The notes beneath the pieces are model-generated. The model did not search any database and was not told the DNA's origin. It was given only the letters and a program-made list of their open reading frames with translations. A DNA stretch of 64,000 nt from Pseudomonadota bacterium (GTDB lineage Bacteria; Pseudomonadota; Gammaproteobacteria; Steroidobacterales; Steroidobacteraceae): positions 1 to 64,000 of the forward strand of contig JAJYUL010000003.1 of NCBI GenBank assembly GCA_021792555.1. Direction: 5' to 3'. Below, one piece after another: positions 1-64,000 of this stretch; the stretch's first letter is position 1, and every line of letters starts with the position of its first letter. The position numbers were made by a program, and so were the translations under genes.

Positions 1-22
1 GGATGCGCCGAGCGAGAGGAAT

Positions 23-98
23 TGGTGCCGGGAATAGGATTCGAACCTACGACCCGCGCATTACGAATGCGCTGCTCTACCAGCTGAGCTATCCCGGC
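23..98 (-). tRNA. tRNA-Thr (anticodon CGU)
   Basis: Read on the minus strand, this 76-nt stretch folds as a full cloverleaf. The acceptor stem GCCGGGA pairs with TCCCGGC, the D arm reads AGCTC..GAGC, the anticodon stem GCGCA/TGCGC closes the loop TTCGTAA, and the T arm carries GGTTCGAATCC. The anticodon CGT reads ACG codons, so the charged amino acid is threonine. The discriminator base is A and the 3' CCA is encoded in the DNA. The sequence closely follows gammaproteobacterial tRNA-Thr(CGU). It lies downstream of the small membrane protein gene on the same strand. Confidence 0.97.
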
Positions 99-153
99 GC
101 CGGGCCGCGCATTCTATAGACTGTCGCGTCCGCCGTCACCCCGGGGGCGCCGC

Positions 154-456
154 CTAGCGTCCGGGGGCGGTCGGTCCGGATCCTGAACCCGGCGGCGGAA
201 AACCTGGGGCGCTCGGGGTGCCGGGGGCACCCGGGCCGGCGCGGCCCCGCCAAGCCGGCCACTCGCCGAAGGCGAGGAAGTACACGAAGATCAGATTGGC
301 GAGCGGAACGACCAGCAGCAGGCTCAGCCAGGGGGACAGGCCCACCCGTGTGCAGATGCGCCAGAACGGGATGATGGCGATGGCGGCCATGATCGGCCAG
401 CCGAGCCCCCAGAACCCGAGCATCCACGGATGGAAGAAGCCGTAGGACATGTACAC
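154..456 (-). CDS. Small hydrophobic membrane protein of unknown function
   Basis: This 100-residue protein has two predicted membrane helices, about residues 9-30 and 41-63, separated by a short basic turn (WRICTRVG). A Gly/Pro/Ala-rich hydrophilic tail of about 35 residues follows. I do not recognise a named family with confidence. The layout resembles small inner-membrane proteins that keep a conserved PFWRIC...GLSPWL region. The start is GTG at 456, chosen because a GGGGGG run lies six bases upstream; an ATG two codons later is the alternative. It sits between the Fur-type regulator and tRNA-Thr on the same strand. Hydrophobicity and the upstream G-rich site support a real gene; the function is unknown. 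Confidence 0.6.
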   Translation of the reverse strand: MYMSYGFFHPWMLGFWGLGWPIMAAIAIIPFWRICTRVGLSPWLSLLLVVPLANLIFVYFLAFGEWPAWRGRAGPGAPGTPSAPGFPPPGSGSGPTAPGR

Positions 457-488
457 GGTGAACCCCCCTGCAAGCGCACGTCAGTGCT

Positions 489-926
489 TCAGGACGCTTT
501 TCTTCTCAGGCGAATCACCAAATCGATGCCCTCCACCTCGGTGCCCGGGGGCGGCGGCGGCAGGCGGCTGAACTCCACATCGGGCACCGGAACGTCGATC
601 AGTGCTCCGCTCGAGAGATCGTGAAAATGGTAGTGCGCATCCACATTGGAGTCGAACCAGGCCCGCGCCCCGTCGACCGAAAGCTGCCGGATCAGGCCGT
701 GGGAGGCAAATAGATTCAAGGTGTTGTAGACGGTCGCCTTGGAGACCCGTGCGCCGCTGGCGCGCAGGTTCGCAAGGATCTGCTCCGCCGAAAGGTGCTG
801 CGGCTCTGAGAGCAGCAGCGTGGCGATGCGCATGCGCTGCGCGGTCGGCCGGATGCCGCAATCGGCCATGCGTCGCTGGCAGCGGACCGTGACCGATTCG
901 TGGGCAGGTGACGCGATGGCGTCCAT
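489..926 (-). CDS. Fur-family transcriptional regulator, Irr-like
   Basis: This 145-residue protein has the Fur winged-helix DNA-binding domain (residues about 15-90; RPTAQRMRIATLLL, then KATVYNTLNLFASHGLI). A dimerisation domain with the histidine-rich HYHFHD segment follows. The CxxC structural zinc pairs usual in Fur and Zur are absent, and the C-terminus ends in IDLVIRLRRK. Both features match Irr-type members, which respond to haem and iron rather than Fe2+ alone. Irr identity is my inference from these motifs; a peroxide or metal sensor of the PerR type is possible. No Shine-Dalgarno is visible. A perfect TATAAT lies seven bases before the ATG, so the mRNA is probably leaderless. Confidence 0.85.
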   Translation of the reverse strand: MDAIASPAHESVTVRCQRRMADCGIRPTAQRMRIATLLLSEPQHLSAEQILANLRASGARVSKATVYNTLNLFASHGLIRQLSVDGARAWFDSNVDAHYHFHDLSSGALIDVPVPDVEFSRLPPPPPGTEVEGIDLVIRLRRKAS

Positions 927-939
927 AGGCGAGATTATA
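927..939 (-). promoter_or_regulatory. TATAAT -10 box abutting the irr-like start codon
   Basis: On the minus strand TATAAT (934-939) is followed by exactly seven bases and then the ATG at 926. This puts the predicted transcription start at the start codon. No good -35 is visible at the usual distance. It is one of several such sites in the window. Confidence 0.5.
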
Positions 940-967
940 GCCGGACTTCAGCGAAATTTAGGCAAAA

Positions 968-3637
968 TCAGGCCACCGCGGCCTTGAGCACACGCTGCGG
1001 TTGCGCCACGCCGTAACCCTGCGCGAAATCCACCCCGAGGCTCGTCAGCATCTCGATGATCTCGGCATTCTCGGCGAACTCGGCAATCGTCTTCTTGCCG
1101 GTGAGGTGGCCGATCTCATTGATCGAGCGGACCATCTCCCGGTCGATCGGATCGCGCAGGATCTCGCGCACGAAGCTGCCGTCGATCTTGAGGAAATCCA
1201 CCGGGAAGTGCTTCAGGTAGCCGAAGGAGGACAGGCCCGTGCCGAAATCATCCAGCGCGAACTTGCAGCCGAGCTCCTTCAGCGCCTGAATGAATCGATT
1301 GGCCTGGGAGAAGCTGGCCACCGCCGCAGTCTCGGTGATCTCGAAGCAGATCTTCGAGCCGTCGAGTCCACTGCGGTGGAACTGGTCGATCACGAACGGC
1401 AGGAACTTGTCGTCCCCCAGGCTCTGCCCGGACAGATTGATCGAGCACATGGCGAGCTTCTCGCGCTCGTCGGCCTCCGAGACCAGCCAGCGGAAGGCAT
1501 TCTCGATCACCCAGCGGTCGATTGCCGGGGTGATGCCGTAGCGCTCGGCCGCGGCGATGAAGTCGTTCGGGGTGACGATGCGGCCCGCCTCGTCCTTCAG
1601 GCGCAGCAGCAGCTCGTAATGCGCTCCGGGATCGGCGTGCTGCAGCGGCTGGATCGCCATGCGGTGCAGCTCGAATCTGCCTTCCTCGAGCGCGGTGTTG
1701 ATGCGGGCGGCCCACTGCATCTCGCGCCGGCGCCGCATCAGCTCCATGTCGTTCTCGGCGAAGCTGTGCACGCGGTTGCGGCCGGCTTCCTTGGCCGCGG
1801 TGCAGGCGCTGTCGGCGGCCGAGAGGATCGAGGCGACATCCTCGTTGTCGGCGGTGATCGGCACCACCCCCACGCTTGCCCCGAGGCGGAACACCCGGTC
1901 CTCCCAGGTGAAGCGGAAATTGCGCACGCTCTCGCGCAGCTGCTCGGCGGTGCGCATCGCCTCATCGAGCGAGCAGCTCTCGAGCAGGATGCCGAATTCG
2001 TCCCCGCCGAGGCGCGAGAGCGTGTCGCGCCAGCGGATCTTGGACTTCAGCAGCGCTCCGACCTGGCCGAGCAGCGCATCGCCCGCGCTGTGGCCGCAGG
2101 TGTCGTTGACGATCTTGAATTGATCGATGTCGAGGTAGCACAGCGCGTAGGAGGACTCGTGCGCCTTGGCGCTCTTCAGCGCCCGCTCCAGGCGGTTCTC
2201 GAACTCGCGCCGGTTGACGAGCCCGGTGAGCAGGTCGTGGCTGGCATGGTAGGACAGGCGCCGGTTCAGCTCCCGCGCCTCGCTCACGTCGTGGAACACC
2301 AGCACCCCGCCGGTGACCTTGCCGGCCCCGTCGCGGATCGGCGCCGCGGTGCTCTCGACGTACAGCTCATTGCCGTCGCGCCGGATCAGCAGCATCGGGC
2401 GGACCGATTTGATCGGGCGGACGCGCCGGATGGACATGGTGAGCGGATTTTCCAGCGGCTCGCAGGTTTCCTCGTGGAAGGCGCGGAAGATCTCCTCGAC
2501 CGGCCGCCCCATGGCGCTCTCGAGCCGCCAGCCGGTGAGCGACTCGGCGACCGGATTGATGTAATCGATGACCGATTCGGCATCGGTGGTGATGACCCCG
2601 TCGCCGATCGACTGCAGGGTGATCTGCGCGCTTTCCTTCTCGCGAAACAGCGCTTCCTCGTACAGCTTGCGCTCGGTGATGTCGAACTCGACGCCCACCA
2701 GGCGCAGCAAGCGGCCGTGCTCATCGACGCGCGCGGTGGCCCGGCTGACCACCCAGCGCCACTCGCCGTTGCGGTGGCGCATGCGGTGGGTGCTCTCGAA
2801 GATCGGCGTCTTGCCGTCGATGTGCTCGCGCAGCGCGGCCTGGACCCGCGGCAGATCGTCCGGGTGCACCAGGCTGCTCCAGTCCGGCGAGCCGCGCAGG
2901 TCCTCGTCCCGGTAGCCGAGCATCGCCTTCCAGCGGGGCGAGAAGTACACCTCGTTGTTCTCGACGTCGAAGTCCCACAGCCCGTCGTTGGCTGCCGCCT
3001 GCGCCAGGCTGTTGCGCTCCTCGAGCTTTGCGAGGCGCGCCTCCATCTGCAGCCGCTCCATGCCGGTGGCGAGACTGGTGCCGATGAGCTTCATCAGCAG
3101 CTGCTGTCCGACCTCCCAGGCGCGCGGCAGGGTATTGGCGAGCCCGAGCAGCCCCGCGGGGCGGCCCTGGATTCGCAGCGCCACCAGCAGCACCGAGCCG
3201 ATGTAGAGCGAGGCGAAGCGCTGCCCTTCGGCGCTTTGCTCGCGTGTGGCGCGCGCGGTGTCGGGAATCTGGGAGAGCCGCAGGTGATCGAGCCGACCGT
3301 TCAGCCACGGCAGCGACTCCAGGGGGGTCTCCTGCAGCCCCTCGGGGCGGCATTGGCTGAGGGCGGTGCGCTCGAACTGCACGTCCTGGATGACCGCGTG
3401 ATCCGCCCGCAGCAGCGCCACGAAGGCGCAATCGACCCCGGTGAGCTCGCGCAGCAGCGCCAGGTTGCGCTGCAGGCACGCGCTCTGGGTGCCTTTGCGC
3501 ATGTTCTGGAATTCGACGGCGATCTGCGTGCAGGTGCCGTCGATGGCCAGCCGCGACGTGCGGTCCTTCCACGCGTCGGACGCCAGGATGTCCGTGGAGG
3601 TGAAGTCCGCTGGTCTGTCCGGCGGTTGACTCGACAT
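968..3637 (-). CDS. GAF-PAS-PAS-GGDEF-EAL c-di-GMP turnover protein
   Basis: This 889-residue cytoplasmic signalling protein has no membrane segment. Domains in order are: a GAF-like sensor (about 40-195), a PAS fold of the PAS_3 type (about 205-330; HPDDLPRVQAALREH), a second PAS (about 335-460), a GGDEF diguanylate cyclase (about 460-625) and an EAL phosphodiesterase (about 640-885). The cyclase has an intact RLGGDEFG and an RWRD product-inhibition site five residues upstream. The EAL domain keeps ELLLR, NLSGQSL, EITETAAV, DDFGTGLSS and the following FLKID lysine, so both activities could be functional. The effective direction cannot be told from sequence. It is likely monocistronic, preceded by a roughly 250-bp intergenic region. 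Confidence 0.93.
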   Translation of the reverse strand: MSSQPPDRPADFTSTDILASDAWKDRTSRLAIDGTCTQIAVEFQNMRKGTQSACLQRNLALLRELTGVDCAFVALLRADHAVIQDVQFERTALSQCRPEGLQETPLESLPWLNGRLDHLRLSQIPDTARATREQSAEGQRFASLYIGSVLLVALRIQGRPAGLLGLANTLPRAWEVGQQLLMKLIGTSLATGMERLQMEARLAKLEERNSLAQAAANDGLWDFDVENNEVYFSPRWKAMLGYRDEDLRGSPDWSSLVHPDDLPRVQAALREHIDGKTPIFESTHRMRHRNGEWRWVVSRATARVDEHGRLLRLVGVEFDITERKLYEEALFREKESAQITLQSIGDGVITTDAESVIDYINPVAESLTGWRLESAMGRPVEEIFRAFHEETCEPLENPLTMSIRRVRPIKSVRPMLLIRRDGNELYVESTAAPIRDGAGKVTGGVLVFHDVSEARELNRRLSYHASHDLLTGLVNRREFENRLERALKSAKAHESSYALCYLDIDQFKIVNDTCGHSAGDALLGQVGALLKSKIRWRDTLSRLGGDEFGILLESCSLDEAMRTAEQLRESVRNFRFTWEDRVFRLGASVGVVPITADNEDVASILSAADSACTAAKEAGRNRVHSFAENDMELMRRRREMQWAARINTALEEGRFELHRMAIQPLQHADPGAHYELLLRLKDEAGRIVTPNDFIAAAERYGITPAIDRWVIENAFRWLVSEADEREKLAMCSINLSGQSLGDDKFLPFVIDQFHRSGLDGSKICFEITETAAVASFSQANRFIQALKELGCKFALDDFGTGLSSFGYLKHFPVDFLKIDGSFVREILRDPIDREMVRSINEIGHLTGKKTIAEFAENAEIIEMLTSLGVDFAQGYGVAQPQRVLKAAVA

Positions 3638-3836
3638 GAACCGGTAACCTCTAAGCCCGTCGTTGCAGCATACACGCGGGCTGTCCGCGCTCGCGTGAAC
3701 TGCCGCCTGGCCGTACGGGGTGATCGGACCTTTGGTCTTCTAACGAGTTACGGCGGATTTTCGCATACCTATTCAAGAACACAAGCTAACGTGCTGTTCG
3801 GCCAGGGGTTGCCGACTTGACAGAATCCGGCTGGAA

Positions 3837-3857
3837 CCGGTTCAAGATGCGAACCGG
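3837..3857 (-). terminator. Hairpin downstream of the DUF374 gene
   Basis: A 7-bp inverted repeat (CCGGTTC / GAACCGG, 7-base loop) lies about 29 bases beyond the stop of the acyltransferase gene, inside the 248-bp gap before the GGDEF-EAL gene. There is no U-tract, so termination is uncertain. The rest of that gap holds no ORF I can support and presumably carries the promoter of the GGDEF-EAL gene. Confidence 0.3.
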
Positions 3858-3885
3858 CGCACGGTTTCGGCCCGCCGCGGCGCGC

Positions 3886-4617
3886 TCAGCCGAGCGCCCG
3901 GCGCGCCGATTCGAAGGTGCGCTTGAGCTCGGCGGTCATCTGCACCTGCAGCGCCGCGAGGCCCTGGGCATCGAGCGTGCGCGGCACGTGGCGGGGCGGC
4001 CCGATGGCGATCGCGATGCGCGCGAAGGGCTTGGGGATGACGAACCGGTCCCACTTGATCCGCCAGGCGCTCGAGGCGGCGTAGGCCATGGGCACGATGG
4101 GCCGGCCGGACATCTGTGCGAGCAGGATCGCACCCGGCTTGAACTGGTAGCGCGGCCCGCGCGGCCCGTCCGGCGTGATGGCCGGGGAGATGTTCTCCTT
4201 GACAAGCGCCTGGTAGTAATCGCGCAGCGCGCGCGCGCCGGTGTGCGTCGAGGAGCCGCGGATGACGTGCGCGCCGAGGCGGCGCACCAGCATCGCGCCG
4301 AGCTCCCCGTCGACCGAGGGGCTGATCAGCCAGCCGACCTTCATGCCGCGCCCGCTCTGCTCGAGCAGGTATTTGCCGCAGAACAGCTGGTGCTGGTGCC
4401 AGTAGCACGGCAACACCGAGGGCGTCTCGGCGAGCGCGGCGCGCAGGTGTTCCTCGCCCTCGATCTTCACCACGCGGCACAGGCGCCACCAGGAGCGGAT
4501 CACGGCCAGCCCGAGCGGTATCGCCAGGCGGTACAGCGCGCGGCGCAGCGGGGTCATGCGCCGGTCCGAGCGCGTGACCTTGCGGTAGAACGAATTGCGC
4601 AGGCCAGGCTCGGTCAT
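3886..4617 (-). CDS. DUF374-type lysophospholipid acyltransferase family protein
   Basis: This 243-residue protein belongs to the DUF374 branch of the LPLAT acyltransferase superfamily. It has an N-terminal hydrophobic stretch (LYRLAIPLGLAVIRSWW), a WHQHQLF catalytic-type histidine motif near residue 80, and the hallmark TPDGPRGPRYQFKPG block near residue 150. Members transfer acyl chains to lipid acceptors at the inner membrane; the substrate of this subfamily is poorly defined. The ATG at 4617 gives the family-typical length. The much longer antisense frame through the P450 gene (to 5955) is not the true start. It is divergent from the P450-FAAL pair, 51 bp away, so a shared role in lipid tailoring is plausible but inferred. 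Confidence 0.85.
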   Translation of the reverse strand: MTEPGLRNSFYRKVTRSDRRMTPLRRALYRLAIPLGLAVIRSWWRLCRVVKIEGEEHLRAALAETPSVLPCYWHQHQLFCGKYLLEQSGRGMKVGWLISPSVDGELGAMLVRRLGAHVIRGSSTHTGARALRDYYQALVKENISPAITPDGPRGPRYQFKPGAILLAQMSGRPIVPMAYAASSAWRIKWDRFVIPKPFARIAIAIGPPRHVPRTLDAQGLAALQVQMTAELKRTFESARRALG

Positions 4618-4651
4618 GCGGGAACGACTCCGATGGTGGGGCGACGATGGG

Positions 4652-4657
4652 TATAAT
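4652..4657 (+). promoter_or_regulatory. TATAAT -10 box before the P450 gene
   Basis: A perfect TATAAT lies 11 bases before the P450 ATG in the 51-bp divergent gap. A start about seven bases downstream would leave a 5' leader of only four or five bases. No convincing TTGACA is seen at 16-18 bp. No Shine-Dalgarno precedes the ATG. Confidence 0.4.
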
Positions 4658-4668
4658 TCACAGCTTAC

Positions 4669-5985
4669 ATGAGGAAGATTGCGACAACCCAGCACGGACC
4701 GCCGGTGGCGGCCGAGGCATTCGATATCGGCTCCACGGACGACTCCCTGGAGCGCATGAGGGAGCTGTTCGCCGCGCACGGGGACATCTACCGCGTCTTC
4801 GTTCCGAGCCGCAAGTCCCATACCTACGTCGTGCACCATCCCGATGACGTCAAGCGCATCCTGGTCACGAACCACCGCAACTACACCAAGGGCATCGGGC
4901 TCGACCGGGTGAAGATCCTGCTCGGCAACGGCATCATGACCAGCGAGGGGGAGTTCTGGCGCCGCCAGCGCATGATGCTGCAGCCGCTGTTTCACCGCCG
5001 GGTGATCACCCAGTTCGCCGAGGTGATCGCGGCGGCGAACGATGCGCTGCTCGCGCGCTGGGAGGCGCTCGCGCGCGCCGGGGAGCCGGTGAACCTCACC
5101 GACGAGATGAGCGAGCTCACCCTGGGGATCGTGCTGCGGTCCATCTTTGGGCGCGATCTTGAGCACATGTCCGCCGAGCTCGGCGGCAACCCCTTCGAGG
5201 TGATCACCAAGGAGCAGGCGCGCAACCTGCAGTTCGCCTACAAGTTCCGCTCCCTGACGCGCCTGGTGGCCGGCCTGATCGCGCGGCGGCGCCAGAGCGG
5301 CGAGGAGCATTTCGACTACGTGGCGATGCTCATGAACGCCCGCGACAAGGACACCGGCGAGGCGATGAGCGAGCGCGAGCTGATCGATGAGATCCTGACG
5401 CTGGTGGTCGCCGGGCACGAGACCACCGCGAGCGGCCTGAACTGGACCTGGTATCTCATCGCCCAGCACCCGCAAGTCGAGGCCCGGCTGCACGCGGAGC
5501 TCGACGCCTCGATCCTCGCTGCCGAGCGGGCGCCGAGCCTCGCGCAGGTCGAGCAGCTTACCTATACGCGCCAGGTGATCGACGAGGCGCTGCGGCTGTA
5601 TCCGCCCGGCTGGCTGCTCTCGCGGCGCACGATCGAGCCGGACGTGCTGTGCGGCTACGAGATTCCATCGGGTGCCAACGTGCTGCTGCCGCTTTATCTG
5701 CTGCACCGCCATCCGCGCTACTGGAAGAACCCGGATGCATTCATGCCCGAGCGCTTCGCGAGCGAACACGAGGCCGAGCGGCCGCGCTTCGCGTACATGC
5801 CGTTCGCCGCCGGCCCCCGGCACTGCATCGGGGAGACCTTCGCGCTCTACGAGATGCTGATGCACGTGCAGCGCACGGCACGCGCGTTCCGCCTGGTGCA
5901 CGTGCCGCGTGAGCCCTTCGCGCTCGAGGCGCAGATCAACCTGCGCACCCGCCACCCCGTCTACATGAGATTGGAACGTCGCTGA
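4669..5985 (+). CDS. Cytochrome P450 monooxygenase
   Basis: This 438-residue soluble P450 has no N-terminal membrane anchor. The I-helix oxygen-activation motif AGHETTAS is near residue 254, the ExxR pair is in EALRLYPPGW, and the haem ligand Cys lies in FAAGPRHCIGE near residue 387. The pattern resembles the CYP4/CYP102-like group that hydroxylates fatty acids and other lipids; the substrate is inferred only. No reductase or ferredoxin gene is adjacent, so electrons must come from elsewhere. Its TGA overlaps the ATG of the acyl-AMP ligase by one base (TGATG), which indicates translational coupling and a common pathway. Confidence 0.95.
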   Translation: MRKIATTQHGPPVAAEAFDIGSTDDSLERMRELFAAHGDIYRVFVPSRKSHTYVVHHPDDVKRILVTNHRNYTKGIGLDRVKILLGNGIMTSEGEFWRRQRMMLQPLFHRRVITQFAEVIAAANDALLARWEALARAGEPVNLTDEMSELTLGIVLRSIFGRDLEHMSAELGGNPFEVITKEQARNLQFAYKFRSLTRLVAGLIARRRQSGEEHFDYVAMLMNARDKDTGEAMSERELIDEILTLVVAGHETTASGLNWTWYLIAQHPQVEARLHAELDASILAAERAPSLAQVEQLTYTRQVIDEALRLYPPGWLLSRRTIEPDVLCGYEIPSGANVLLPLYLLHRHPRYWKNPDAFMPERFASEHEAERPRFAYMPFAAGPRHCIGETFALYEMLMHVQRTARAFRLVHVPREPFALEAQINLRTRHPVYMRLERR

Positions 5986-7943
5986 TGCTTACTGTCACGA
6001 CCCTGACCGAACTGCTCGAGGCCAACCGCGGGTTTCCGCGCGGCGTCACCTACCTGGAAAGCGAGAAGGACTCGCGCACCGTCACGTTCGCCGAGCTGCA
6101 CGAGCGCGCGCTCGGGATCCTCTATCACCTGCAGCGCCTCGGCGCGCGCCCGGGCGACCGGCTGATCCTGTTCCTCGGCAACAACGAGCAGTTCATCGAC
6201 GCGTTCTGGGCGGCGATCATGGGCGGGATCGTGCCGGTGCCGGTGGCGCTCGGCATCAGCGACGAGCACCGCCACAAGCTGCTCAGGATCGCCCGGCGCC
6301 TCGGTGAGCCGTTCCTCTACAGCGAGCGGCGCTCCCTCGAGCGCATCGGGGCGTTCGCCGCCGCGAGCGGCCAGAGCGAGACCTTCGAGCGACTGCGCGG
6401 GCGCGCCTTCCTGGTCGATGACCTGGATGACATCTCGCGGCCGGGCAAGGTGCACCGCGCCCGCCCCGAGGATGTCGCCTTCATCCAGTTCTCCTCCGGC
6501 TCGACCAGCCAGCCCAAGGGCGTGGTGCTCACCCACGGCAACATCCTCGCCAACGCGCGCGGATCGACCGAGGTGGCCGGGTTCAACGAGCGCGACGTCA
6601 GCCTCTCGTGGATGCCGCTGACGCACGATATGGGCCTCATCGGCTTTCACCTGGTCATGTTCTTCAACCGGGTGCACGCGCACCTGATGCCGACCGACCT
6701 GTTCATCCGCCGGCCGCTGCTGTGGCTCGAGTTCGCGAGCCGCGTGCGCGCCTCGATCCTCTGCTCGCCGAATTTCGGCTACAAGCACTACCTGAAGGTG
6801 CTCGGCGAGCGGCCCCTCGAGGGGCTCGACCTCTCGAGCGTGCGGCTCATTTTCAACGGTGCCGAGCCGATCTCGGTGGCGCTGTGCGAGCAGTTCCTCG
6901 CGCGCCTCGCCCCGGCGCGCCTGAGCCGCAACGCCATGTATCCGGTCTACGGGCTCGCCGAGGCATCGCTCGCCGTGAGCTTCCCGCCGCCCGGCGCGCC
7001 GATGCGCACCCTGGTGCTCAACCGCCATGCGCTCGCCGTCGGCAGCGAGGTGCAGCGCCTCGAGCCCGGCGATCGCGACGGGATCGAGCTGGTCTCGGAA
7101 GGCAAGGCCATCCCGTACTGCAGCGTGCGCATCGCCGATGAGGAGGACCGGCCGCTGCCGGAGGGCCGGGTGGGCCATCTGCACATGCGCGGCGAGAACG
7201 TCACGGGCGGCTATTTCGAGGATCCGGAGGCGAACGCGGCGGCCTTCACCGCCGACGGCTGGCTGCGCACCGGGGATCTGGCGGTGGTCTGGGAAGGGGA
7301 TCTGTACGTCACGGGACGCGCCAAGGAGATCATCTTCGTCAACGGCCAGAACTACTACCCGCACGACCTGGAGGCCATCGCGCAGCATGTCGAGGGGCTC
7401 GAGCTCGGCAAGGTGGTGGCCGCCGGGGCGCGCAAGCGCGACAGCGACGTCGAGCAGCTGGTGCTGTTCGTGCTGCATCGCGGCGCCCTGGAGGACTTCG
7501 TGCCGCTCGCGACCGCCGCGGCGCGCGTGATCAACGAGCAGACCGGGCTCGAGGTCGCCGACGTCGTGCCGGTCAAGCGCATCCCGAAGACCACCAGCGG
7601 CAAGATCCAGCGGCACCTGCTCGAGCAAAGCTATACGGACGGGGAGTTTGACGCCGAGCTTGCCGCGCTGAGCGCATTGCGCGCCGAGCGCGGCACGGCA
7701 CACGCGGACGCGCGCACCGAGATCGAGGCGAAGCTCAAGGCGATCTGCGATGCGGCGCTCGGCGGCAAGCGCGTGTCGGTTGACGACAACCTCTTCGAGC
7801 TCGGCGCGAGCTCCCTGAAGCTGATCGAGATTCACGAGCAGATCGACCGGGAGTACCCGGGCAAGATCGATCTGACCGAGCTGTTCGATTTTCCGACGAT
7901 CGCCGAGCTCGCCCGTCACCTCGAGAGCAAGCTCGCCGGCTGA
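5985..7943 (+). CDS. Fatty-acyl-AMP ligase fused to an acyl carrier domain
   Basis: This 652-residue protein has an ANL-superfamily adenylation domain (about 1-560) with the P-loop-like SSGSTSQPKGVVLTHGN, the FAAL-typical region WMPLTHDMGLIGFH, and the late GRAKEIIFVNGQNYYP hinge. A C-terminal carrier domain follows (about 575-650), where FELGASSLKLIEIH provides the serine for phosphopantetheine. It should activate a carboxylic acid as acyl-AMP and load it on its own carrier. Normally a PKS, NRPS or ketosynthase takes the chain next, but none is present here. Coupling to the P450 suggests a carrier-bound or hydroxylated fatty acid. Orphan FAAL-ACP proteins are known but often unassigned. Confidence 0.93.
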   Translation: MLTVTTLTELLEANRGFPRGVTYLESEKDSRTVTFAELHERALGILYHLQRLGARPGDRLILFLGNNEQFIDAFWAAIMGGIVPVPVALGISDEHRHKLLRIARRLGEPFLYSERRSLERIGAFAAASGQSETFERLRGRAFLVDDLDDISRPGKVHRARPEDVAFIQFSSGSTSQPKGVVLTHGNILANARGSTEVAGFNERDVSLSWMPLTHDMGLIGFHLVMFFNRVHAHLMPTDLFIRRPLLWLEFASRVRASILCSPNFGYKHYLKVLGERPLEGLDLSSVRLIFNGAEPISVALCEQFLARLAPARLSRNAMYPVYGLAEASLAVSFPPPGAPMRTLVLNRHALAVGSEVQRLEPGDRDGIELVSEGKAIPYCSVRIADEEDRPLPEGRVGHLHMRGENVTGGYFEDPEANAAAFTADGWLRTGDLAVVWEGDLYVTGRAKEIIFVNGQNYYPHDLEAIAQHVEGLELGKVVAAGARKRDSDVEQLVLFVLHRGALEDFVPLATAAARVINEQTGLEVADVVPVKRIPKTTSGKIQRHLLEQSYTDGEFDAELAALSALRAERGTAHADARTEIEAKLKAICDAALGGKRVSVDDNLFELGASSLKLIEIHEQIDREYPGKIDLTELFDFPTIAELARHLESKLAG

Positions 7944-7954
7944 GCGCCCTCAGC
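7939..7954. terminator. Stop-codon hairpin between convergent FAAL and nadC
   Basis: GCTGAG-CGCC-CTCAGC forms a 6-bp stem with a 4-base loop. The TGA of the ligase and the reverse-strand TGA of nadC (TCA on this strand) both lie inside the stem. It could act on both strands, but there is no U-tract. Confidence 0.4.
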
Positions 7955-8828
7955 GCGCGTCGAACTGCAGGCGCATCGACAGGTCGACCGCCTGCACGTG
8001 CTTGGTCAGTGCGCCGACCGACACGAAGTCGACGCCGGTGGCGGCAATGGCCCGCACCGTCTCGAGGCTCACGCTGCCTGAGGCCTCAAGCAGCACAGGC
8101 CGCCCGCGTGCGCGGTTGCGCGCCACGGCGGCAGCCATGTCCTCGAGCGTGAAGTCATCGAGCATCACGATGTCCGGGCCCGCCGCGAGCGCCTGCTCGA
8201 GCTCCTCGAGCGATTCGACCTCCACCTCGATGCGCACGCCGGCATCGAGCGCCCGGGCCGCGGCGACGGCCCGGGCGATCGAGCCGGCCGCCAGAATATG
8301 GTTCTCCTTGATGAGCACCATGTCGTAGAGCCCCATGCGGTGATTGGCCGCTCCGCCGCAGCGCACCGCGTACTTCTGCGCGCTGCGCAGCCCGGGCAGG
8401 GTCTTGCGGGTATCGAGCACGGTGCAGCCGGTGCCGGCCACGGCCGCGGCGAAACGGTGGGCCGCCGTGGCGGTCCCGGAGAGCAGTTGCAGGAAATTGA
8501 GCGCGGTGCGCTCCCCGCTGAGCACCCCCCGGGCCGGACCCTCGACGGTGCACACCAGGGCGCCGGCCTCGAGCGCCTCGCCGTCGGCCGCATGCCAGGT
8601 GAGGCGGATCTGCCGGTCGAGCTGGGCAAAGCAGGCCTGCGCCCAGGGGCGGCCGCAGAGGATCGCCGCCTCGCGCGAGACGATCCGGCCCCGGACCTGC
8701 TGGGCGGGCGGCACGAGCGAGGCGGTCAGATCGCCGCTGCCGAGATCCTCGCGCAGCGCCGCGGCGACCTGGGCGGTGAGGTCCGGGGGCGGCAGGAGGG
8801 CGGAGGGCGGGGGAGGGGGCTCGTTCAT
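7950..8828 (-). CDS. nadC: Nicotinate-nucleotide diphosphorylase (carboxylating)
   Basis: This 292-residue quinolinate phosphoribosyltransferase converts quinolinate and PRPP to nicotinate mononucleotide in de novo NAD synthesis. Diagnostic blocks are REDLGSGDLT near the N-terminus, GERTALNFLQLLSGTAT, DTRKTLPGLRSAQKYAVRCGG, NHRMGLYDMVLIKENH and the C-terminal SVGALTKHV. I start at the ATG at 8828 (MNEPPPPP), which gives the usual length; the upstream 29 residues in the ORF track look like non-coding extension. A TAGCCT sits seven bases upstream. nadA and nadB are not nearby. Confidence 0.96.
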   Translation of the reverse strand: MNEPPPPPSALLPPPDLTAQVAAALREDLGSGDLTASLVPPAQQVRGRIVSREAAILCGRPWAQACFAQLDRQIRLTWHAADGEALEAGALVCTVEGPARGVLSGERTALNFLQLLSGTATAAHRFAAAVAGTGCTVLDTRKTLPGLRSAQKYAVRCGGAANHRMGLYDMVLIKENHILAAGSIARAVAAARALDAGVRIEVEVESLEELEQALAAGPDIVMLDDFTLEDMAAAVARNRARGRPVLLEASGSVSLETVRAIAATGVDFVSVGALTKHVQAVDLSMRLQFDAR

Positions 8829-8890
8829 GGGCGAGAGGCTACCATGGGTGGGGTTTGAACCTGGGCGGCCCGGCCTCATAATGGTCGTGA

Positions 8891-9088
8891 ATGTCCGAGG
8901 CTCCTGCGCTGGCATCCCGCCGCCCCCCCTCTCCCTGCGTCAAGGTCTGCTCGCTGGATGAGCAGGGGTACTGTGCCGGCTGCCTGCGCACGCTCGAGGA
9001 GATCGCCCGCTGGAGCGCGCTCAGCGCCGCGGAGCAATGGCAAGTGATCGCCGCGATCGAGCGGCGCAAAGTGTTCCTGAAGAGGTGA
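8891..9088 (+). CDS. DUF1289 family small cysteine-motif protein
   Basis: This 65-residue protein carries the DUF1289 pattern: SPCVKVCSLDEQGYCAGC, with four cysteines spaced for a small metal or Fe-S site, then a helix with LEEIARWS and AEQWQVIAAIERR. The biochemical role of the family is not established. It precedes grxD by four bases, so the two are probably cotranscribed; that fits an iron-sulfur or redox context but is only association. A CATAAT lies eight bases before the ATG and no Shine-Dalgarno is visible. Confidence 0.85.
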   Translation: MSEAPALASRRPPSPCVKVCSLDEQGYCAGCLRTLEEIARWSALSAAEQWQVIAAIERRKVFLKR

Positions 9089-9092
9089 AGCG

Positions 9093-9422
9093 ATGGACGT
9101 GGTCGAGAGAATCAAGGCCGAGATCGGCGCGCAGCCGGTGGTGCTGTTCATGAAGGGCACCCCGGACTTTCCGCAGTGCGGTTTTTCGGCGCAGACGGTG
9201 GCGGCCCTGCGGGCGCTCGGGGCGCAGTTCAAGGCGGTCAATATCTTCGAGGACCCGGAACTGCGCGAGGCGCTGAAGCGCTACTCGAACTGGCCGACGT
9301 ACCCGCAGCTCTACGTCAGCGGCGAGCTGCTCGGCGGCTGCGACATCACGCTCGAGATGTACCAGAGCGGGGAGCTGCAGAAGGTGCTCGAGAGCGCCGG
9401 AGCGCTCGGCGCGCACGCCTGA
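9093..9422 (+). CDS. grxD: Monothiol CGFS glutaredoxin (Grx4)
   Basis: This 109-residue monothiol glutaredoxin has the CGFS active site (FPQCGFSAQT, near residue 29), the TP-motif in NWPTYPQLYV, and GGCDI, which binds glutathione. Proteins of this type dimerise around a glutathione-ligated [2Fe-2S] cluster and deliver clusters to other proteins. It follows the DUF1289 gene by four bases with gaggtgaagcg as a plausible ribosome site. It converges on rnt. Confidence 0.97.
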   Translation: MDVVERIKAEIGAQPVVLFMKGTPDFPQCGFSAQTVAALRALGAQFKAVNIFEDPELREALKRYSNWPTYPQLYVSGELLGGCDITLEMYQSGELQKVLESAGALGAHA

Positions 9423-9458
9423 GGCTGCGGACCGGCGGCCGCCGGCGGGCCGCTCAGG
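9418..9458. terminator. Stop-codon hairpin between convergent grxD and rnt
   Basis: CCTGAG (9418-9423) pairs with CTCAGG (9453-9458), and both stop codons are in the stem. The enclosed segment contains a 14-base perfect palindrome (CCGGCGG/CCGCCGG). A two-way terminator is likely but unproven. Confidence 0.4.
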
Positions 9459-10158
9459 GCTCCTCGGCGGCCTCGGGGTCGCTCGGCTGGGTCTGCCAGC
9501 CGAGCGCCAGGGTGCGCGCCTGGGCGTCGAGGAAGCTCTCGCGCAGCCGGTTGCACACCAGGCAGAACAGCTCCGCGGTCCGCTCGGCATCGTAGCTCGC
9601 CGAGTGCGCGCTCGAGGGATCCCACTCGAGCCCCGCCACCATCGCCGCTTTGGCGAGCACCGTCTGGCCGAGCCCTGCGCCGGCGAGCGTCGCGGTGTCG
9701 AAGCACGAGAACGGATGGAAGGGATTGCGCTTGATGTCGGCCCGCTTGACCGTGGCGTTGAGAAAGCCGAGGTCGAACGCGGCGTTGTGGCCGACCAGAA
9801 TGGCGCGCCGGCAGCCGTAGTCGCGCATGGCGTGGCGGATTTCCCGAAAGATCCTCTGCAGCGCGTCGCGCTCAGGCAGCGCCGGGCGCAGCGGATGATA
9901 CGGGTCGATGCCGTTGACCTGCAGCGCCGCCGGCTCGATGCGCGCGCCCTCGAACGGCTTGACGTGATAGCAGTGCGTCACGCCGCGGCGCAGGACGCCA
10001 TCGGCGTCGATGTCGATCATCACTGCGGCGATCTCAAGGAGCGCATCGGTGGCGGCATTGAACCCGCCGGTCTCGACGTCGACCACCACGGGCAAAAATC
10101 CGCGAAAGCGCCCCGCCATCGGCCCGGGGGGCGCCTGTGCCGTGGGAGTCTCGCTCAT
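9454..10158 (-). CDS. rnt: Ribonuclease T
   Basis: This 234-residue DEDDh exonuclease trims tRNA and other stable RNA 3' ends. Exo I is [10 protein letters not shown], Exo II is [11 protein letters not shown] and Exo III is [14 protein letters not shown], so all catalytic acids and the histidine are present. Its ATG overlaps the TGA of pyrC by four bases (ATGA), placing it third in the M17 peptidase-pyrC-rnt operon. Confidence 0.96.
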
Positions 10159-11210
10159 GTCTCCTCCACCGCGGCGATGCGCCAGCCGATGCGCTCGCCG
10201 GCCCGCAGCCCGATGAGCTCGCCGGCGCCGAACGGATACGACGGCGGCACGTCCCAGGCCGTTTTCACCAGGCGCACCCGCCCGCCGTTGCGCGGCAGGC
10301 CGTAGAAATCCGCGCCGTGGTGGGCGGCGAAGGCCTCCAGCCGATCCAGCGCGCCCATGGCCTCGAAGGCCTCCGCGTACAGCTCGAGCGCGGCATGCGC
10401 GGAGAAGATCCCGGCGCAGCCGCAGGCGCTCTCCTTGGCCGAGCGGGCGTGCGGGGCGCTGTCGGTGCCGAGAAACAGCCGTGGACTGCCGCCGCGCACG
10501 GCTGCGCAGAGCGCCTCGCGGTCCGCCTCGGATTTCAGCACCGGCAGGCAGTAGTGGTGCGGACGGATGCCCCCGGCGAACAGCGCATTGCGGTTCATCA
10601 GCAGATGCTGCGGCGTCACCGTCGCGGCGATGCCCTCGCGGGCTCCCAGCACGAACTCGACTGCCGCGCGCGTGGTGATGTGTTCGAACACGATGCGCAG
10701 GCGCGCGAAGCGCTCGGCGAGCGGCGCGAGCACGGTGTCGATGAAACGCGCCTCCCGGTCGAACACATCGACGCGCGGATCGGTGACCTCGCCGTGCACC
10801 TGCAGCGCCAGTCCCGTCTCCTGCAGCCGCTCGAGCAGCCCGTACACCGCGCGGATGTCCGTCACGCCCGCGTCCGAGTGGGTCGTGGCGCCGGCCGGAT
10901 AGAGCTTGAAGCCGAGGATGCAGCCGCTCTCGCGGGCGCGCTCGGCCTCCTCGGCCGGGGTCTGGTCCGTCAGATACAGGCTCATCAACGGCGTGAAGGG
11001 CGCCCCCGCCGGCACGGCGGCCAGGATCCTCTGGCGGTAGGCAAGCGCCTCGGCCGTGGTGCGTACCGGCGGCCGCAGGTTCGGCATGATCAGCGCGCGC
11101 GCGAAGCGCGCCGCGCTGAACGGCACGACGGCCGCGAGCGCCTCGCCGTCGCGCACGTGCAGATGGAAGTCATCCGGGCGGCGCAGCGTGACCGCGCCCG
11201 AGGCGTTCAT
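10155..11210 (-). CDS. pyrC: Dihydroorotase (type II)
   Basis: This 351-residue zinc amidohydrolase interconverts carbamoyl-aspartate and dihydroorotate in pyrimidine synthesis. The metal-binding [10 protein letters not shown] is near residue 13. [11 protein letters not shown] provides the carbamylated lysine, VHGEV and FEHIT provide metal histidines, and FLGTDSAPH holds the catalytic aspartate. The ATG at 11210 overlaps the upstream M17 peptidase stop by four bases, and its own stop overlaps rnt by four, so it sits in a tightly coupled operon. The longer frame to 11594 is non-coding. Confidence 0.97.
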
Positions 11211-12781
11211 GGGTGTTTCTCCAGAGCCTGCAGGATGTTCTGCCGCACGAGCAGCTCGAGCGCGAAGCGCACACCGAAGCCGGTGATGTCGGTGGTGACG
11301 TGCCCGAGGCCGCCGCTGCGTGTCGCCGAGGACAGGTCCACGTGCGCCCAGGGGATCTCGCGCGGCACGAAGCGGCTGAGAAAGCGGGCCGCGAGGATGT
11401 GATCGCCCTTGCCCTCGACGGCGCACTGCAGCACGTCGGCGACCTTGCTGTCGAGGTCGGCGTCGAAATCCGCATCGAAGGGAAAGGGCCAGACGCGCTC
11501 GCCGCTGGCGCGGCCGGCGGCGAGCAGCCGCTCCTCGAGCGCCGGGCGGTTGGTGAACACTCCGCTCATGCGTTCGGTGAGCGCGTAGACGCACGCGCCG
11601 GTCAGAGTGGCGAAGTCGAGCATCAGGCGCGGGCGCGTGCGCGCGGCGAGCGCCAGCGTGTCGGCGAGCGCCATGCGGCCCTCGGCGTCGCTGTGCACGA
11701 CCTGGATGGTCACGCCGTTGGCCGCGCGCACCACCTCCTGCGGGCGGTAGGCGTGCGGGCCGATGTGGTTCTCGCTGATGGCGAGCCAGGCGTCCGCGGC
11801 GATGGGCGCGCGCAGCTCGGCCAGCGCGATGAGCGTGGCGAGCGCCACGGCGCTGCCGCCCATGTCGGTGTGCATCTCGAGCATGCTGCGATGCGGCTTG
11901 AGGTTCACACCGCCGGTGTCGAACACGATGCCCTTGCCGATCAGGGCCAGATCCGGCGCGCCGGCGCGGCGGCGCGCCGGCCGGTACGAGAGCCGCGCGA
12001 TGCCCGCGTCGCGATGGCCGTTACCGGCCGCGACCGCAAGAAACGCATTCGCGCCCGCGCGGCGCAGCGCGGGCTCGCCGAGCCAGCTCATGCCGAGGCC
12101 GTGGCGGCGCGCCAGGCGCGTGAGCACCGAGTGGTAGGCGCGGGAGTCGAGCATGTTGGGCGGCAGGGCGGTCAGCCAGCGCGCCAGGTTGGTTCCATCG
12201 GCGCTGATGGCCGCGTAGCGCGTATCGAGCGGCGGGTCGCTCGGCAGCACGATGCGGCGCAGCCGCGGCGCAGCGCCGGCGGCGCTCTTGAAGCTCGGCA
12301 GCGCGAACTGCCCGGTGAGCGTCGCGGCGAGCAGCGCCTCGAGCGCGGGCTGGGACCTCGCGGGCGTGCCGATGACCGCCAGTCCCACGCGCTCGGGCGC
12401 GCGTGCGGCGGCTGCCTTGAGCATCTGTCCGGCCAGCTGCAGCTGCTCGAAGGCACTCGCCTGCTCGGGCAGGAATCCCAGCACCGCCAGCGTCTGGCGG
12501 CGGTTCGCAAGCGTGGTGCTGCGCACCGTGCCGGCGCGCGGCCGCTCGCGCGCATGCAGCGCCTGCCAGCGCGCGCTCTCGCTCAGGCGGGCGAGGCTCT
12601 CCCTTCCGGCAGACTCGGGCATCACCACAAGTAGGGTGTCGAGTTCTCCATATGTGCGCGAGCGCACGATTTGCGGGCGTATTGCGGCCGGCAGCAGCGC
12701 AACAGCGCCGCGCGCGCGCGCGCGCCGCTGCGGCCCTTGCTTGACCATCGCGGATGAAACCCGGATTATTGCGCGGCTCAT
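11207..12781 (-). CDS. M17 leucyl aminopeptidase family protein (paralogue)
   Basis: This 524-residue protein has the M17 catalytic domain in its C-terminal half: GKGIVFDTGGVNLKP, MHTDMGGSA and VVHSDAEGRMAL. The last replaces the usual NTDAEGRL, but the metal-binding Asp and Glu, both lysines and the bicarbonate-site arginine are kept, so activity is plausible. The N-terminal domain is divergent from PepA; canonical pepA is elsewhere in the window at 51.5-53.0 kb. The start is uncertain. ATG at 12781 is used and ATG at 12748 is possible; neither has a clear Shine-Dalgarno. The first codons include a 17-base alternating CG run. It heads the operon with pyrC and rnt. Confidence 0.88.
   Translation of the reverse strand: MSRAIIRVSSAMVKQGPQRRARARGAVALLPAAIRPQIVRSRTYGELDTLLVVMPESAGRESLARLSESARWQALHARERPRAGTVRSTTLANRRQTLAVLGFLPEQASAFEQLQLAGQMLKAAAARAPERVGLAVIGTPARSQPALEALLAATLTGQFALPSFKSAAGAAPRLRRIVLPSDPPLDTRYAAISADGTNLARWLTALPPNMLDSRAYHSVLTRLARRHGLGMSWLGEPALRRAGANAFLAVAAGNGHRDAGIARLSYRPARRRAGAPDLALIGKGIVFDTGGVNLKPHRSMLEMHTDMGGSAVALATLIALAELRAPIAADAWLAISENHIGPHAYRPQEVVRAANGVTIQVVHSDAEGRMALADTLALAARTRPRLMLDFATLTGACVYALTERMSGVFTNRPALEERLLAAGRASGERVWPFPFDADFDADLDSKVADVLQCAVEGKGDHILAARFLSRFVPREIPWAHVDLSSATRSGGLGHVTTDITGFGVRFALELLVRQNILQALEKHP
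12709..12725. repeat. Alternating (CG)n tract in the 5' end of the M17 gene
   Basis: Seventeen consecutive alternating C/G bases encode a run of Arg-Ala residues near the N-terminus. Such tracts are Z-DNA-prone and can slip by dinucleotides. A two-base change here would shift the frame of the M17 peptidase if translation starts upstream. Confidence 0.6.
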
Positions 12782-12967
12782 TGACAGGCGACTTTCGCTC
12801 GCACGGAATGCTGGCGGCGCATCCTACCCCATTCGGCCGAGGCGTTTCGCATCGGGTGTATGCGTCGTAGGTCCGAGGGTGCGCCACCGGACCGAGCGGC
12901 GGATGTCGAGGAATTCGACCCCTTGGGTCGCGCGCGCCCGGCGTTGCGCGGCCGAGTGTGAGACCGC

Positions 12968-15640
12968 ATGACCGAACCGCCAAAACTCACAGACATCGAT
13001 CCGGTTGAGACCCAGGAATGGCTCGAGTCGATCGACTCGGTGCTGAAGACCCACGGGCCCCTGCGGGCGCATTTCCTGCTCGACCGGCTGATCGACTACT
13101 CGCGCAGAAGCGGCGCGTATCTGCCGTTCAAGGCCAATACCGCCTACGTCAACAGCATCCCCCCGGGGCGCGAACCGGCCTATCCGGGCAACCGCGAGCT
13201 GGAAAAGCGCATCGAGGCGTACATCCGCTGGAACGCCCTCGCGATGGTCGTGGCGGCGAACCGCAAGTCCTCCGAGTACGGCGGACATCTGGCGAGCTAC
13301 GCCTCCTCGGCGACGCTCTACGAGGTCGGCTTCAACCACTTCTGGCGCGCATCGAGCGCGGAGCACCCGGGGGACCTCGTGTTTTTCCAGGGTCACTCCT
13401 CCCCGGGCATCTACGCGCGCGCCTACCTCGAGGGGCGCCTTACCGAGAGTCAGCTGCATCACTTCCGTCAGGAGGCCGGCGGCCCCGGAGTGGGTCTTTC
13501 CTCCTACCCGCATCCCTGGCTGATGCCGGAGTTCTGGCAGTTTCCGACCGTCTCGATGGGCCTCGGGCCGATGCAGGCGATCTTCCAGGCCCGCTTCATC
13601 CGCTACCTCGAGCACCGCGGGCTGCTCGCGCCGTCCGACCGCAAGGTCTGGGCGTTCCTCGGCGATGGCGAGATGGACGAGCCGGAGTCGATGGGCGCGC
13701 TCACCATGCCGGTGCGCGAGGGCCTCGACAACCTGGTGTTTGTCATCAACTGCAACCTGCAGCGTCTCGACGGCCCGGTGCGCGGCAACGGCAAGATCAT
13801 CCAGGAGCTCGAGGCGGCCTTCCTCGGCGCCGGCTGGAACGTGATCAAGGTGCTGTGGGGCTCGCGCTGGGATCCGCTGCTCGCGCGCGACACGCAGGGC
13901 CTGCTGCGCCGGCTGATGGATGAGTGTGTCGACGGGGAATATCAGAACTTCAAGGCCAAGGGCGGCGCCTACACGCGCGAGCACTTCTTCGGCAAGTACC
14001 CCGAGCTGCGCGCCATGGTCGCCAACATGTCCGATGAGGAGATCTGGCGGCTCAATCGCGGCGGCCACGACGCCCGCAAGGTCTATGCCGCCTACGCCGC
14101 GGCCATGGCGCACAAGGGCCAGCCGACGGTGATCCTCGCCAAGACCGTCAAGGGCTTCGGACTCGGCAAGGGCGGCGAGGGCCAGATGGTCGCGCACCAG
14201 CAGAAGAAGCTCTCCGAGGAGGATCTGCGCGCCTTCCGCGACCGCTTCCATATTCCGATCTCCGACGAGGAGATCGCGCGGCTGCCGTTCCGCAAGCCGC
14301 CGGAGGATTCAGAGGAGGCCCGCTACCTGCGCGAGCGCCGCTCGCATCTCGGCGGGTATCTGCCGGCGCGCCGCCGCGAGGCGCCGCCGCTCGCCGTGCC
14401 GCCGCTCGAGGCGTTCGCCCAGGTGCTCGAGGGCACCGGCGAGCGCGAGATCTCCACCACCATGGCGTTCGTGCGCATCCTGACGGCGCTGCTGAAGGAC
14501 AAGGAGATCGGTAAGAACATCGTGCCGATCGTGCCCGATGAGGCGCGCACCTTCGGCATGGAGGGGCTGTTCCGCCAGGTCGGCATCTACTCCTCGGTCG
14601 GGCAGCTCTACACCCCGCAGGACGCCGACACCCTCATGTCCTACCGCGAGGACAAGAAGGGGCAGATTATCGAGGAGGGCATCAACGAGGCGGGCGCGCT
14701 GTGCTCGTGGATCGCCGCCGGCACCGCCTACAGCAATCACGGCGTCAGCATGGTGCCGTTCTACATCTTCTATTCGATGTTCGGCTTCCAGCGCGTCGGG
14801 GACTTCATCTGGGCGGCGGGCGACCAGCAGGTGCGCGGCTTCCTGATCGGTGCGACCGCCGGGCGCACCACGCTCGCCGGCGAGGGGCTGCAGCACCAGG
14901 ACGGGCACAGCCAGCTCGTGGCCACCACCGTGCCGAACTGCATCGCCTACGATCCGGCCTACGGCTACGAGCTCGCCGTGATCATCCAGGACGGGATGCG
15001 CCGGATGTACATCGAGCAGGAGAACGTTTTCTACTACATCACGACGATGAACGAGAACTACCCGCAGCCGACGCTCCCGCAGGGGGCCGAGGCGGGCATT
15101 CTCAAAGGGGCTTACCGCGTGCATGCGCCCGCCAAGGGCGGCAAGCTGCGCGCCACGCTGCTCGGCTCGGGCACGATCCTGCGCGAGTGTCTGGCCGCGG
15201 CCGCCCAGCTCGAGGCCGACTACGGCGTGCGCGCCGAGGTGTTCTCGGTGACCAGCTTCAGCGAACTGCGCCGCGAAGCGCTCGAGTGCGAGCGCTGGAA
15301 CCTGCTGCACCCCGGCAAGCCCGCGCGCACGGCCTACGTGAGCGAGTGCTTCGCGCAGGCCAAGGGTCCGTTCATCGCCGCCACCGATTACGTGCGCGCC
15401 GTGCCCGATCAGATCCGCGAGTGGATGCCGGGCCGGTACGTGAGCCTCGGCACCGACGGGTTCGGGCGTTCGGACGCGCGCGCGGCGCTGCGTCAGCACT
15501 TCGAAGTCGATCGCAACTACATCACGATCGCGGCGCTGAAGGCGCTGGCGGATGAGGGCAAGCTCGACGCCTCGGTGGTGAGCGGCGCGATGGACAAGCT
15601 CGGCATCAGCGCCGAGAAGCCCGTTCCCTGGAAAGTCTGA
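12968..15640 (+). CDS. aceE: Pyruvate dehydrogenase E1 component (homodimeric)
   Basis: This 890-residue enzyme decarboxylates pyruvate with thiamine diphosphate and acetylates the lipoyl groups of E2. The length and single-chain architecture match the gammaproteobacterial homodimeric E1. The ThDP/Mg motif GDGEMDEPESMGAL...NCNLQRLDGPV is near residues 230-265. KTVKGFGLG and the C-terminal transketolase-like region with GEGLQHQDGHS are present. It is first in an aceE-aceF-lpdA operon, 20 bp before aceF, and diverges from the M17 operon across 186 bp that must hold both promoters; I see no strong consensus there. Confidence 0.98.
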   Translation: MTEPPKLTDIDPVETQEWLESIDSVLKTHGPLRAHFLLDRLIDYSRRSGAYLPFKANTAYVNSIPPGREPAYPGNRELEKRIEAYIRWNALAMVVAANRKSSEYGGHLASYASSATLYEVGFNHFWRASSAEHPGDLVFFQGHSSPGIYARAYLEGRLTESQLHHFRQEAGGPGVGLSSYPHPWLMPEFWQFPTVSMGLGPMQAIFQARFIRYLEHRGLLAPSDRKVWAFLGDGEMDEPESMGALTMPVREGLDNLVFVINCNLQRLDGPVRGNGKIIQELEAAFLGAGWNVIKVLWGSRWDPLLARDTQGLLRRLMDECVDGEYQNFKAKGGAYTREHFFGKYPELRAMVANMSDEEIWRLNRGGHDARKVYAAYAAAMAHKGQPTVILAKTVKGFGLGKGGEGQMVAHQQKKLSEEDLRAFRDRFHIPISDEEIARLPFRKPPEDSEEARYLRERRSHLGGYLPARRREAPPLAVPPLEAFAQVLEGTGEREISTTMAFVRILTALLKDKEIGKNIVPIVPDEARTFGMEGLFRQVGIYSSVGQLYTPQDADTLMSYREDKKGQIIEEGINEAGALCSWIAAGTAYSNHGVSMVPFYIFYSMFGFQRVGDFIWAAGDQQVRGFLIGATAGRTTLAGEGLQHQDGHSQLVATTVPNCIAYDPAYGYELAVIIQDGMRRMYIEQENVFYYITTMNENYPQPTLPQGAEAGILKGAYRVHAPAKGGKLRATLLGSGTILRECLAAAAQLEADYGVRAEVFSVTSFSELRREALECERWNLLHPGKPARTAYVSECFAQAKGPFIAATDYVRAVPDQIREWMPGRYVSLGTDGFGRSDARAALRQHFEVDRNYITIAALKALADEGKLDASVVSGAMDKLGISAEKPVPWKV

Positions 15641-15660
15641 AAGCTGAAGGCAATATCGCG

Positions 15661-16995
15661 ATGAGCGCGGCAGAGAGCCTCGTTGAAGTGCGCGTGCCCG
15701 ACATGGGCAATTTCAAAGACGTCGCCGTCATCGACGTGCTGGTCAAGGCCGGCGACACCATCGAGCCGGAGGCGCCGCTGGTCACGCTGGAGACCGAGAA
15801 GGCGACCATGGACGTCCCCTCGACCGTCGGCGGGGTGATCGAGAAGCTGCACATCGAAAAGGGCGGCACCGTCTCGGCGGGCGATCTGGTCGCCACGGTG
15901 CGCACCCAGGGCGCAGCTGCGGCGGCGCCCGCACCGGCGGCGGCTGCCGCGCCTGCTGCGGCTCCTGCTCCTGCTCCGGCGCCCGCCGCCGCGCCGGCTC
16001 CTGCTCCTGCTCCGGCACCCGCGGCGCCTGCTGCCCCTGCGGCGACCGCGCCGGCGGCGCTGCCGCCGATCAACGAGCCCGGCTTCTCGCGCGCATACGC
16101 CGGACCGAGCGTGCGCAAGTTCGCACGCGAGCTCGGAGTGGATCTCACCCGGGTCAAGGGCAGCGGTGTGAAGGGCCGCATCACGCACGATGACGTCAAG
16201 GCATTCGTCAAGAGTGCCATGAGCGGTTCAGGCGGCGGCGGTGGCGGCGGTGCGCTGCCGGCCGTGCCGGCGGTGGATTTCGCCGCGTTCGGTCCGATCG
16301 AGACGCAGCCGCTCTCGCGCATTCAGCGCATCTCCGGGCCGCGTCTGCACGCCAGCTGGGTCAACGTGCCGCACGTGACTCAGTTCGACGAGGCGGACAT
16401 CACCGAACTCGAGGCGCTGCGCGCGAAGCTCAAGGACGCGGCTGGCGAGCGCGGCATCAAGCTCACGCCGCTCGCGTTCATCGTGCGGGCCTGCGTCAAG
16501 GCCCTGCAGGCGTTCCCGACGTTCAACGCCTCGCTCGACGCCTCGGGCACGAATCTGATCCTGAAGAAGTACCTCAACATCGGCTTTGCCGCCGACACGC
16601 CGAACGGCCTGGTGGTGCCGGTGCTGCACGAGGCTGACCGCAAGGACGTCTACGAGGTGGCGCGCCAGCTCGGGGAGCTCTCGGGGGCTGCCCGCGCCGG
16701 CAAGCTCGCCGCGGCGCAGATGCAGGGCGGGTGTTTCACGATCTCGAGCCTGGGCGGCATCGGCGGCACCGCCTTCACGCCCATCATCAACGCGCCCGAG
16801 GTGGCCATCCTCGGCGTGTCCCGATCCGCGCACAAGCCCGTCTATCGCGACGGCGCATTCGTGCCGCGCCTGATGCTGCCGCTGTCGCTCTCCTATGATC
16901 ATCGGGTCATCGACGGCGCGGCGGCCGCGCGCTTCACCACCTTCCTTGCCAACACCCTGGCCGATCCCCAGGCGCTGATCGAGGCGGTGCCGTGA
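15661..16995 (+). CDS. aceF: Dihydrolipoyllysine acetyltransferase (PDH E2)
   Basis: This 444-residue E2 has one N-terminal lipoyl domain (about 5-80; lipoylated lysine in ETEKATMDV). A long Ala/Pro linker (about 83-135) follows, then an E1/E3-binding domain (about 140-175; AGPSVRKFARELGVDL) and the catalytic domain with the C-terminal DHRVIDGAAAARF. Many gammaproteobacterial E2s carry two or three lipoyl domains; this one has one, but E3 supplies another. The linker DNA contains near-perfect direct repeats. GTG of lpdA overlaps its TGA by four bases. Confidence 0.98.
   Translation: MSAAESLVEVRVPDMGNFKDVAVIDVLVKAGDTIEPEAPLVTLETEKATMDVPSTVGGVIEKLHIEKGGTVSAGDLVATVRTQGAAAAAPAPAAAAAPAAAPAPAPAPAAAPAPAPAPAPAAPAAPAATAPAALPPINEPGFSRAYAGPSVRKFARELGVDLTRVKGSGVKGRITHDDVKAFVKSAMSGSGGGGGGGALPAVPAVDFAAFGPIETQPLSRIQRISGPRLHASWVNVPHVTQFDEADITELEALRAKLKDAAGERGIKLTPLAFIVRACVKALQAFPTFNASLDASGTNLILKKYLNIGFAADTPNGLVVPVLHEADRKDVYEVARQLGELSGAARAGKLAAAQMQGGCFTISSLGGIGGTAFTPIINAPEVAILGVSRSAHKPVYRDGAFVPRLMLPLSLSYDHRVIDGAAAARFTTFLANTLADPQALIEAVP
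15959..16016. repeat. In-frame direct repeat in the aceF Ala/Pro linker
   Basis: An identical 22-base unit begins at 15959 and again at 15995. The offset is 36 bases (12 codons), so gain or loss of a unit would change linker length without a frameshift. It encodes alternating Ala and Pro. Confidence 0.75.
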
Positions 16996-18740
16996 GCCGC
17001 ATCGAGCTGCTCGTGCCGGATCTGGGCAACTTCAGCGAAGTGGCCGTGGTCGACGTGCTGGTCAAGGCCGGCGAGCGCATCGAGATCGACACGCCGCTGT
17101 TGACCCTCGAGACCGACAAGGCCTCGATGGACGTCCCGGCGACCTCCGCCGGGGTGATCGCCGAGCTGCTCGTGAAGGCCGGGGACAAAGTCTCCAAGGG
17201 CACACCGATCCTGCGGCTGGATACCGAAGCGGCTGCGCCGGCTGCACCGACTCCCGCGCCGGCCCCGGCGCCCGCGCCGACTCCCGCGCCTGCACCCGCT
17301 TCGGCTGCGGCGCCGGTGGCTGCGGCCGGCTTCGACCGCTCGACGCAGCTGCTGGTGCTCGGCGCCGGTCCGGGCGGCTATTCGGCAGCGTTCCGCGCCG
17401 CAGACCTCGGGCTGAAGGTGACGCTGGTCGAGCGCTGGCCCGCGCTCGGCGGAGTGTGTCTGAACGTCGGGTGCATTCCCTCCAAGGCGCTGCTGCACGC
17501 CGCCAAGGTGATCGACGAGGCCGCCGAGATGGGCGCGCACGGCATCAGCTTCGGGACACCCAAGATCGACCGCGCGAAACTGCGCGAGTGGAAGAACTCG
17601 GTGGTCGGCAAGCTCACCGGCGGCCTGACGCTGCTCGCCAAGCAGCGCAAGGTGGATGTGGTGCAGGGCGCCGGCACCTTCCTCGGCCCGAACCTCATCG
17701 AGGTGCGGGGCGAGCACGGCAGCGAGCGCATCCGCTTCGAGCAGTGCATCATCGCCGCGGGCTCCGAGGCGATCCGCCTGCCGGGCGTGCCCGAGGATCC
17801 GCGCCTCATCGACTCCACCGGCGCGCTCGAGCTCGAGGCGTTCAAGGGGCCGATGCTGGTGATCGGCGGCGGCATCATCGGCCTGGAGATGGCCTGCGTG
17901 TACGAGGCGCTCGGCACGCGTGTGACGGTGGTGGAGCTGACGGCGCAGCTCATCCCCGGCTGCGATCCGGATCTGGTCCGCCCGCTCGAGAAGCGGATCC
18001 GGCCGCGCTACGAGCAGATCCTGCTCGGCACCAAGGTGACGCGCGTCGAGGCGCTCGCCGAGGGCCTGCGCGTGAGCTTCGAGGGCGCGAAGGCGCCGGC
18101 AACGGCCACGTACGAGCGGGTGCTGGTCGCGGTCGGCCGGGCCCCGAACGGCAAGCGGATCGGCGCGCAGGCGGCCGGCGTGAACGTCTCGGAGCGCGGC
18201 TTCATTCCCGTCGACAGGCAGATGCGCACCAACGTCCCGCACATCTTCGCGATCGGCGACATCGTCGGGCAGCCCATGCTCGCGCACAAGGCGGTGCACG
18301 AGGCGAAGGTCGCCGCCGAAGTCGCGGCCGGACACAAGAGCGCATTCGATGCGCGGGTGATCCCGTCGGTCGCCTACACCGATCCGGAGATCGCCTGGGT
18401 GGGCCTGACGGAGACCGAAGCGAAGGCCAAGGGCCTGAAAGTCGAAAAGGCCGTGTTCCCGTGGGCGGCGAGCGGCCGCTCGCTCTCACTCGGCCGCGAT
18501 GAGGGCATGACCAAGCTGCTGTTCGACCCGGACACGCGCCGTGTGCTCGGCGGCGGCATCGTCGGCACCAATGCCGGGGAGCTGATCAGCGAAGTGGCGC
18601 TCGCGATCGAGATGGGCTGCGATGCGGCGGATATCGGCCTGACCATCCACCCGCACCCGACACTCTCGGAGACGGTGGGCGCGGCGGCCGAAGCGTTCGA
18701 AGGCACGCTGACGGATCTGTATATCCCGAAGAAGCGCTGA
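16992..18740 (+). CDS. lpdA: Dihydrolipoyl dehydrogenase (E3) with N-terminal lipoyl domain
   Basis: This 582-residue E3 is about 110 residues longer than the standard enzyme because a lipoyl domain (about 3-78; lysine in ETDKASMDV) and an Ala/Pro linker precede it. The FAD-binding GAGPGGYSAAFRAADLG, the redox-active disulfide GGVCLNVGCIPSKALL, the NAD-binding GGGIIGLEMA and the C-terminal HPHPTLSE with the catalytic His-Glu are all intact. It reoxidises dihydrolipoyl groups for the PDH complex. Lipoyl-E3 fusions are known in several proteobacteria. The start is GTG at 16992, overlapping aceF by four bases. Confidence 0.98.
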   Translation: MSRIELLVPDLGNFSEVAVVDVLVKAGERIEIDTPLLTLETDKASMDVPATSAGVIAELLVKAGDKVSKGTPILRLDTEAAAPAAPTPAPAPAPAPTPAPAPASAAAPVAAAGFDRSTQLLVLGAGPGGYSAAFRAADLGLKVTLVERWPALGGVCLNVGCIPSKALLHAAKVIDEAAEMGAHGISFGTPKIDRAKLREWKNSVVGKLTGGLTLLAKQRKVDVVQGAGTFLGPNLIEVRGEHGSERIRFEQCIIAAGSEAIRLPGVPEDPRLIDSTGALELEAFKGPMLVIGGGIIGLEMACVYEALGTRVTVVELTAQLIPGCDPDLVRPLEKRIRPRYEQILLGTKVTRVEALAEGLRVSFEGAKAPATATYERVLVAVGRAPNGKRIGAQAAGVNVSERGFIPVDRQMRTNVPHIFAIGDIVGQPMLAHKAVHEAKVAAEVAAGHKSAFDARVIPSVAYTDPEIAWVGLTETEAKAKGLKVEKAVFPWAASGRSLSLGRDEGMTKLLFDPDTRRVLGGGIVGTNAGELISEVALAIEMGCDAADIGLTIHPHPTLSETVGAAAEAFEGTLTDLYIPKKR

Positions 18741-18753
18741 GCGCGCTCAGCGC
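18734..18753. terminator. 20-bp perfect palindrome holding the lpdA and ligase stops
   Basis: GCGCTGAGCG is followed directly by its reverse complement CGCTCAGCGC. The TGA of lpdA and the opposite-strand TGA of the PaaK-like gene both lie inside. It may act as a two-way terminator; no U-tract follows. Confidence 0.45.
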
Positions 18754-20039
18754 GCCGCGGCGCGCCGCTCGATCAGCCGCGTGGCCTTGCCCGGGGCCCG
18801 CTCGAGGGTCCCGGGGCGGTGCACCGCGACCGCGATGCTCACCCCCACGTAGGTTTTGACCTGACGGGTCAGTTCGGCGGCGATCCGCCCCCGCGCCGCA
18901 TCGGCCTCGTATTCCCGCTCGAGCGTCTCGACGTGCAGCGTCAGCTCATCGAGCGGGCCCTGGCGGTTGATCTCGAGCTTGTAGTGCGGCGAGAGCCCCC
19001 CGGTGTGCGCGATCAGCGCCTCGAGCTGCGAGGGGAACACGTTGACGCCGTGAATGACCAGCATGTCGTCGGTGCGGGCGAACACCCGCGCGATGCGCCG
19101 CATCGGGCCGCGCTGCGGCGGCAGCAGCCGGGTCAGATCGCGCGTGCGGTAGCGGATCACCGGGAGAGCCTCCTTGGTGAGCGTGGTGAGCACCAGCTCG
19201 CCCTCCTCGCCGTCGCTCAGCACTCGCCCGGTATGCGGATCGATCACCTCCGGGTAGATGTGATCCTCCCACAGCGTCAGGCCCTCGGGGCCACCCGCGG
19301 TTTCGCAGGCCACCCCAGGACCCATGACCTCCGCAAGGCCATACAGATCGAACGCCTCGAGCCCCAGACGCGCCTGCAGCGCCGCGCGCGTCGTCTCGGT
19401 CCAGGGTTCGGCGCCGAAGATGCCGATGCGCAGCGAGCTCAGCTGCGCGTCGAGCCCGCGCCGCGTGAACGCCTCGGCCAGGTTCAGCGCGTAGGAGGGT
19501 GTGGCCATCAGGATGTCGGGGCGGAAATCCTCGATGAGCTCGACCTGCCAGCCGCTGCGCCCGCTCGAGACGGGGATCACCGTGCAGCCGAGCCGCTCGG
19601 CTCCCCAGTGCGAGCCGAGGCCGCCGGTGAACAGACCGTAGTCATAGGCGATGTGGACGATATCGCCGGTGCGGGCGCCGGCGGCGCGGATGCAGCGGCC
19701 CATCAGCGTGGTCCAGGTGTCGATGTCGCGCGCCGTATAGCCGACCACCGTGGGCTTGCCGGTCGTGCCGCTCGAGGTGTGGATGCGCACGACTTTCTCG
19801 CGCGGCACGGCGAACAGATCGAATGGATAGTTGACGCGGAAGTCCTGTTTGGTGAGGAACGGGAACCTGGCGAGGTCCTCGAGCGTGCGCAGATCATCCG
19901 GATGCACGCCCCGGTCGGCAAAGCTGTGCCGATAATGCGGGACGTTCTCCCAGGCGTGACGAATCGACCAGCGCAGGCGCTGCAGCTGCAGGTCCCGGAT
20001 CTGTTCGACCGACTGGCGTTCTGGCGCGTCGGTGCTCAT
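18747..20039 (-). CDS. Phenylacetate-CoA ligase-like (PaaK family) enzyme
   Basis: This 430-residue ANL-superfamily ligase of the PaaK type has the AMP-binding P-loop HTSSGTTGKPTVVGYT near residue 90, YDYGLFTGGLGSHWGAE, a YGLAEVMGPGVACE motif and the C-terminal TDDMLVIHGVNVFPSQLE hinge. PaaK enzymes form aryl-acetyl-CoA thioesters. No paa catabolic genes are nearby, so the true acid may be another aromatic or a short-chain acid. I start at the ATG at 20039 because GGGGG lies five bases upstream; the frame opens further to 20063. It is convergent with lpdA. Confidence 0.88.
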   Translation of the reverse strand: MSTDAPERQSVEQIRDLQLQRLRWSIRHAWENVPHYRHSFADRGVHPDDLRTLEDLARFPFLTKQDFRVNYPFDLFAVPREKVVRIHTSSGTTGKPTVVGYTARDIDTWTTLMGRCIRAAGARTGDIVHIAYDYGLFTGGLGSHWGAERLGCTVIPVSSGRSGWQVELIEDFRPDILMATPSYALNLAEAFTRRGLDAQLSSLRIGIFGAEPWTETTRAALQARLGLEAFDLYGLAEVMGPGVACETAGGPEGLTLWEDHIYPEVIDPHTGRVLSDGEEGELVLTTLTKEALPVIRYRTRDLTRLLPPQRGPMRRIARVFARTDDMLVIHGVNVFPSQLEALIAHTGGLSPHYKLEINRQGPLDELTLHVETLEREYEADAARGRIAAELTRQVKTYVGVSIAVAVHRPGTLERAPGKATRLIERRAAAR

Positions 20040-20363
20040 CGTGCCCCCGCCGCTCAATCCCATGTGCGGTCCTCAGGTCCGCAGATACCCCCCGAGTCTA
20101 GCAGCGCCGCTGCGGCCGAGGCCCCGGGGCGCCCAGAGTGTGCGCGAGTGCTCGAACCGCGCAGGTCCGCTTGCGCGCCAGGCGCGCCGTCTCCCTCCCT
20201 TCGCCTTCGGCCGCACGGCGGCTCCGCGCGGGGCGCCCCGGACGCGGCTGAAATGGTCAGGGCCGCGCTTGTGTTACCATCCGCTGGCCTGGAACAGCCC
20301 CTGCGGCCAGGGAGCGGTCAGAACAACAAGCTACTGCATGCGTTCCACTGAAGGGGGATGCCC
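20040..20363. other. Intergenic region, no gene seen
   Basis: These 324 bases separate the divergent PaaK-like and aqpZ genes. Short frames listed here are antisense or out-of-frame shadows. The region must contain both promoters, but I see no consensus -35/-10 pair. The only clear signal is AAGGGGG at 20351-20357, the ribosome site of aqpZ. Confidence 0.5.
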
Positions 20364-21071
20364 ATGTACAAGCGTCTGGCGGCGGAGTTCTTCGGAACGT
20401 TCTGGCTGGTGCTCGGCGGCTGCGGCGCCGCCGTGCTGGATGCGGCCTATCCGCATCTCGGCATCGGCTTTCTCGGGGTCGCGCTCGCGTTCGGCCTCAC
20501 GGTCCTCACCATGGTGTACGCAGTCGGAGCGATCTCCGGCGGGCACTTCAATCCCGCGGTGACGCTGGGTCTGTTCGCCGGCGGGCGGTTCGGCGCACGG
20601 GAGGTGATTCCCTACATCATCGTGCAGGTGATCGGCTCGATCGCCGCTGCCGCGGTGCTGTATGCGATCGCCACCGGCAAGCCGGGCTTCAGCGCCTCGG
20701 CGAGCGGTTTCGCGTCCAACGGCTACGGCGCGCACTCGCCCGGCGGCTACTCCATGCAAGCGGTGATGGTCAGCGAGTTCGTGCTGACCGGGATGTTCGT
20801 GTTCGTCATCCAGGGCGCCACGGACCGGCGGGCCCCGGCGGGCTTCGCGGGGCTGGCCATCGGACTGACGCTGACCATCATCCATCTGATCAGCATCCCC
20901 GTCGACAACACTTCGGTGAACCCGGCGCGCAGCACCGGCGTCGCTCTGTTCCAGGGCGGCTGGGCGGTGCACCAGCTGTGGCTGTTCTGGGTGATGCCGC
21001 TCGCCGGCGGCGTCGCGGGCGGCCTGATCTACCGTCTGCTGCTCGAGGAGCGCGCCGCGGCCGGCGCTTAG
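20364..21071 (+). CDS. aqpZ: Aquaporin Z
   Basis: This 235-residue MIP-family water channel has six membrane helices and both half-helix motifs, HFNPAVTLG (first NPA) and SVNPARSTG (second NPA with the selectivity-filter Arg). The N-terminus [16 protein letters not shown] matches AqpZ. The start at the second ATG (20364) is preferred over 20358: it gives the family N-terminus and places AGGGGG six bases upstream. It is likely monocistronic. It converges on the DUF1841 gene through GGCGC-TTAG-GCGCC, with its TAG in the loop. Confidence 0.96.
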
Positions 21072-21086
21072 GCGCCGCCTGAGCCC

Positions 21087-21515
21087 CTAGAGCGACTGCA
21101 GGCGCTGCAGGTAGCGCTGCTCATCGGGCATGCGCCCGGCCCGTTGGGCCTCCCACAGCGCCTCGGCGAGCCGCTCCAGCATGGCGTGCTCCGCGGCGTG
21201 CGCACTGCCGAGCCGGGCGGTGAGGTCGCGGTGGATCCGCGCGATTCCCGCCGGCCGGTCGGTTGCCACCTGCTCGCGGATCGCCAGATGCAGGCTCATG
21301 TGCAGGAAGGGGTTCTGCCGTCCGCCCTCCGGGGTGAACTCCGCTTCGAGCGCTTCGGGGGACTCGAGCAGCGGCAGGTACTCGCGGTGCTCGGCGATCA
21401 CGGCGGCAATCTGTCCCTCGAGCGGCTCGAGCGGCTGCTGCGCGCTGAACTTGCGCCACGCCTCGAGGTACATCCGGCGCAGCTGCTCGCGGCTTTGCTG
21501 GGCAAATATCGGCAT
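21087..21515 (-). CDS. DUF1841 family protein
   Basis: This 142-residue soluble protein matches DUF1841: MYLEAWRKF near the N-terminus, NPFLHMSLHLAIREQ in the middle and HAMLERLAEALWEAQR near the end. The family is widespread in beta- and gammaproteobacteria and has no assigned function. The ATG at 21515 lies five bases after the nth stop, so it is the last gene of an rnfB-nth-DUF1841 run, possibly read through from metG. Confidence 0.85.
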   Translation of the reverse strand: MPIFAQQSREQLRRMYLEAWRKFSAQQPLEPLEGQIAAVIAEHREYLPLLESPEALEAEFTPEGGRQNPFLHMSLHLAIREQVATDRPAGIARIHRDLTARLGSAHAAEHAMLERLAEALWEAQRAGRMPDEQRYLQRLQSL

Positions 21516-21520
21516 TGGAC

Positions 21521-22213
21521 TTAATCGGCTCTCTTGCGCCGGGGCATGCGGCCGGGCGGTGTCCGGCGCGCCGGCGGCGGCGCGGCGCTCTTGTGAGGAT
21601 ACTCGCACAGGTCCGCCAGAATGCAGCTCGGGCAGTGCGGGGCGCGCGCCGTGCAGACGTAGCGGCCGTGCAGCAGCAGCCAATGGTGCGCGTCGCGCTT
21701 GAACTCGGCCGGGGTGTTGCGTGTCAGGACCTGCTCGACCGCGAGCGGCGTGCGCCCGGGCGCGAGTCCGGTGCGGTTGGCCACCCGGAAGATGTGCGTG
21801 TCGACGGCGATGTGATCCTCGCCGAAGGCGATGTTGAGGATGATGTTCGCGGTCTTGCGGCCGACCCCGGGCAGCGCTTCGAGCGCGGCGCGCTCGCGGG
21901 GCACCTCGCCGCCGTGGCGCTCGAGGATCTGGCGGCTGAGCCCGATGAGGTTGCGCGACTTGGCGTTGTAGAGCCCGACCGAGCGCAGGTAGGGCTTGAC
22001 GCCCTCGACGCCGAGTTCGACCAGCGAGCGCGGCGTGTTGGCGAGCGGAAAGAGCTTGCGGGTGGCCGCGTTGACGCTCTTGTCCGTCGTGTGGGCCGAG
22101 AGCATGACTGCGACCAGCAGCTCGAAGGCGCTCGAATACTCGAGCTCGCTGCGCGGCTGGGGATTCGCCGCGCGCAGCCGGCGGTACAGGGCGCGGCGGG
22201 TGGCCGGATGCAT
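21521..22213 (-). CDS. nth: Endonuclease III
   Basis: This 230-residue base-excision glycosylase/AP lyase removes oxidised pyrimidines. The helix-hairpin-helix LPGVGRKTANIILN contains the catalytic lysine, and VDTHIFRVANR holds the catalytic aspartate. A C-x6-C-x2-C-x5-C set near the end binds [4Fe-4S]. The ATG at 22213 has GGGAG ten bases upstream. A GTG at 22222 would overlap the rnfB stop by four bases and is the alternative start. The C-terminus is extended by about 20 basic, Pro-rich residues. Confidence 0.96.
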   Translation of the reverse strand: MHPATRRALYRRLRAANPQPRSELEYSSAFELLVAVMLSAHTTDKSVNAATRKLFPLANTPRSLVELGVEGVKPYLRSVGLYNAKSRNLIGLSRQILERHGGEVPRERAALEALPGVGRKTANIILNIAFGEDHIAVDTHIFRVANRTGLAPGRTPLAVEQVLTRNTPAEFKRDAHHWLLLHGRYVCTARAPHCPSCILADLCEYPHKSAAPPPARRTPPGRMPRRKRAD

Positions 22214-22218
22214 CGTGG

Positions 22219-22776
22219 TCACGCTCCCGGGGGTCCGCCGTTCTCGGCCAGGCGCTTGCGCGCAGCGAGCAGCGCAGCGCGTTCTCGCGCGCGCCGTTCG
22301 ATCCGCGCCGTGTGCGCGGCATAGCGCAGGCGGTTGGCGGCGGGCTCGGGCGGCGGAGGCATCGCGGGCGGCGCCGCACGCGCCACCAGGGTGATGCAGT
22401 CGACCGGGCAGGGCGCGATGCACAGCTCGCAGCCGGTGCACAGCTCAGCGACCACCGTGTGCAGGTGCTTGCGTGCCCCGATGATGGCGTCGACGGGGCA
22501 GGGCGGCAGGCACTTGGCGCAGCCGATGCACGCCTGCTCGTCGATGCGCGCGATGAGCGGCGGCCCCTCGGTGCCGTTCGCGGGGTTCAGCGGCAGCGGC
22601 GCGCGCGCGAGCAGCGCGGCCAGCCGGCCGATCACGGCCGCGCCCCCGGGCGGACACTGATTGATCTCGGCCTGCCCGCGGGCGATGGCCTCGGCATACG
22701 GGCGGCAGCCGGCGTAGCCGCAGCGCGTGCACTGCGTCTGCGGCAGCAGAGCCTCGATGGCGTCGGCGCGGTTCAC
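22219..22776 (-). CDS. rnfB: RnfB/RsxB-like ferredoxin protein (solitary)
   Basis: This 185-residue protein has the RnfB Fe-S region [17 protein letters not shown] and two [4Fe-4S] ferredoxin motifs ([12 protein letters not shown] and [12 protein letters not shown]). The N-terminal membrane helix of canonical RnfB is missing, and the tail is Ala/Arg-rich. No rnfA, C, D, G or E is present, although nth adjacency is the usual position of the complete rnf/rsx operon. A soluble ferredoxin role is therefore more likely than membrane pumping; this is inference. The start is GTG at 22776. Confidence 0.88.
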
Positions 22777-22794
22777 GGCACGCTCGCGGCGGGT

Positions 22795-24852
22795 TCAGCT
22801 GATGCGCATGCCCGGGACGGCGCCCGCATCCGGGCTGAGCAGGAACGGTCCGCCCTGCGGGCCGCTCGCGGCGAGCACCATCCCCTCGGAGAGCCCGAAT
22901 TTCATCTTGCGCGGCGCGAGGTTGGCCACCATCACCGTCAGGCGGCCGACGAGCGTGGCCGGGTCGTAGGCGGCCTTGATGCCCGCGAACACGGTGCGCG
23001 TCTCGGTGCCCAGATCGAGCGTGAGCTTCAGCAGCTTGTCCGCGCCGGCGACGGCCTCGGCCGCGGCGATGCGCGCCACACGCAGGTCGACCTGCTTGAA
23101 GGCATCGAGCGAGAGGGTGGCCGGCGCCTCGGCGGCGCTCTGCGCCGGCGCGGCTGCGGGCGGCTTCGGCTCGGCGGGCGGCTCGAGCAGCGCATCGAGC
23201 TGCTTCGGATCGACGCGCGTCATGAGGTGCTGGTAGGGCTCGATGCGCCGCGGGGGCTCGAGCGCATCGGCGAAGGTCAATGCCCGATCGAGCCCGAACA
23301 GCTCGCGCGCCACGCGTTCGGCCACCGCCGGCAGCACCGGGGCGAGCAGGCAGGTGAGGGTCTTGAAGCTGTACAGCGCCCGCGCGCAGCTGTCCTGCAG
23401 CGCTTCGCGCTGCGCGGGGTCCTTGGCGAGCACCCAGGGCTGGCGTGCGTCGAACTCCTGGTTCACCCGGTCGGCGAACGCCATGATCTCGCGCATCGCG
23501 CGGCCGAACTCGCGCGCGTCGTAGCTGGCGCGCACCTGCTCGAGCACTTCCCGCGCCCGCTGCGTGAGCGCCTCGGTGCCGCCCGGATAGTCGATCGCGC
23601 CGCCGAAGTGACGGCTGATGAAGGGGGCGGCGCGGCTGGCGATGTTGACGTACTTGCCGATGAGGTCGCTGTTGACGCGGGCGAGAAAGTCGGCGGGATT
23701 GAAATCCAGGTCTTCCACGTTCGCGTTGAGCTTGGCGGCGATGTAGTAGCGCAGCCACTCGGGGTTCATGCCGAGCTCGAGATAGCGCAGCGGACTGATG
23801 CCGGTGCCGCGCGACTTCGACATCTTCGCGCCCGAGACGGTGATGAAGCCGTGCACGTGCACGTTGTCGGGGGTGCGGTAGGGCGCGCCCGCGAAGTGCA
23901 GCATCGCCGGCCAGAACAGCGTATGGAAGTAGATGATGTCCTTGCCGATGAAGTGGACCTGGCGCGTATCGGGAGCGGTGAGGAAGTCCTCGAACGAGCG
24001 CAGCTCGCCGTTGGCGCGCGCCTTGCCGCTCTCGAAGTAGCTCTTGAGCGCGGCCAGGTAGCCGATCGGCGCGTCCAGCCAGACGTAGAAGAATTTCCCC
24101 GGCGCATCGGGAATGGGGATGCCGAAGTACGGCGCGTCGCGGGAGATGTCCCAGTCCCCGAGCGCCTGCTCGCCCTTGCCGGCGAGCCATTCGCGCGCCT
24201 TGTTGGCGACCTGCGGCTGCACGTGGCCGGCCACCGCCAGCCACTCGTGCAGGAAGGCCACGCAGCGCGCATCGGAGAGCCGGAAGAAGAAGTGCTCGGA
24301 GCTCTTCAGCACCGGCTTCGCGCCGGTGAGCGCCGAGTACGGCGCGATGAGCTCGGTCGGCGCGTACACGCTGCCGCAGACCTCGCAGGCGTCGCCGTAC
24401 TGGTCTTTGGCGTGGCACTTGGGGCACTCGCCCTTGATGTAGCGGTCGGCGAGGAACATGCCCTTGACGGGGTCGAAGAACTGCTCGATGGGCTTCGAAT
24501 AGACGAGGCCGGCGGCCTTCAGGCGCCGGTAGATGTCCTGGGAGAGCGCAGTGTTCTCGGGCGAGTGGGTCGAGTGCCAGTGGTCGAACCCGATGTGGAA
24601 GCCCTCCAGATAGCGCGCCCGGCCGGCGCCGATGCGCGCCACGAGCTGCTCCGGGGTGATGTGCTCGGCTTCGGCCTTGAGCATGATGGGCGCCCCGTGG
24701 GCGTCGTCCGCGCCGACGAAATGCACCCGTTTGCCCTGCAGGCGCTCGAAGCGCACCCAGATGTCGGCCTGGATGTACTCCATGATGTGCCCGATGTGGA
24801 ACGGGCCGTTCGCATAGGGCAGGGCGGTGGTGACGAAGAATGTCTCGCTCAT
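22795..24852 (-). CDS. metG: Methionyl-tRNA synthetase
   Basis: This 685-residue class I synthetase charges tRNA-Met. HIGH-type [10 protein letters not shown] is near residue 20, the zinc knuckle uses CPKCHAK and CEVCG (about 145-165), and KMSKS is in [12 protein letters not shown]-terminal OB-fold tRNA-binding domain (about 575-685) promotes dimerisation. TAAACT lies exactly six bases before the ATG and no Shine-Dalgarno is visible, so it may be leaderless. It is followed at 18 bases by rnfB. Confidence 0.98.
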
Positions 24853-24864
24853 CCGGCCAGTTTA
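24853..24864 (-). promoter_or_regulatory. TAAACT -10-like box abutting the metG start
   Basis: On the minus strand TAAACT (24859-24864) is followed by six bases and the metG ATG. The same hexamer and spacing occur before the rhomboid gene. No strong -35 is seen. Confidence 0.45.
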
Positions 24865-24953
24865 CCGGCAGCGGGGGGACTGCGACAGTCGCGGGCGCTC
24901 GCAGGCCCGCGAGCGCCTGTGCGCGGCGCGGCGTGCGCCAGGGGCAGCGGCGC

Positions 24954-26015
24954 TCAGCCGGTGTCCTTCAGCCCCTCGAAGCGCGACTTGTTGATGGCCT
25001 TATTGTAGGCCTCGCGGGGGCTGACCTGCCCCTGATCGAGCAGCTGTTGAATCGCCGAGTCCATGGTGCGCATGCCGAACTGGGCGCCCGACTGCATGGT
25101 GTTCTCCAGCTGATCGAGCTTGCCCTGGCGGATCAGGCTCGCCGCCGCCGGGGTGTTGATCAGGATCTCGAGCGCCGCCACGCGCCCCTGTCGGTCGGCG
25201 CGCTGCAGCAGCTGCTGGGAGATCACCCCGCGCAGCGAGGTCGAGAGCATGGCGCGCACGTGCGATTGCTTGTCGGCCGGGAACACGTTGACCATGCGAT
25301 CGACGGTCTGGGCCGCGCCGTTGGTGTGCAGGGTGCCCATCACCAGAATGCCCGTCTCGGCCGCGGTCACCGCAATACTCATGGTCTCAAGATCGCGCAA
25401 CTCGCCGACCAGGATGACGTCCGGGTCTTCGCGCAGGGCCGAATGCAGCGCGGCGGCGAAGCTCGAGCTGTGCACGCCGATTTCCCGCTGGCTGATCAGG
25501 CAGTTCTTGCGCTGGTGCACGAACTCGATGGGGTCCTCGATGGTGAGGATGTGACCCTTCTCGCGCGTGTTGATGTCGTCGATCATCGCTGCGAGCGTGG
25601 TCGACTTGCCCGAGCCGGTTTTGCCCGTGACCAGCACCAGCCCGTTGTTGGCGCGGCAGAGCTGGGCGACCGAGGCCGGCATGGCGAGCTGCTCGAGCGT
25701 GAGCGCCGTGGAGGGGATGGCGCGGAACACCGCGCCCATGCCGTTCAGCTGCCGCAGCACGTTGACGCGAAAGCGGCCGCGCTCGGGGATGGTGTAGGCG
25801 AAGTCCGCCCCGTCGTGCGCCTCGAAGCGATCCGCGGCGATCTTCGGCATGATCTCGTAGAGCGCCTGTTTGACGAACTCCTGACCGAGCGGCTCCTTCT
25901 TCAGCGGCATCAGATCGCCGTACAGGCGGATGCGCGGGGGCTCCCCGGCGATGAAGTGCAGGTCCGAGCCGCGCTTCTGCAGGATCTCGAGCAGCAGAGA
26001 GTCGATGGTCGCCAC
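24954..26015 (-). CDS. PilT-type pilus retraction ATPase (first paralogue)
   Basis: This 353-residue protein of the PilT/GspE secretion ATPase superfamily has an N-terminal PAS-like region, Walker A GKTGSGKSTTLAAM near residue 130, the Asp box ILTIEDPIEF, Walker B REDPDVILVGELRDLET and the His box ETGILVMGTLHTNG. Such hexameric motors depolymerise type IV pilins. Features are closer to PilT than to PilU. No other pil gene is in the window. The start is GTG at 26015, 13 bases after the neighbouring paralogue, so the two are cotranscribed with the kinase gene. Confidence 0.92.
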   Translation of the reverse strand: MATIDSLLLEILQKRGSDLHFIAGEPPRIRLYGDLMPLKKEPLGQEFVKQALYEIMPKIAADRFEAHDGADFAYTIPERGRFRVNVLRQLNGMGAVFRAIPSTALTLEQLAMPASVAQLCRANNGLVLVTGKTGSGKSTTLAAMIDDINTREKGHILTIEDPIEFVHQRKNCLISQREIGVHSSSFAAALHSALREDPDVILVGELRDLETMSIAVTAAETGILVMGTLHTNGAAQTVDRMVNVFPADKQSHVRAMLSTSLRGVISQQLLQRADRQGRVAALEILINTPAAASLIRQGKLDQLENTMQSGAQFGMRTMDSAIQQLLDQGQVSPREAYNKAINKSRFEGLKDTG

Positions 26016-26028
26016 GGTTCGTCCGCCC

Positions 26029-27123
26029 TCACGCCCCGGCCATGTCGCTCTTCGGCAGCAGACCGCTGTCGCTGACGAATTTCTGGAAGGGGCGCTTGTC
26101 GCTCGCGTACACGTACGCCTCGTCGGGGTCGATCTCCCGCGCGTTGATCGCCGCGAGCAGCGCCTGATCGAGCAGCTGCATGCCGAGATCGCGTCCGGTC
26201 TGCACCAGGCTCGGGATCTGGAAGGTCTGCTCGGTCTGGATGAGCTTGGCGATCGCGCGAGTCATCATCATGATCTCGCAGACCGCGCGGCGACCGCGCG
26301 CATCGGGGGTTTTCACCAGCACTTGGGTGACCACCGCGAGCAGGCTCTGGGCGAGGAAGCTCTTGGTCTGCTCGCGCTGCTCGATCGGCAGCGCATCGAC
26401 GATGCGGTCGATGGTCTTGACCGCGCTGGTGGTGTGCAGTGTGCCGAGCACCAGGTGGCCGGTCTCCGCGGCGGTCATGGCCATGGAGATGGTCTCGGCA
26501 TCGCGCATCTCGCCCACCAGGATCACGTCCGGGTCCTCGCGCATCGCCGCGCGCACGCCCTCGGCGAAGCTCGGGATGTGGGTGCCGAGCTCGCGCTGGA
26601 TGACCTGGCTCATCTTGCTGCGGTGGACCACCTCGATCGGATCCTCGAGCGTGATGATGTTGAGTTTGCGCGACTGGTTCAGGTGGTCGATCATCGCTGC
26701 GAGCGTGGTCGACTTGCCGGTGCCGGTCGCGCCGGTGACCAGGATCATGCCCTGGTGGTAATCGCACAGCTTGGCGATCACCGGCGGCAGGCCCATGGTC
26801 GCGAGCGAGGGCACGGTGGTGGGGATGGTCCGGAAGGTCGCGCCAATGCCGGTCTCCTTGCGGAAGACGTTGACGCGGAAGCGCCCGCCCTCGGCCGACA
26901 CGTAGGAGAAGTCGAGGTCATGGCCGCCGCTGAAGCGCTCCGCCTGCGAGGGCGTGAGGATCTCGGTGATGTAGCCCTCGAGTTCCGGTCCGCGCAGCTC
27001 GCGGAATTTGATCGGCAGCAGATCGCCCTGCATGCGCAGCATCGGCGGCACGCCGACGGCCAGATGCACATCCGAGCAGCCTTGCTGCACGCCGAGCTTC
27101 AAGAACGCATCGATACGGGCCAA
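26029..27123 (-). CDS. PilT-type pilus retraction ATPase (second paralogue)
   Basis: This PilT-like ATPase has Walker A GATGTGKSTTLAAM, the Asp box IITLEDPIEV, Walker B REDPDVILVGEMRDAET and the His box TGHLVLGTLHTTSA. I choose a TTG start at 27123 (364 aa). GGAG lies six bases upstream and the resulting N-terminus (ARIDAFLKLGVQQGCSDVHL) matches PilT. The ORF track opens at ATG 27195 (388 aa), but the extra residues look unrelated. It may be a hetero-hexamer partner or a regulator of the first paralogue. Confidence 0.9.
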   Translation of the reverse strand: MARIDAFLKLGVQQGCSDVHLAVGVPPMLRMQGDLLPIKFRELRGPELEGYITEILTPSQAERFSGGHDLDFSYVSAEGGRFRVNVFRKETGIGATFRTIPTTVPSLATMGLPPVIAKLCDYHQGMILVTGATGTGKSTTLAAMIDHLNQSRKLNIITLEDPIEVVHRSKMSQVIQRELGTHIPSFAEGVRAAMREDPDVILVGEMRDAETISMAMTAAETGHLVLGTLHTTSAVKTIDRIVDALPIEQREQTKSFLAQSLLAVVTQVLVKTPDARGRRAVCEIMMMTRAIAKLIQTEQTFQIPSLVQTGRDLGMQLLDQALLAAINAREIDPDEAYVYASDKRPFQKFVSDSGLLPKSDMAGA

Positions 27124-27254
27124 AGAGCACTCCAGGCCGGGGTCCGGTGCGCTACTTTCGCGCCGCTTCCCGCAGAAAATCAACCGTATGCGCATGAAAC
27201 CTTGAGGTGCGGCACGGTAGCGGCCGCCCGCCGCGCGGTCGGGCCCCGCTCGGG

Positions 27255-29642
27255 CTAGAGGAACTTCTCCAGCGCCCCGCGCACCTCCTCCATGGTCTGG
27301 AAGCGCTTGTTCTTGTCGACCGCCATGGCGCGCATGACCATCTCGGACAGTCCTGCCGGCAGCGCCGGATTGAGCTCCTGCGGCGCCCGGGCCTTGCCTT
27401 GCACGTGCTGGTACATCACCGACATGTGATCCCCGCGCGAGTACGGGGGGGTCCCGGTGAGCATCTCGTAGAGGATGACTCCGAGGGCGTAGATGTCGGC
27501 GCGCTCATCGACGCGCTTGCCGAGAATCTGCTCCGGCGCCATGTACTTCGGTGAGCCGATCACATAGCCGGTGCGCGTCAGCTGCGTCTCGCTCTCGCGC
27601 TGCGCGGCGGCCACGCCGAAATCGACGATCTTCAGCAGCGCCTCGTGGTTGATCAGCACGTTGGCGGGCTTCAGGTCGCGGTGCACGATGCCGGCCTGGT
27701 GGGCCACGGTCATGCCGGTGCAGATGTCGATGCCGAACTGCAGCGCGCGCTTGAGCTCCATCGGCTTCTCGCCGCTGACCTCGCTCGCGAGCGTGTGCGA
27801 GGGGAAATACTCCATCGAAATGGCGTAGTTGCCCTGGATATAGAGGAAGTCGTAGATGCGGATGACGTTGCGGTGCGTGATCTTGCGCGAGTAGCGCAGC
27901 TCGTGGACGAAGCGCTTCATCACTTCCTCGTCCGTCGCCACGTTCGGGTTCAGGAACTTCAGGATCAGCCGCTCGTCGACCACCGTGTCTTCCATCAGCA
28001 GCACGGTGCCGAAGGCGCCGCGGCCGATGCGCTCGACATATTTGTAGCGGCCCTCGATGACATCGCCCGCCCGGAGCGTCTGGATGTCGAGCCGATCCGC
28101 CGCCGCGCGCGCCGCGGCCGGGACCGCGGCGCCCGCCTCCGGCGGCTCGGGCAGCGCCTCGTGCGGGGGCTGTATCTGGCCGGCGGCGAGCGGGGCCGCG
28201 GCGGTCGCGCCCGAGAGCCGCCGCTCCAGCTCGGCCAGGGCCGCCTCGGCGGCGCGCGCGATGGTCTGGTCCGGCGCGCTCGTCTGGCTCTTCAGCTGCG
28301 TGCGCAGCGCATCGGCGCTCGCCGGGTCGGCGATCGTGGCGAGCGCCTGCATCGCCTCGATGCGCACTTCGCGCTCGGGCCGGGCGAGCAGCGGCGTCAG
28401 CGCGCCGGCGAGCTGCGCATCGCCGAGCTTGCCGAGGGCGCGGACCACCACCGGCAGAATCTTCGCATTGCCGTTGCGCAGCATCTCGAGCAGCCGCGGC
28501 ACCGCGCGCTTGCTGCCGATCTCCGCGAGCGCATCGACCGCCCGTTCGCTTACCCACCAGTCCGAGTCGCGCGTCGCCTGGATCAGCGAGTCCACCGCGC
28601 GCGGGTCCTTGGTCTGGTTGAGGATTTCGATCGCCGAGCGGCGGATGTCCTCGTCCTTGTCCCGCACCAGCTGCAGCACCGCATCGATGACGCGCGGCCC
28701 GCCGATCCGGCCGAGCGCATCGGCGGCGCGCGAGCGCACCCACCAGTCGCTGTCCTTCAGCGCCTCGAGCAGGTGCTTGACCGACTTCGCGTCGCCGACC
28801 TCGTTGAGCACTTCGACGGCCGCCCGGCGCGCGTTTTCGTTCTCGTCCTTCAGCACGCCGATCAGGTAGCGGATGGTCTCGGGGTGGTTCGCCTTGATCA
28901 CCACGTCGATGGCGCGGTTCTGCACGTCGATTTCCGGGTCCTTCAGCAGCTCGCAGACCCGCTCGACGTCGATCTGTCCTTCCATGCGCTGCAGCGCCGA
29001 GAGCGTCGCGCCGCGAATGAGCTTGTTCGGGTCGTTCAGCAGCCCCTGCAGCGCGGTGTGCACCTCCGGCAGGGGAAAGCGCGAGAGGATGTTGATGATG
29101 TGCACCCGGGCGATCGGGTCCTTGCCCTGCAGGCGCTGCATCAGCTCCGGCAGCGTCGCCGGGGTGGCCAGCTCCCCCACGATGCGAAACAGCGCCGCCT
29201 TTTCGTTCGGCTCCTGGTTGTAGGCGGCCGTGAGCAGATCGCGCAGCGAGAAGCGCGACTTGTGCGCCGCAATGACCTCGAGCAGCGCCGCCTTGGCGAT
29301 TCCCGGGGCCGAGAGCGCATCGAGCAGCAGCTGCGGGGGGTAGTTGCGGCTGCTGGTGAGGGCCCAGGCGATGCCGGCGATCACCCGCGGGCTGCCCTGC
29401 ACGAGCCCCTCGACGAACTGCGGGAAGGTCTTGGCGCTGACCAGGGCGCTCAGCACCTCGACGAAGGCGACGGTGGCGTTCTTGTCCGCATCGGGCAGGG
29501 AGGCGAGCACCGGGCCAATGACGCCCGGTCCCAGGTCTTTCAGCCGCGCGACGGCCTTCTGGGTCTCGGGGCTGGCCGGGTCCGTCGAGGACCGGATACC
29601 GGTGATCAACCGGTCGGCGCGCAAATTGGTCAAAAACGTCAT
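27255..29642 (-). CDS. HEAT-repeat protein with C-terminal Hanks-type Ser/Thr kinase
   Basis: This 795-residue cytoplasmic protein has no membrane helix. The N-terminal half carries roughly 31-residue HEAT repeats, several with a DSDWWV..RAxDALxxIG signature. A Pro/Ala linker leads to a kinase domain from about residue 530. Glycine loop IGRGAFGTV, lysine in [19 protein letters not shown] and MAPEQ are all intact, so it should be active. The common bacterial plan is a kinase followed by an extracellular sensor; here the repeats come first and the kinase is last. It lies upstream of, and on the same strand as, two PilT ATPases, which suggests phospho-control of pilus motors; that link is inference. 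Confidence 0.93.
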
Positions 29643-29879
29643 TCAGCCGATCCGCCGGGGCCCCGCCAGGCCCGCCTGCATGCCTTAGCTTCCTCGCGTC
29701 CCCGTGCCGCCGCGCGTGATCTGGGTCGCATTTCGCGGCACCGGGCGCGGCATTGCATGGGCAGCGCCCGGGAGCGCCGCAGAGTATGCCATAGGCCCCG
29801 GGGCGGGAGACGCCGATGCGCGCCGCGGCGCTTGCCTCTACAATTGCTCACCTTCACCGGCGTCCGTTGCAAAATCCCC

Positions 29880-30977
29880 ATGTCCGATGATTCCACCCTA
29901 GACGCGCTGCGCGCGGCGATCGAGAGCTACGTAGAGCCCTATCTGCATCAGAGTCTGCGCGAGGCCGGCGCATTGCGCGAGCTGACCGCCTCGCCGGATG
30001 GCTACGCCGCGCGGATCGTGCTCGATTTCCCCGTCGGGGGCTACCGCGAGAGCCTTGCCGCGGCCCTCGGCGCGCACGTGGCGGCTGCCGGCGTGAGCGC
30101 CCCGGTGCGCTTTGCGGTCGAAGCGCAGATCCGCGCGCACGCCGTGCAGCGGCCACTGCAGCCGCTCGCCGGGATCAAGAACGTGGTGGCGGTCGCTTCC
30201 GGCAAGGGCGGAGTGGGCAAGTCCACCGTGGCGGCCAATCTGGCGCTCGCCTGGGCCGCCCAGGGCGCCCGCGTCGGGGTGCTCGATGCGGACATCTACG
30301 GGCCGAGCCAGCCGCTGATGCTCGGGCTCTCGGGCGAGCGGCCGGACTCCCCCGACGGTGAGCACATCATCCCGCTGCGCAACCACGACGTGGCGGCGAT
30401 GTCGATCGGGTTCATGGTCGATGCCGAGCAGCCGATGGTCTGGCGGGGCCCCATGGTGACCCAGGCCCTGCAGCAGCTGCTCTCGCAGACCCGGTGGGGC
30501 GAGCTGGACTATCTGGTGGTCGACATGCCCCCGGGCACCGGGGACATCCAGCTCACCCTCGCCCAGAAGGTGCCGGTGGCCGGTGCGGTGATCGTCACCA
30601 CGCCGCAGGACATCGCGCTCTCCGATGCCCGCAAGGGGCTGAAGATGTTCGAGAAGGTCTCCGTGCCGGTGCTCGGCATCGTGGAGAACATGAGCGTGTA
30701 CGTGTGCTCGAACTGCGGCCACGTCGAGCACATCTTCGGAGCCGGCGGCGGTGCGCGCATGGCCGAGCAGTACGGCGTGCGCCTGCTCGGCGAGCTGCCG
30801 CTCGATGCGCGCGTCCGGGAGGAGGCCGACAGCGGCCGCCCGACGGTGGTGGCCGAGCCCGGCTCCCCGCGCGCCGAGGCGTACCTGCAGATGGCCCGGC
30901 GGACCGCCGGGGCGCTCGCCACGCGGCCGCTCGATCGCAGCGGCCTGTTTCCGAAGATCGTCGTCGAGAAGAGCTGA
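29880..30977 (+). CDS. mrp: Mrp/ApbC-family Fe-S cluster carrier ATPase
   Basis: This 365-residue P-loop ATPase has an N-terminal DUF59-like region (about 10-90), the deviant Walker A GKGGVGKSTVAANLALA near residue 107 and a C-terminal CSNC pair that holds a bridging [4Fe-4S] cluster. It delivers clusters to apoproteins. The ATG at 29880 is used; no Shine-Dalgarno precedes it. A TACAAT at 29839 would give a leader of about 29 bases. It is followed by dcd, a conserved neighbour; metG, the usual divergent partner, is displaced by the PilT-kinase block. Confidence 0.95.
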   Translation: MSDDSTLDALRAAIESYVEPYLHQSLREAGALRELTASPDGYAARIVLDFPVGGYRESLAAALGAHVAAAGVSAPVRFAVEAQIRAHAVQRPLQPLAGIKNVVAVASGKGGVGKSTVAANLALAWAAQGARVGVLDADIYGPSQPLMLGLSGERPDSPDGEHIIPLRNHDVAAMSIGFMVDAEQPMVWRGPMVTQALQQLLSQTRWGELDYLVVDMPPGTGDIQLTLAQKVPVAGAVIVTTPQDIALSDARKGLKMFEKVSVPVLGIVENMSVYVCSNCGHVEHIFGAGGGARMAEQYGVRLLGELPLDARVREEADSGRPTVVAEPGSPRAEAYLQMARRTAGALATRPLDRSGLFPKIVVEKS

Positions 30978-31105
30978 GGCGCCCTCTGCCGTCGGACCGG
31001 ACGAGGTGAGTTGCCTGGTGCGCGAGGCCCTGCGTGACCGCTCGCCGCAATGCCGGCGTGCGGCGGGGAGGCCCCCCTCGCGGCCGAGAGCGTGTTTTTC
31101 CAGAG

Positions 31106-31117
31106 TATCATCCGCGC
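31106..31117 (+). promoter_or_regulatory. TATCAT -10-like box abutting the dcd start
   Basis: TATCAT (31106-31111) is followed by six bases and the dcd ATG at 31118. No Shine-Dalgarno and no clear -35 are visible. Confidence 0.45.
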
Positions 31118-32272
31118 ATGAGCATCAAATCTGACAACTGGATCCGTCGCATGGCGCGCGAGCACGGCATGATCGAGCCGTTCGCGCCCGAGCAGGTGCG
31201 TTACGTCGACGGCCAGAAGATCGTCTCGTACGGCACCTCGAGCTATGGCTACGATGTGCGCTGCGCCAACGAATTCAAGATTTTCACCAACATCAACTCG
31301 ACCATCGTCGATCCGAAGCGCTTTGACGAGAAGAGCTTCGTCGATCTCGCTGCCGACGTGTGCGTCATTCCGCCCAATTCCTTCGCGCTTGCGCGCACCG
31401 TGGAGTATTTCCGCATCCCGCGCAACGTGCTTACCGTGTGCCTGGGGAAATCGACATACGCGCGGTGTTTTCGCGGCGACACGCGCGTGGCGTTGCTGGA
31501 CGGCGAGGCGCCGACGCTGGAGGAGATGGCGAGGCGCCACGAGTCGGGCGAGAGCTTCTGGGGCTACAGCATTGGCCGCAACGGGCGGATCGTCGCTGCG
31601 CATCTGCAGCAGCCGCGCTACATCGGCCGGGATGCGTTGCTTCAGATCGAGCTCGACAACGGCGAGCGCATTCACGCCACTGCGGACCACCAGTTCATGC
31701 GCCGCGACGGCCGCATGGTCGAGGCGCACAGGTTGCGGCCGCAAGATGCGCTCATGCCGTTATACCGCTCTGTGATCGGCGGTTGCGAGGCCGTTTATCA
31801 GCCGCAGGACGGCCACACGTACCGCATGCCTCGCCCGGCCGACGAGCCGGAGCGCTCGCGCGGCGGATGCGCGCACCAGCCGCCGGCCCCGCGCCACATT
31901 GCGCAGGCCGTCGCGCGTTCGGGCGGCGCTGCGGCCTATCGCAATCACAAGATCGTCGCGATTCGCGAGCTGGCCGGCGACCATGACGTGTATTGCCTGA
32001 CCGTGCCCGAGGCCGGCAACTTCGCGCTCGAGGCGGGCGTGTTCGTCCACAATTGCGGCATCATCGTGAACGTGACGCCGCTTGAGCCGGAGTGGGAAGG
32101 GCACGTCACGCTCGAGTTCTCCAACACCACGCCGTTGCCGGCGAAGATCTACGCCAACGAGGGCGTGGCCCAGATGCTGTTCTTCGAGTCGGACGAGGTC
32201 TGCTCGACCTCCTACAAGGACCGCGGCGGCAAGTACCAGGGCCAGCGCGGCGTGACGCTGCCGAAGACCTGA
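31118..32272 (+). CDS. dcd: dCTP deaminase precursor interrupted by an intein
   Basis: The 384-residue precursor comprises an N-extein of 116 residues, an intein of 196 and a C-extein of 72. Joining the exteins gives a 188-residue protein, the normal size for this enzyme, which deaminates dCTP to dUTP for dTMP synthesis. The break falls directly after the catalytic GKSTYAR motif and before CGIIVNV; the C-extein then supplies the catalytic glutamate in VTLEF. Splicing is therefore needed to build the active site. The C-extein begins with Cys, as protein splicing requires. The ATG at 31118 has a -10-like box six bases upstream. The gene follows mrp by about 140 bases. Confidence 0.95.
31466..32053 (+). 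other. Mini-intein within dcd
   Basis: This 196-residue Hint/intein domain begins [13 protein letters not shown] (block A, Cys1), has IHATADHQF (block B with the TxxH histidine), [15 protein letters not shown] (block F) and ends GVFVHN before Cys+1 (block G). All splicing residues are present, so it should be competent. About 75 residues between blocks B and F carry no LAGLIDADG motif and no clear HNH. Scattered residues ([20 protein letters not shown]) could be the decayed remains of an HNH endonuclease; that is inference. Base composition resembles the host gene, which suggests long residence. Confidence 0.93.
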
Positions 32273-32296
32273 GCTCGCCGGCCCGGCCGCTCAGGT
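32267..32296. terminator. Stop-codon hairpin between convergent dcd and DUF3108 gene
   Basis: ACCTGAG (32267-32273) pairs with CTCAGGT (32290-32296), a 7-bp stem whose two arms contain the stop codons of the two genes. The loop of 16 bases is GC-rich and may form an inner stem. Confidence 0.45.
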
Positions 32297-33031
32297 GCGC
32301 TTGAAGCGCAGGATGTTGAGCGAGAACAGCGTGCTGTCGCCGCTGTGCTGCTCGAGGCGCACCGGCAGGTAATCGAGCGACGGGGCGAGCCACATGTAGG
32401 TGGTGCGGCGCGCGCCGGCGTGGTGGCTGGTGTAGATCAGGGTGTGCAGCCGGCCGAGCGGGGTGTCGAGCGTCGCCTCGCCTCGGCGCACGAACTCGAA
32501 CTGGTTGATCACGTCGGTGTTGAGCATCCAGAAGCTCGCCGGCGGATGCCCGGCGAGAAACCCCAGCATCAGTGCTATCTGCACCGAGCCTGGATCCTGG
32601 GTGCCGGGCTCGAGCTTCAAATCGATCTGCTTGTGCTTGGCGGTGCCGGTGACGCGCCCGCTCGTCCAGTCGAAGCGCACGTCCTCCGGCGCACCGCCGC
32701 CCTGCGAGCGGAACGAGATCGGCTTGATCTGCCCGTCGACCAGCCGGAAGCGGCTCTCCTGGGTGATCGCGTGGCGCAGGAAGAGCCGGAACAGGCCGTG
32801 GGCGTGATCCACGGAGCTGTAGCGGTACTCCCCGGGGGCCGTCTCGGCGAGCGTCAGGGTGGACTCCCCGGCGGTGATGCCGTGCCACGCCACCGAGTAG
32901 GTGGCCACGAAGGTCGGCGGCTTCAGCGCCGCGGCCGCCGGCTCGGTGCCGGCCCGGCACAGCGCCACGCCGGCGAGCAGCATCAGCAGCGCGGCGGCGG
33001 CACGGATCGGCGTGGAAGGTGTGTTACGCAT
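32291..33031 (-). CDS. DUF3108 domain periplasmic protein
   Basis: This 246-residue protein has a signal peptide (hydrophobic core AAALLMLLAGVALC, with a likely cleavage or lipobox-like Cys near residue 25). A DUF3108 beta-rich body follows, with ATYSVAWHGITAGESTLTL and LRFKRT at the ends. The family is periplasmic or lipoprotein-like with unknown function. It overlaps purN by eight bases; this order downstream of purM-purN is common in Pseudomonas relatives. Confidence 0.88.
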   Translation of the reverse strand: MRNTPSTPIRAAAALLMLLAGVALCRAGTEPAAAALKPPTFVATYSVAWHGITAGESTLTLAETAPGEYRYSSVDHAHGLFRLFLRHAITQESRFRLVDGQIKPISFRSQGGGAPEDVRFDWTSGRVTGTAKHKQIDLKLEPGTQDPGSVQIALMLGFLAGHPPASFWMLNTDVINQFEFVRRGEATLDTPLGRLHTLIYTSHHAGARRTTYMWLAPSLDYLPVRLEQHSGDSTLFSLNILRFKRT

Positions 33032-33683
33032 CGAAATCCTCGAGCAGCGGCTGCGTGAGCGGCTGACCGTCGAGCCAGGGGAGCTCCCCGCGCCACTCGA
33101 GCCGTCCGTCGGCGCGCCAGCCGATCACCTTCGGGTAGATGATGTGCTCGGTCGCCTGAACGCGCGCTGAGAGCGTCTCTTCGGTGTCGCCGGGGCGCAC
33201 CGCAATCCTAGACTGCAGCACCCGGGGGCCGCCGTCGAGTTCGGAAGTTACGAAGTGCACGGTCGCGCCGTGCACCCGATCACCGCCAGCGAGCACCCGG
33301 CGGTGCGTGTGCAGCCCTGGGTACTTCGGCAGCAGCGAGGGATGGATGTTGAGGATGGCGCCGGCGCGGGCCGCCACGAACTGCCCCGAGAGGATGCGCA
33401 TGAAGCCGGCGAGCACGATCAGCTCCGCCCCGGCTGCATCGAGCGCCGCCGCAGCCTCGCGTTCGAACTGCGCCCGATGCGCTGCCCCCGGCCAGGCGAG
33501 CGCCCGCGCCGGGATGCCATACTCCCGCGCGGTGACGAGGCCCGCCGCCTCGGGCCGCTCGGAAATCACCACGGCGACTTCCGCGGCGATGCGCCCTTCG
33601 CGGCACTGGCGCGCGATGGCCGCCATGTTCGAGCCGCGGCCCGAGATCAGAATCCCGAGCCGCAGCGCGCGCCGTGCGCTCAT
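33024..33683 (-). CDS. purN: Phosphoribosylglycinamide formyltransferase
   Basis: This 219-residue GAR transformylase uses 10-formyl-THF in the third step of purine synthesis. It shows LISGRGSNM near the N-terminus, [10 protein letters not shown], the catalytic block [16 protein letters not shown] and SELDGGP with the catalytic Asp. The ATG at 33683 overlaps the purM stop by four bases. Confidence 0.97.
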
Positions 33684-34717
33684 TCGATCACGACACCGCG
33701 CGTGCCGGCGCGAATTTCGCCGATCAGGCGCGCATCTTCGCCCTGCCCGGCCAGGAATTCGAGCGCGGCGGTCTCGTGTCCGGCCGGCACGATGACCACC
33801 ATGCCGATGCCGCAGTTGAAGGTGCGGTACATCTCAGCCGGATCGATGCGGCCGGTGCGCTGCAGCCAGCCGAACACCGGATCCTCGGGCCAGTTGCGCC
33901 GCTTCAGCACCGCCTCGAGACCGTCCGGCAGCACGCGCGGAATGTTGTCCGTCAGGCCGCCGCCGGTGATGTGCGCAAGCCCCCGCACCGGCACGGCGCG
34001 CAGCAGCGCAAGCAGGGGTCTGACGTAGATGCGCGTCGGGGCGAGCAGCCGCTCGTAGAGCGGCTTGCCCTCGAGCGTGGTGTGCGGATCCGCACCGCTC
34101 GCGGCAAGCAGCTTGCGGATCAGCGAATAGCCGTTCGAGTGGGGCCCGGAGGAGGCGAGGCCGATGACCGCATCGCCGGCCCGGGTGTCCCGTCCGTCGA
34201 TGATCGCAGCCTTTTCCACCACGCCGACGCAGAACCCAGCCAGATCGTAATCTTCGCCGTGGTACATGCCCGGCATCTCGGCGGTCTCCCCGCCGACCAG
34301 CGCGCAGCCGGCCTCGGCACAGCCGGCCGCGATGCCGCGCACGACCGCCTCGGCGACCTGCACCCGCAGCTTCCCGGTGGCGTAGTAGTCGAGGAAGAAC
34401 AGCGGCTCGGCGCCCTGCACGAGGATGTCGTTGACGCACATCGCCACCAGATCGATGCCGATGGTGTCGTGCCGGCCGGTGTCGATCGCCAGGCGCAGCT
34501 TGGTGCCGACCCCGTCGGTGCCGGACACCAGCACCGGCTGGCGGTAGCCGGCGGGAATCTCCACCAGGGCGCCGAAGCCGCCGATGCCGGCGAGCACTTC
34601 CGGGCGGCGCGTGCGCGCAACATGGGGCTTGATGCGCTCGACGAGCTCATCGCCGGCGTCGATGTCGACACCGGCATCGCGATACGTCATGCCGCGCGGG
34701 GATTTCGGTTCACTCAT
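33680..34717 (-). CDS. purM: Phosphoribosylformylglycinamidine cyclo-ligase
   Basis: This 345-residue AIR synthetase has the N-terminal [47 protein letters not shown] and [16 protein letters not shown]. It closes the imidazole ring in purine synthesis. It is first in the purM-purN-DUF3108 operon and divergent from the DUF2066 gene. TAAAGC lies six bases upstream of the ATG, a weaker version of the leaderless pattern, and no Shine-Dalgarno is visible. Confidence 0.98.
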
Positions 34718-34819
34718 GGGGTCGCTTTATCAGGATGGATCTGCCGCCGTGCAGCCGATTCGCCTATGGTATTGTACATTCCGTCCGGCGCCGTGGCGCG
34801 GTACAAACACCAGGATCGA

Positions 34820-36022
34820 ATGCTTGTTCGCATGACCACCGTATTGCGCCGCGTACGGCGCCTGTTGATGCTGCTGGCATGTGCGGCGCTCCCGGCGGTG
34901 TGCCTGGCGAGCCGCGAAGTGCCCGTGTTCACCGTAGATGTGGCGGCCCAGACTCCCGCGGCGCTCGCGCAGGCGATGCGCGCGGTGCTGGTGCGGGCCA
35001 CCGGACACGCCGGCGCGGCCGACGATCCCGAGCTCGCCGCCCTGGTGGCGAACGCCGCGCAATACGTGCAGGGCTATCAGCAGGGGCCGGCCGGGGAGCT
35101 CGAGGTGACCTTCAAGGCCGGCGCACTCGAGCAGGCGATCAGTGCCGCGGGGCGCAGCCTGTGGAGCGCCGATCGACCCTTCACCCTGATCGTGCTCAGT
35201 CCCGCGCCCGGGCAGATCCAGCAGGCCACCGATGCCGCGGCCGTGCAGCAGGCCGCCGAAACGCGCGGGCTGCCGATCAGCATCGTGCCGCTCACGGTGC
35301 GCGCGGCGGACGGGCAGCTGCTGCCGTCGGAGACGCTGCTCACGATGGTGCACAACCTCGGCGCCGAGCAGCTGCTCATCGGCCGGGATCTCACTGTGCC
35401 GCTGAGTGCCTCTGCGCCGGGCGCGAGTTCCTCTGTGCCGGCGGCCGCTGCTGCGCCCGCGGTGCCGGCCGCCGCCGCGGCCCAGTCGGCCGCTGCCGCC
35501 CCGCAGGGAGCAGACGGATCGGCGGCTGCGGCGCCGAACGATGTCTGGCACTGGACGCTCGTGACCCCATTCATCACCCGCCAGTTCACCGGGACGCTCA
35601 CCACGGGCATCGACGCGACGGTGGACCTCCTGGCGCCGCCGCTCGAGGCTTCACCGGCCGACGGCACCGTCGCCACGCGGGTGCGCATCGAAGGGCTCAA
35701 GACGCTCGATGACTACGCGCGGGTCGAGACCATGCTCGCGGCGGCGCCGGGCATTGGCCACAGCTCCGTGGTGCGCGTTGACGCAACCTCAGTGGTCTTC
35801 GACCTGTGGGCCCGTGGCGGCGCATCGGCGCTGCAGCGCGTGCTCGCGCTCTCGCCGCGCTTCAAGCCGCTCGCGGCGGCCGGCATGCTGACCTATCAGT
35901 ACCTCCCGCCGCCGCCACCGGCGGCGAGCCCTGCACCTTCGACCCCGAGCGCCCCTGGCGCATCCTCCGCGGGGCAGCCCAACCCAGCACCCGCGGCGGA
36001 TCCGGCGGCGAGCACGCCCTGA
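34820..36022 (+). CDS. DUF2066 domain exported protein
   Basis: This protein of about 400 residues has a signal peptide (core LLMLLACAALPAVCLA). A DUF2066 body follows with FTVDVAAQTPAALAQAMRAVLVRATGH, then an Ala-rich low-complexity stretch (about residues 195-230) and a Pro/Ala/Ser C-terminal tail (about 370-400). Function is unknown; the gene sits next to purM and upstream of hda in many gammaproteobacteria. ATG at 34820 is preferred because AGGA lies four bases upstream; ATG at 34832 is possible. Confidence 0.85.
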   Translation: MLVRMTTVLRRVRRLLMLLACAALPAVCLASREVPVFTVDVAAQTPAALAQAMRAVLVRATGHAGAADDPELAALVANAAQYVQGYQQGPAGELEVTFKAGALEQAISAAGRSLWSADRPFTLIVLSPAPGQIQQATDAAAVQQAAETRGLPISIVPLTVRAADGQLLPSETLLTMVHNLGAEQLLIGRDLTVPLSASAPGASSSVPAAAAAPAVPAAAAAQSAAAAPQGADGSAAAAPNDVWHWTLVTPFITRQFTGTLTTGIDATVDLLAPPLEASPADGTVATRVRIEGLKTLDDYARVETMLAAAPGIGHSSVVRVDATSVVFDLWARGGASALQRVLALSPRFKPLAAAGMLTYQYLPPPPPAASPAPSTPSAPGASSAGQPNPAPAADPAASTP

Positions 36023-36025
36023 GCC

Positions 36026-36577
36026 GTGCGCCACATCCCCAACCTGATCTGTCTGATCCGGCTGGCGTTGATCTGGCCGGTGGCGAGCGCGCTCGATCAG
36101 GGGCGCTTCCAGCTGGCGCTGGCACTGTTCGTGGTTGCGGCCATCTCCGACGGGCTTGACGGCTTTCTCGCCAAGCGCTTCAACTGGGTCTCGGAGCTCG
36201 GCAAGGTGTTGGATCCGGCCGCCGACAAGCTGCTGCTGGTGGTGGTGTTCGTGGAGTCCGCGTGGCTCGGCCTCGTGCCCTGGTGGGTGACGGCCGCGGC
36301 AGTGGCCCGCGACGTGATGATCGCGCTCGGCGCGCTCATCTACCGCGTTTGGATCGGCCCGCTGCGCGGCCGGCCGACGGTGATCAGCAAAATCAACACC
36401 GCGGCGCAGCTGCTGTATCTGGCCGGCGTGATGTTCGTGGCGGCGTCCCGGCTGCCGCTTCTCGACGAGCTGCGCGCCTTTGCGCTCATCGTGTTCGTCA
36501 CCACGGTGCTCTCGGGGCTCGATTACCTCGTGACCTTCACGCGCCGCGCCTGGACGAGCCCGCCGCGGGCGGCCTGA
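36026..36577 (+). CDS. CDP-alcohol phosphatidyltransferase family protein (PgsA-like)
   Basis: This 183-residue membrane enzyme has about five helices and the CDP-alcohol signature SDGLDGFLAKRFN...GKVLDPAADK near residues 41-67, in which the aspartates bind the divalent metals. It may form phosphatidylglycerol phosphate, but the usual DG-x2-AR reads DGFLAK, so I keep the assignment at family level. The start is GTG at 36026, three bases after the DUF2066 stop; hda follows nine bases later. An operon DUF2066 / CDP-transferase / hda is clear. Confidence 0.88.
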   Translation: MRHIPNLICLIRLALIWPVASALDQGRFQLALALFVVAAISDGLDGFLAKRFNWVSELGKVLDPAADKLLLVVVFVESAWLGLVPWWVTAAAVARDVMIALGALIYRVWIGPLRGRPTVISKINTAAQLLYLAGVMFVAASRLPLLDELRAFALIVFVTTVLSGLDYLVTFTRRAWTSPPRAA

Positions 36578-36586
36578 GGCGGACCC

Positions 36587-37282
36587 ATGCAGCAGCTGCC
36601 GCTCGGGGTGCGCCTCGCGGATCGAGCCGTGTTCGAGAGCTTTCTGCCGGCGCGCAATACCGAGGCGCTGGCGCACGCGCGGCGCGCGGCGGACGGCGAG
36701 GCGGGCCTGACGTGGTTCTGCGGTCCCTCAGGGGCAGGCAAGACCCATCTGCTGCAGGCGATCTGCGCCGCCGCGGGCCGCGCGCGCCGCACCGCCTACC
36801 TGCCGCTCGGGGAGCTGGCCGGTCTCGGGGCCGACGTGCTCGGCGGGCTGGCCGAGCTCGATTGCGTGGCGCTCGATGATCTGCAGGCGATTGTCGGGCG
36901 CAGCGAATGGGAGCGAGCGCTCTTTACCCTCGTGCGGGAGTTCGCCGAGCGGGGCAGGCCGCTGGTGCTCGCCGATGAGCACCCGCCGGCGCTCATCGGC
37001 TGGTCGCTTGCGGACCTGGGGTCACGCTGCGCCGCCGCGGCGGTCTTTCAGCTGCGCGCGCTCGATGAGGCCGAGCAGCAGCAGGCGCTGCAGCTGCGTG
37101 CGCGGCTGCGCGGTCTGGAGCTGCCCGAAGACACCTCCCGCTGGCTGCAGCGGCGGTTCCCGCGCGACATGCGCCTGTTGTACGAATTGCTCGACACGCT
37201 CGATGAGGCGGCGCTCGCCGCTCAGCGGCGCCTGACCGTGCCGTTCATCCGCGAGGTGCTCGCGCGCCGCGGGCGCGCCTGA
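36587..37282 (+). CDS. hda: DnaA regulatory inactivator Hda
   Basis: This 231-residue DnaA-like AAA+ protein lacks a DNA-binding domain. It begins QQLPLGVRL, a short peptide of the type that docks on the beta sliding clamp. Walker A is GPSGAGKTHLL and Walker B CVALDDLQ. Hda with clamp stimulates ATP hydrolysis by DnaA and so limits re-initiation. The position after a DUF2066 and a CDP-alcohol gene is typical for Pseudomonas relatives. Confidence 0.93.
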   Translation: MQQLPLGVRLADRAVFESFLPARNTEALAHARRAADGEAGLTWFCGPSGAGKTHLLQAICAAAGRARRTAYLPLGELAGLGADVLGGLAELDCVALDDLQAIVGRSEWERALFTLVREFAERGRPLVLADEHPPALIGWSLADLGSRCAAAAVFQLRALDEAEQQQALQLRARLRGLELPEDTSRWLQRRFPRDMRLLYELLDTLDEAALAAQRRLTVPFIREVLARRGRA

Positions 37283-37299
37283 GAGCCCGGCCGTGCGGC

Positions 37300-37920
<621 letters not shown>

Positions 37921-37936
37921 TTAACTGCCGCTAGGG

Positions 37937-37948
37937 TATATTGATTTG
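37937..37948 (+). promoter_or_regulatory. TATATT -10-like box abutting the acyP start
   Basis: TATATT (37937-37942) lies six bases before the ATG at 37949. No -35 consensus and no well-spaced Shine-Dalgarno are visible. Confidence 0.4.
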
Positions 37949-38224
37949 ATGCTGTGCAAGAAGTGTCTGGTGTCCGGCCGCGTGCAGGGGGTCTTCTACC
38001 GCGCCACCTGCCAGCGGCGCGCGCGCGAGCTCGGCGTGCGCGGCTACGCGCGCAATCTGCCCGACGGACGGGTGGAGGTGCTGGCCTGCGGTGAGGCGCA
38101 GGCGGTGCACGAGTTCATCGAGTGGCTGTGGGAAGGCTCGGCGGCGAGCCGGGTCGAGGCGGTCGAGGTGAGCGACGCTGCGCAGCACGCGGCGCAGCCC
38201 CCGGAGGGCTTCCACACGGCCTAG
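37949..38224 (+). CDS. Acylphosphatase
   Basis: This 91-residue acylphosphatase hydrolyses carboxyl-phosphate bonds. [18 protein letters not shown] holds the catalytic Arg, and [15 protein letters not shown] holds the catalytic Asn. The ORF track starts at TTG 37946; I prefer the ATG one codon later. The C-terminus PEGFHTA is slightly shortened. Its TAG overlaps the stop of the lytic transglycosylase on the other strand (CTAG). Confidence 0.93.
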
Positions 38225-38880
38225 CGTCGGGCGGGCGCGGCTCGCTGCGCGCGCACCGGAAAACCCAGGTCGTCCGCCCCGTTCCAGTTCTCCCAGGCGG
38301 TGAGCACGCGGTTGGGATAGAAGTGCCGCCCGACGCTGCCGTTGTATTCCTCGAGCGCGAGGCGCACGTCGTCGTGGGTGATCTGCAGGTAGTAACGCAG
38401 GATCGCACAGCCCATGCGGATGTTGGCCGCGACGTGCACCAGCTCGTAGCCCTGCATGCCGAGCCGCTCCGGCCAGTAGGGCATCACCTGCATCAGCCCG
38501 ACCGCGCCGCTCGATGAGACCGCCCAGCGGTTGAAGGCGCTTTCCACCTGCATCACCGCGAGCACCAGCCCCGGCGGCACTTTCGCCGCGCCGGGCTGAT
38601 GGGTGACGCAGTAGACCTGCTTGAGGATATCGAGCCGCTCGGCCGGGTTGTGCACATAGCGGGCAAGCCGCGGCTCCATCAGCGTGTACCACACCGCCGC
38701 GTCATAGCGGTTGAGGAAGCACTGGGCCTGCGTGATGGCGTGCTGGACGATCGGCCGCAGCGCCGGGTCGCGCTGGCCGGCCGCTTCGGCGCGCGGGGCA
38801 AGCGCGAGCGCCAGCGCTGCGAGCAGACCCGGTGCCGCCTTAGCCGCCCAGGCGCGCGCGGATGAACGCAAGCGCCTCAT
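38221..38880 (-). CDS. Lytic transglycosylase (SLT domain)
   Basis: This 219-residue periplasmic muramidase-like protein has a signal peptide (core [10 protein letters not shown], cleavage after AEA). An SLT domain follows: [29 protein letters not shown] with the catalytic Glu near residue 112, then an [16 protein letters not shown] end motif. It cleaves glycan strands to 1,6-anhydro ends. The ATG at 38880 lies inside the 3' end of proS (41-base overlap), so it follows proS in one transcript. Confidence 0.9.
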
Positions 38881-40552
38881 CGGCCGGAAACTCCACGCTG
38901 TCGCTGTCACGTCGATGCCGGTACTCCAGGCGGCCGGCCGCGAGTCCGCGCTCGGCCACCACCAGCCGGTGCGGGATGCCCAGCAGCTCCGCATCGGCGA
39001 ACTTCACCCCGGGGCGCGCATCGCGGTCGTCGTAGAGCACCTCGATGCCCGCAGCCGTGAGCTGCGCATAGAGCCGATCGGCCGCCTCGCGCACGTGCAC
39101 GGCCTTCTGCGCCCCAAGGCTCACCAGCACCACCTGGAAGGGCGCAAGCGGCTCCGGCCAGATGATGCCGCGCGCATCGTGATTCTGTTCAATGGCCGCC
39201 GCCACGACGCGCGTCACGCCAATGCCATAACAGCCCATCCACACTGTCACTTCCTGCCCCGCCTCATCGAGCACCAGGGCGCCCATGGCCTTGCTGTACT
39301 TGCGGCCGAGCTGGAAGATGTGCCCGACCTCGATGCCGCGGGCGAGCTTCAGGCGTCCCTTGCCGCTCGGGCTGGGATCCCCCTCGACGGCATTGCGGAT
39401 ATCGGCGGCGACGTACTCCTGCACGTCGCGGTCCCAATTGACCCCGGTCAGGTGCATGTCCTTCTCGTTCGCGCCGCAGACGAAATCCGCGACCGCGAGC
39501 GCGCTGTGATCGACGTAGATGCGGCACTTCAGGCCCACCGGGCCGATGAAGCCGGCCTCCGTGCCCGTGGCGCGCTCGATCCGCGAGGCCGAGGCCATGC
39601 GCAGCGGGCTCGCCACGCCTTGCAGGCGCTGCGCCTTGGTGGCGTTCAGCTCGTGATCGCCGCGGATCACGAGCGCCACCACCGCCTCCTCGTCCTCGCC
39701 GTCGACGAGCAGCGTCTTGAGGCAGCGGGCCGGCTCGACCGCGAGCAGCCGGGAGATCTGCTCGATGGTCTTCGCGCCCGGGGTGGGCACCTTGGCGAGA
39801 GCGGCACCGGGCGCCGGGCGCGCCGTTGCCGGCGGCAGCGCGGCGGCCGCCTCGATGTTGGCGGCGTACTCGTCTGCGTCGGAGAACACGACCGCATCCT
39901 CGCCGGAGGCCGCCAGCACGTGAAATTCCTGCGACACGTCGCCGCCGATCGGACCGGAGTCGGCGCGCACGGCGCGGAAATCGAGCCCCATGCGGCGGAA
40001 GATGCGCGAGTAGGTCTCGTGCATCACCCGGTAGCCCTGCTGCAGCGAGGCTTCATCGGCATGGAAGGAATAGGCGTCCTTCATGATGAACTCGCGCGCG
40101 CGCATCACGCCGAAGCGCGGCCGGATCTCGTCGCGGAACTTGGTCTGGATCTGATAGAAGTTCACCGGCAGCTGCCGGTAGCTCTTCAGCTCCCGGCGCG
40201 CGATGTCCGTGATGACCTCCTCGTGGGTCGGGCCGGTCACGAAGTCGCGCTGGTGGCGGTCCTTCAGGCGCAGCAGCTCCGGGCCGTACGCGCTCCAGCG
40301 GCCGGACTCCTGCCACAGCTCCGCCGGCTGGATCACCGGCATCAGCAGCTCGAGGGCGCCGGCGCGGTTCATCTCCTCGCGGATGATCGCCTCGGCCTTG
40401 CGCAGCGTGCGCAGGCCCATCGGCAGCCAGCTGTACAGGCCCGAGGCCAGGCGGCGGATCAGTCCCGCGCGCAGCATCAGCTGGTGGCTGATGATTTCCG
40501 CCTCGGCGGGGGTTTCCTTGGTGGTCTGGATGGGGTACTGCGAGAGCCTCAT
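38840..40552 (-). CDS. proS: Prolyl-tRNA synthetase (bacterial type, with editing domain)
   Basis: This 570-residue class II synthetase starts at ATG 40552 ([19 protein letters not shown]), the usual bacterial ProS N-terminus; the longer frame is non-coding. Motif 2 reads [25 protein letters not shown]. An inserted YbaK-like editing domain (about 230-390) clears Ala-tRNA-Pro, and the C-terminal anticodon-binding domain ends in [16 protein letters not shown] about 20 bases upstream of the ATG is a plausible -10. Confidence 0.98.
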
Positions 40553-40655
40553 GACGCGGATCTTGGCCAAAGGGAGGCGCGCATCATAACAGCTGGCCGC
40601 GAGCTGATAAGATAGGCTCCCGAAACACCCGATCCGCACGCCCGCCCCCCGCGCC

Positions 40656-41474
40656 ATGAACGACAGTCCGAGCACCCGGAGCGAACCGACCGGCGCCGAG
40701 GCGCACGAGCTGCGCCGCCCGCGCCGGGGTTTTTACCTGCTGCCGAACCTGCTCACGACCGCGAGCCTGTTTTCCGGCTTCTACGCCATCGTCGCGGCGA
40801 TCGACAAGCACTTCGCGCCGGCCGGCATGGCGGTGTTCATCGCGATGGTGTTCGACTCGCTCGACGGGCGCATCGCCCGCCTGACGCACACCGAGAGCGC
40901 CTTCGGCAAGGAGTACGACAGTCTCTCGGACATGGTCTCCTTCGGACTTGCCCCGGCCATCGTCGCCTACCAGTGGGGGGTGATCCGGATCGCCGAGTAT
41001 GGGCGGGCCTGGGGCCGCTTCGGCTGGCTGGCGTGCTTTTTCTACGCCGCGGCCGCTGCGCTGCGTCTGGCGCGCTTCAACGTGCGCACCGCCAGCACCG
41101 ACAAGCGCTACTTCGAGGGTCTGCCGAGCCCCTCGGCGGCGGCCACCGTGGCCGGTTTCGTATGGGTCTCGAGCCAGTGGCGGCAGCCGGGACTGACCGG
41201 CTTGATCGTGGCCTTCAGCGTGACGGCGCTCGCCGGGGCGCTCATGGTCAGCCGCTTCAGCTACTTCAGCTTCAAGAAGATCGATTTCGACGGACCGATC
41301 CGCTTCATTTTCCTGCTGTTCGTGCCGCTCGCCTTCGTGCTGATCGCGAGCGACCCGCCGCTGATCCTGCTGCTGATCTTCGGCGGCTACGCGGTCTCGG
41401 CGCCGCTGCAGTGGGTTTGGCGCAAGGTGCGCCGCCGCCGCCGCGCGCCGCGGCGGGAGCGCCCCGCCCAATGA
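40656..41474 (+). CDS. pssA: CDP-diacylglycerol-serine O-phosphatidyltransferase
   Basis: This 272-residue integral membrane enzyme has the CDP-alcohol signature [26 protein letters not shown] near residue 70 and several hydrophobic helices. It makes phosphatidylserine for phosphatidylethanolamine. The type II membrane form seen here ([17 protein letters not shown]) differs from the PLD-like E. coli enzyme. TAAGAT about 45 bases upstream is a candidate -10. Its TGA overlaps the ATG of the UDG gene by four bases. Confidence 0.95.
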
Positions 41475-42250
41475 GCGCCCCTGAGCGGCGCGCGCAATAT
41501 CTTCAGGCCATCGGCGTCGATCTGTGGCTGCCGCGCGCCGCCGTGGCGGGCGCGGCCGCGCCGCTCGAGGCGCCTGGGGGGGCGCCGCACGTGCCCGAGC
41601 GTGCGCCCGCCGTAGCGGAGGTGGCGGCCGCGCCTGCCCCGGCCCCGGGTGCTGAAGCGGCCGATTGGGAGCAGCTGCGCGCGCAGGTGCTGAGCTGCAC
41701 CCGCTGTGCGCTGCACGAGAGCCGCACCCAGGCGGTCTTCGGGGTGGGCAACCCCCGCGCCGAGTGGATGGTGATCGGAGAGGCTCCGGGCGCCGAGGAG
41801 GACCGGCGCGGGGAGCCGTTCGTCGGGCGAGCCGGCCAGCTGCTCGATGCGATGCTGCGCGCCGTCGGGCTGTCGCGCGCGACGAACGTCTTCATCGCCA
41901 ATATCCTCAAATGCCGCCCGCCCGGCAATCGCGATCCGCGGCCCGAGGAGGTCGCAGCGTGCCTGCCCTACCTGCACCGGCAGATCGATTCCGTGCGCCC
42001 GCGGATGCTGCTGGCCGTCGGCCGGATCGCCGCGCAGAACCTGCTGGCCACCGATGCGCCGCTCGGCCGGCTGCGCGGCCGGGTGCACCATTTCGGCGAG
42101 CGCAACGTGCCGCTCTTGGTGACGTATCATCCCGCCTATCTGCTGCGCTCGCCTGCGGACAAGCGCAAGGCGTGGGAAGATCTGCAGTTCGCGCGCAGCG
42201 TATTCGCGCAGACCCTGAACGCCGAACCGAACGATGGCCATCGCCCCTGA
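41471..42250 (+). CDS. Uracil-DNA glycosylase, type 4 (Fe-S)
   Basis: This 259-residue protein has an Ala/Pro-rich N-terminal extension (about 1-75), then the family 4 UDG core. The cluster cysteines lie in [15 protein letters not shown] and ACLPYL; motif A is [15 protein letters not shown] and motif [10 protein letters not shown]. It excises uracil from DNA. It overlaps pssA by four bases and rimI by 17. The usual N-terminal acetyltransferase neighbour RimI follows. Confidence 0.93.
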
Positions 42251-42731
42251 ACTGCTCGAACCGATGCCGCCGGCGCAGATCCGTGCGATGTGCGCCGCCG
42301 ACGTCCCGGAGGTGTTCGCCATCGAGCGGGCCGCGTACTCGTTCCCGTGGAGCGCCGGCATCTTCCGCGACTGCCTGCGGGTCGGGTACGTCTGCCGCGT
42401 GCTCACCGTCGGCGGGCAGATCGCCGGCTACGGCGTGATGAGCATGGGCGCCGGCGAGATGCACGTGCTCAACCTCTGCATCGCCGAGGCGCAGCGCGGC
42501 CGCGGGCTCGGCCGGCGGATGCTCGAGCATCTGCTCGCGCAGGGCGCTGCGGCGGGCATGACCGACGCATTCCTCGAAGTGCGGCCCTCGAACTGCGCGG
42601 CGCTCGCGCTGTACCGTGCGCTCGGGTTCGAGCAGATCGGCATGCGCCGCGGCTATTACCAGGCGGTCAACGGCCGCGAAGACGCCTGTGTGTTGAAACT
42701 GACCCTGCGCGCGCGCCGCGCCGAATCCTGA
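42234..42731 (+). CDS. rimI: Ribosomal protein S18-alanine N-acetyltransferase
   Basis: This 165-residue GNAT acetyltransferase has the acetyl-CoA loop AEAQRGRGLGRRML near residue 85, the SFPWSAGIFRDCL segment typical of RimI and NCAALALYRALGFEQIGMRRGYY. It acetylates the N-terminal alanine of ribosomal protein S18. The ATG at 42234 lies inside the 3' end of the UDG gene. prfC follows 12 bases later. Confidence 0.93.
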   Translation: MAIAPELLEPMPPAQIRAMCAADVPEVFAIERAAYSFPWSAGIFRDCLRVGYVCRVLTVGGQIAGYGVMSMGAGEMHVLNLCIAEAQRGRGLGRRMLEHLLAQGAAAGMTDAFLEVRPSNCAALALYRALGFEQIGMRRGYYQAVNGREDACVLKLTLRARRAES

Positions 42732-42743
42732 CTACATCGATCC

Positions 42744-44330
42744 ATGAGTGACCTGACTGCCGAAGTCCGCAGGCGGCGGACGTTTGCCATCATCTCGCAC
42801 CCCGATGCGGGCAAGACCACCCTCACCGAGAAGCTGCTGCTGTTCGGCGGCGCCATCCAGATGGCCGGCACCGTCAAGGGCCGCAAGGCCGACCGCCATG
42901 CCACCTCGGACTGGATGCGCCTCGAGCAGCAGCGCGGCATCTCCGTGACCTCCTCGGTGATGCAGTTCCCCTACGGGGAGTGCATCGTGAACCTGCTCGA
43001 CACCCCGGGGCACGAGGATTTCTCCGAGGACACCTACCGCACGCTCACCGCGGTCGACTCGGCGCTGATGGTGATCGACTGCGCCAAGGGAGTCGAGGAG
43101 CGCACCATCAAGCTGATGGAGGTGTGCCGTCTGCGCGACACGCCCATCATGACTTTCATCAACAAGCTCGACCGCGAGGGGCGCGCGCCGATCGAGCTGC
43201 TCGATGAGATCGAGCGGGTCCTCGGCATCCGCACCGCGCCGGTGACCTGGCCGATCGGCATGGGTCGCGCGCTGCGCGCGATCTATCACCTGCTCGAGGA
43301 CCGGCTGTACGTGTACGCCGCCGGCGAGCGCGGCCGGGTGGGCGAGAACCAGGTGATCGAGGGCCTCGAGAGCGAGGCGGCCGGGAATTTCCTCGGCGCC
43401 GATGCGGCTGCGGTGCGCGAGGAGATCGAGCTGGTGCGGGGCGCGAGCCCGCCGTTCGATCCGGAAGAGTATCGCGCCGGCCGCCAGACTCCGGTGTTTT
43501 TCGGCTCGGCGATCAACAATTTCGGGGTCGAGGAGCTGCTCGCGGCATTCACCCGCCACGCGCCGGGGCCGCTCGCGCGCAGCGCGCGCGAGCGGCAGGT
43601 CGAGCCGCTCGAGCCTGCGCTCAGCGGCTTCGTGTTCAAGATCCAGGCCAACATGGATCCGGGGCACCGCGATCGCATCGCGTTCCTGCGGCTGTGCTCG
43701 GGGCGCTACAGCCGCGGCATGCGGCTGTATCACGTGCGGCTCGGCAAGGAGGTGCGCATCTCCGATGCGCTCACGTTCATGGCCGCCGAGCGCGAGCACG
43801 CCGAGGAGGCCTTCGCCGGGGACATCATCGGCCTGCACAACCACGGCACCATCAACATCGGCGACACGTTCACCGAGGGTGAGCGGCTGGTGTTCACCGG
43901 GATTCCAAACTTCGCCCCGGAGATCTTCCGCCGCGCGGTGCTGAAGGATCCGCTGAAGATGAAGGCGCTGCAGAAAGGGCTCGCGCAGCTGTGCGAGGAA
44001 GGCGCCACGCAGCTGTTCAAGCCGCTGCGCAACAACGACCTGATCCTCGGCGCGGTCGGCCAGCTGCAGTTCGAGGTCGTCGCATTCCGACTGCAGGACG
44101 AGTACGGCGTCAGCTGCGTGTTCGAGCCGGTCAACGTGTACACGGCCCGTTGGATCGCGAGCGAGGATCAGCGCAAGCTCGAGGAGTTCCGCGCGCGCGC
44201 CCACGAGCATCTGGCGGTCGATCACAGCGGCGCGCCGGTGTATCTGGCGCCATCGCGCGTCAATCTGGAACTGACGCTCGAGCGCTGGCCGGACATCAGC
44301 TTCCGCGAGACCCGCGAGCACGCGCTCTAG
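42744..44330 (+). CDS. prfC: Peptide chain release factor 3
   Basis: This 528-residue translational GTPase has G1 [16 protein letters not shown]3 [12 protein letters not shown] and G4 NKLDREGR. It lacks the EF-G C-terminal domains, as RF3 does. It recycles RF1 and RF2 after peptide release. It is last in the pssA-udg-rimI-prfC run and is followed three bases later by a perfect 11-bp hairpin. Confidence 0.98.
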
Positions 44331-44332
44331 GG

Positions 44333-44357
44333 ACGCTCCCGCCGCCGGCGGGAGCGT
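44333..44357 (+). terminator. Perfect 11-bp hairpin after prfC
   Basis: ACGCTCCCGCC-GCC-GGCGGGAGCGT forms a perfect GC-rich stem with a 3-base loop immediately after the prfC stop. No T-tract follows, so it may act as a pause or an RNA 3'-end stabiliser rather than a classic intrinsic terminator. Confidence 0.6.
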
Positions 44358-44468
44358 ACGGGCGCCCGGCCGCGGCCACGCGGCGGGGCGTGCGCGCCTT
44401 GCGGGAAATTACGTATTCCCGAAACAGCCCTCTCGGCCTCACCGTGCGCATCAGGACGGGCGCCGCGC

Positions 44469-44498
44469 TTGACCGTGCGTGCATCTGGAGGCTAGCGT
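44469..44498 (+). promoter_or_regulatory. Candidate promoter for the sulfotransferase operon
   Basis: TTGACC and TAGCGT are separated by 18 bases. The predicted start falls at about 44505, on the first bases of the GGCAGG/CCTGCC hairpin. The match is moderate. Confidence 0.35.
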
Positions 44499-44503
44499 AA
44501 ATG

Positions 44504-44548
44504 GGCAGGGTGGACGGGGTAGGACCCCGGCCGCCGCTATGGCCTGCC
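44504..44548 (+). ncRNA. Candidate structured RNA leader element
   Basis: GGCAGG (44504-44509) pairs with CCTGCC (44543-44548) and encloses the GGGGT-AGG-ACCCC hairpin (44516-44528). An outer GTGCGT/ACGCAC pair (44475-44480 / 44549-44554) would extend the stack if transcribed. I recognise no known riboswitch class. High GC makes chance pairing possible. Confidence 0.3.
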
Positions 44549-44755
44549 ACGCACGCTCCTGGCGGCGACCGCGGACATCCTTATCCAGGCTGGTGGGGAC
44601 CGCGATGGCTCACAAGCACACGATCGCTGCGCACGCGCGTCTCGCCGCGCCGATTGTCGTCCCTGCAAGGGTGCGCGCCTTGGGCGCGCAGTGACCGCCG
44701 GTTCGCTCAATCAAACACGAAGAACCGCTGCGATCGACGAGGAGGCGATGGACGC

Positions 44756-45988
44756 ATGACAATCAATCAACGGCAGACGATGCGGGTGCTCGAGCGGCTC
44801 TGTCCGCTCGATGCGGATGAGCTGGCGGACACGGCGCTGCGCGCCGCCGGCAGACAGCGCTTTGCCGAGGAATCCTTCCGGCCCGCGCTCGAGCGGCTGC
44901 TCGCGGCGCTCGGGGCCGAGGCCGACCTCGGTGTCTTCGGCCAGTTCGCCGCGCGCTTTGACCTGCTGCGCTGCATGCGCAACGTGCTGCGCATGGACGC
45001 GGCCGAGGAACAGGATCCGGGCATCGCCGCGCGCAGCCTCGGCCGGCCCATCTTCATCACCGGACTGCCGCGCAGCGGCTCGACCTTCCTGCACTCGCTG
45101 CTCGCCCTCGATCCGGCCAATAACGTGCCGCGCAGCTGGCAGCTCATCTATCCGTACCCGCGGCGCGATGCCTGGTTCCCGGGCGATCACCGCCGCGCGC
45201 AGGTCGCCCGTCAGCTCGCGCTGTTTCGCCTGTTCTCGCCGGGCCTTGCCCGCATGCATCCGCTCAGCGCCGACTCCCCGCAGGAATGCACCGACATCAA
45301 CGCGCACGTGTTCCGCAGTCTGCGCTTCGACAACATGTACCGGATACTGTCCTACCGCGACTGGCTGGATGATCACGGGCACGCGCCGGCCTACCGGTTC
45401 CACCGCCGCTTCCTGCAGCACCTCGACGCGCAGGGGCCGGCCGGCCGGCAGTGGGTGCTGAAAAGCCCGGACCACGTGTTCGCGCTCGATGCGCTGCGCA
45501 AGGAGTATCCCGAGGCGCACATCGTCATGCTGCACCGCGACCCGCTGAAGGTCATGGCGTCGGTCGCCCGGCTGACCGAGATCCTGCGCCGGCCGTTCAC
45601 GCGCCGCCTGGAGCGCGCCGAGATCGGTCAGGAGGTGAGCGCGCGCTGGGTGCAGGGCGTCGAGCGCATGATGGCGTTCAAGGCCGGCGGCGAGAACGTT
45701 CTGCATCTGTATTACCGGGACATCGTCGCCGCGCCGATGCAAACCGTGGCCAAGCTGTACCGGCATTGCAGACTGACCTTGAGTCCGGCCGCCGAGACGC
45801 GCATGCAGGAATACCTGCGCCGCGTTCCCCGCGGCGGCTACGCCGTGCACAACCACAGTCTCGAGGCGTTCGGCCTCGAGCCGCTCACGCTGCGCGAGCA
45901 GTTCGCCCGCTACATCAACTTCTTCGAGGTGCAGCCGGAGCGGTCCCGCCCGAGCGCGAGCCCCGTGTTCAGCGCGAGACCGGCATGA
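44756..45988 (+). CDS. Sulfotransferase family protein
   Basis: This 410-residue PAPS-dependent sulfotransferase-like protein has the 5'-phosphosulfate loop PIFITGLPRSGSTFLHSLLALDP near residue 100 and the 3'-phosphate block MLHRDPLKVMASVARL near residue 260. KSPDHVFALDAL and the C-terminal YAVHNHSLEAFGL are typical of the Sulfotransfer_3 family. The acceptor is unknown; the HpnL-like and outer-membrane neighbours suggest a lipid. GAGGAGG lies ten bases before the ATG. Its stop overlaps the next gene by four bases. Confidence 0.9.
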   Translation: MTINQRQTMRVLERLCPLDADELADTALRAAGRQRFAEESFRPALERLLAALGAEADLGVFGQFAARFDLLRCMRNVLRMDAAEEQDPGIAARSLGRPIFITGLPRSGSTFLHSLLALDPANNVPRSWQLIYPYPRRDAWFPGDHRRAQVARQLALFRLFSPGLARMHPLSADSPQECTDINAHVFRSLRFDNMYRILSYRDWLDDHGHAPAYRFHRRFLQHLDAQGPAGRQWVLKSPDHVFALDALRKEYPEAHIVMLHRDPLKVMASVARLTEILRRPFTRRLERAEIGQEVSARWVQGVERMMAFKAGGENVLHLYYRDIVAAPMQTVAKLYRHCRLTLSPAAETRMQEYLRRVPRGGYAVHNHSLEAFGLEPLTLREQFARYINFFEVQPERSRPSASPVFSARPA

Positions 45989-46959
45989 GACGGGCGAGCG
46001 CACTGACGCTGCTGCTCGGCGTGGCCGCTCTGGTGGCGATCATCGCCTATGCCGGAGGGGCCGCGGTCGAGCAGGCGGTGCTGCGCGTGGGTATCGTCGG
46101 GCTGGTGCTCGTGGCGCTGATCCATCTGCCGGTGATCGGCACGACCGGCTCGGCGTGGTACGTGATCGGCGGGCAGTTGCCGGGAGCCTCGCCGTGGAAG
46201 TTCATCTGGGCCCGCTACGTCCGCGAGGCGACGGCGGAAGTGTTGCCGTTCTCGCAGCTCGGCGGGATGGTGGCCGGCGCCCGCACGCTGACGCTGACGG
46301 GACTGCAATCCCTGCCGGTCACCGCGACGCTGCTGGCGGATGTGATCATCGAGCAGCTGGCGAAGATCCCCTACGTGCTCGCCGGCGTGGTGCTGCTGCT
46401 GCTCGGCGGACATGCTGCGCCCGTGCGGCTGCTGGCGGCGGCGCTGCTGCCGGTCGGGGTGCTCGCTCTGCTCGTGAGCGCCGGGCGCAAGCGCGCCTCG
46501 GCGCTGCTCGGCCGCAGCGCCGAGGCGCTCGCGCGCCGCTGGCCGGCGCTGCGAGGGCAGGGCACCGCCTCGCTGCAGGGGCTGTTCGGGCGGCTGTTCA
46601 GGTGGGACCGGCGGACCCTGGGGGCGCTCGCGACCCACACGGCCGCCTGGGCGCTCGGCGCCGCGGAAACCTGGGTCGCCTGTCACCTGATGGGGGTGCA
46701 GGTCAGTCCTGCCGAGGCGCTGATCATCGACAGCCTGTTCTGCGGGCTGCGCACGTTCGGGTTCGCGGTGCCCGCGGCGCTCGGCGTGCAGGAGGCCGGG
46801 TACGTGCTGGTGTGCGCGCTGGTGGGCGTGCCGGCCGCGCCGGCCGTCGCCTTGTCCCTGGTGCGCCGGGTCCGCGAGCTGCTCGTGGGCGTGCCGGCGC
46901 TGGGTATCTGGCAGCTGGTGGAGGGCGGACGGGCGCTGGCGGGGCAGTCCGACAAGTAA
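45985..46959 (+). CDS. HpnL-like / lysylphosphatidylglycerol synthase TM-region family protein
   Basis: This 324-residue polytopic inner-membrane protein has about eight helices. FSQLGGMVAGARTLTLTG and the late VPAALGVQEAGYVLVCALVGVP are signatures of the HpnL/UPF0104 family, whose members are tied to hopanoid or lipid translocation. ATGA overlap with the sulfotransferase makes cotranslation likely. A lipid flippase role is an inference from the family. Confidence 0.82.
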   Translation: MRRASALTLLLGVAALVAIIAYAGGAAVEQAVLRVGIVGLVLVALIHLPVIGTTGSAWYVIGGQLPGASPWKFIWARYVREATAEVLPFSQLGGMVAGARTLTLTGLQSLPVTATLLADVIIEQLAKIPYVLAGVVLLLLGGHAAPVRLLAAALLPVGVLALLVSAGRKRASALLGRSAEALARRWPALRGQGTASLQGLFGRLFRWDRRTLGALATHTAAWALGAAETWVACHLMGVQVSPAEALIIDSLFCGLRTFGFAVPAALGVQEAGYVLVCALVGVPAAPAVALSLVRRVRELLVGVPALGIWQLVEGGRALAGQSDK

Positions 46960-47015
46960 TTGCGCGCGGCACGTTCGATCACCCCGATCGTCTCCCGAGC
47001 GCGCGGCATGCGCCC

Positions 47016-48281
47016 ATGAAGGGACTCACGCTTCGGCATGCGCTGCGCTGCGCACCCGCCGTGCTCGCCGTGGCGGGCCTCATCGGCACGGCACACGCGG
47101 CCGAACCGGCCAAGGTCGCATTCAACTGGCTCAATCCGACCACCTGGCCGGTGGTGCCGGTGCCGAACATCTCGGTCGATCCGACCAACGGCGTCACCGT
47201 GGGCCTCATTCCCACGCTGCTCGAGCATGACCGCCGCGGGCGCATCGTGCGCATCATCGCTCCGGACATCGTGCACAACGCGAACTTCGGCTGGGGCGGG
47301 CACATGCGCATCCTCGACTTCCCGTCGGCCGATACCCAGTGGTCGGTCGTGGCCGGACTGATGCAGCACGTCGAGAGCAGCTTCGATGCGCTCTACGAGA
47401 CCGGCCTGCTGCGCACGCGGCGCTGGTCGGAGAGCACGGAGCTCTCATACAACCGCAGCGGCACCGCACGCTTCTTCGGCATCGGCAACGAATCGGCGTA
47501 TGCGGATCAGAGCGTCTTCACCGATCAGCGCCTGCGGATGCAGGCGCACCTCGGCTGGAACCTCACCCACGCGTGGCAGGTGGCCGCCGTGCTGATGGTG
47601 CAGAGAGTCAGGGTGAGCGCCGGCCATCTGCCGGGCATGGTCTCGATCACGGAGCGCTTCCCGCAGGTGCGGGGCATGGGCACGACTCACGAGGTGCTCG
47701 AGCGGATTCTGGTGACCTACGATACGCGTGACAACATCACGATACCCACGCGCGGCGTCGATGTCGTCGTCTACGCCGGGGCCGCGAGCCGCAACGCGGC
47801 GCCCGACGGCTCGCTGTTCACCGAAGCCGGCGCGGACGGCCGCTTTTATTGGTCGCCGAAGCGCTCGCTCACCATCGCCGCGCACGTCGGTCTGCGCTAC
47901 ATGCTGTCGCTGCACGATGTGCCGTTCTGGGCGCTGAGCAGCCTTGGAGGCGACCGCAGCATCGTCGGCGGACGGGAGCTGCTGCGGGGGTTCGGCGAGG
48001 GGCGCTTCTACGACCGCAACTTGTTCGTGGCGAACATCGAGTTGCGCGAGAACGTGCTCTCGCTCAACACGCTCGGTACGCGCATCATCTTGCAGATCGC
48101 GCCGTTTTACGACACGGGCCGGGTTTTCGCGCACAGCTCGACGTTTCCCATCGACAAGCTGCACAACGTGGTGGGCGTCGGGTTCCGCGGCATCGCGGCG
48201 CCGTTCATCGTCGGATACGTCGACGTCGGCTACGGCAGCGAGGGGGCGGCCGTCTTCACCGGCATCAACTATCCGTTTTAG
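47016..48281 (+). CDS. Outer-membrane beta-barrel protein (surface antigen / D15-like)
   Basis: This 421-residue protein starts at ATG 47016 with a signal peptide (APAVLAVAGLIGTAHA). The rest is alternating beta-strand sequence with a DTRDNITIPTRGVDVVVYAG strand and an LGGDRSIVGGRELLRGFGEGRF loop like the RGF motif of the Omp85 barrel, and it ends in an aromatic residue (NYPF). There are no POTRA domains, so it is a barrel-only member. It follows the HpnL-like gene by 56 bases and probably completes the operon. Confidence 0.85.
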   Translation: MKGLTLRHALRCAPAVLAVAGLIGTAHAAEPAKVAFNWLNPTTWPVVPVPNISVDPTNGVTVGLIPTLLEHDRRGRIVRIIAPDIVHNANFGWGGHMRILDFPSADTQWSVVAGLMQHVESSFDALYETGLLRTRRWSESTELSYNRSGTARFFGIGNESAYADQSVFTDQRLRMQAHLGWNLTHAWQVAAVLMVQRVRVSAGHLPGMVSITERFPQVRGMGTTHEVLERILVTYDTRDNITIPTRGVDVVVYAGAASRNAAPDGSLFTEAGADGRFYWSPKRSLTIAAHVGLRYMLSLHDVPFWALSSLGGDRSIVGGRELLRGFGEGRFYDRNLFVANIELRENVLSLNTLGTRIILQIAPFYDTGRVFAHSSTFPIDKLHNVVGVGFRGIAAPFIVGYVDVGYGSEGAAVFTGINYPF

Positions 48282-48287
48282 GCGCCC

Positions 48288-51050
48288 TCACCGCAGCATG
48301 GTGCGCACGCGCTCGAGCTGAGCGGTGAGTCCCGCGGCGGTGCGCTCGAGTTCGGCGGCGCGCTCACGCTCGCCCGCGACCACCGCGGCCGGCGCGTTGC
48401 TGACGAAGCTTTCGTTGTCGAGACGCGCGCGCACTTTGGCCAGATCGCCCTGCGCGCGCGCGAGGAGCTTCTCGAGGCGCTCGGCCTCGGCGTCCGCATC
48501 GATCAGCCCGGCCATGGGCACGAGCACGGTCAGCTCCCCGACGAGCGCCGTGGCCGATTGCGGCTCGGCCTCGCCCCGGGCGAGCAGCGTGACCGACTCG
48601 ATGCCCGCGAGACGCTCCAGATACGGCCGATGGCGTTCGAGGTACGTGCGGTCCTGCTCGCACGCGCCCTTCAGCAGCACCGGGATGCGCCGCGAGGGGT
48701 TGATGTTCATCTCGCCGCGGATCTGCCGCACGGCGAGGATCAATGCCTGGATCCAGCCCACCTCCCGCTCGCTCGCTTCATCGGCCGGAAACTCTTCCGG
48801 CAGCGGGTAGGGGGCCAGCATGACTGTCTCGCCGCCGCGTCCGGCGAGCGGTGCGACGCGCTGCCAGATCTCCTCGGTGATGAACGGCATGATCGGATGC
48901 AGCGCGCGCTGCAGCGCCTCGAGGATCCCGCTGAGCGTCCCTCGGGCGCCGCGTCGGGCCGCCGCGCTGCTCGTCTCGGACTGCAGCACCGGTTTGGTCA
49001 GCTCCAGATACCAGTCGCAGTACTCGTACCAGGTGAACTCGTAGAGCGCGTTGGCGGCGTAGTCGAAGCGGTACTCGGCGAGCGCCTTCTCGACCGTGGC
49101 GAGCGTGCGGCCGAAGCGTGAGCGGATCCAGCGGTCGGCGACCGACAGCTCGAGCGGGCCGGCGTCGCTTTGCTGCTCGCACATCAGGGTGACGAAGCGC
49201 GCGGCGTTCCACAGCTTGTTGCAGAAGTTGCGATAGCCGGCGACGCGCGCCAGATCGAAGCGGATGTCGCGGCTCGGCGAGGCGAGGGCCGCGAACGTGA
49301 AGCGCAGCGCATCCGTGCCATGGGCGGCGATGCCGTCGGGGAACTGCTTGCGCGTCGCCTTCTCGATGGCGGGCCGCTTGTGCGGCTGCATCAGACCGGT
49401 GGTGCGCTTCTCGATCAGGGCCGCCAGATCGATGCCATCGACGATGTCGAGCGGGTCGATTACGTTGCCCTTGGACTTGGACATCTTCTCGCCGGACTCG
49501 TCGCGGATCAGCCCATGGACGTACACGTCGCGGAACGGCACGTCGCCCATGAACTTCAGGCCCATCATCATCATCCTCGCCACCCAGAAGAAGATGATGT
49601 CGAAGCCGGTGATCAGCACCGTGGTGGGGTAGTAGCGGCTGAGCTGCGGGGTGCGCTGCGGCCAGCCGAGCGTCGAGAAGGGCCAGAGGGCCGAGGAGAA
49701 CCAGGTGTCGAGCACGTCCGGGTCCTGCCGCAGCGCGACGTCCGCGGCGAGACCGTGCTGGGTGCGCACGTCCTGCTCGCTGCGCCCGACGTACACGTGG
49801 CCCTGCTCGTCATACCACGCCGGAATGCGGTGCCCCCACCACAGCTGCCGGCTGATGCACCAGTCCTTGATGTTGCGCATCCATTCGAAATAGGTCTTGG
49901 CCCAGTTCTCCGGGATGAAGCGGGTGCGGCCGTCTTCCACCGCGGCGATCGCCGGCGCGGCGAGCGGGGCGATCTTCACGTACCACTGGTCGGTGAGGTA
50001 CGGCTCGAGCACCGCGCCGCTGCGATCGCCGCGCGGCACGGTCATCTTGTGCGCTTCGGTGCGCTCCAGGAGCCCCGCCGCGCTGAGCTCCTCGAGCACC
50101 CGCTGGCGCGCCTCGGCGCGCTCGAGGCCGCGCAGGCGCTCCGGGACGTTCTCGTTGAGCGTCGCGCGGGGCGTGAAGATGTTGATCTGCGGCAGGTTGT
50201 GGCGCTGGCCGATTTCGTAGTCGTTGAAATCGTGCGCCGGGGTGATCTTGACGCAGCCGGAGCCGAAGGACGCATCGACGTAGGCGTCGGCGATGATCGG
50301 AATCAGCCGCTCGGCGAGCGGCACGCGCACGCGCTTGCCGATGAGGTGCCGGTAGCGCTCGTCGTCGGGATTGACGGCAACGGCGGTATCGCCGAGGAGC
50401 GTCTCGGGCCGGGTGGTGGCCACCACGACGTGACCGCTGCCGTCCGCGAGCGGATAGCGCAGGTGCCACAGGTGGCCGTCCTCCTCGCTGCTCTGCACCT
50501 CGAGGTCGGACAGCGCCGTGAGCAGCACCGGGTCCCAGTTGACCAGGCGCTTGCCGCGGTAGATCAGGCCCTCCTCGTGCAGGCGGACGAACACCTCGAT
50601 GACCGCCTGCGACAGTCCCTCGTCCATGGTGAAGCGCTCGCGCGACCAGTCGACCGAGTCGCCGAGGCGGCGCATCTGTGCGGCCATGGTGCCGCCGGAT
50701 TGGGCCTTCCACTGCCACACGCGCTGCAGGAACGCCTCGCGGCCGAGATCGGCGCGCCGCACGCCCTCGGCCTCGAGCTGCCGCTCGACGACCATCTGCG
50801 TGGCGATGCCGGCGTGATCGGTCCCCGGCTGCCAGAGCGTGTCCTCCCCGCGCATGCGGTGGTAGCGCGTCAGGGTGTCCATCAGGGTGTGATTGAACGC
50901 GTGCCCCATGTGCAGCGTGCCGGTCACGTTCGGCGGCGGAATCATGATGCAGAACGGCGCGCCGCGGCCGCTCGCGGCGAACCAGTCGTGGGATTCCCAG
51001 CGCGCGTAGATCCGCCGCTCGATCTGATGCGGCGCGTAGACTTTATCCAT
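48288..51050 (-). CDS. valS: Valyl-tRNA synthetase
   Basis: This 920-residue class I synthetase has HIGH-type [19 protein letters not shown] near residue 40, [10 protein letters not shown], the CP1 editing domain (about 190-390), KMSKS in [15 protein letters not shown], and a C-terminal coiled coil (about 855-920). TATAAT about 35 bases upstream of the start gives it an ordinary leader. It is part of the pepA-holC-valS block, although its own promoter lies in the 50-base gap after holC. Confidence 0.98.
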
Positions 51051-51100
51051 GATCCTCGGGGGCTCGTTGCACAGCAGTCGGGGAAGGAATTATAGGGCTG

Positions 51101-51532
51101 CTACGGGGCGCGCAGCGGGTGCGTCGCCGGCTCGCAGCCGAGCTGCCGATAGGCCCTGAAGCGCGCGCGGCCGGCCTCGCGGACCGCCGGGTCGGCATCG
51201 AGGATCTCCGCGATGCGCTCGGCCGCGGCGGCGAACGGCGGCGGCTCGGGTGCGTTGGCGAGATTGATGAGCACCTCGAGCGGGCCGTCCGGGGCTCCCC
51301 CGGCGCTCAGCAGTACCGGCGCGTCGCGCCCCGCGCCGAGCCACTCGTGCGGCACGAAGCTCGTGTCGGCGAAGGTCCACAGCAGCTCATCGAAGCGCGC
51401 AAGCTCCTCCCGCTCGGTGTGCCACACCAGCACACGCTGCCCGGCGAGGTAGGCCTTCTCGGCGATCCGGCAGGCGACCTTCAGCCGCGCCGCCGGCGCC
51501 GTCTCCTCGAGTAGGTAGAAGTCCGCCCGCAA
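51101..51532 (-). CDS. holC: DNA polymerase III chi subunit
   Basis: This 143-residue chi subunit bridges the clamp loader (through psi) and single-strand binding protein. RADFYLLEE at the N-terminus, ACRIAEKAYLAGQRVLVWHTE and FVPHEWLGAG in the middle are family hallmarks. It lies between pepA and valS, the standard position, eight bases after the pepA stop. Confidence 0.93.
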   Translation of the reverse strand: MRADFYLLEETAPAARLKVACRIAEKAYLAGQRVLVWHTEREELARFDELLWTFADTSFVPHEWLGAGRDAPVLLSAGGAPDGPLEVLINLANAPEPPPFAAAAERIAEILDADPAVREAGRARFRAYRQLGCEPATHPLRAP

Positions 51533-51540
51533 CTGGCCCT

Positions 51541-53034
51541 CTACAGCTTGGCGCGCCGCAGCAGGAAGTCCGCAAGCAGCGGCGTCGGGCGGCCGGTGCT
51601 GCCCTTGTGCGCGCCGCTCTGCCAGGCGGTGCCGGCGATGTCGAGATGCGCCCAGCTCATGCCGCGGGTGAACTTGGCGAGAAACGCCGCCGCGGTGATG
51701 GCGCCGCCGTCGCGTCCGCCGATGTTGGCGAAGTCCGCGAAATTGCTCTTCAGCTGCTCGGTGTACTCCTCGGTGAGCGGCAGCGGCCAGGCGCGGTCGT
51801 CGGCGCGCACCCCGGCTTCCACGAGCTCGTGCACCAGCGCCTCGTCGTTGCCGAAGGCGCCCGAGTGATGATGGCCGAGGGCGATGACGCAGGCACCGGT
51901 GAGGGTGGCCATGTCGATGATCGCGGCGGGCTTGAAGCGCCGCGCGTAGTGCAGCGCATCGCTGAGCACCAGGCGGCCCTCGGCGTCGGTGTTGAGGATC
52001 TCCACGGTCTGACCGGAGGAGCTGGTGACGATGTCGCCGGGCTTGATGGCCTTGCCGTCGGGCATGTTCTCCACCGCCCCGACGATGCCGACGACGTTCA
52101 GCGGCAGTTTCACCTCCGCGGCGAACGAGAGGGAGGCGATCACGGCGGCCGCGCCGCTCATGTCGTACTTCATCTCGTCCATGTCCGCGCCGGGCTTGAG
52201 CGAGATGCCGCCGGAGTCGAAGGTCACGCCCTTGCCGACGAGCACCACCGGGGCCGCGCCGCTCTTGCCGCCGCGGTGCTCGATCACGATCAGCCGCGGC
52301 GGCTCGTTGCTGCCCTGGGCGACCGCCAGCAGACAGCCCATCTTCTCCCGCCGCATCGCCGGCTCATCGAGCACCCGCACGCGCAGCGAACGATGCCGCC
52401 GAGCCAGCCCGCGTGCCTGTTCGGCGAGGTAGCGCGGCGTGCAGATGTTGCCGGGGAGATTGCCAAGGTCGCGCTGCACGTTCGCGGCGCGGGCGAGCGC
52501 CTCACCGTGCGCCAGCCCGCGCTCGACGGCCGCGGCCGAGGTGCGCGTGACCGGTCCGGCGAGCACCTGCGACAGGGCGGCGGCCTTGGGCTTCTTGCCG
52601 CTCTTGAGGTCATTGATGCGGTACAGCGCGCTCACGGTGAGCTCGGCCACGCCCCGCCCGTAGTAGTAGTCGTCGAGCGCCTCGGCGTCCGGCCGCTCGA
52701 GCGCGACGGCGGCGCTCTTCACGCCGGTGCGCGCCAGCGCCCCGATGGCGCTCGAGCAGGCCTTGCGCCAGGGCTTGCGCCCGAAGCTCTTGCGCGCCCC
52801 GAGTCCGGTGAGCAGCACGCGCCGTGCGGCGAGCCCCGGCAGGTCCGCAAGCAGCAGCGTCTCGCCGGCGCGGCCCGGGAAATCCCCGCGCGCGATGAGC
52901 TTGCCCAGGCGCCCGCCGGCGGCATGATCGATCCGCCGCGCCTCCTCGGTGAGCTCGTTTTCCTCGAAAACGCCGACAATCAGGCAATCCACGTCGAGCG
53001 TGGTGATGCTCTTGCTCCAGGTCTCGAAACGCAT
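51541..53034 (-). CDS. pepA: Leucyl aminopeptidase PepA
   Basis: This 497-residue M17 enzyme has the catalytic VGKGVTFDSGGISLKP, MKYDMSGAAAVI and NTDAEGRLVLSDAL, all canonical. It cleaves N-terminal residues and, in E. coli, also binds DNA in dimer resolution and carAB control. I start at ATG 53034 with GGGAG eight bases upstream; the frame to 53106 is extension. It is divergent from lptF, as in E. coli. Confidence 0.97.
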   Translation of the reverse strand: MRFETWSKSITTLDVDCLIVGVFEENELTEEARRIDHAAGGRLGKLIARGDFPGRAGETLLLADLPGLAARRVLLTGLGARKSFGRKPWRKACSSAIGALARTGVKSAAVALERPDAEALDDYYYGRGVAELTVSALYRINDLKSGKKPKAAALSQVLAGPVTRTSAAAVERGLAHGEALARAANVQRDLGNLPGNICTPRYLAEQARGLARRHRSLRVRVLDEPAMRREKMGCLLAVAQGSNEPPRLIVIEHRGGKSGAAPVVLVGKGVTFDSGGISLKPGADMDEMKYDMSGAAAVIASLSFAAEVKLPLNVVGIVGAVENMPDGKAIKPGDIVTSSSGQTVEILNTDAEGRLVLSDALHYARRFKPAAIIDMATLTGACVIALGHHHSGAFGNDEALVHELVEAGVRADDRAWPLPLTEEYTEQLKSNFADFANIGGRDGGAITAAAFLAKFTRGMSWAHLDIAGTAWQSGAHKGSTGRPTPLLADFLLRRAKL

Positions 53035-53253
53035 TCCGCTTCTCCCGTGTGCCGGCGAGCGCCGGTGTACCCTCAGTCCCGGGCGGCGTGCCATTGAGCT
53101 GCGCAACCCGCTGCTTTATCTTCGCTACCGCTGCGTACCGCGCGGTGTTGTGTGCGCCGGGTGCGCGCGCTGCAGGGACGGCCCTCCGCGCGCGCCGCGG
53201 GCGCAAGCGAGCAGTGTAACTCAAGCCGGCGATCCGGCGGGCGGGCTCCTCGG

Positions 53254-54345
53254 GTGGGAAAAATTATCGGTCGCTACGTTTTGCGCGAGGTGCTCACCGC
53301 CTGGCTGGCGATGATGGCGGTGCTGCTGATCGTCCTTACCGCCTACGAGGTGGGGGCGGTGCTCGAGCGAGCCGCGGCCAGCCAGTTCCCCCAAGGGGTC
53401 ATCCTGCGGCTGATCTACCTCGGCCTGCTGCAGTACGTGAGCCTGGTGGCGCCCTTGGCGCTGCTGCTCGGGGTCATCTGGGCGTTCGGCCGGCTGTATC
53501 ACGACAGCGAGATGGCCGCGGCTCTCGCCTGCGGGGTGCGCCCGGCGGTGCTGTACCGGCCCGTGATCGGCCTCGCGGTCGTGGTGAGCGCGGGCCTCGC
53601 GGCGGTCACTCTGATGCTCGCGCCCACGGCGACCCATCAGGCGCTCACGCTGCGTGACCAGGCGGTGCGCGCCGGGCAGTTCGCGCCCCTCGAGCCCGGC
53701 CAGTTCCGCGCCTTCGGCGGCGGCAGCGCGGTGGTGTACGCGCAGCAGGTCGAGCCGGACGGCACGCTCGGCAACGTGTTCATCGAGCGCACTCGCGGGC
53801 CGGTGGTGGAGGTGGCCGTGGCGAACCAGGCGCGCCATACCGTCTCCCCGGACGGCAAGATGCAGACCATCGAGCTGTATCATGGCGAGCGCTTCGAGGG
53901 CGTGCCCGGGAGTCCGGAGTTTCGCATCATGCGCTTCGCCGAGCACACCGTGCCGATCCCCATGCCGCCGGCCAACGACGTCGTGACCGATCTCGATGCG
54001 GCACCGACCGCAGCGCTGTACGCATCGGCCGATCCGCGCCGTCAGGCGAAGCTGCAGTGGCGCATCGCGCTGCCGCTGATGTGTCTGGTGCTCACCGTCG
54101 TCGCGCTGCCGCTCTCGCGGCTCAGGCCGCGCCAGGGCCGCTATGCGCGCGTGTGGCTCGCGCTGGTCATTTACGTGGTGTACCTGAACCTGCTCACGGC
54201 CGGGGAGGCGTGGATCGGCCACGGCACTATTCCGGTGGTGCTCGGCCTGTGGTGGGTGCACGTGGTGGTGATTCTGCTGGCGCTGGCGATCAGCTACGGG
54301 CCGACGCTGGCGCAGCGGGCCCGTTACCCACTGGTGCGGGCATGA
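53254..54345 (+). CDS. lptF: LPS export ABC transporter permease LptF
   Basis: This protein of about 363 residues has six membrane helices split by a periplasmic jellyroll domain (about 130-270). The N-terminus GRYVLREVLTAWLAM and the coupling segment YHDSEMAAALACGV are typical. With LptG and LptB it extracts LPS from the inner membrane. The start is GTG at 53254; no Shine-Dalgarno is obvious and further upstream residues look non-coding. Its TGA overlaps the lptG ATG by four bases. Confidence 0.95.
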   Translation: MGKIIGRYVLREVLTAWLAMMAVLLIVLTAYEVGAVLERAAASQFPQGVILRLIYLGLLQYVSLVAPLALLLGVIWAFGRLYHDSEMAAALACGVRPAVLYRPVIGLAVVVSAGLAAVTLMLAPTATHQALTLRDQAVRAGQFAPLEPGQFRAFGGGSAVVYAQQVEPDGTLGNVFIERTRGPVVEVAVANQARHTVSPDGKMQTIELYHGERFEGVPGSPEFRIMRFAEHTVPIPMPPANDVVTDLDAAPTAALYASADPRRQAKLQWRIALPLMCLVLTVVALPLSRLRPRQGRYARVWLALVIYVVYLNLLTAGEAWIGHGTIPVVLGLWWVHVVVILLALAISYGPTLAQRARYPLVRA

Positions 54346-55409
54346 GCATTCTCGACCGCTACATCGTGCGCGCGATCCTCGGCTCGGTGCTGCTGGTGCT
54401 GGCGGTGTTCGTGGTGCTCGGCGGACTGTTCGCGTTCATCAGTCAGCAGCACAACATCGGGGTCGGGCACTACACGCTGGCCGATGCTCTGTGGTTCACC
54501 CTGCTCAACGTGCCGCAGCAGGCCTATCAGCTGCTGCCGATCACCGCGATGATCGGCTCGCTGATCGGACTCGGGGCGCTGGCGCGCGGCAGCGAGATCA
54601 CCGTGATCCGCGCCACAGGGATGTCGGTGCGGCGCCTGGCGGGCGCGGCGCTCATCGCCGCGCTGATCCTCATCGCCGCCGAGGCGGTGGTCGGTGAGTT
54701 CGTCGCCCCGCAGCTGCAGGCGGCCGCCAACCAGGAGCTCGCCTTCAGCCAGTACAACTCCATCAGCTTCGGCGGCGGCACCGGCGCGTGGGTGCGCGAC
54801 GGCAACATGATCTTCAACGTCGCCCGCCAGTCGAGCTCGCGGCAGTTCGGCGGCATGCAGGTCTTCGAGCTCTCGAGCACTCACCAGCTGCTTGCGGTCG
54901 GCCGGGCCACGCGCGCCACCGCGGCAGGACACGACCGCTGGCTGCTCGATGACTACACGGCCTCGCACTTCGACGGCGATCGCGTCACGGTGCGCCCTCC
55001 CGGCCAGAAGATGCTCCAATCCAACGTGTCGGCGAGCTTCCTCGGCTTCACCGTGCAGGATCCGCAGCAGATGACCCTGACCTCGCTGTGGCAGCTGATC
55101 GGCTACCTGCGCGCCAACTCCGTCGATGCCAGCCAGTACGTGTTCGCGTTCTGGTCGCGCATCGCGCGCATCGTGGCGATCGCCTTCTCGGTGCTGCTCG
55201 CCGTGCCGTTCGTGCTCGGCTCGATGCGCTCGGCGGGCGCCGGCGCGCGCACCATGCTCGGGCTCGCCATCGGCATCGCCTTCTTCCTGCTGCAGCGCCT
55301 GATCGAAAGCGGCACCATCGTCTTTCACCTCAACCCGGTGATCCTGGCGTGGCTGCCGACCGTGCTGCTCGCCACCGTGACGCTGCTGCTGCTCGCCCGG
55401 GCGCGCTGA
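54342..55409 (+). CDS. lptG: LPS export ABC transporter permease LptG
   Basis: This 355-residue partner of LptF has the same plan: MSILDRYIVRAILGSVLLVLAVF, coupling helix LARGSEITVIRATGMSVRRL, a periplasmic domain (about 130-265) and three C-terminal helices. The ATGA overlap with lptF ensures equal production. The gene is convergent with the DUF4340 gene. Confidence 0.96.
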   Translation: MSILDRYIVRAILGSVLLVLAVFVVLGGLFAFISQQHNIGVGHYTLADALWFTLLNVPQQAYQLLPITAMIGSLIGLGALARGSEITVIRATGMSVRRLAGAALIAALILIAAEAVVGEFVAPQLQAAANQELAFSQYNSISFGGGTGAWVRDGNMIFNVARQSSSRQFGGMQVFELSSTHQLLAVGRATRATAAGHDRWLLDDYTASHFDGDRVTVRPPGQKMLQSNVSASFLGFTVQDPQQMTLTSLWQLIGYLRANSVDASQYVFAFWSRIARIVAIAFSVLLAVPFVLGSMRSAGAGARTMLGLAIGIAFFLLQRLIESGTIVFHLNPVILAWLPTVLLATVTLLLLARAR

Positions 55410-55420
55410 GGCTCGCTCAG
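55406..55420. terminator. Stop-codon hairpin between convergent lptG and DUF4340 gene
   Basis: CTGAG-GCTCG-CTCAG: a 5-bp stem in which one arm contains the lptG TGA and the other the opposite-strand TGA. No T-tract follows. Confidence 0.35.
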
Positions 55421-56454
55421 GCGGCCGGCTTGTGGCGCACCGCCGGCCGCTGAGCGGGCGGCGCGAGCAGCCCCGAGAGCGGCTGGAAGATCTGCCGATA
55501 GCTATAGCCCGCAATGCGGTATTGCCAGCCGTGCACGCGCGCATTGATCTGCGCCGCGGCCGCGGCGGCCTTGGGATCCGCCGCGCGCGCGCTGACCTCG
55601 ATGTAGTGCGGACCGTGCTTGGCGGCCTGATAGCCGCTCACCGTCACGATAAGTCCGTCGAACGTAGTGAACTCGGCGCTCGAGAGGCGCGCGTCCCGGG
55701 GAATGGGCTGCGCCTTGCGCACGTCGTTCAGCGTGAGATTCGACAGTGCGCTTGCCACCGCGTTGGCCGCGCCGGGGCTCTCGAGCTTGCGTCCGGGCGG
55801 AATGCCGAGCACGCGGAAATTCGCCGCGCTCGCCTTGGCGCGCTCGATGCGATAGGGGCGCTCGCCGGCGAGGCGCTCCGCGATGCTGCGCACCTGCTTG
55901 TGGTGCACGTCCACGATGATCGGCTCGAGCCACTCATCCGCCTTGGCTTCGGCCATCACCAGCGGGGCTGCGAGCAGGCTCTGCTTGTGGCCGACGAGGC
56001 GCACGTACGAGCCGCTGCCCGCGGCGTTGTGCCCGACGATCAGCGACCAGGTGTGCTGCGCGCTCACCACGTCGATGCGCACGCCGCTCGCGCCGGGGGC
56101 GCTCACGGACTGCACCCCGAGCAGCGGATAGTTCTGCTCGAGCCGCGTCTTGCGCGCCACGGCCTTGAGATTGCCGAGATCGATGAGCAGCTTGCGCAGC
56201 TTGCCGGAGTCGGCCGGGTAGTCGCGCTGGCTCACCATCCAGCGGCTCGCGCCCTTGACGAGCGTGACCTCCTTGCCGCCCGGGCCGGTGATGCGCACCT
56301 GGGTGACGGCGTTGAGGTTCGCCTCGAGCCCCGGCAGCACGACCGTGCCGGCGATCGAAGCACTGCCGCGCTGGGCGCGATGCGCCACCCACACCGCGAG
56401 CCCCAGCACGGCGAGGCTCACGGCGAACAGGATTGCCAGATGACGTTGGCTCAT
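55417..56454 (-). CDS. DUF4340 domain membrane-anchored protein
   Basis: This 345-residue protein has an N-terminal membrane anchor (LAILFAVSLAVLGLAVWVA) and a DUF4340 periplasmic body with VTLVKGASRWMVSQRDYPADSGKLRKLL. It is encoded with, and overlaps by four bases, the GldG-like gene. Such DUF4340 proteins are regular partners of Gld-type ABC systems of unknown substrate. Confidence 0.88.
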   Translation of the reverse strand: MSQRHLAILFAVSLAVLGLAVWVAHRAQRGSASIAGTVVLPGLEANLNAVTQVRITGPGGKEVTLVKGASRWMVSQRDYPADSGKLRKLLIDLGNLKAVARKTRLEQNYPLLGVQSVSAPGASGVRIDVVSAQHTWSLIVGHNAAGSGSYVRLVGHKQSLLAAPLVMAEAKADEWLEPIIVDVHHKQVRSIAERLAGERPYRIERAKASAANFRVLGIPPGRKLESPGAANAVASALSNLTLNDVRKAQPIPRDARLSSAEFTTFDGLIVTVSGYQAAKHGPHYIEVSARAADPKAAAAAAQINARVHGWQYRIAGYSYRQIFQPLSGLLAPPAQRPAVRHKPAA

Positions 56455-58325
56455 GGGTGCTCCCGATTCGGCTGTGCCGTGCCGCGCCGGCGGCGGCGCA
56501 GCGCCGCGCCGGCGAGCGCCGCCAGCGCGAACACGGCCGGCATGACGATGATGTTGATGACCTTCAGCTCGGTGCCGAGCTCATCGATGCTGTGCACCAG
56601 GCCGGCCTGCACGGCGCGCAGGCGCTTGCGGATGGTAACCCGCTCGGCCTCAAAGTGTTGAATCTCGCGCTGCTGCGCGGGGCTGAGGATCAGCGTCGAC
56701 TTGTTGTCGCGCTTGGTCTGCAGCAGCGTCAGCTGCTGCTCGGTCTGCCGCAGCTCCTTCTGCAGCTGCTGCTGCTGGGCGCGATAGCGCGCCTCGGCCG
56801 CCCGCCGCAGCGCCGCGACGCGGGTGAACGGGCGGGTGAAGCCGGCCTTGGCGCGCACGCTGATCAGATCATTGCTGCCGGAGAGATTGTCGAGTGCGTT
56901 GAGCACCAGGTCGCCGTTGCTCGCCCACGCTTCGGCGAGGGTCTGGCCGAACAGATCCAGATGCCGCACCCACAGGAAGTCCGACAGCATGTCCGAGTCG
57001 GCGAACACCAGCAGCTGCAGCGGCTTGACCGCAGCCGTCAGCACTTTCGTGCCCGCCGGCAGCTTCACGCCCTTCGGCGGCCCGTCCGGGAAGGCGCTCT
57101 TGACCTTCCCGCTGACGCGCGCGCCGAAGACGTAGCGCTTGCCGGTCGGCTTGAAGCCGTTGAGCAGACCCGAGGGATCGAACATCCCGGCGAGCGTCTG
57201 CGCCGCGACCGGCTTGGCGTCCGTGCTGCTCCAGAGCAGCGGCGCGAAGCTCGTCCCGGCGCCCTTGATGGGGCTGAGGTAGCCGGCGGTGTCGATGTTG
57301 ACGTTCGACAGCCCGGCGGTGACCACATCGTGCTGCGACATCTGCGCGCGCCCGAGACCGAGGATCACGGGGTCGAGCACCGGGGCTCCGCCGGGGCCGG
57401 TCGCATTCAGGGCGAGCGAGCGGTCGGCGATCACTTCCTCGGGGTTGAAGCGCACGCCCCAGGAGGCGAGCAGCCTCGCCAGATCAGGGCCGCCGACGGC
57501 CGGCGGGGTGTCGGGCGCGGCCGCCGACTCGGCGAGCGGATCGACGAACGCGATGATGTGCCCGCCGGCGAGCGCGTACTGATCGATGGCGAAGCGGGTG
57601 GCGGGCGGGAGGTTGCGCGGATCGACGAGCACCAGCACGCGGGTGTCGGCGGGAATGACCGCGGCGCCCGGCTTGAGCGTGTGCAGGTCGTACAGCTGCG
57701 CGGCCTGGCGGTACACCAGCCAGGGCTGGCGCATCTGGCCGCTCTGCGGGTTGAAGCCGCCGCTCATCGGCAGAGCCGAGTACCACTCGACGAGCGGCTT
57801 TTTCGGATGGGCCAGGCGGTAGATCAGCTTGGCGATATCGTACTCGAGGAAGCGCTGCTTCTGCGGATTGAAGAACGGAATGGCCTCGTGGCCGTTGGTG
57901 GAGTTGGTGCCGGCGAGCCCGAAGTAGAACTTGCTGCCCGCGGCGTTCATCGGCGTGCCGGTGACGCCGAGCTCGGCGGCCCGGTCTTCCTCGACCGAAT
58001 ACGGGCGCGGATCGATGATGTGCAGGCGGATCTTGCCGTCGGCATCGGTGGCGATCTCGCGCAGGAAGTTCTCGACGTGATCGCCGTAGGCGCGCAGCTG
58101 CGGCACGTTGTCGGCCGCCTTGCGCGAATAGAAGAAATACAGATCGATCGGCTCGGGGATGCCCTTGAGGATCCGCCGGGTGCCGCGCGAGAGCGTGTAC
58201 AGATGGTTCTGCGTCAGATCGAGCTGCCAGCCCGTGAGCACGTAGTTGAAGATGATGGTCAGGCCGATGAGCAGCAGCGCAAGCGCGCCGACCGAGCCCC
58301 AGCCGAGAGTCGAGCGTTTCATCAT
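56451..58325 (-). CDS. GldG-like ABC transporter auxiliary membrane protein
   Basis: This 624-residue protein has an N-terminal helix (GALALLLIGLTIIFNYV), a GldG/ABC_transp_aux periplasmic region (about 35-480; LTQNHLYTLSRGTRRIL and ALAGGHIIAFVDP), a coiled coil (about 510-590) and a C-terminal helix before a basic tail. In Bacteroidetes GldG works with GldA and GldF in gliding; here gliding is not implied. It lies between the permease and DUF4340 genes in one operon. Confidence 0.88.
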   Translation of the reverse strand: MMKRSTLGWGSVGALALLLIGLTIIFNYVLTGWQLDLTQNHLYTLSRGTRRILKGIPEPIDLYFFYSRKAADNVPQLRAYGDHVENFLREIATDADGKIRLHIIDPRPYSVEEDRAAELGVTGTPMNAAGSKFYFGLAGTNSTNGHEAIPFFNPQKQRFLEYDIAKLIYRLAHPKKPLVEWYSALPMSGGFNPQSGQMRQPWLVYRQAAQLYDLHTLKPGAAVIPADTRVLVLVDPRNLPPATRFAIDQYALAGGHIIAFVDPLAESAAAPDTPPAVGGPDLARLLASWGVRFNPEEVIADRSLALNATGPGGAPVLDPVILGLGRAQMSQHDVVTAGLSNVNIDTAGYLSPIKGAGTSFAPLLWSSTDAKPVAAQTLAGMFDPSGLLNGFKPTGKRYVFGARVSGKVKSAFPDGPPKGVKLPAGTKVLTAAVKPLQLLVFADSDMLSDFLWVRHLDLFGQTLAEAWASNGDLVLNALDNLSGSNDLISVRAKAGFTRPFTRVAALRRAAEARYRAQQQQLQKELRQTEQQLTLLQTKRDNKSTLILSPAQQREIQHFEAERVTIRKRLRAVQAGLVHSIDELGTELKVINIIVMPAVFALAALAGAALRRRRRGTAQPNREHP

Positions 58326-58334
58326 GTCCCGCTC

Positions 58335-59069
58335 CTAGTCCGCTTTGCGCAGGTCGATCGCGACCGTGGTGGTGAACAGGAAGAAGGCGATCAGCATGGC
58401 GAAGTACAGTACGTCGCGAGCCTCGAGCACCCCGCGGGTGATCGACTGGAAGTGCGTCAGCAGCGACAGCGAGGCGACCGCCTCGATGAGGGTCTGCGGC
58501 GCCCAGCCGCGGAAGGCATCGAGCACCAGCGGATAGCCGGCGAGCAGCAGCACGAAGCAGGCGACGACCCCGAGGATGAACGCCACCACCTGATTACGCG
58601 TCAGCGCCGACATGCACGAGCCGATGGCGAGGAAGCCGCCGGCGAGCAGCAGGCTGCCGAGATAGGAGGCGAAGATCACTCCGTTGTCGGGGCTGCCGAG
58701 GTAGTTCACCGTGATCCAGATCGGGAAGGTGAGCGCGAGGGCGAGTCCCGTAAACAGCCATGCGGCCAGGTACTTGCCGAGCACCGCTTCCCAGGTCTTC
58801 ACCGGCAGCGTCATCAGCAGCTCGATGCTGCCGGATTTGCGCTCCTCGGCCCACAGCTTCATGGTGAGCGCCGGGATCAGGAACAGATACAGCCACGGGT
58901 GGAACAGGAAGAACGGCCGCAGGTCCGCCTGGCCGCGCTGGTAGAAGTCCCCGACGTAGAAGGTAAAGGCGTTGGCCAGCACCAGGAAGATGAGAATGAA
59001 GACATAGGCGAGCGGCGTCGCGAAATAACTCGCGAGCTCGCGGCGCAGGATCAGTGCCACGTTGCGCAT
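58335..59069 (-). CDS. ABC-2 type permease (GldF-like)
   Basis: This 244-residue permease has six helices and the ABC-2 pattern: RRELASYFATPLAYVFILIF, LTMKLWAEERKSGSIELLMTLPV and FLAIGSCMSALTRNQVVAF. I use ATG 59069, with GGGGG four bases upstream. The ORF track starts at 59090, which would overlap the ATPase stop by one base and is also possible. Confidence 0.88.
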   Translation of the reverse strand: MRNVALILRRELASYFATPLAYVFILIFLVLANAFTFYVGDFYQRGQADLRPFFLFHPWLYLFLIPALTMKLWAEERKSGSIELLMTLPVKTWEAVLGKYLAAWLFTGLALALTFPIWITVNYLGSPDNGVIFASYLGSLLLAGGFLAIGSCMSALTRNQVVAFILGVVACFVLLLAGYPLVLDAFRGWAPQTLIEAVASLSLLTHFQSITRGVLEARDVLYFAMLIAFFLFTTTVAIDLRKAD

Positions 59070-59089
59070 GAGTCCCCCAGTGTGTGCCA

Positions 59090-60013
59090 TCAGGCGGTAA
59101 TGGTGCGGAACACTTCGTCGAGCCGTCCGGACTCCAGATGCAGCTCCTTCAGCTGCAGTCCCTGGCTCGCCGCGAGCGCCGCGACTTCTTGCAGGATCAT
59201 CGCGCCGGAGCGCGGCAGGGCCGTCAGGCGCGCCTCGCGCTCGCTGACCTCGACCGAGGCAACCGCTGCGAGGCCCGCCACCGCCGCGCGGGCGGCCTCC
59301 AGCTGATCGCTGCGCGCGAGCTGCAGCGACACGGCGTTGTGATAGCGCGAGCGGCTGGTCAGCTGCAGCGGCGTGTCATCGGCGACGATGCGCCCGCGGG
59401 CGATGATGATGGCGCGGGTGCAGACGGCATCGACCTCCTCGAGGATGTGCGTGGAGATCACGATGATCTTCTCCCGCGCCATCTCGTCGATGAGGGTGCG
59501 TACCTCGTGCTTCTGGTTTGGATCGAGGCCGTCGGTCGGCTCATCGAGAATGAGCACCGGCGGATCGTGAATGATGGCCTGGGCGAGTCCTACGCGCCGC
59601 CGGAAGCCCTTGGAGAGCGTCTCGATGGGGCGGTCGAGCACGCTCGAGAGCTGCAGCCGCTCGGTGACGTAATCGAGCCGCGCGCGCTTGCGCGCCCCGT
59701 CCAGGCGGCGCAGCTCGGCGATGAACTCCAGGAATGCGGCCACGCGCATCTCGCCGTAGCTCGGGGCCCCCTCGGGCAGGTAGCCGAGGCACTGGCGCGC
59801 CGCGAGCGGCTCGCGCTCGACGTCGTGTCCGCAGATGCTCGCGCGCCCGGAGGTCGGGGTGACGAACCCGGCCAGCATCCGCATGGTGGTCGTCTTGCCG
59901 GCGCCGTTGGGCCCGAGGAACCCGAGCACCTCTCCGGGCCGAACTTCAAACGTGACGTCCTCGACGGCCGTCACCGATGGGTAGCGCTTGCACAGATGCT
60001 CGGTCTTGATCAT
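59090..60013 (-). CDS. ABC transporter ATP-binding protein (GldA-like)
   Basis: This 307-residue ATPase has Walker A GPNGAGKTTTMRMLAG near residue 37, Q-loop LGYLPEGAPSYGEMRV, signature LSKGFRRRVGLAQAI, Walker B PVLILDEPTDGLDPNQK and H-loop STHILEEVD. The GldA-like C-terminal region follows. GGAGG lies four bases before the ATG, so this is the first gene of the four-gene operon. Confidence 0.93.
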   Translation of the reverse strand: MIKTEHLCKRYPSVTAVEDVTFEVRPGEVLGFLGPNGAGKTTTMRMLAGFVTPTSGRASICGHDVEREPLAARQCLGYLPEGAPSYGEMRVAAFLEFIAELRRLDGARKRARLDYVTERLQLSSVLDRPIETLSKGFRRRVGLAQAIIHDPPVLILDEPTDGLDPNQKHEVRTLIDEMAREKIIVISTHILEEVDAVCTRAIIIARGRIVADDTPLQLTSRSRYHNAVSLQLARSDQLEAARAAVAGLAAVASVEVSEREARLTALPRSGAMILQEVAALAASQGLQLKELHLESGRLDEVFRTITA

Positions 60014-60073
60014 GGCGCCTCCTTCTCAGGCTGCCATAGATTTGCGGCCGCGCGAAAAGTTCCCGGCCGGCCG

Positions 60074-60682
60074 TCAGCGCGGGCGCCCGCGCCAGCCGCC
60101 CTGGCCGGCGCGCGAGCGCCAGTAGAGCATCATGATCGCCCCGCCCAGCATGCCGCCGAGGTGCGCGAAGTGTCCGATGCCGGGCTCGGTGCCGGTGACG
60201 CCGAAGAACAGCTCGACCAACCCATAGAGCGAGACGAACAGCCACGCCGGCATCGGAATGGGCGGCAGCAGCAGCAGCAACTGCGCGCGCGGAAAGAGCA
60301 TGGCGAAGGCGAGCAGCACGCCGAACACCCCGCCCGAGGCGCCGATGGTCGGCTCGTGATTGCCCGTGGCGTGCAGCACGGCGATCTCGGTGATCGCCGC
60401 AGCGATCACGCATACGAAGTAATAAAGGAGAAAGCGCCGCGGGCCCCAGTAGCGCTCGAGCGCGGGGGCGAACACGAACAGCCCGAACATGTTGCCGAAG
60501 ATATGCCACCAGGTGGCGTGCAGGAACGCGTAGGTGACGAGCTGCCAGAGGCGAAACTGCGGCCCGAGCGGCCAGAGCGCAAAGCGCAGGATGAGCGAGG
60601 CGGGCACCACCTGCTCGAACAGGAAGATCACCACGTTGGCGAGGATCAGGCCCAGTACGGTCGGTGTGAGCGAGCGGAGCAT
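60074..60682 (-). CDS. Rhomboid family intramembrane serine protease
   Basis: This 202-residue protein has six predicted helices. The catalytic Ser is in GASGGVFGVLLAF near residue 114 and the catalytic His in GHFAHLGGMLGG near residue 170; HATWWHIFGNMFGLFVFA is the conserved helix-2 block. It cleaves membrane proteins; targets are unknown. TAAACT lies six bases before the ATG, with no Shine-Dalgarno. Confidence 0.93.
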   Translation of the reverse strand: MLRSLTPTVLGLILANVVIFLFEQVVPASLILRFALWPLGPQFRLWQLVTYAFLHATWWHIFGNMFGLFVFAPALERYWGPRRFLLYYFVCVIAAAITEIAVLHATGNHEPTIGASGGVFGVLLAFAMLFPRAQLLLLLPPIPMPAWLFVSLYGLVELFFGVTGTEPGIGHFAHLGGMLGGAIMMLYWRSRAGQGGWRGRPR

Positions 60683-60694
60683 CCGCGCAGTTTA
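60683..60694 (-). promoter_or_regulatory. TAAACT -10-like box abutting the rhomboid start
   Basis: On the minus strand TAAACT (60689-60694) is followed by six bases and the ATG at 60682, an arrangement identical to that of metG. Upstream sequence is purely GC-rich without a -35. Confidence 0.45.
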
Positions 60695-60731
60695 CGCGTC
60701 GGCGCCGCGCGGCGGCGGCGAAAACGCGCCC

Positions 60732-61580
60732 CTAGGGCGCGAGTTGGCCGCCGAGCCGTTCCGCCGCCGCGCGCAGCGCCGGCAGCGCGTTGTCGATCAG
60801 CTCCTGGCGCGAGAGGCGCGAGGCCTGCGCGCTGACGTTCATGGCCGCGACCGTGACGCCGACCACGTTGCGCACGGGCACGGCGATCGAGCGCAGCCCG
60901 ATCTCCAGTTCCTGATCGTTCAGCGCGAAGCCCTCCGCGCGCACCGCGGCGAGGATCCCGAGGAGCTGCTCGCGCGAGGTGACCGTGAAGCGGGTGTGAG
61001 CGGTGAGCTCGCTGCCCGCGAGCTCGGCGGCCGCCTGCTCGAGCGGCAGACTGGCGAGCAGCACGCGCCCGAGTGCGGTGCAGTAGGCCTGCAGGCGGCT
61101 GCCCACCCCGAGCGTCACCGACATGATGCGTTGGGTCGAGGCGCGCGCCACGTACACCACGGCGCCCTCGTCGAGCACCGCCACGGTGGTCGCCTCTCCG
61201 ATCTTCTCGCTGAGCTCCTGCAGGATCGGCTGTGCGGCAAGGGCGAGCGGGGCGGTCGAAAGGTAGGCGTAGCCCAGGCTGAGCACGCGCGGCTGCAGGT
61301 AGAAGGCGCGCCCGTCGCTGGCGGCGTAGCCGAGTTCGCGCAGCGTATACAGACAGCGTCGCGCCACCGCACGCGTCAGTCCCGTGGCGCGGCTGACGTC
61401 GGCGATGGTGAGCCGCCGGTCGACACCGGCAAAGGCGCGGATGACATGCAGCCCGCGCGCCAGCGAAGTCATGAAGTCCGGATCGCCGGCGCGATAAAGC
61501 GTGTCGTCGGCGCGCACCGGCCGGCGCGCCGGGTCGGACTGTCGGGTTGGGGCTTTGGGGTTGGACACGGCGGAGGGCAC
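60732..61580 (-). CDS. IclR-family transcriptional regulator (PcaR/PobR type)
   Basis: This 282-residue protein has an N-terminal winged helix (about 35-95; FMTSLARGLHVIRAFAG and LTIADVSRATGLTRAVARRCLYTL) and a C-terminal effector domain (about 110-280). The motif order matches PcaR/PobR regulators of aromatic catabolism. No pca or pob genes are nearby, so the target is elsewhere or unknown. The start is GTG at 61580, with GTG 61568 as alternative; TACGAT lies 15 bases upstream. Confidence 0.9.
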   Translation of the reverse strand: MPSAVSNPKAPTRQSDPARRPVRADDTLYRAGDPDFMTSLARGLHVIRAFAGVDRRLTIADVSRATGLTRAVARRCLYTLRELGYAASDGRAFYLQPRVLSLGYAYLSTAPLALAAQPILQELSEKIGEATTVAVLDEGAVVYVARASTQRIMSVTLGVGSRLQAYCTALGRVLLASLPLEQAAAELAGSELTAHTRFTVTSREQLLGILAAVRAEGFALNDQELEIGLRSIAVPVRNVVGVTVAAMNVSAQASRLSRQELIDNALPALRAAAERLGGQLAP

Positions 61581-61638
61581 GGCGCGGGCGCGGTCATCGT
61601 ACCGCGCGGCGCGGCGCCGTGCGAGCGTCGCCTGCGCC

Positions 61639-62355
61639 TCACGGTCCGCCGAGGCTTGCCTCGATGCTGCGCCACAGCACGCTTTTCAGCGTGGGGAGCC
61701 GCTCCCCGGCGAAGTCCGGCCAGCCCAGCGACTTCAGCATCAGCGCGCGCGAGCGGCGCACGAGCGTCGCCTGGCCGATGATGGCGACCGCGCGGATCTG
61801 TGCCTCGGGCCCGGGCTGCCTCTGCCCGAGCAGCCGGCCGATGATCTCGGTCAACAGTCCGAGCAGCCGGCCGCCGATGTGCTCCTGGATCGCCGCGAAC
61901 GCTTCGTTGTGCTCGCTCTGCGCGCGCGCGAAGAACAGCGCCCAACTCTCCGGGCGGTCGGTGGCGAGCGCCTCGATGAGCGGCTCAAGCAGGCTGCGCA
62001 GCAGCGCCAGCAGCTGCGCGCGGCTGAGCCCGCCGGCGCGCAGCGCCGCGCGGGCCTGCTCGGCCGGCGGGCCGAGACGCACCCGCACGTCATCGGTGAT
62101 GTACTCGATGCACGCCTGGTGCAGGCCCTGTTTGCCGCCGAAGTAGTACTGCAGGGCCGGCAGGCTGACCCGCGCCCGATGCGCGATCGCGCGCGTCGAG
62201 GCGCCCTGGTAGCCAAGCTGCGCGAACAGCACGATCGCGGTCTCGAGAATCCGCCGCCGGGTGTCCTCGCCGCACGCGTAGCTGCGCCGGGGCGCGCGCC
62301 GCACTGGGGAAGGAGCGCGGCCCGGGACCGGGCGTTTGGCGTTGGCAGTGTCCAC
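61639..62355 (-). CDS. TetR-family regulator, CecR-like
   Basis: This 238-residue repressor has a helix-turn-helix STRAIAHRARVSLPALQYYFGGKQGLHQA near residue 70 and a CecR/DUF1956-like C-terminal domain. In E. coli CecR controls an HlyD/ABC efflux operon (ybhG-F-S-R); the same divergent layout is seen here. I use GTG at 62355 (VDTANAKRP). The ORF track extends to 62556 through the promoter and is rejected. It likely represses itself and the efflux operon from the palindrome in the gap. Confidence 0.88.
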   Translation of the reverse strand: MDTANAKRPVPGRAPSPVRRAPRRSYACGEDTRRRILETAIVLFAQLGYQGASTRAIAHRARVSLPALQYYFGGKQGLHQACIEYITDDVRVRLGPPAEQARAALRAGGLSRAQLLALLRSLLEPLIEALATDRPESWALFFARAQSEHNEAFAAIQEHIGGRLLGLLTEIIGRLLGQRQPGPEAQIRAVAIIGQATLVRRSRALMLKSLGWPDFAGERLPTLKSVLWRSIEASLGGP

Positions 62356-62405
62356 CGTGTCGATCGTCCGTCTGCGGCCGCGGCCGCCGTTTCGGTTAAT
62401 ACGGA

Positions 62406-62445
62406 ATACTATCAATTGACAGAAAAGTATCAAGCGATAGAAAAT
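62406..62445. promoter_or_regulatory. AT-rich operator/promoter between TetR and HlyD genes
   Basis: TTGACA (62416-62421) with TAGAAA 16 bases on forms a candidate promoter for the HlyD gene. Overlapping it is an imperfect palindrome TTGACA-GAAAAG-TATCAA (62416-62433), the outer pair ATACT/AGTAT (62406-62430) and the direct repeat TATCAA (62410, 62428). The AT-richness is striking against the surrounding GC. This is the expected position for a TetR-type operator. Confidence 0.55.
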
Positions 62446-62471
62446 TCGCGGACGCACACAGGAGTCCGTCC

Positions 62472-63542
62472 GTGAACGAACCGTCCTCGCCCCCTGCGGC
62501 GCCAGCGCCCACGGCAGCGCCGCGCCCGCTGCGCCGCCGCCAGCGCTGGACCGCACTCGGGGCCGGGCTGATCGTCGTGGCCGCTCTGGGCTCCTGGTGG
62601 TACGCCGGGCGCAATCGCGGACTTCAGCCGATCGTGCTGTACGGCAACGTGGATCTGCGCGAGGTGGATCTGGCCTTCAACGACAGCGGCCGGATCGAGA
62701 GCGTCGCGGTGGACGAGGGCGATCGGGTACGGCGCGGCGAGGTGCTGGCGCAGCTCGACACCAGCCGCCTGCGCCCGATGCTCGCGCAGGCCATGGCGCA
62801 GGCGGCTGCCGAGCGCGCGGTGCTCGCCCGGCTGCGACACGGCAGCCGGCCGCAGGAGATCGCCCAGGCGCGCGCCAATCTGGCGCTGGCGCGCGCGCAG
62901 CAGCAGCAGGCGCTCGTGCAGTACGCGCGCATCGCATCGGTGTTTCGCCGCTCCGGCGGCCGGGCGGTGAGCCGGCAGGACGTGACCGACGCGAACGCCG
63001 CGGCCGGGGTGGCCGTAGCGCGCACGCGTGTCGCCCGCGAGGCGTTGCGGCTGGCGGTGCTCGGGCCGCGCCGCGAAGACATTGCGCAGGCGGCCGCGCT
63101 GCTCGCGGCGGACCAGGCGCAGGTGGCGCTGCTGCGCCGCGAACTGGCCGATGCGACGTTGCGCGCGCCGCTCGATGCCGTGGTGCGCACGCGCGTGGCC
63201 GAGCCCGGCGACATGGCTTCGCCGCAGCGTACGGTGTTCACGCTGGCCATCACCAACCCGAAGTGGGTGCGCGCCTACATCCCGGAGAGCGACCTCGGGC
63301 GCGTGCATCCGGGAATGAAGGCGAGCGTGGCCGTGGACGCCTTTGCGCACAGGCGCTTTCCGGGCTGGGTCGGGTTCATTTCCTCCGAGGCGCAGTTCAC
63401 GCCGAAGACGATCGAGACGCCGGATCTGCGCACCAGCCTCGTCTATGAGATCCGCGTGTTCGTCGAGGACCCCCACGACGATCTGCGCCTCGGCATGCCG
63501 GCGACGGTGTATCTGGCGCGCACACGCAGGACGCACTCGTGA
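62472..63542 (+). CDS. HlyD-family efflux periplasmic adaptor (YbhG-like)
   Basis: This 356-residue membrane fusion protein has one N-terminal helix (LGAGLIVVAALGSWWYAG), a lipoyl/barrel-sandwich half (NVDLREVDLAFNDSGRIESVAVDEGDRVRRGEVLAQLD), a long coiled-coil hairpin (about 105-225) and the second half DATLRAPLDAVVRTRVAEPGD. It links an inner-membrane exporter to the outer membrane. The start is GTG at 62472 with GGAG seven bases upstream. Its TGA overlaps the next gene by four bases (GTGA). Confidence 0.93.
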   Translation: MNEPSSPPAAPAPTAAPRPLRRRQRWTALGAGLIVVAALGSWWYAGRNRGLQPIVLYGNVDLREVDLAFNDSGRIESVAVDEGDRVRRGEVLAQLDTSRLRPMLAQAMAQAAAERAVLARLRHGSRPQEIAQARANLALARAQQQQALVQYARIASVFRRSGGRAVSRQDVTDANAAAGVAVARTRVAREALRLAVLGPRREDIAQAAALLAADQAQVALLRRELADATLRAPLDAVVRTRVAEPGDMASPQRTVFTLAITNPKWVRAYIPESDLGRVHPGMKASVAVDAFAHRRFPGWVGFISSEAQFTPKTIETPDLRTSLVYEIRVFVEDPHDDLRLGMPATVYLARTRRTHS

Positions 63543-64000
63543 ACAGCCCGCCGCCGGCGGCGCTGCTCGAGTGCCGCGAGGTGCACAAGTCCTTCGGCCC
63601 GCGGACCCCGGCGCTCGCGGGCGTGTCGCTCGCGGTGAGCGCCGGTGGCCTGAACGCGCTCATCGGCCCCGATGGCGCGGGCAAGACCACCCTGATGCGC
63701 CTGATCTGCGGTCTGCTCACCGCCGAGCGCGGCACGGTGCGCGTGCTCGGCTTCGATCCGGTGCGCGCCGCGCAGCGCATCCAGGAGCGCGTGAGCTACA
63801 TGCCGCAGAAGTTCGGGCTGTACGAGGACCTCACGGTGCGCGAGAACCTCGACCTGTACGCCGATCTGCATGGGGTGAGCGCCGCGCAGCGCGCGCAGCG
63901 CTATCCGCAGCTGCTGCACATGACCGATCTGCGCCGCTTCGAAGGACGGCTCGCCGGGCGGCTCTCCGGCGGCATGAAGCAAAAGCTCGGCCTGGCGTGT
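63539..64000 (+). CDS. ABC transporter ATP-binding protein (YbhF-like), cut by window end
   Basis: This partial gene is not in the ORF track because no stop is reached. From GTG 63539 it encodes 154 residues: LLECREVHKSFG, Walker A GPDGAGKTTLMRLICGL near residue 45, Q-loop YMPQKFGLYEDLTVRENLDL and signature LSGGMKQKLGLAC at the edge. It is the ATPase of the efflux operon and should continue to Walker B; in YbhF a second ABC domain follows. Permease genes are expected beyond 64000. Confidence 0.93.
   Translation, partial: MNSPPPAALLECREVHKSFGPRTPALAGVSLAVSAGGLNALIGPDGAGKTTLMRLICGLLTAERGTVRVLGFDPVRAAQRIQERVSYMPQKFGLYEDLTVRENLDLYADLHGVSAAQRAQRYPQLLHMTDLRRFEGRLAGRLSGGMKQKLGLAC

Follow-up and report, generated by a model that had tools for sequence, protein, structure and literature searches.

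What might a cell do with a run of three genes that encodes a sulfotransferase, an HpnL-like inner-membrane protein and an outer-membrane barrel? The genes lie in the window, the 64,000-nucleotide stretch of DNA from an uncultured gammaproteobacterium that is analysed here, and an earlier note on this DNA had suggested that they would fit the sulfation and export of a lipid such as a hopanoid. Hopanoids are bacterial lipids that resemble sterols.

Gene content of the locus

The three open reading frames are intact and run in the same direction. Their coordinates are as the earlier note had given them, as are the four-base overlap of the first two genes (ATGA at 45985-45988, which holds the sulfotransferase stop and the HpnL start) and the 56-base spacer before the barrel gene (46960-47015). 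The operon is flanked by prfC and a convergent valS, with holC and pepA adjoining, in a 3.5 Mb draft genome that is 99% complete. A scan for promoters and terminators gave nothing convincing on the operon strand; the candidate element in Table 1 comes from an alignment of the prfC-sulfotransferase intergenic regions of five genomes.

Table 1 Features of the operon and its upstream region, in window coordinates
Feature	Coordinates	Strand	Basis
PAPS-dependent sulfotransferase, 410 aa	44756..45988	+	PF13469, PDB homologues, invariant motifs in 14 homologues
HpnL-family inner-membrane protein, 324 aa; second HpnL paralogue of the genome; MprF-flippase-like fold	45985..46959	+	TIGR03476, PF03706, tree, structure model
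Barrel-only Omp85-superfamily outer-membrane protein, 421 aa; signal-peptide-like N-terminus, no POTRA	47016..48281	+	Profile, motifs, structure model
14-base element GGAAATTACGTATT, candidate promoter or operator	44404..44417	+	Invariant in 5 aligned upstream regions

Profile searches bore out the identities first proposed for all three products. The sulfotransferase matches PF13469 (E = 1.4e-44, 153.4 bits, cut-off 27), and a sequence search of the PDB returned 2zq5 (8.7e-54) and 2z6v (1.4e-38). Its 5'-phosphosulfate loop, GLPRSGST, occupies residues 103-110 and its 3'-phosphate motif, RDP...S, residues 261-269, with G103, P105, R106, G108 and T110 of the former and R261, D262, P263 and S269 of the latter invariant in 14 homologues. 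For the supply of PAPS, the genome encodes an APS kinase (PF01583, 237.8 bits).

The second protein scores 224.9 bits against TIGR03476, above the curated cut-off of 195.65, and also matches PF03706; several of its orthologues linked to the sulfotransferase fall below that cut-off, at 162-191 bits. As sequence searches of the PDB gave no matches for this protein or for the barrel, we used structure models for both. When the HpnL model (pLDDT 86.6) was compared with the PDB, five of its top six matches were MprF, with a probability of 1.00; the four MprF structures among the top five have a TMq of 0.57-0.63, though with E-values of only 0.007-0.04. The protein has an MprF-type flippase fold, and lipid translocation is its predicted function. 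HpnL marks hopanoid islands, yet its function is stated as not established and none has been assigned to it (PMC12583986).

The third protein matches PF01103 (Omp85; E = 6e-16, 59.2 bits) from residue 121 onwards. No profile match to a POTRA domain was found in it, and about 33 residues separate the signal-like segment from the first predicted strand at residue 61. An L6 motif, LRGF, lies at residues 323-326 and an FxDxG motif at 364-368, of which R324, G325, F364, D366 and G368 are invariant among 21 homologues. The structure model is of moderate quality (mean pLDDT 65.6), and its best PDB matches are the barrel domains of TamA (E = 1.4e-11) and BamA. With these features the protein fits the barrel-only 'noNterm' class of Omp85 proteins, a named class without an assigned function (PMC4104836).

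Linkage of the sulfotransferase-HpnL pair to hopanoid genes

Linkage of the three genes in relatives, which the earlier note had set as a check on its proposal, was strong for the first two and confined to one lineage for the barrel. Among 119 relatives, 27 members of the genus carry an orthologue of the sulfotransferase, and the HpnL paralogue lies directly downstream in all 27, with the four-base overlap in 16 loci and a gap of one to four bases in nine more. The pair sits between prfC and valS together with the barrel in some genomes; in others it has HpnN directly 3' of it (L052 and L053; TIGR03480, 919 bits), lies about 2-3 kb from an hpnIJKL island (L056, L058 and L060), or has still other neighbours. 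As these chromosomal settings differ between genomes, the pair has moved as a unit. A named-contig search of wide scope matched only two near-identical MAG contigs.

The pair also follows the squalene-hopene cyclase. Within the genus, 27 genomes have both, none has the sulfotransferase only, 17 have the cyclase only and 14 have neither (Fisher p = 2.8e-5, ignoring shared ancestry); in some of these 27 genomes the cyclase is present as fragments at contig ends. Across the 119 genomes the corresponding counts are 35, 1, 20 and 63 (p = 9e-15, again ignoring shared ancestry).

Beyond the genus, homologues of the sulfotransferase with 36-42% identity occur in other families of the order, clustered with hpnD, hpnG, hpnN, hpnA and ispA and often near an adenine phosphoribosyltransferase gene (L063, L064, L067-L071, L096-L099 and L102). 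These homologues have no HpnL partner, which indicates that the partnership is not obligate. Two further families of the class have the gene order hpnN-hpnL-sulfotransferase (L116 and L118), at sites apart from the main hopanoid islands of the same genomes (L126 and L119). Distant homologues (27-32% identity) were checked at 13 loci in 13 genomes, drawn from the class and the phylum, and none has an hpn neighbour; one further homologue (L117, 38% identity) has no hpn gene nearby although its genome has hpnA. In a tree of 41 sulfotransferases, all those linked to hpn genes fall on one side of a single branch whose support is weak (37/6), a topology that hints at a single origin of hpn-linked sulfotransferases across the order; the window sulfotransferase and those of the hpnN-hpnL-sulfotransferase operons form one clade with support of 100/99.

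The sulfotransferase-HpnL linkage is thus more than chance, and the tree together with the distant homologues, which serve as a negative control, rules out a chance neighbourhood of the sulfotransferase. A generic sulfotransferase that detoxifies small molecules, in an arrangement due to chance, would suit a large family in which solitary members are common, as illustrated by the 12 PF13469 matches of one genus genome. Given a single PF13469 match in the source genome, the HpnL overlap kept across 27 genomes and the clade-specific linkage to hpn genes, we regard such an enzyme as highly improbable here.

The source genome itself has hopanoid biosynthesis genes, among them those for a squalene-hopene cyclase (831.9 bits), for HpnH (534 bits) and for HpnI, HpnJ and HpnK, which score over their cut-offs. 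Its hopanoid island (L035) reads hpnB, barrel paralogue, hpnA, hpnG, shc, hpnD-like, ispA, hpnH, idi, hpnI, hpnJ, hpnK and hpnL. Since this island holds both an HpnL and a barrel gene, two of the three genes of the operon are paralogues of island genes. Against a hopanoid substrate, the island lies on contig 73 and the operon on contig 51, so that the operon stands outside the island in this genome, but in relatives the operon or its sulfotransferase is linked to hopanoid genes (L056, L058, L060, L063 and L067-L071).

In the HpnL tree, all 26 copies linked to a sulfotransferase form one clade (support 99), separate from the HpnL proteins of the islands. The window protein is therefore an HpnL-family paralogue and not hpnL itself, the island HpnL at 17019-18002 of L035 being no orthologue of it. 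The HpnL proteins of a further clade (support 100) are encoded in clusters next to genes for a CDP-alcohol transferase, a PEP mutase, a phosphonopyruvate decarboxylase, an aminoethylphosphonate transaminase and a different barrel. Several of these clusters are joined to shc and hpnA (L109-L112); hopanoid-linked phosphonate clusters had been predicted earlier in Acetobacteraceae (PMC8776678).

The wide separation of the sulfotransferase-linked HpnL clade from the island clade would also suit a different substrate, such as a quinone, a polyprenyl-linked glycan, a glycolipid or some other isoprenoid or envelope lipid that the pair sulfates and flips, with hopanoid genes nearby by way of shared precursors (farnesyl diphosphate, squalene) and a generic envelope function. 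The closest solved relatives of the enzyme, 2zq5 and 2z6v, are sulfotransferase-like chains, and Stf3 (Rv2267c), a related enzyme of mycobacteria, adds sulfate to a menaquinone. Some loci of the pair adjoin genes with no clear hopanoid link, for a UppP-like phosphatase, a B12 radical SAM protein or a GT4-like glycosyltransferase. The B12 radical SAM protein that adjoins the pair in L048-L051 was considered as the hopanoid methylase HpnR and ruled out (51 bits, cut-off 650). Several observations nevertheless make another lipid unlikely, although it deserves more weight than detoxification: the co-occurrence of the pair with the cyclase is strict in the genus, and the sulfotransferase lies in clusters with hpnD, hpnG, hpnN and hpnA and in operons with hpnN and hpnL. 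An ispA neighbour could be expected for isoprenoids of every kind; hpnA, hpnG and hpnN could not, and HpnN is described in PMC12583986, which cites Doughty 2011 and Kumar 2017, as a hopanoid transporter to the outer membrane. Gene company and co-occurrence thus point to a hopanoid as the probable substrate.

The barrel and the proposed outer-membrane step

HpnN is absent from the source genome (best score 42 bits, cut-off 752), which is 99% complete, and is thereby ruled out as the missing outer-membrane step there. An MMPL-like gene on contig 73 (L128) has no similarity to the MMPL gene that adjoins a barrel in L114. HpnN and a barrel seldom occur together in cyclase-positive genomes, of which two have both, 43 the barrel only, five HpnN only and five neither (p = 0.0013, ignoring shared ancestry).

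The barrel is the third gene of the operon in 10 genomes only, which are all those whose contig permits a check of the prfC-valS interval. In the barrel tree, these sulfotransferase-linked barrels group together with support of 100/100, their sister group being the barrels of islands with hpnA and hpnB, and a third clade accompanies another HpnL and phosphonate genes. Of the 67 barrel genes overall, 48 have a cyclase or HpnL gene no more than 15 kb away. A strictly hopanoid-specific barrel is ruled out by seven genomes that carry a barrel and lack the cyclase; in those examined, the barrel is paired with a TonB-receptor-like open reading frame.

The role of the barrel is the weakest part of the proposal, because it is linked to the sulfotransferase in a single lineage and more distant barrels are paired with TonB-receptor-like genes. 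Sulfotransferase and HpnL might form a functional pair beside which the barrel is incidental, with its own work on proteins or some other task at the outer membrane, and co-transcribed by position only. This would agree with barrels that occur without the sulfotransferase, in one genome alone between prfC and valS (G012, L144) and in another unlinked (G049, L142), as well as with the distant barrels of the cyclase-free genomes. It would also agree with the literature, in that characterised Omp85 proteins handle proteins (PMC11116518), and a possible role in membrane protein biogenesis has been suggested for the 'noNterm' class (PMC4104836). An incidental gene would, however, be unlikely to pair repeatedly with HpnL-family genes, as in the phosphonate clusters; in hopanoid islands, hpnA and hpnB flank the closest paralogues of the window barrel, and barrel and HpnN anticorrelate. 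We consider an incidental barrel a quite conceivable outcome, if one that falls short of an even chance.

Proposed pathway and comparison with known systems

With slightly better than even confidence, we propose that the operon serves to modify a hopanoid and to export it, by sulfation of a bacteriohopanepolyol in the cytoplasm and export by the HpnL paralogue and the barrel. The sulfotransferase would use PAPS to place a sulfate on a hydroxyl of the bacteriohopanepolyol, which could be bacteriohopanetetrol or its cyclitol ether, both predicted from the hpnH and hpnIJK genes of this genome. The dedicated HpnL paralogue would then flip the sulfated lipid, now anionic, across the inner membrane into its periplasmic leaflet, by analogy with MprF, which flips aminoacyl-phosphatidylglycerol. 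Finally, the POTRA-less barrel may help the lipid into or across the outer membrane in this HpnN-free lineage. In this scheme the substrate, the direction of flipping and what the barrel does at the outer membrane are points that we infer. As regards the original suggestion of lipid sulfation and export, hopanoid sulfation and flipping emerge as its best-supported part, as judged from the genomic evidence of co-occurrence with the cyclase, sulfotransferases in hpn clusters, hpnN-hpnL-sulfotransferase operons and the paralogy of HpnL and barrel, while the barrel step, linked in a single lineage, stands less firmly.

The protein families are known; their combination in one operon and the proposed product appear to be new. 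The open-access literature that we searched, with subscription journals outside its scope, describes neither sulfated hopanoids nor a hopanoid sulfotransferase, and the operon therefore points to a new lipid that can be tested for. In its broadest form the proposal is tentative and rather improbable as a whole: sulfated hopanoids would be an undescribed lipid class, the product of a sulfotransferase clade dedicated to them and spread through several families of gammaproteobacteria, with HpnL flipping head-group-modified hopanoids and a POTRA-less Omp85 barrel replacing HpnN as an outer-membrane lipid exporter. HpnL paralogue clades stand beside different head-group sets (hpnIJK, sulfotransferase, aminoethylphosphonate), which offers the testable proposal that HpnL moves head-group-modified hopanoids. 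As strongly acidic lipids, sulfated hopanoids could, if they exist, be missed by extraction and derivatisation tuned to neutral and amino forms; they would bear on hopane biomarkers and envelope resistance. A lipid-handling barrel would likewise widen the known functions of the Omp85 superfamily beyond proteins.

The operon resembles several known systems in part. The first two steps of the proposed mechanism have their parallel in gpgSDF of Pseudomonas aeruginosa and in MprF, in which a head group is modified in the cytoplasm and flipping is then proposed (GpgF) or described (MprF) (PMC12713373). Those systems act on phosphatidylglycerol with glucosamine or amino acids and have neither a sulfotransferase nor a barrel, and the activity of GpgF is unverified. 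Closer to hand, the hpnI-hpnK-hpnJ and hpnL island of the bacteriohopanetetrol cyclitol ether pathway likewise places cytoplasmic head-group enzymes before an HpnL-family gene, and the canonical-type island of this lineage also has a barrel paralogue between hpnA and hpnB; the operon differs in its sulfotransferase as head-group enzyme, its location outside the island and an HpnL of a separate clade. The RND transporter HpnN adjoins sulfotransferase and HpnL in L052, L053, L116 and L118, so that the two keep company with a transport step in some lineages, whereas the source genome lacks HpnN and has the barrel instead. The PF13469 sulfotransferases 2zq5 and 2z6v are homologous to the window enzyme over nearly its full length and share its PAPS-binding motifs, but homologues as distant as these are without hpn or HpnL partners. 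Lastly, the barrel has its barrel type, the L6 RG(F/Y) motif and FxDxG in common with the 'noNterm' class and with TamA and BamA; it differs from TamA and BamA in lacking POTRA domains and in its neighbours, which are genes for lipid head groups instead of tamB or bam.

Neighbours and reading frame of the sulfotransferase

Upstream of the PAPS-type sulfotransferase and HpnL-family genes, L048-L051 and L065 (L-numbers being loci in the window genome and its relatives) encode a B12-binding radical SAM protein that is related to HpnR, scoring 51 bits, far under the cut-off of 650, and is possibly another lipid-modifying enzyme. An adenine phosphoribosyltransferase gene adjoins both the sulfotransferase and an hpnG-containing cluster (L067, L096, L097, L099), and its product could salvage the adenine that HpnG frees from adenosylhopane. 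In the relative G048 (L040 and L008), two in-frame stop codons break the sulfotransferase orthologue, unlike the HpnL and barrel frames, which are open.

The intergenic regions upstream of the operon are only ~69% alike across five genomes outside an unchanged element, GGAAATTACGTATT, which may be a promoter or a site for a regulator.

Positions of the features discussed
Feature	Position	Context
Conserved element GGAAATTACGTATT	window 44404-44417	upstream of the sulfotransferase-HpnL-barrel operon; invariant in five genomes
289-aa protein	L035:17977-18843; also L056, L058, L060, L104-L108	after hpnL
HpnL-paralogue and phosphonate-gene cluster	L086, L087, L095, L109-L112; example L110:2413-11100	

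A candidate accessory gene and distant barrel relatives

Nearly all canonical hopanoid islands of the genus carry the gene for the 289-aa protein, which matches neither Pfam nor NCBIfam and is a candidate new hopanoid accessory gene. Directly 5' of distant barrel relatives (L138-L141, L145, L149, L150) lies an ORF of ~760-810 aa, identified by eye as TonB-receptor-like; several genomes with this pair are without squalene-hopene cyclase.

HpnL paralogues with other enzymes

Outside the hopanoid island, an HpnI-family glycosyltransferase and a third HpnL paralogue form a pair (L076, L077, L078, L082), which is another case of a head-group enzyme adjoining HpnL. The phosphonate-type cluster encodes a CDP-alcohol phosphotransferase, a HalD-like oxygenase, an HpnL paralogue and an NTP transferase, together with PEP mutase fused to NTP transferase, phosphonopyruvate decarboxylase, aminoethylphosphonate transaminase and an Omp85 barrel. 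It is joined to shc/hpnA/hpnD in several genomes, and its predicted product is an aminoethylphosphono-hopanoid or related phosphonolipid.
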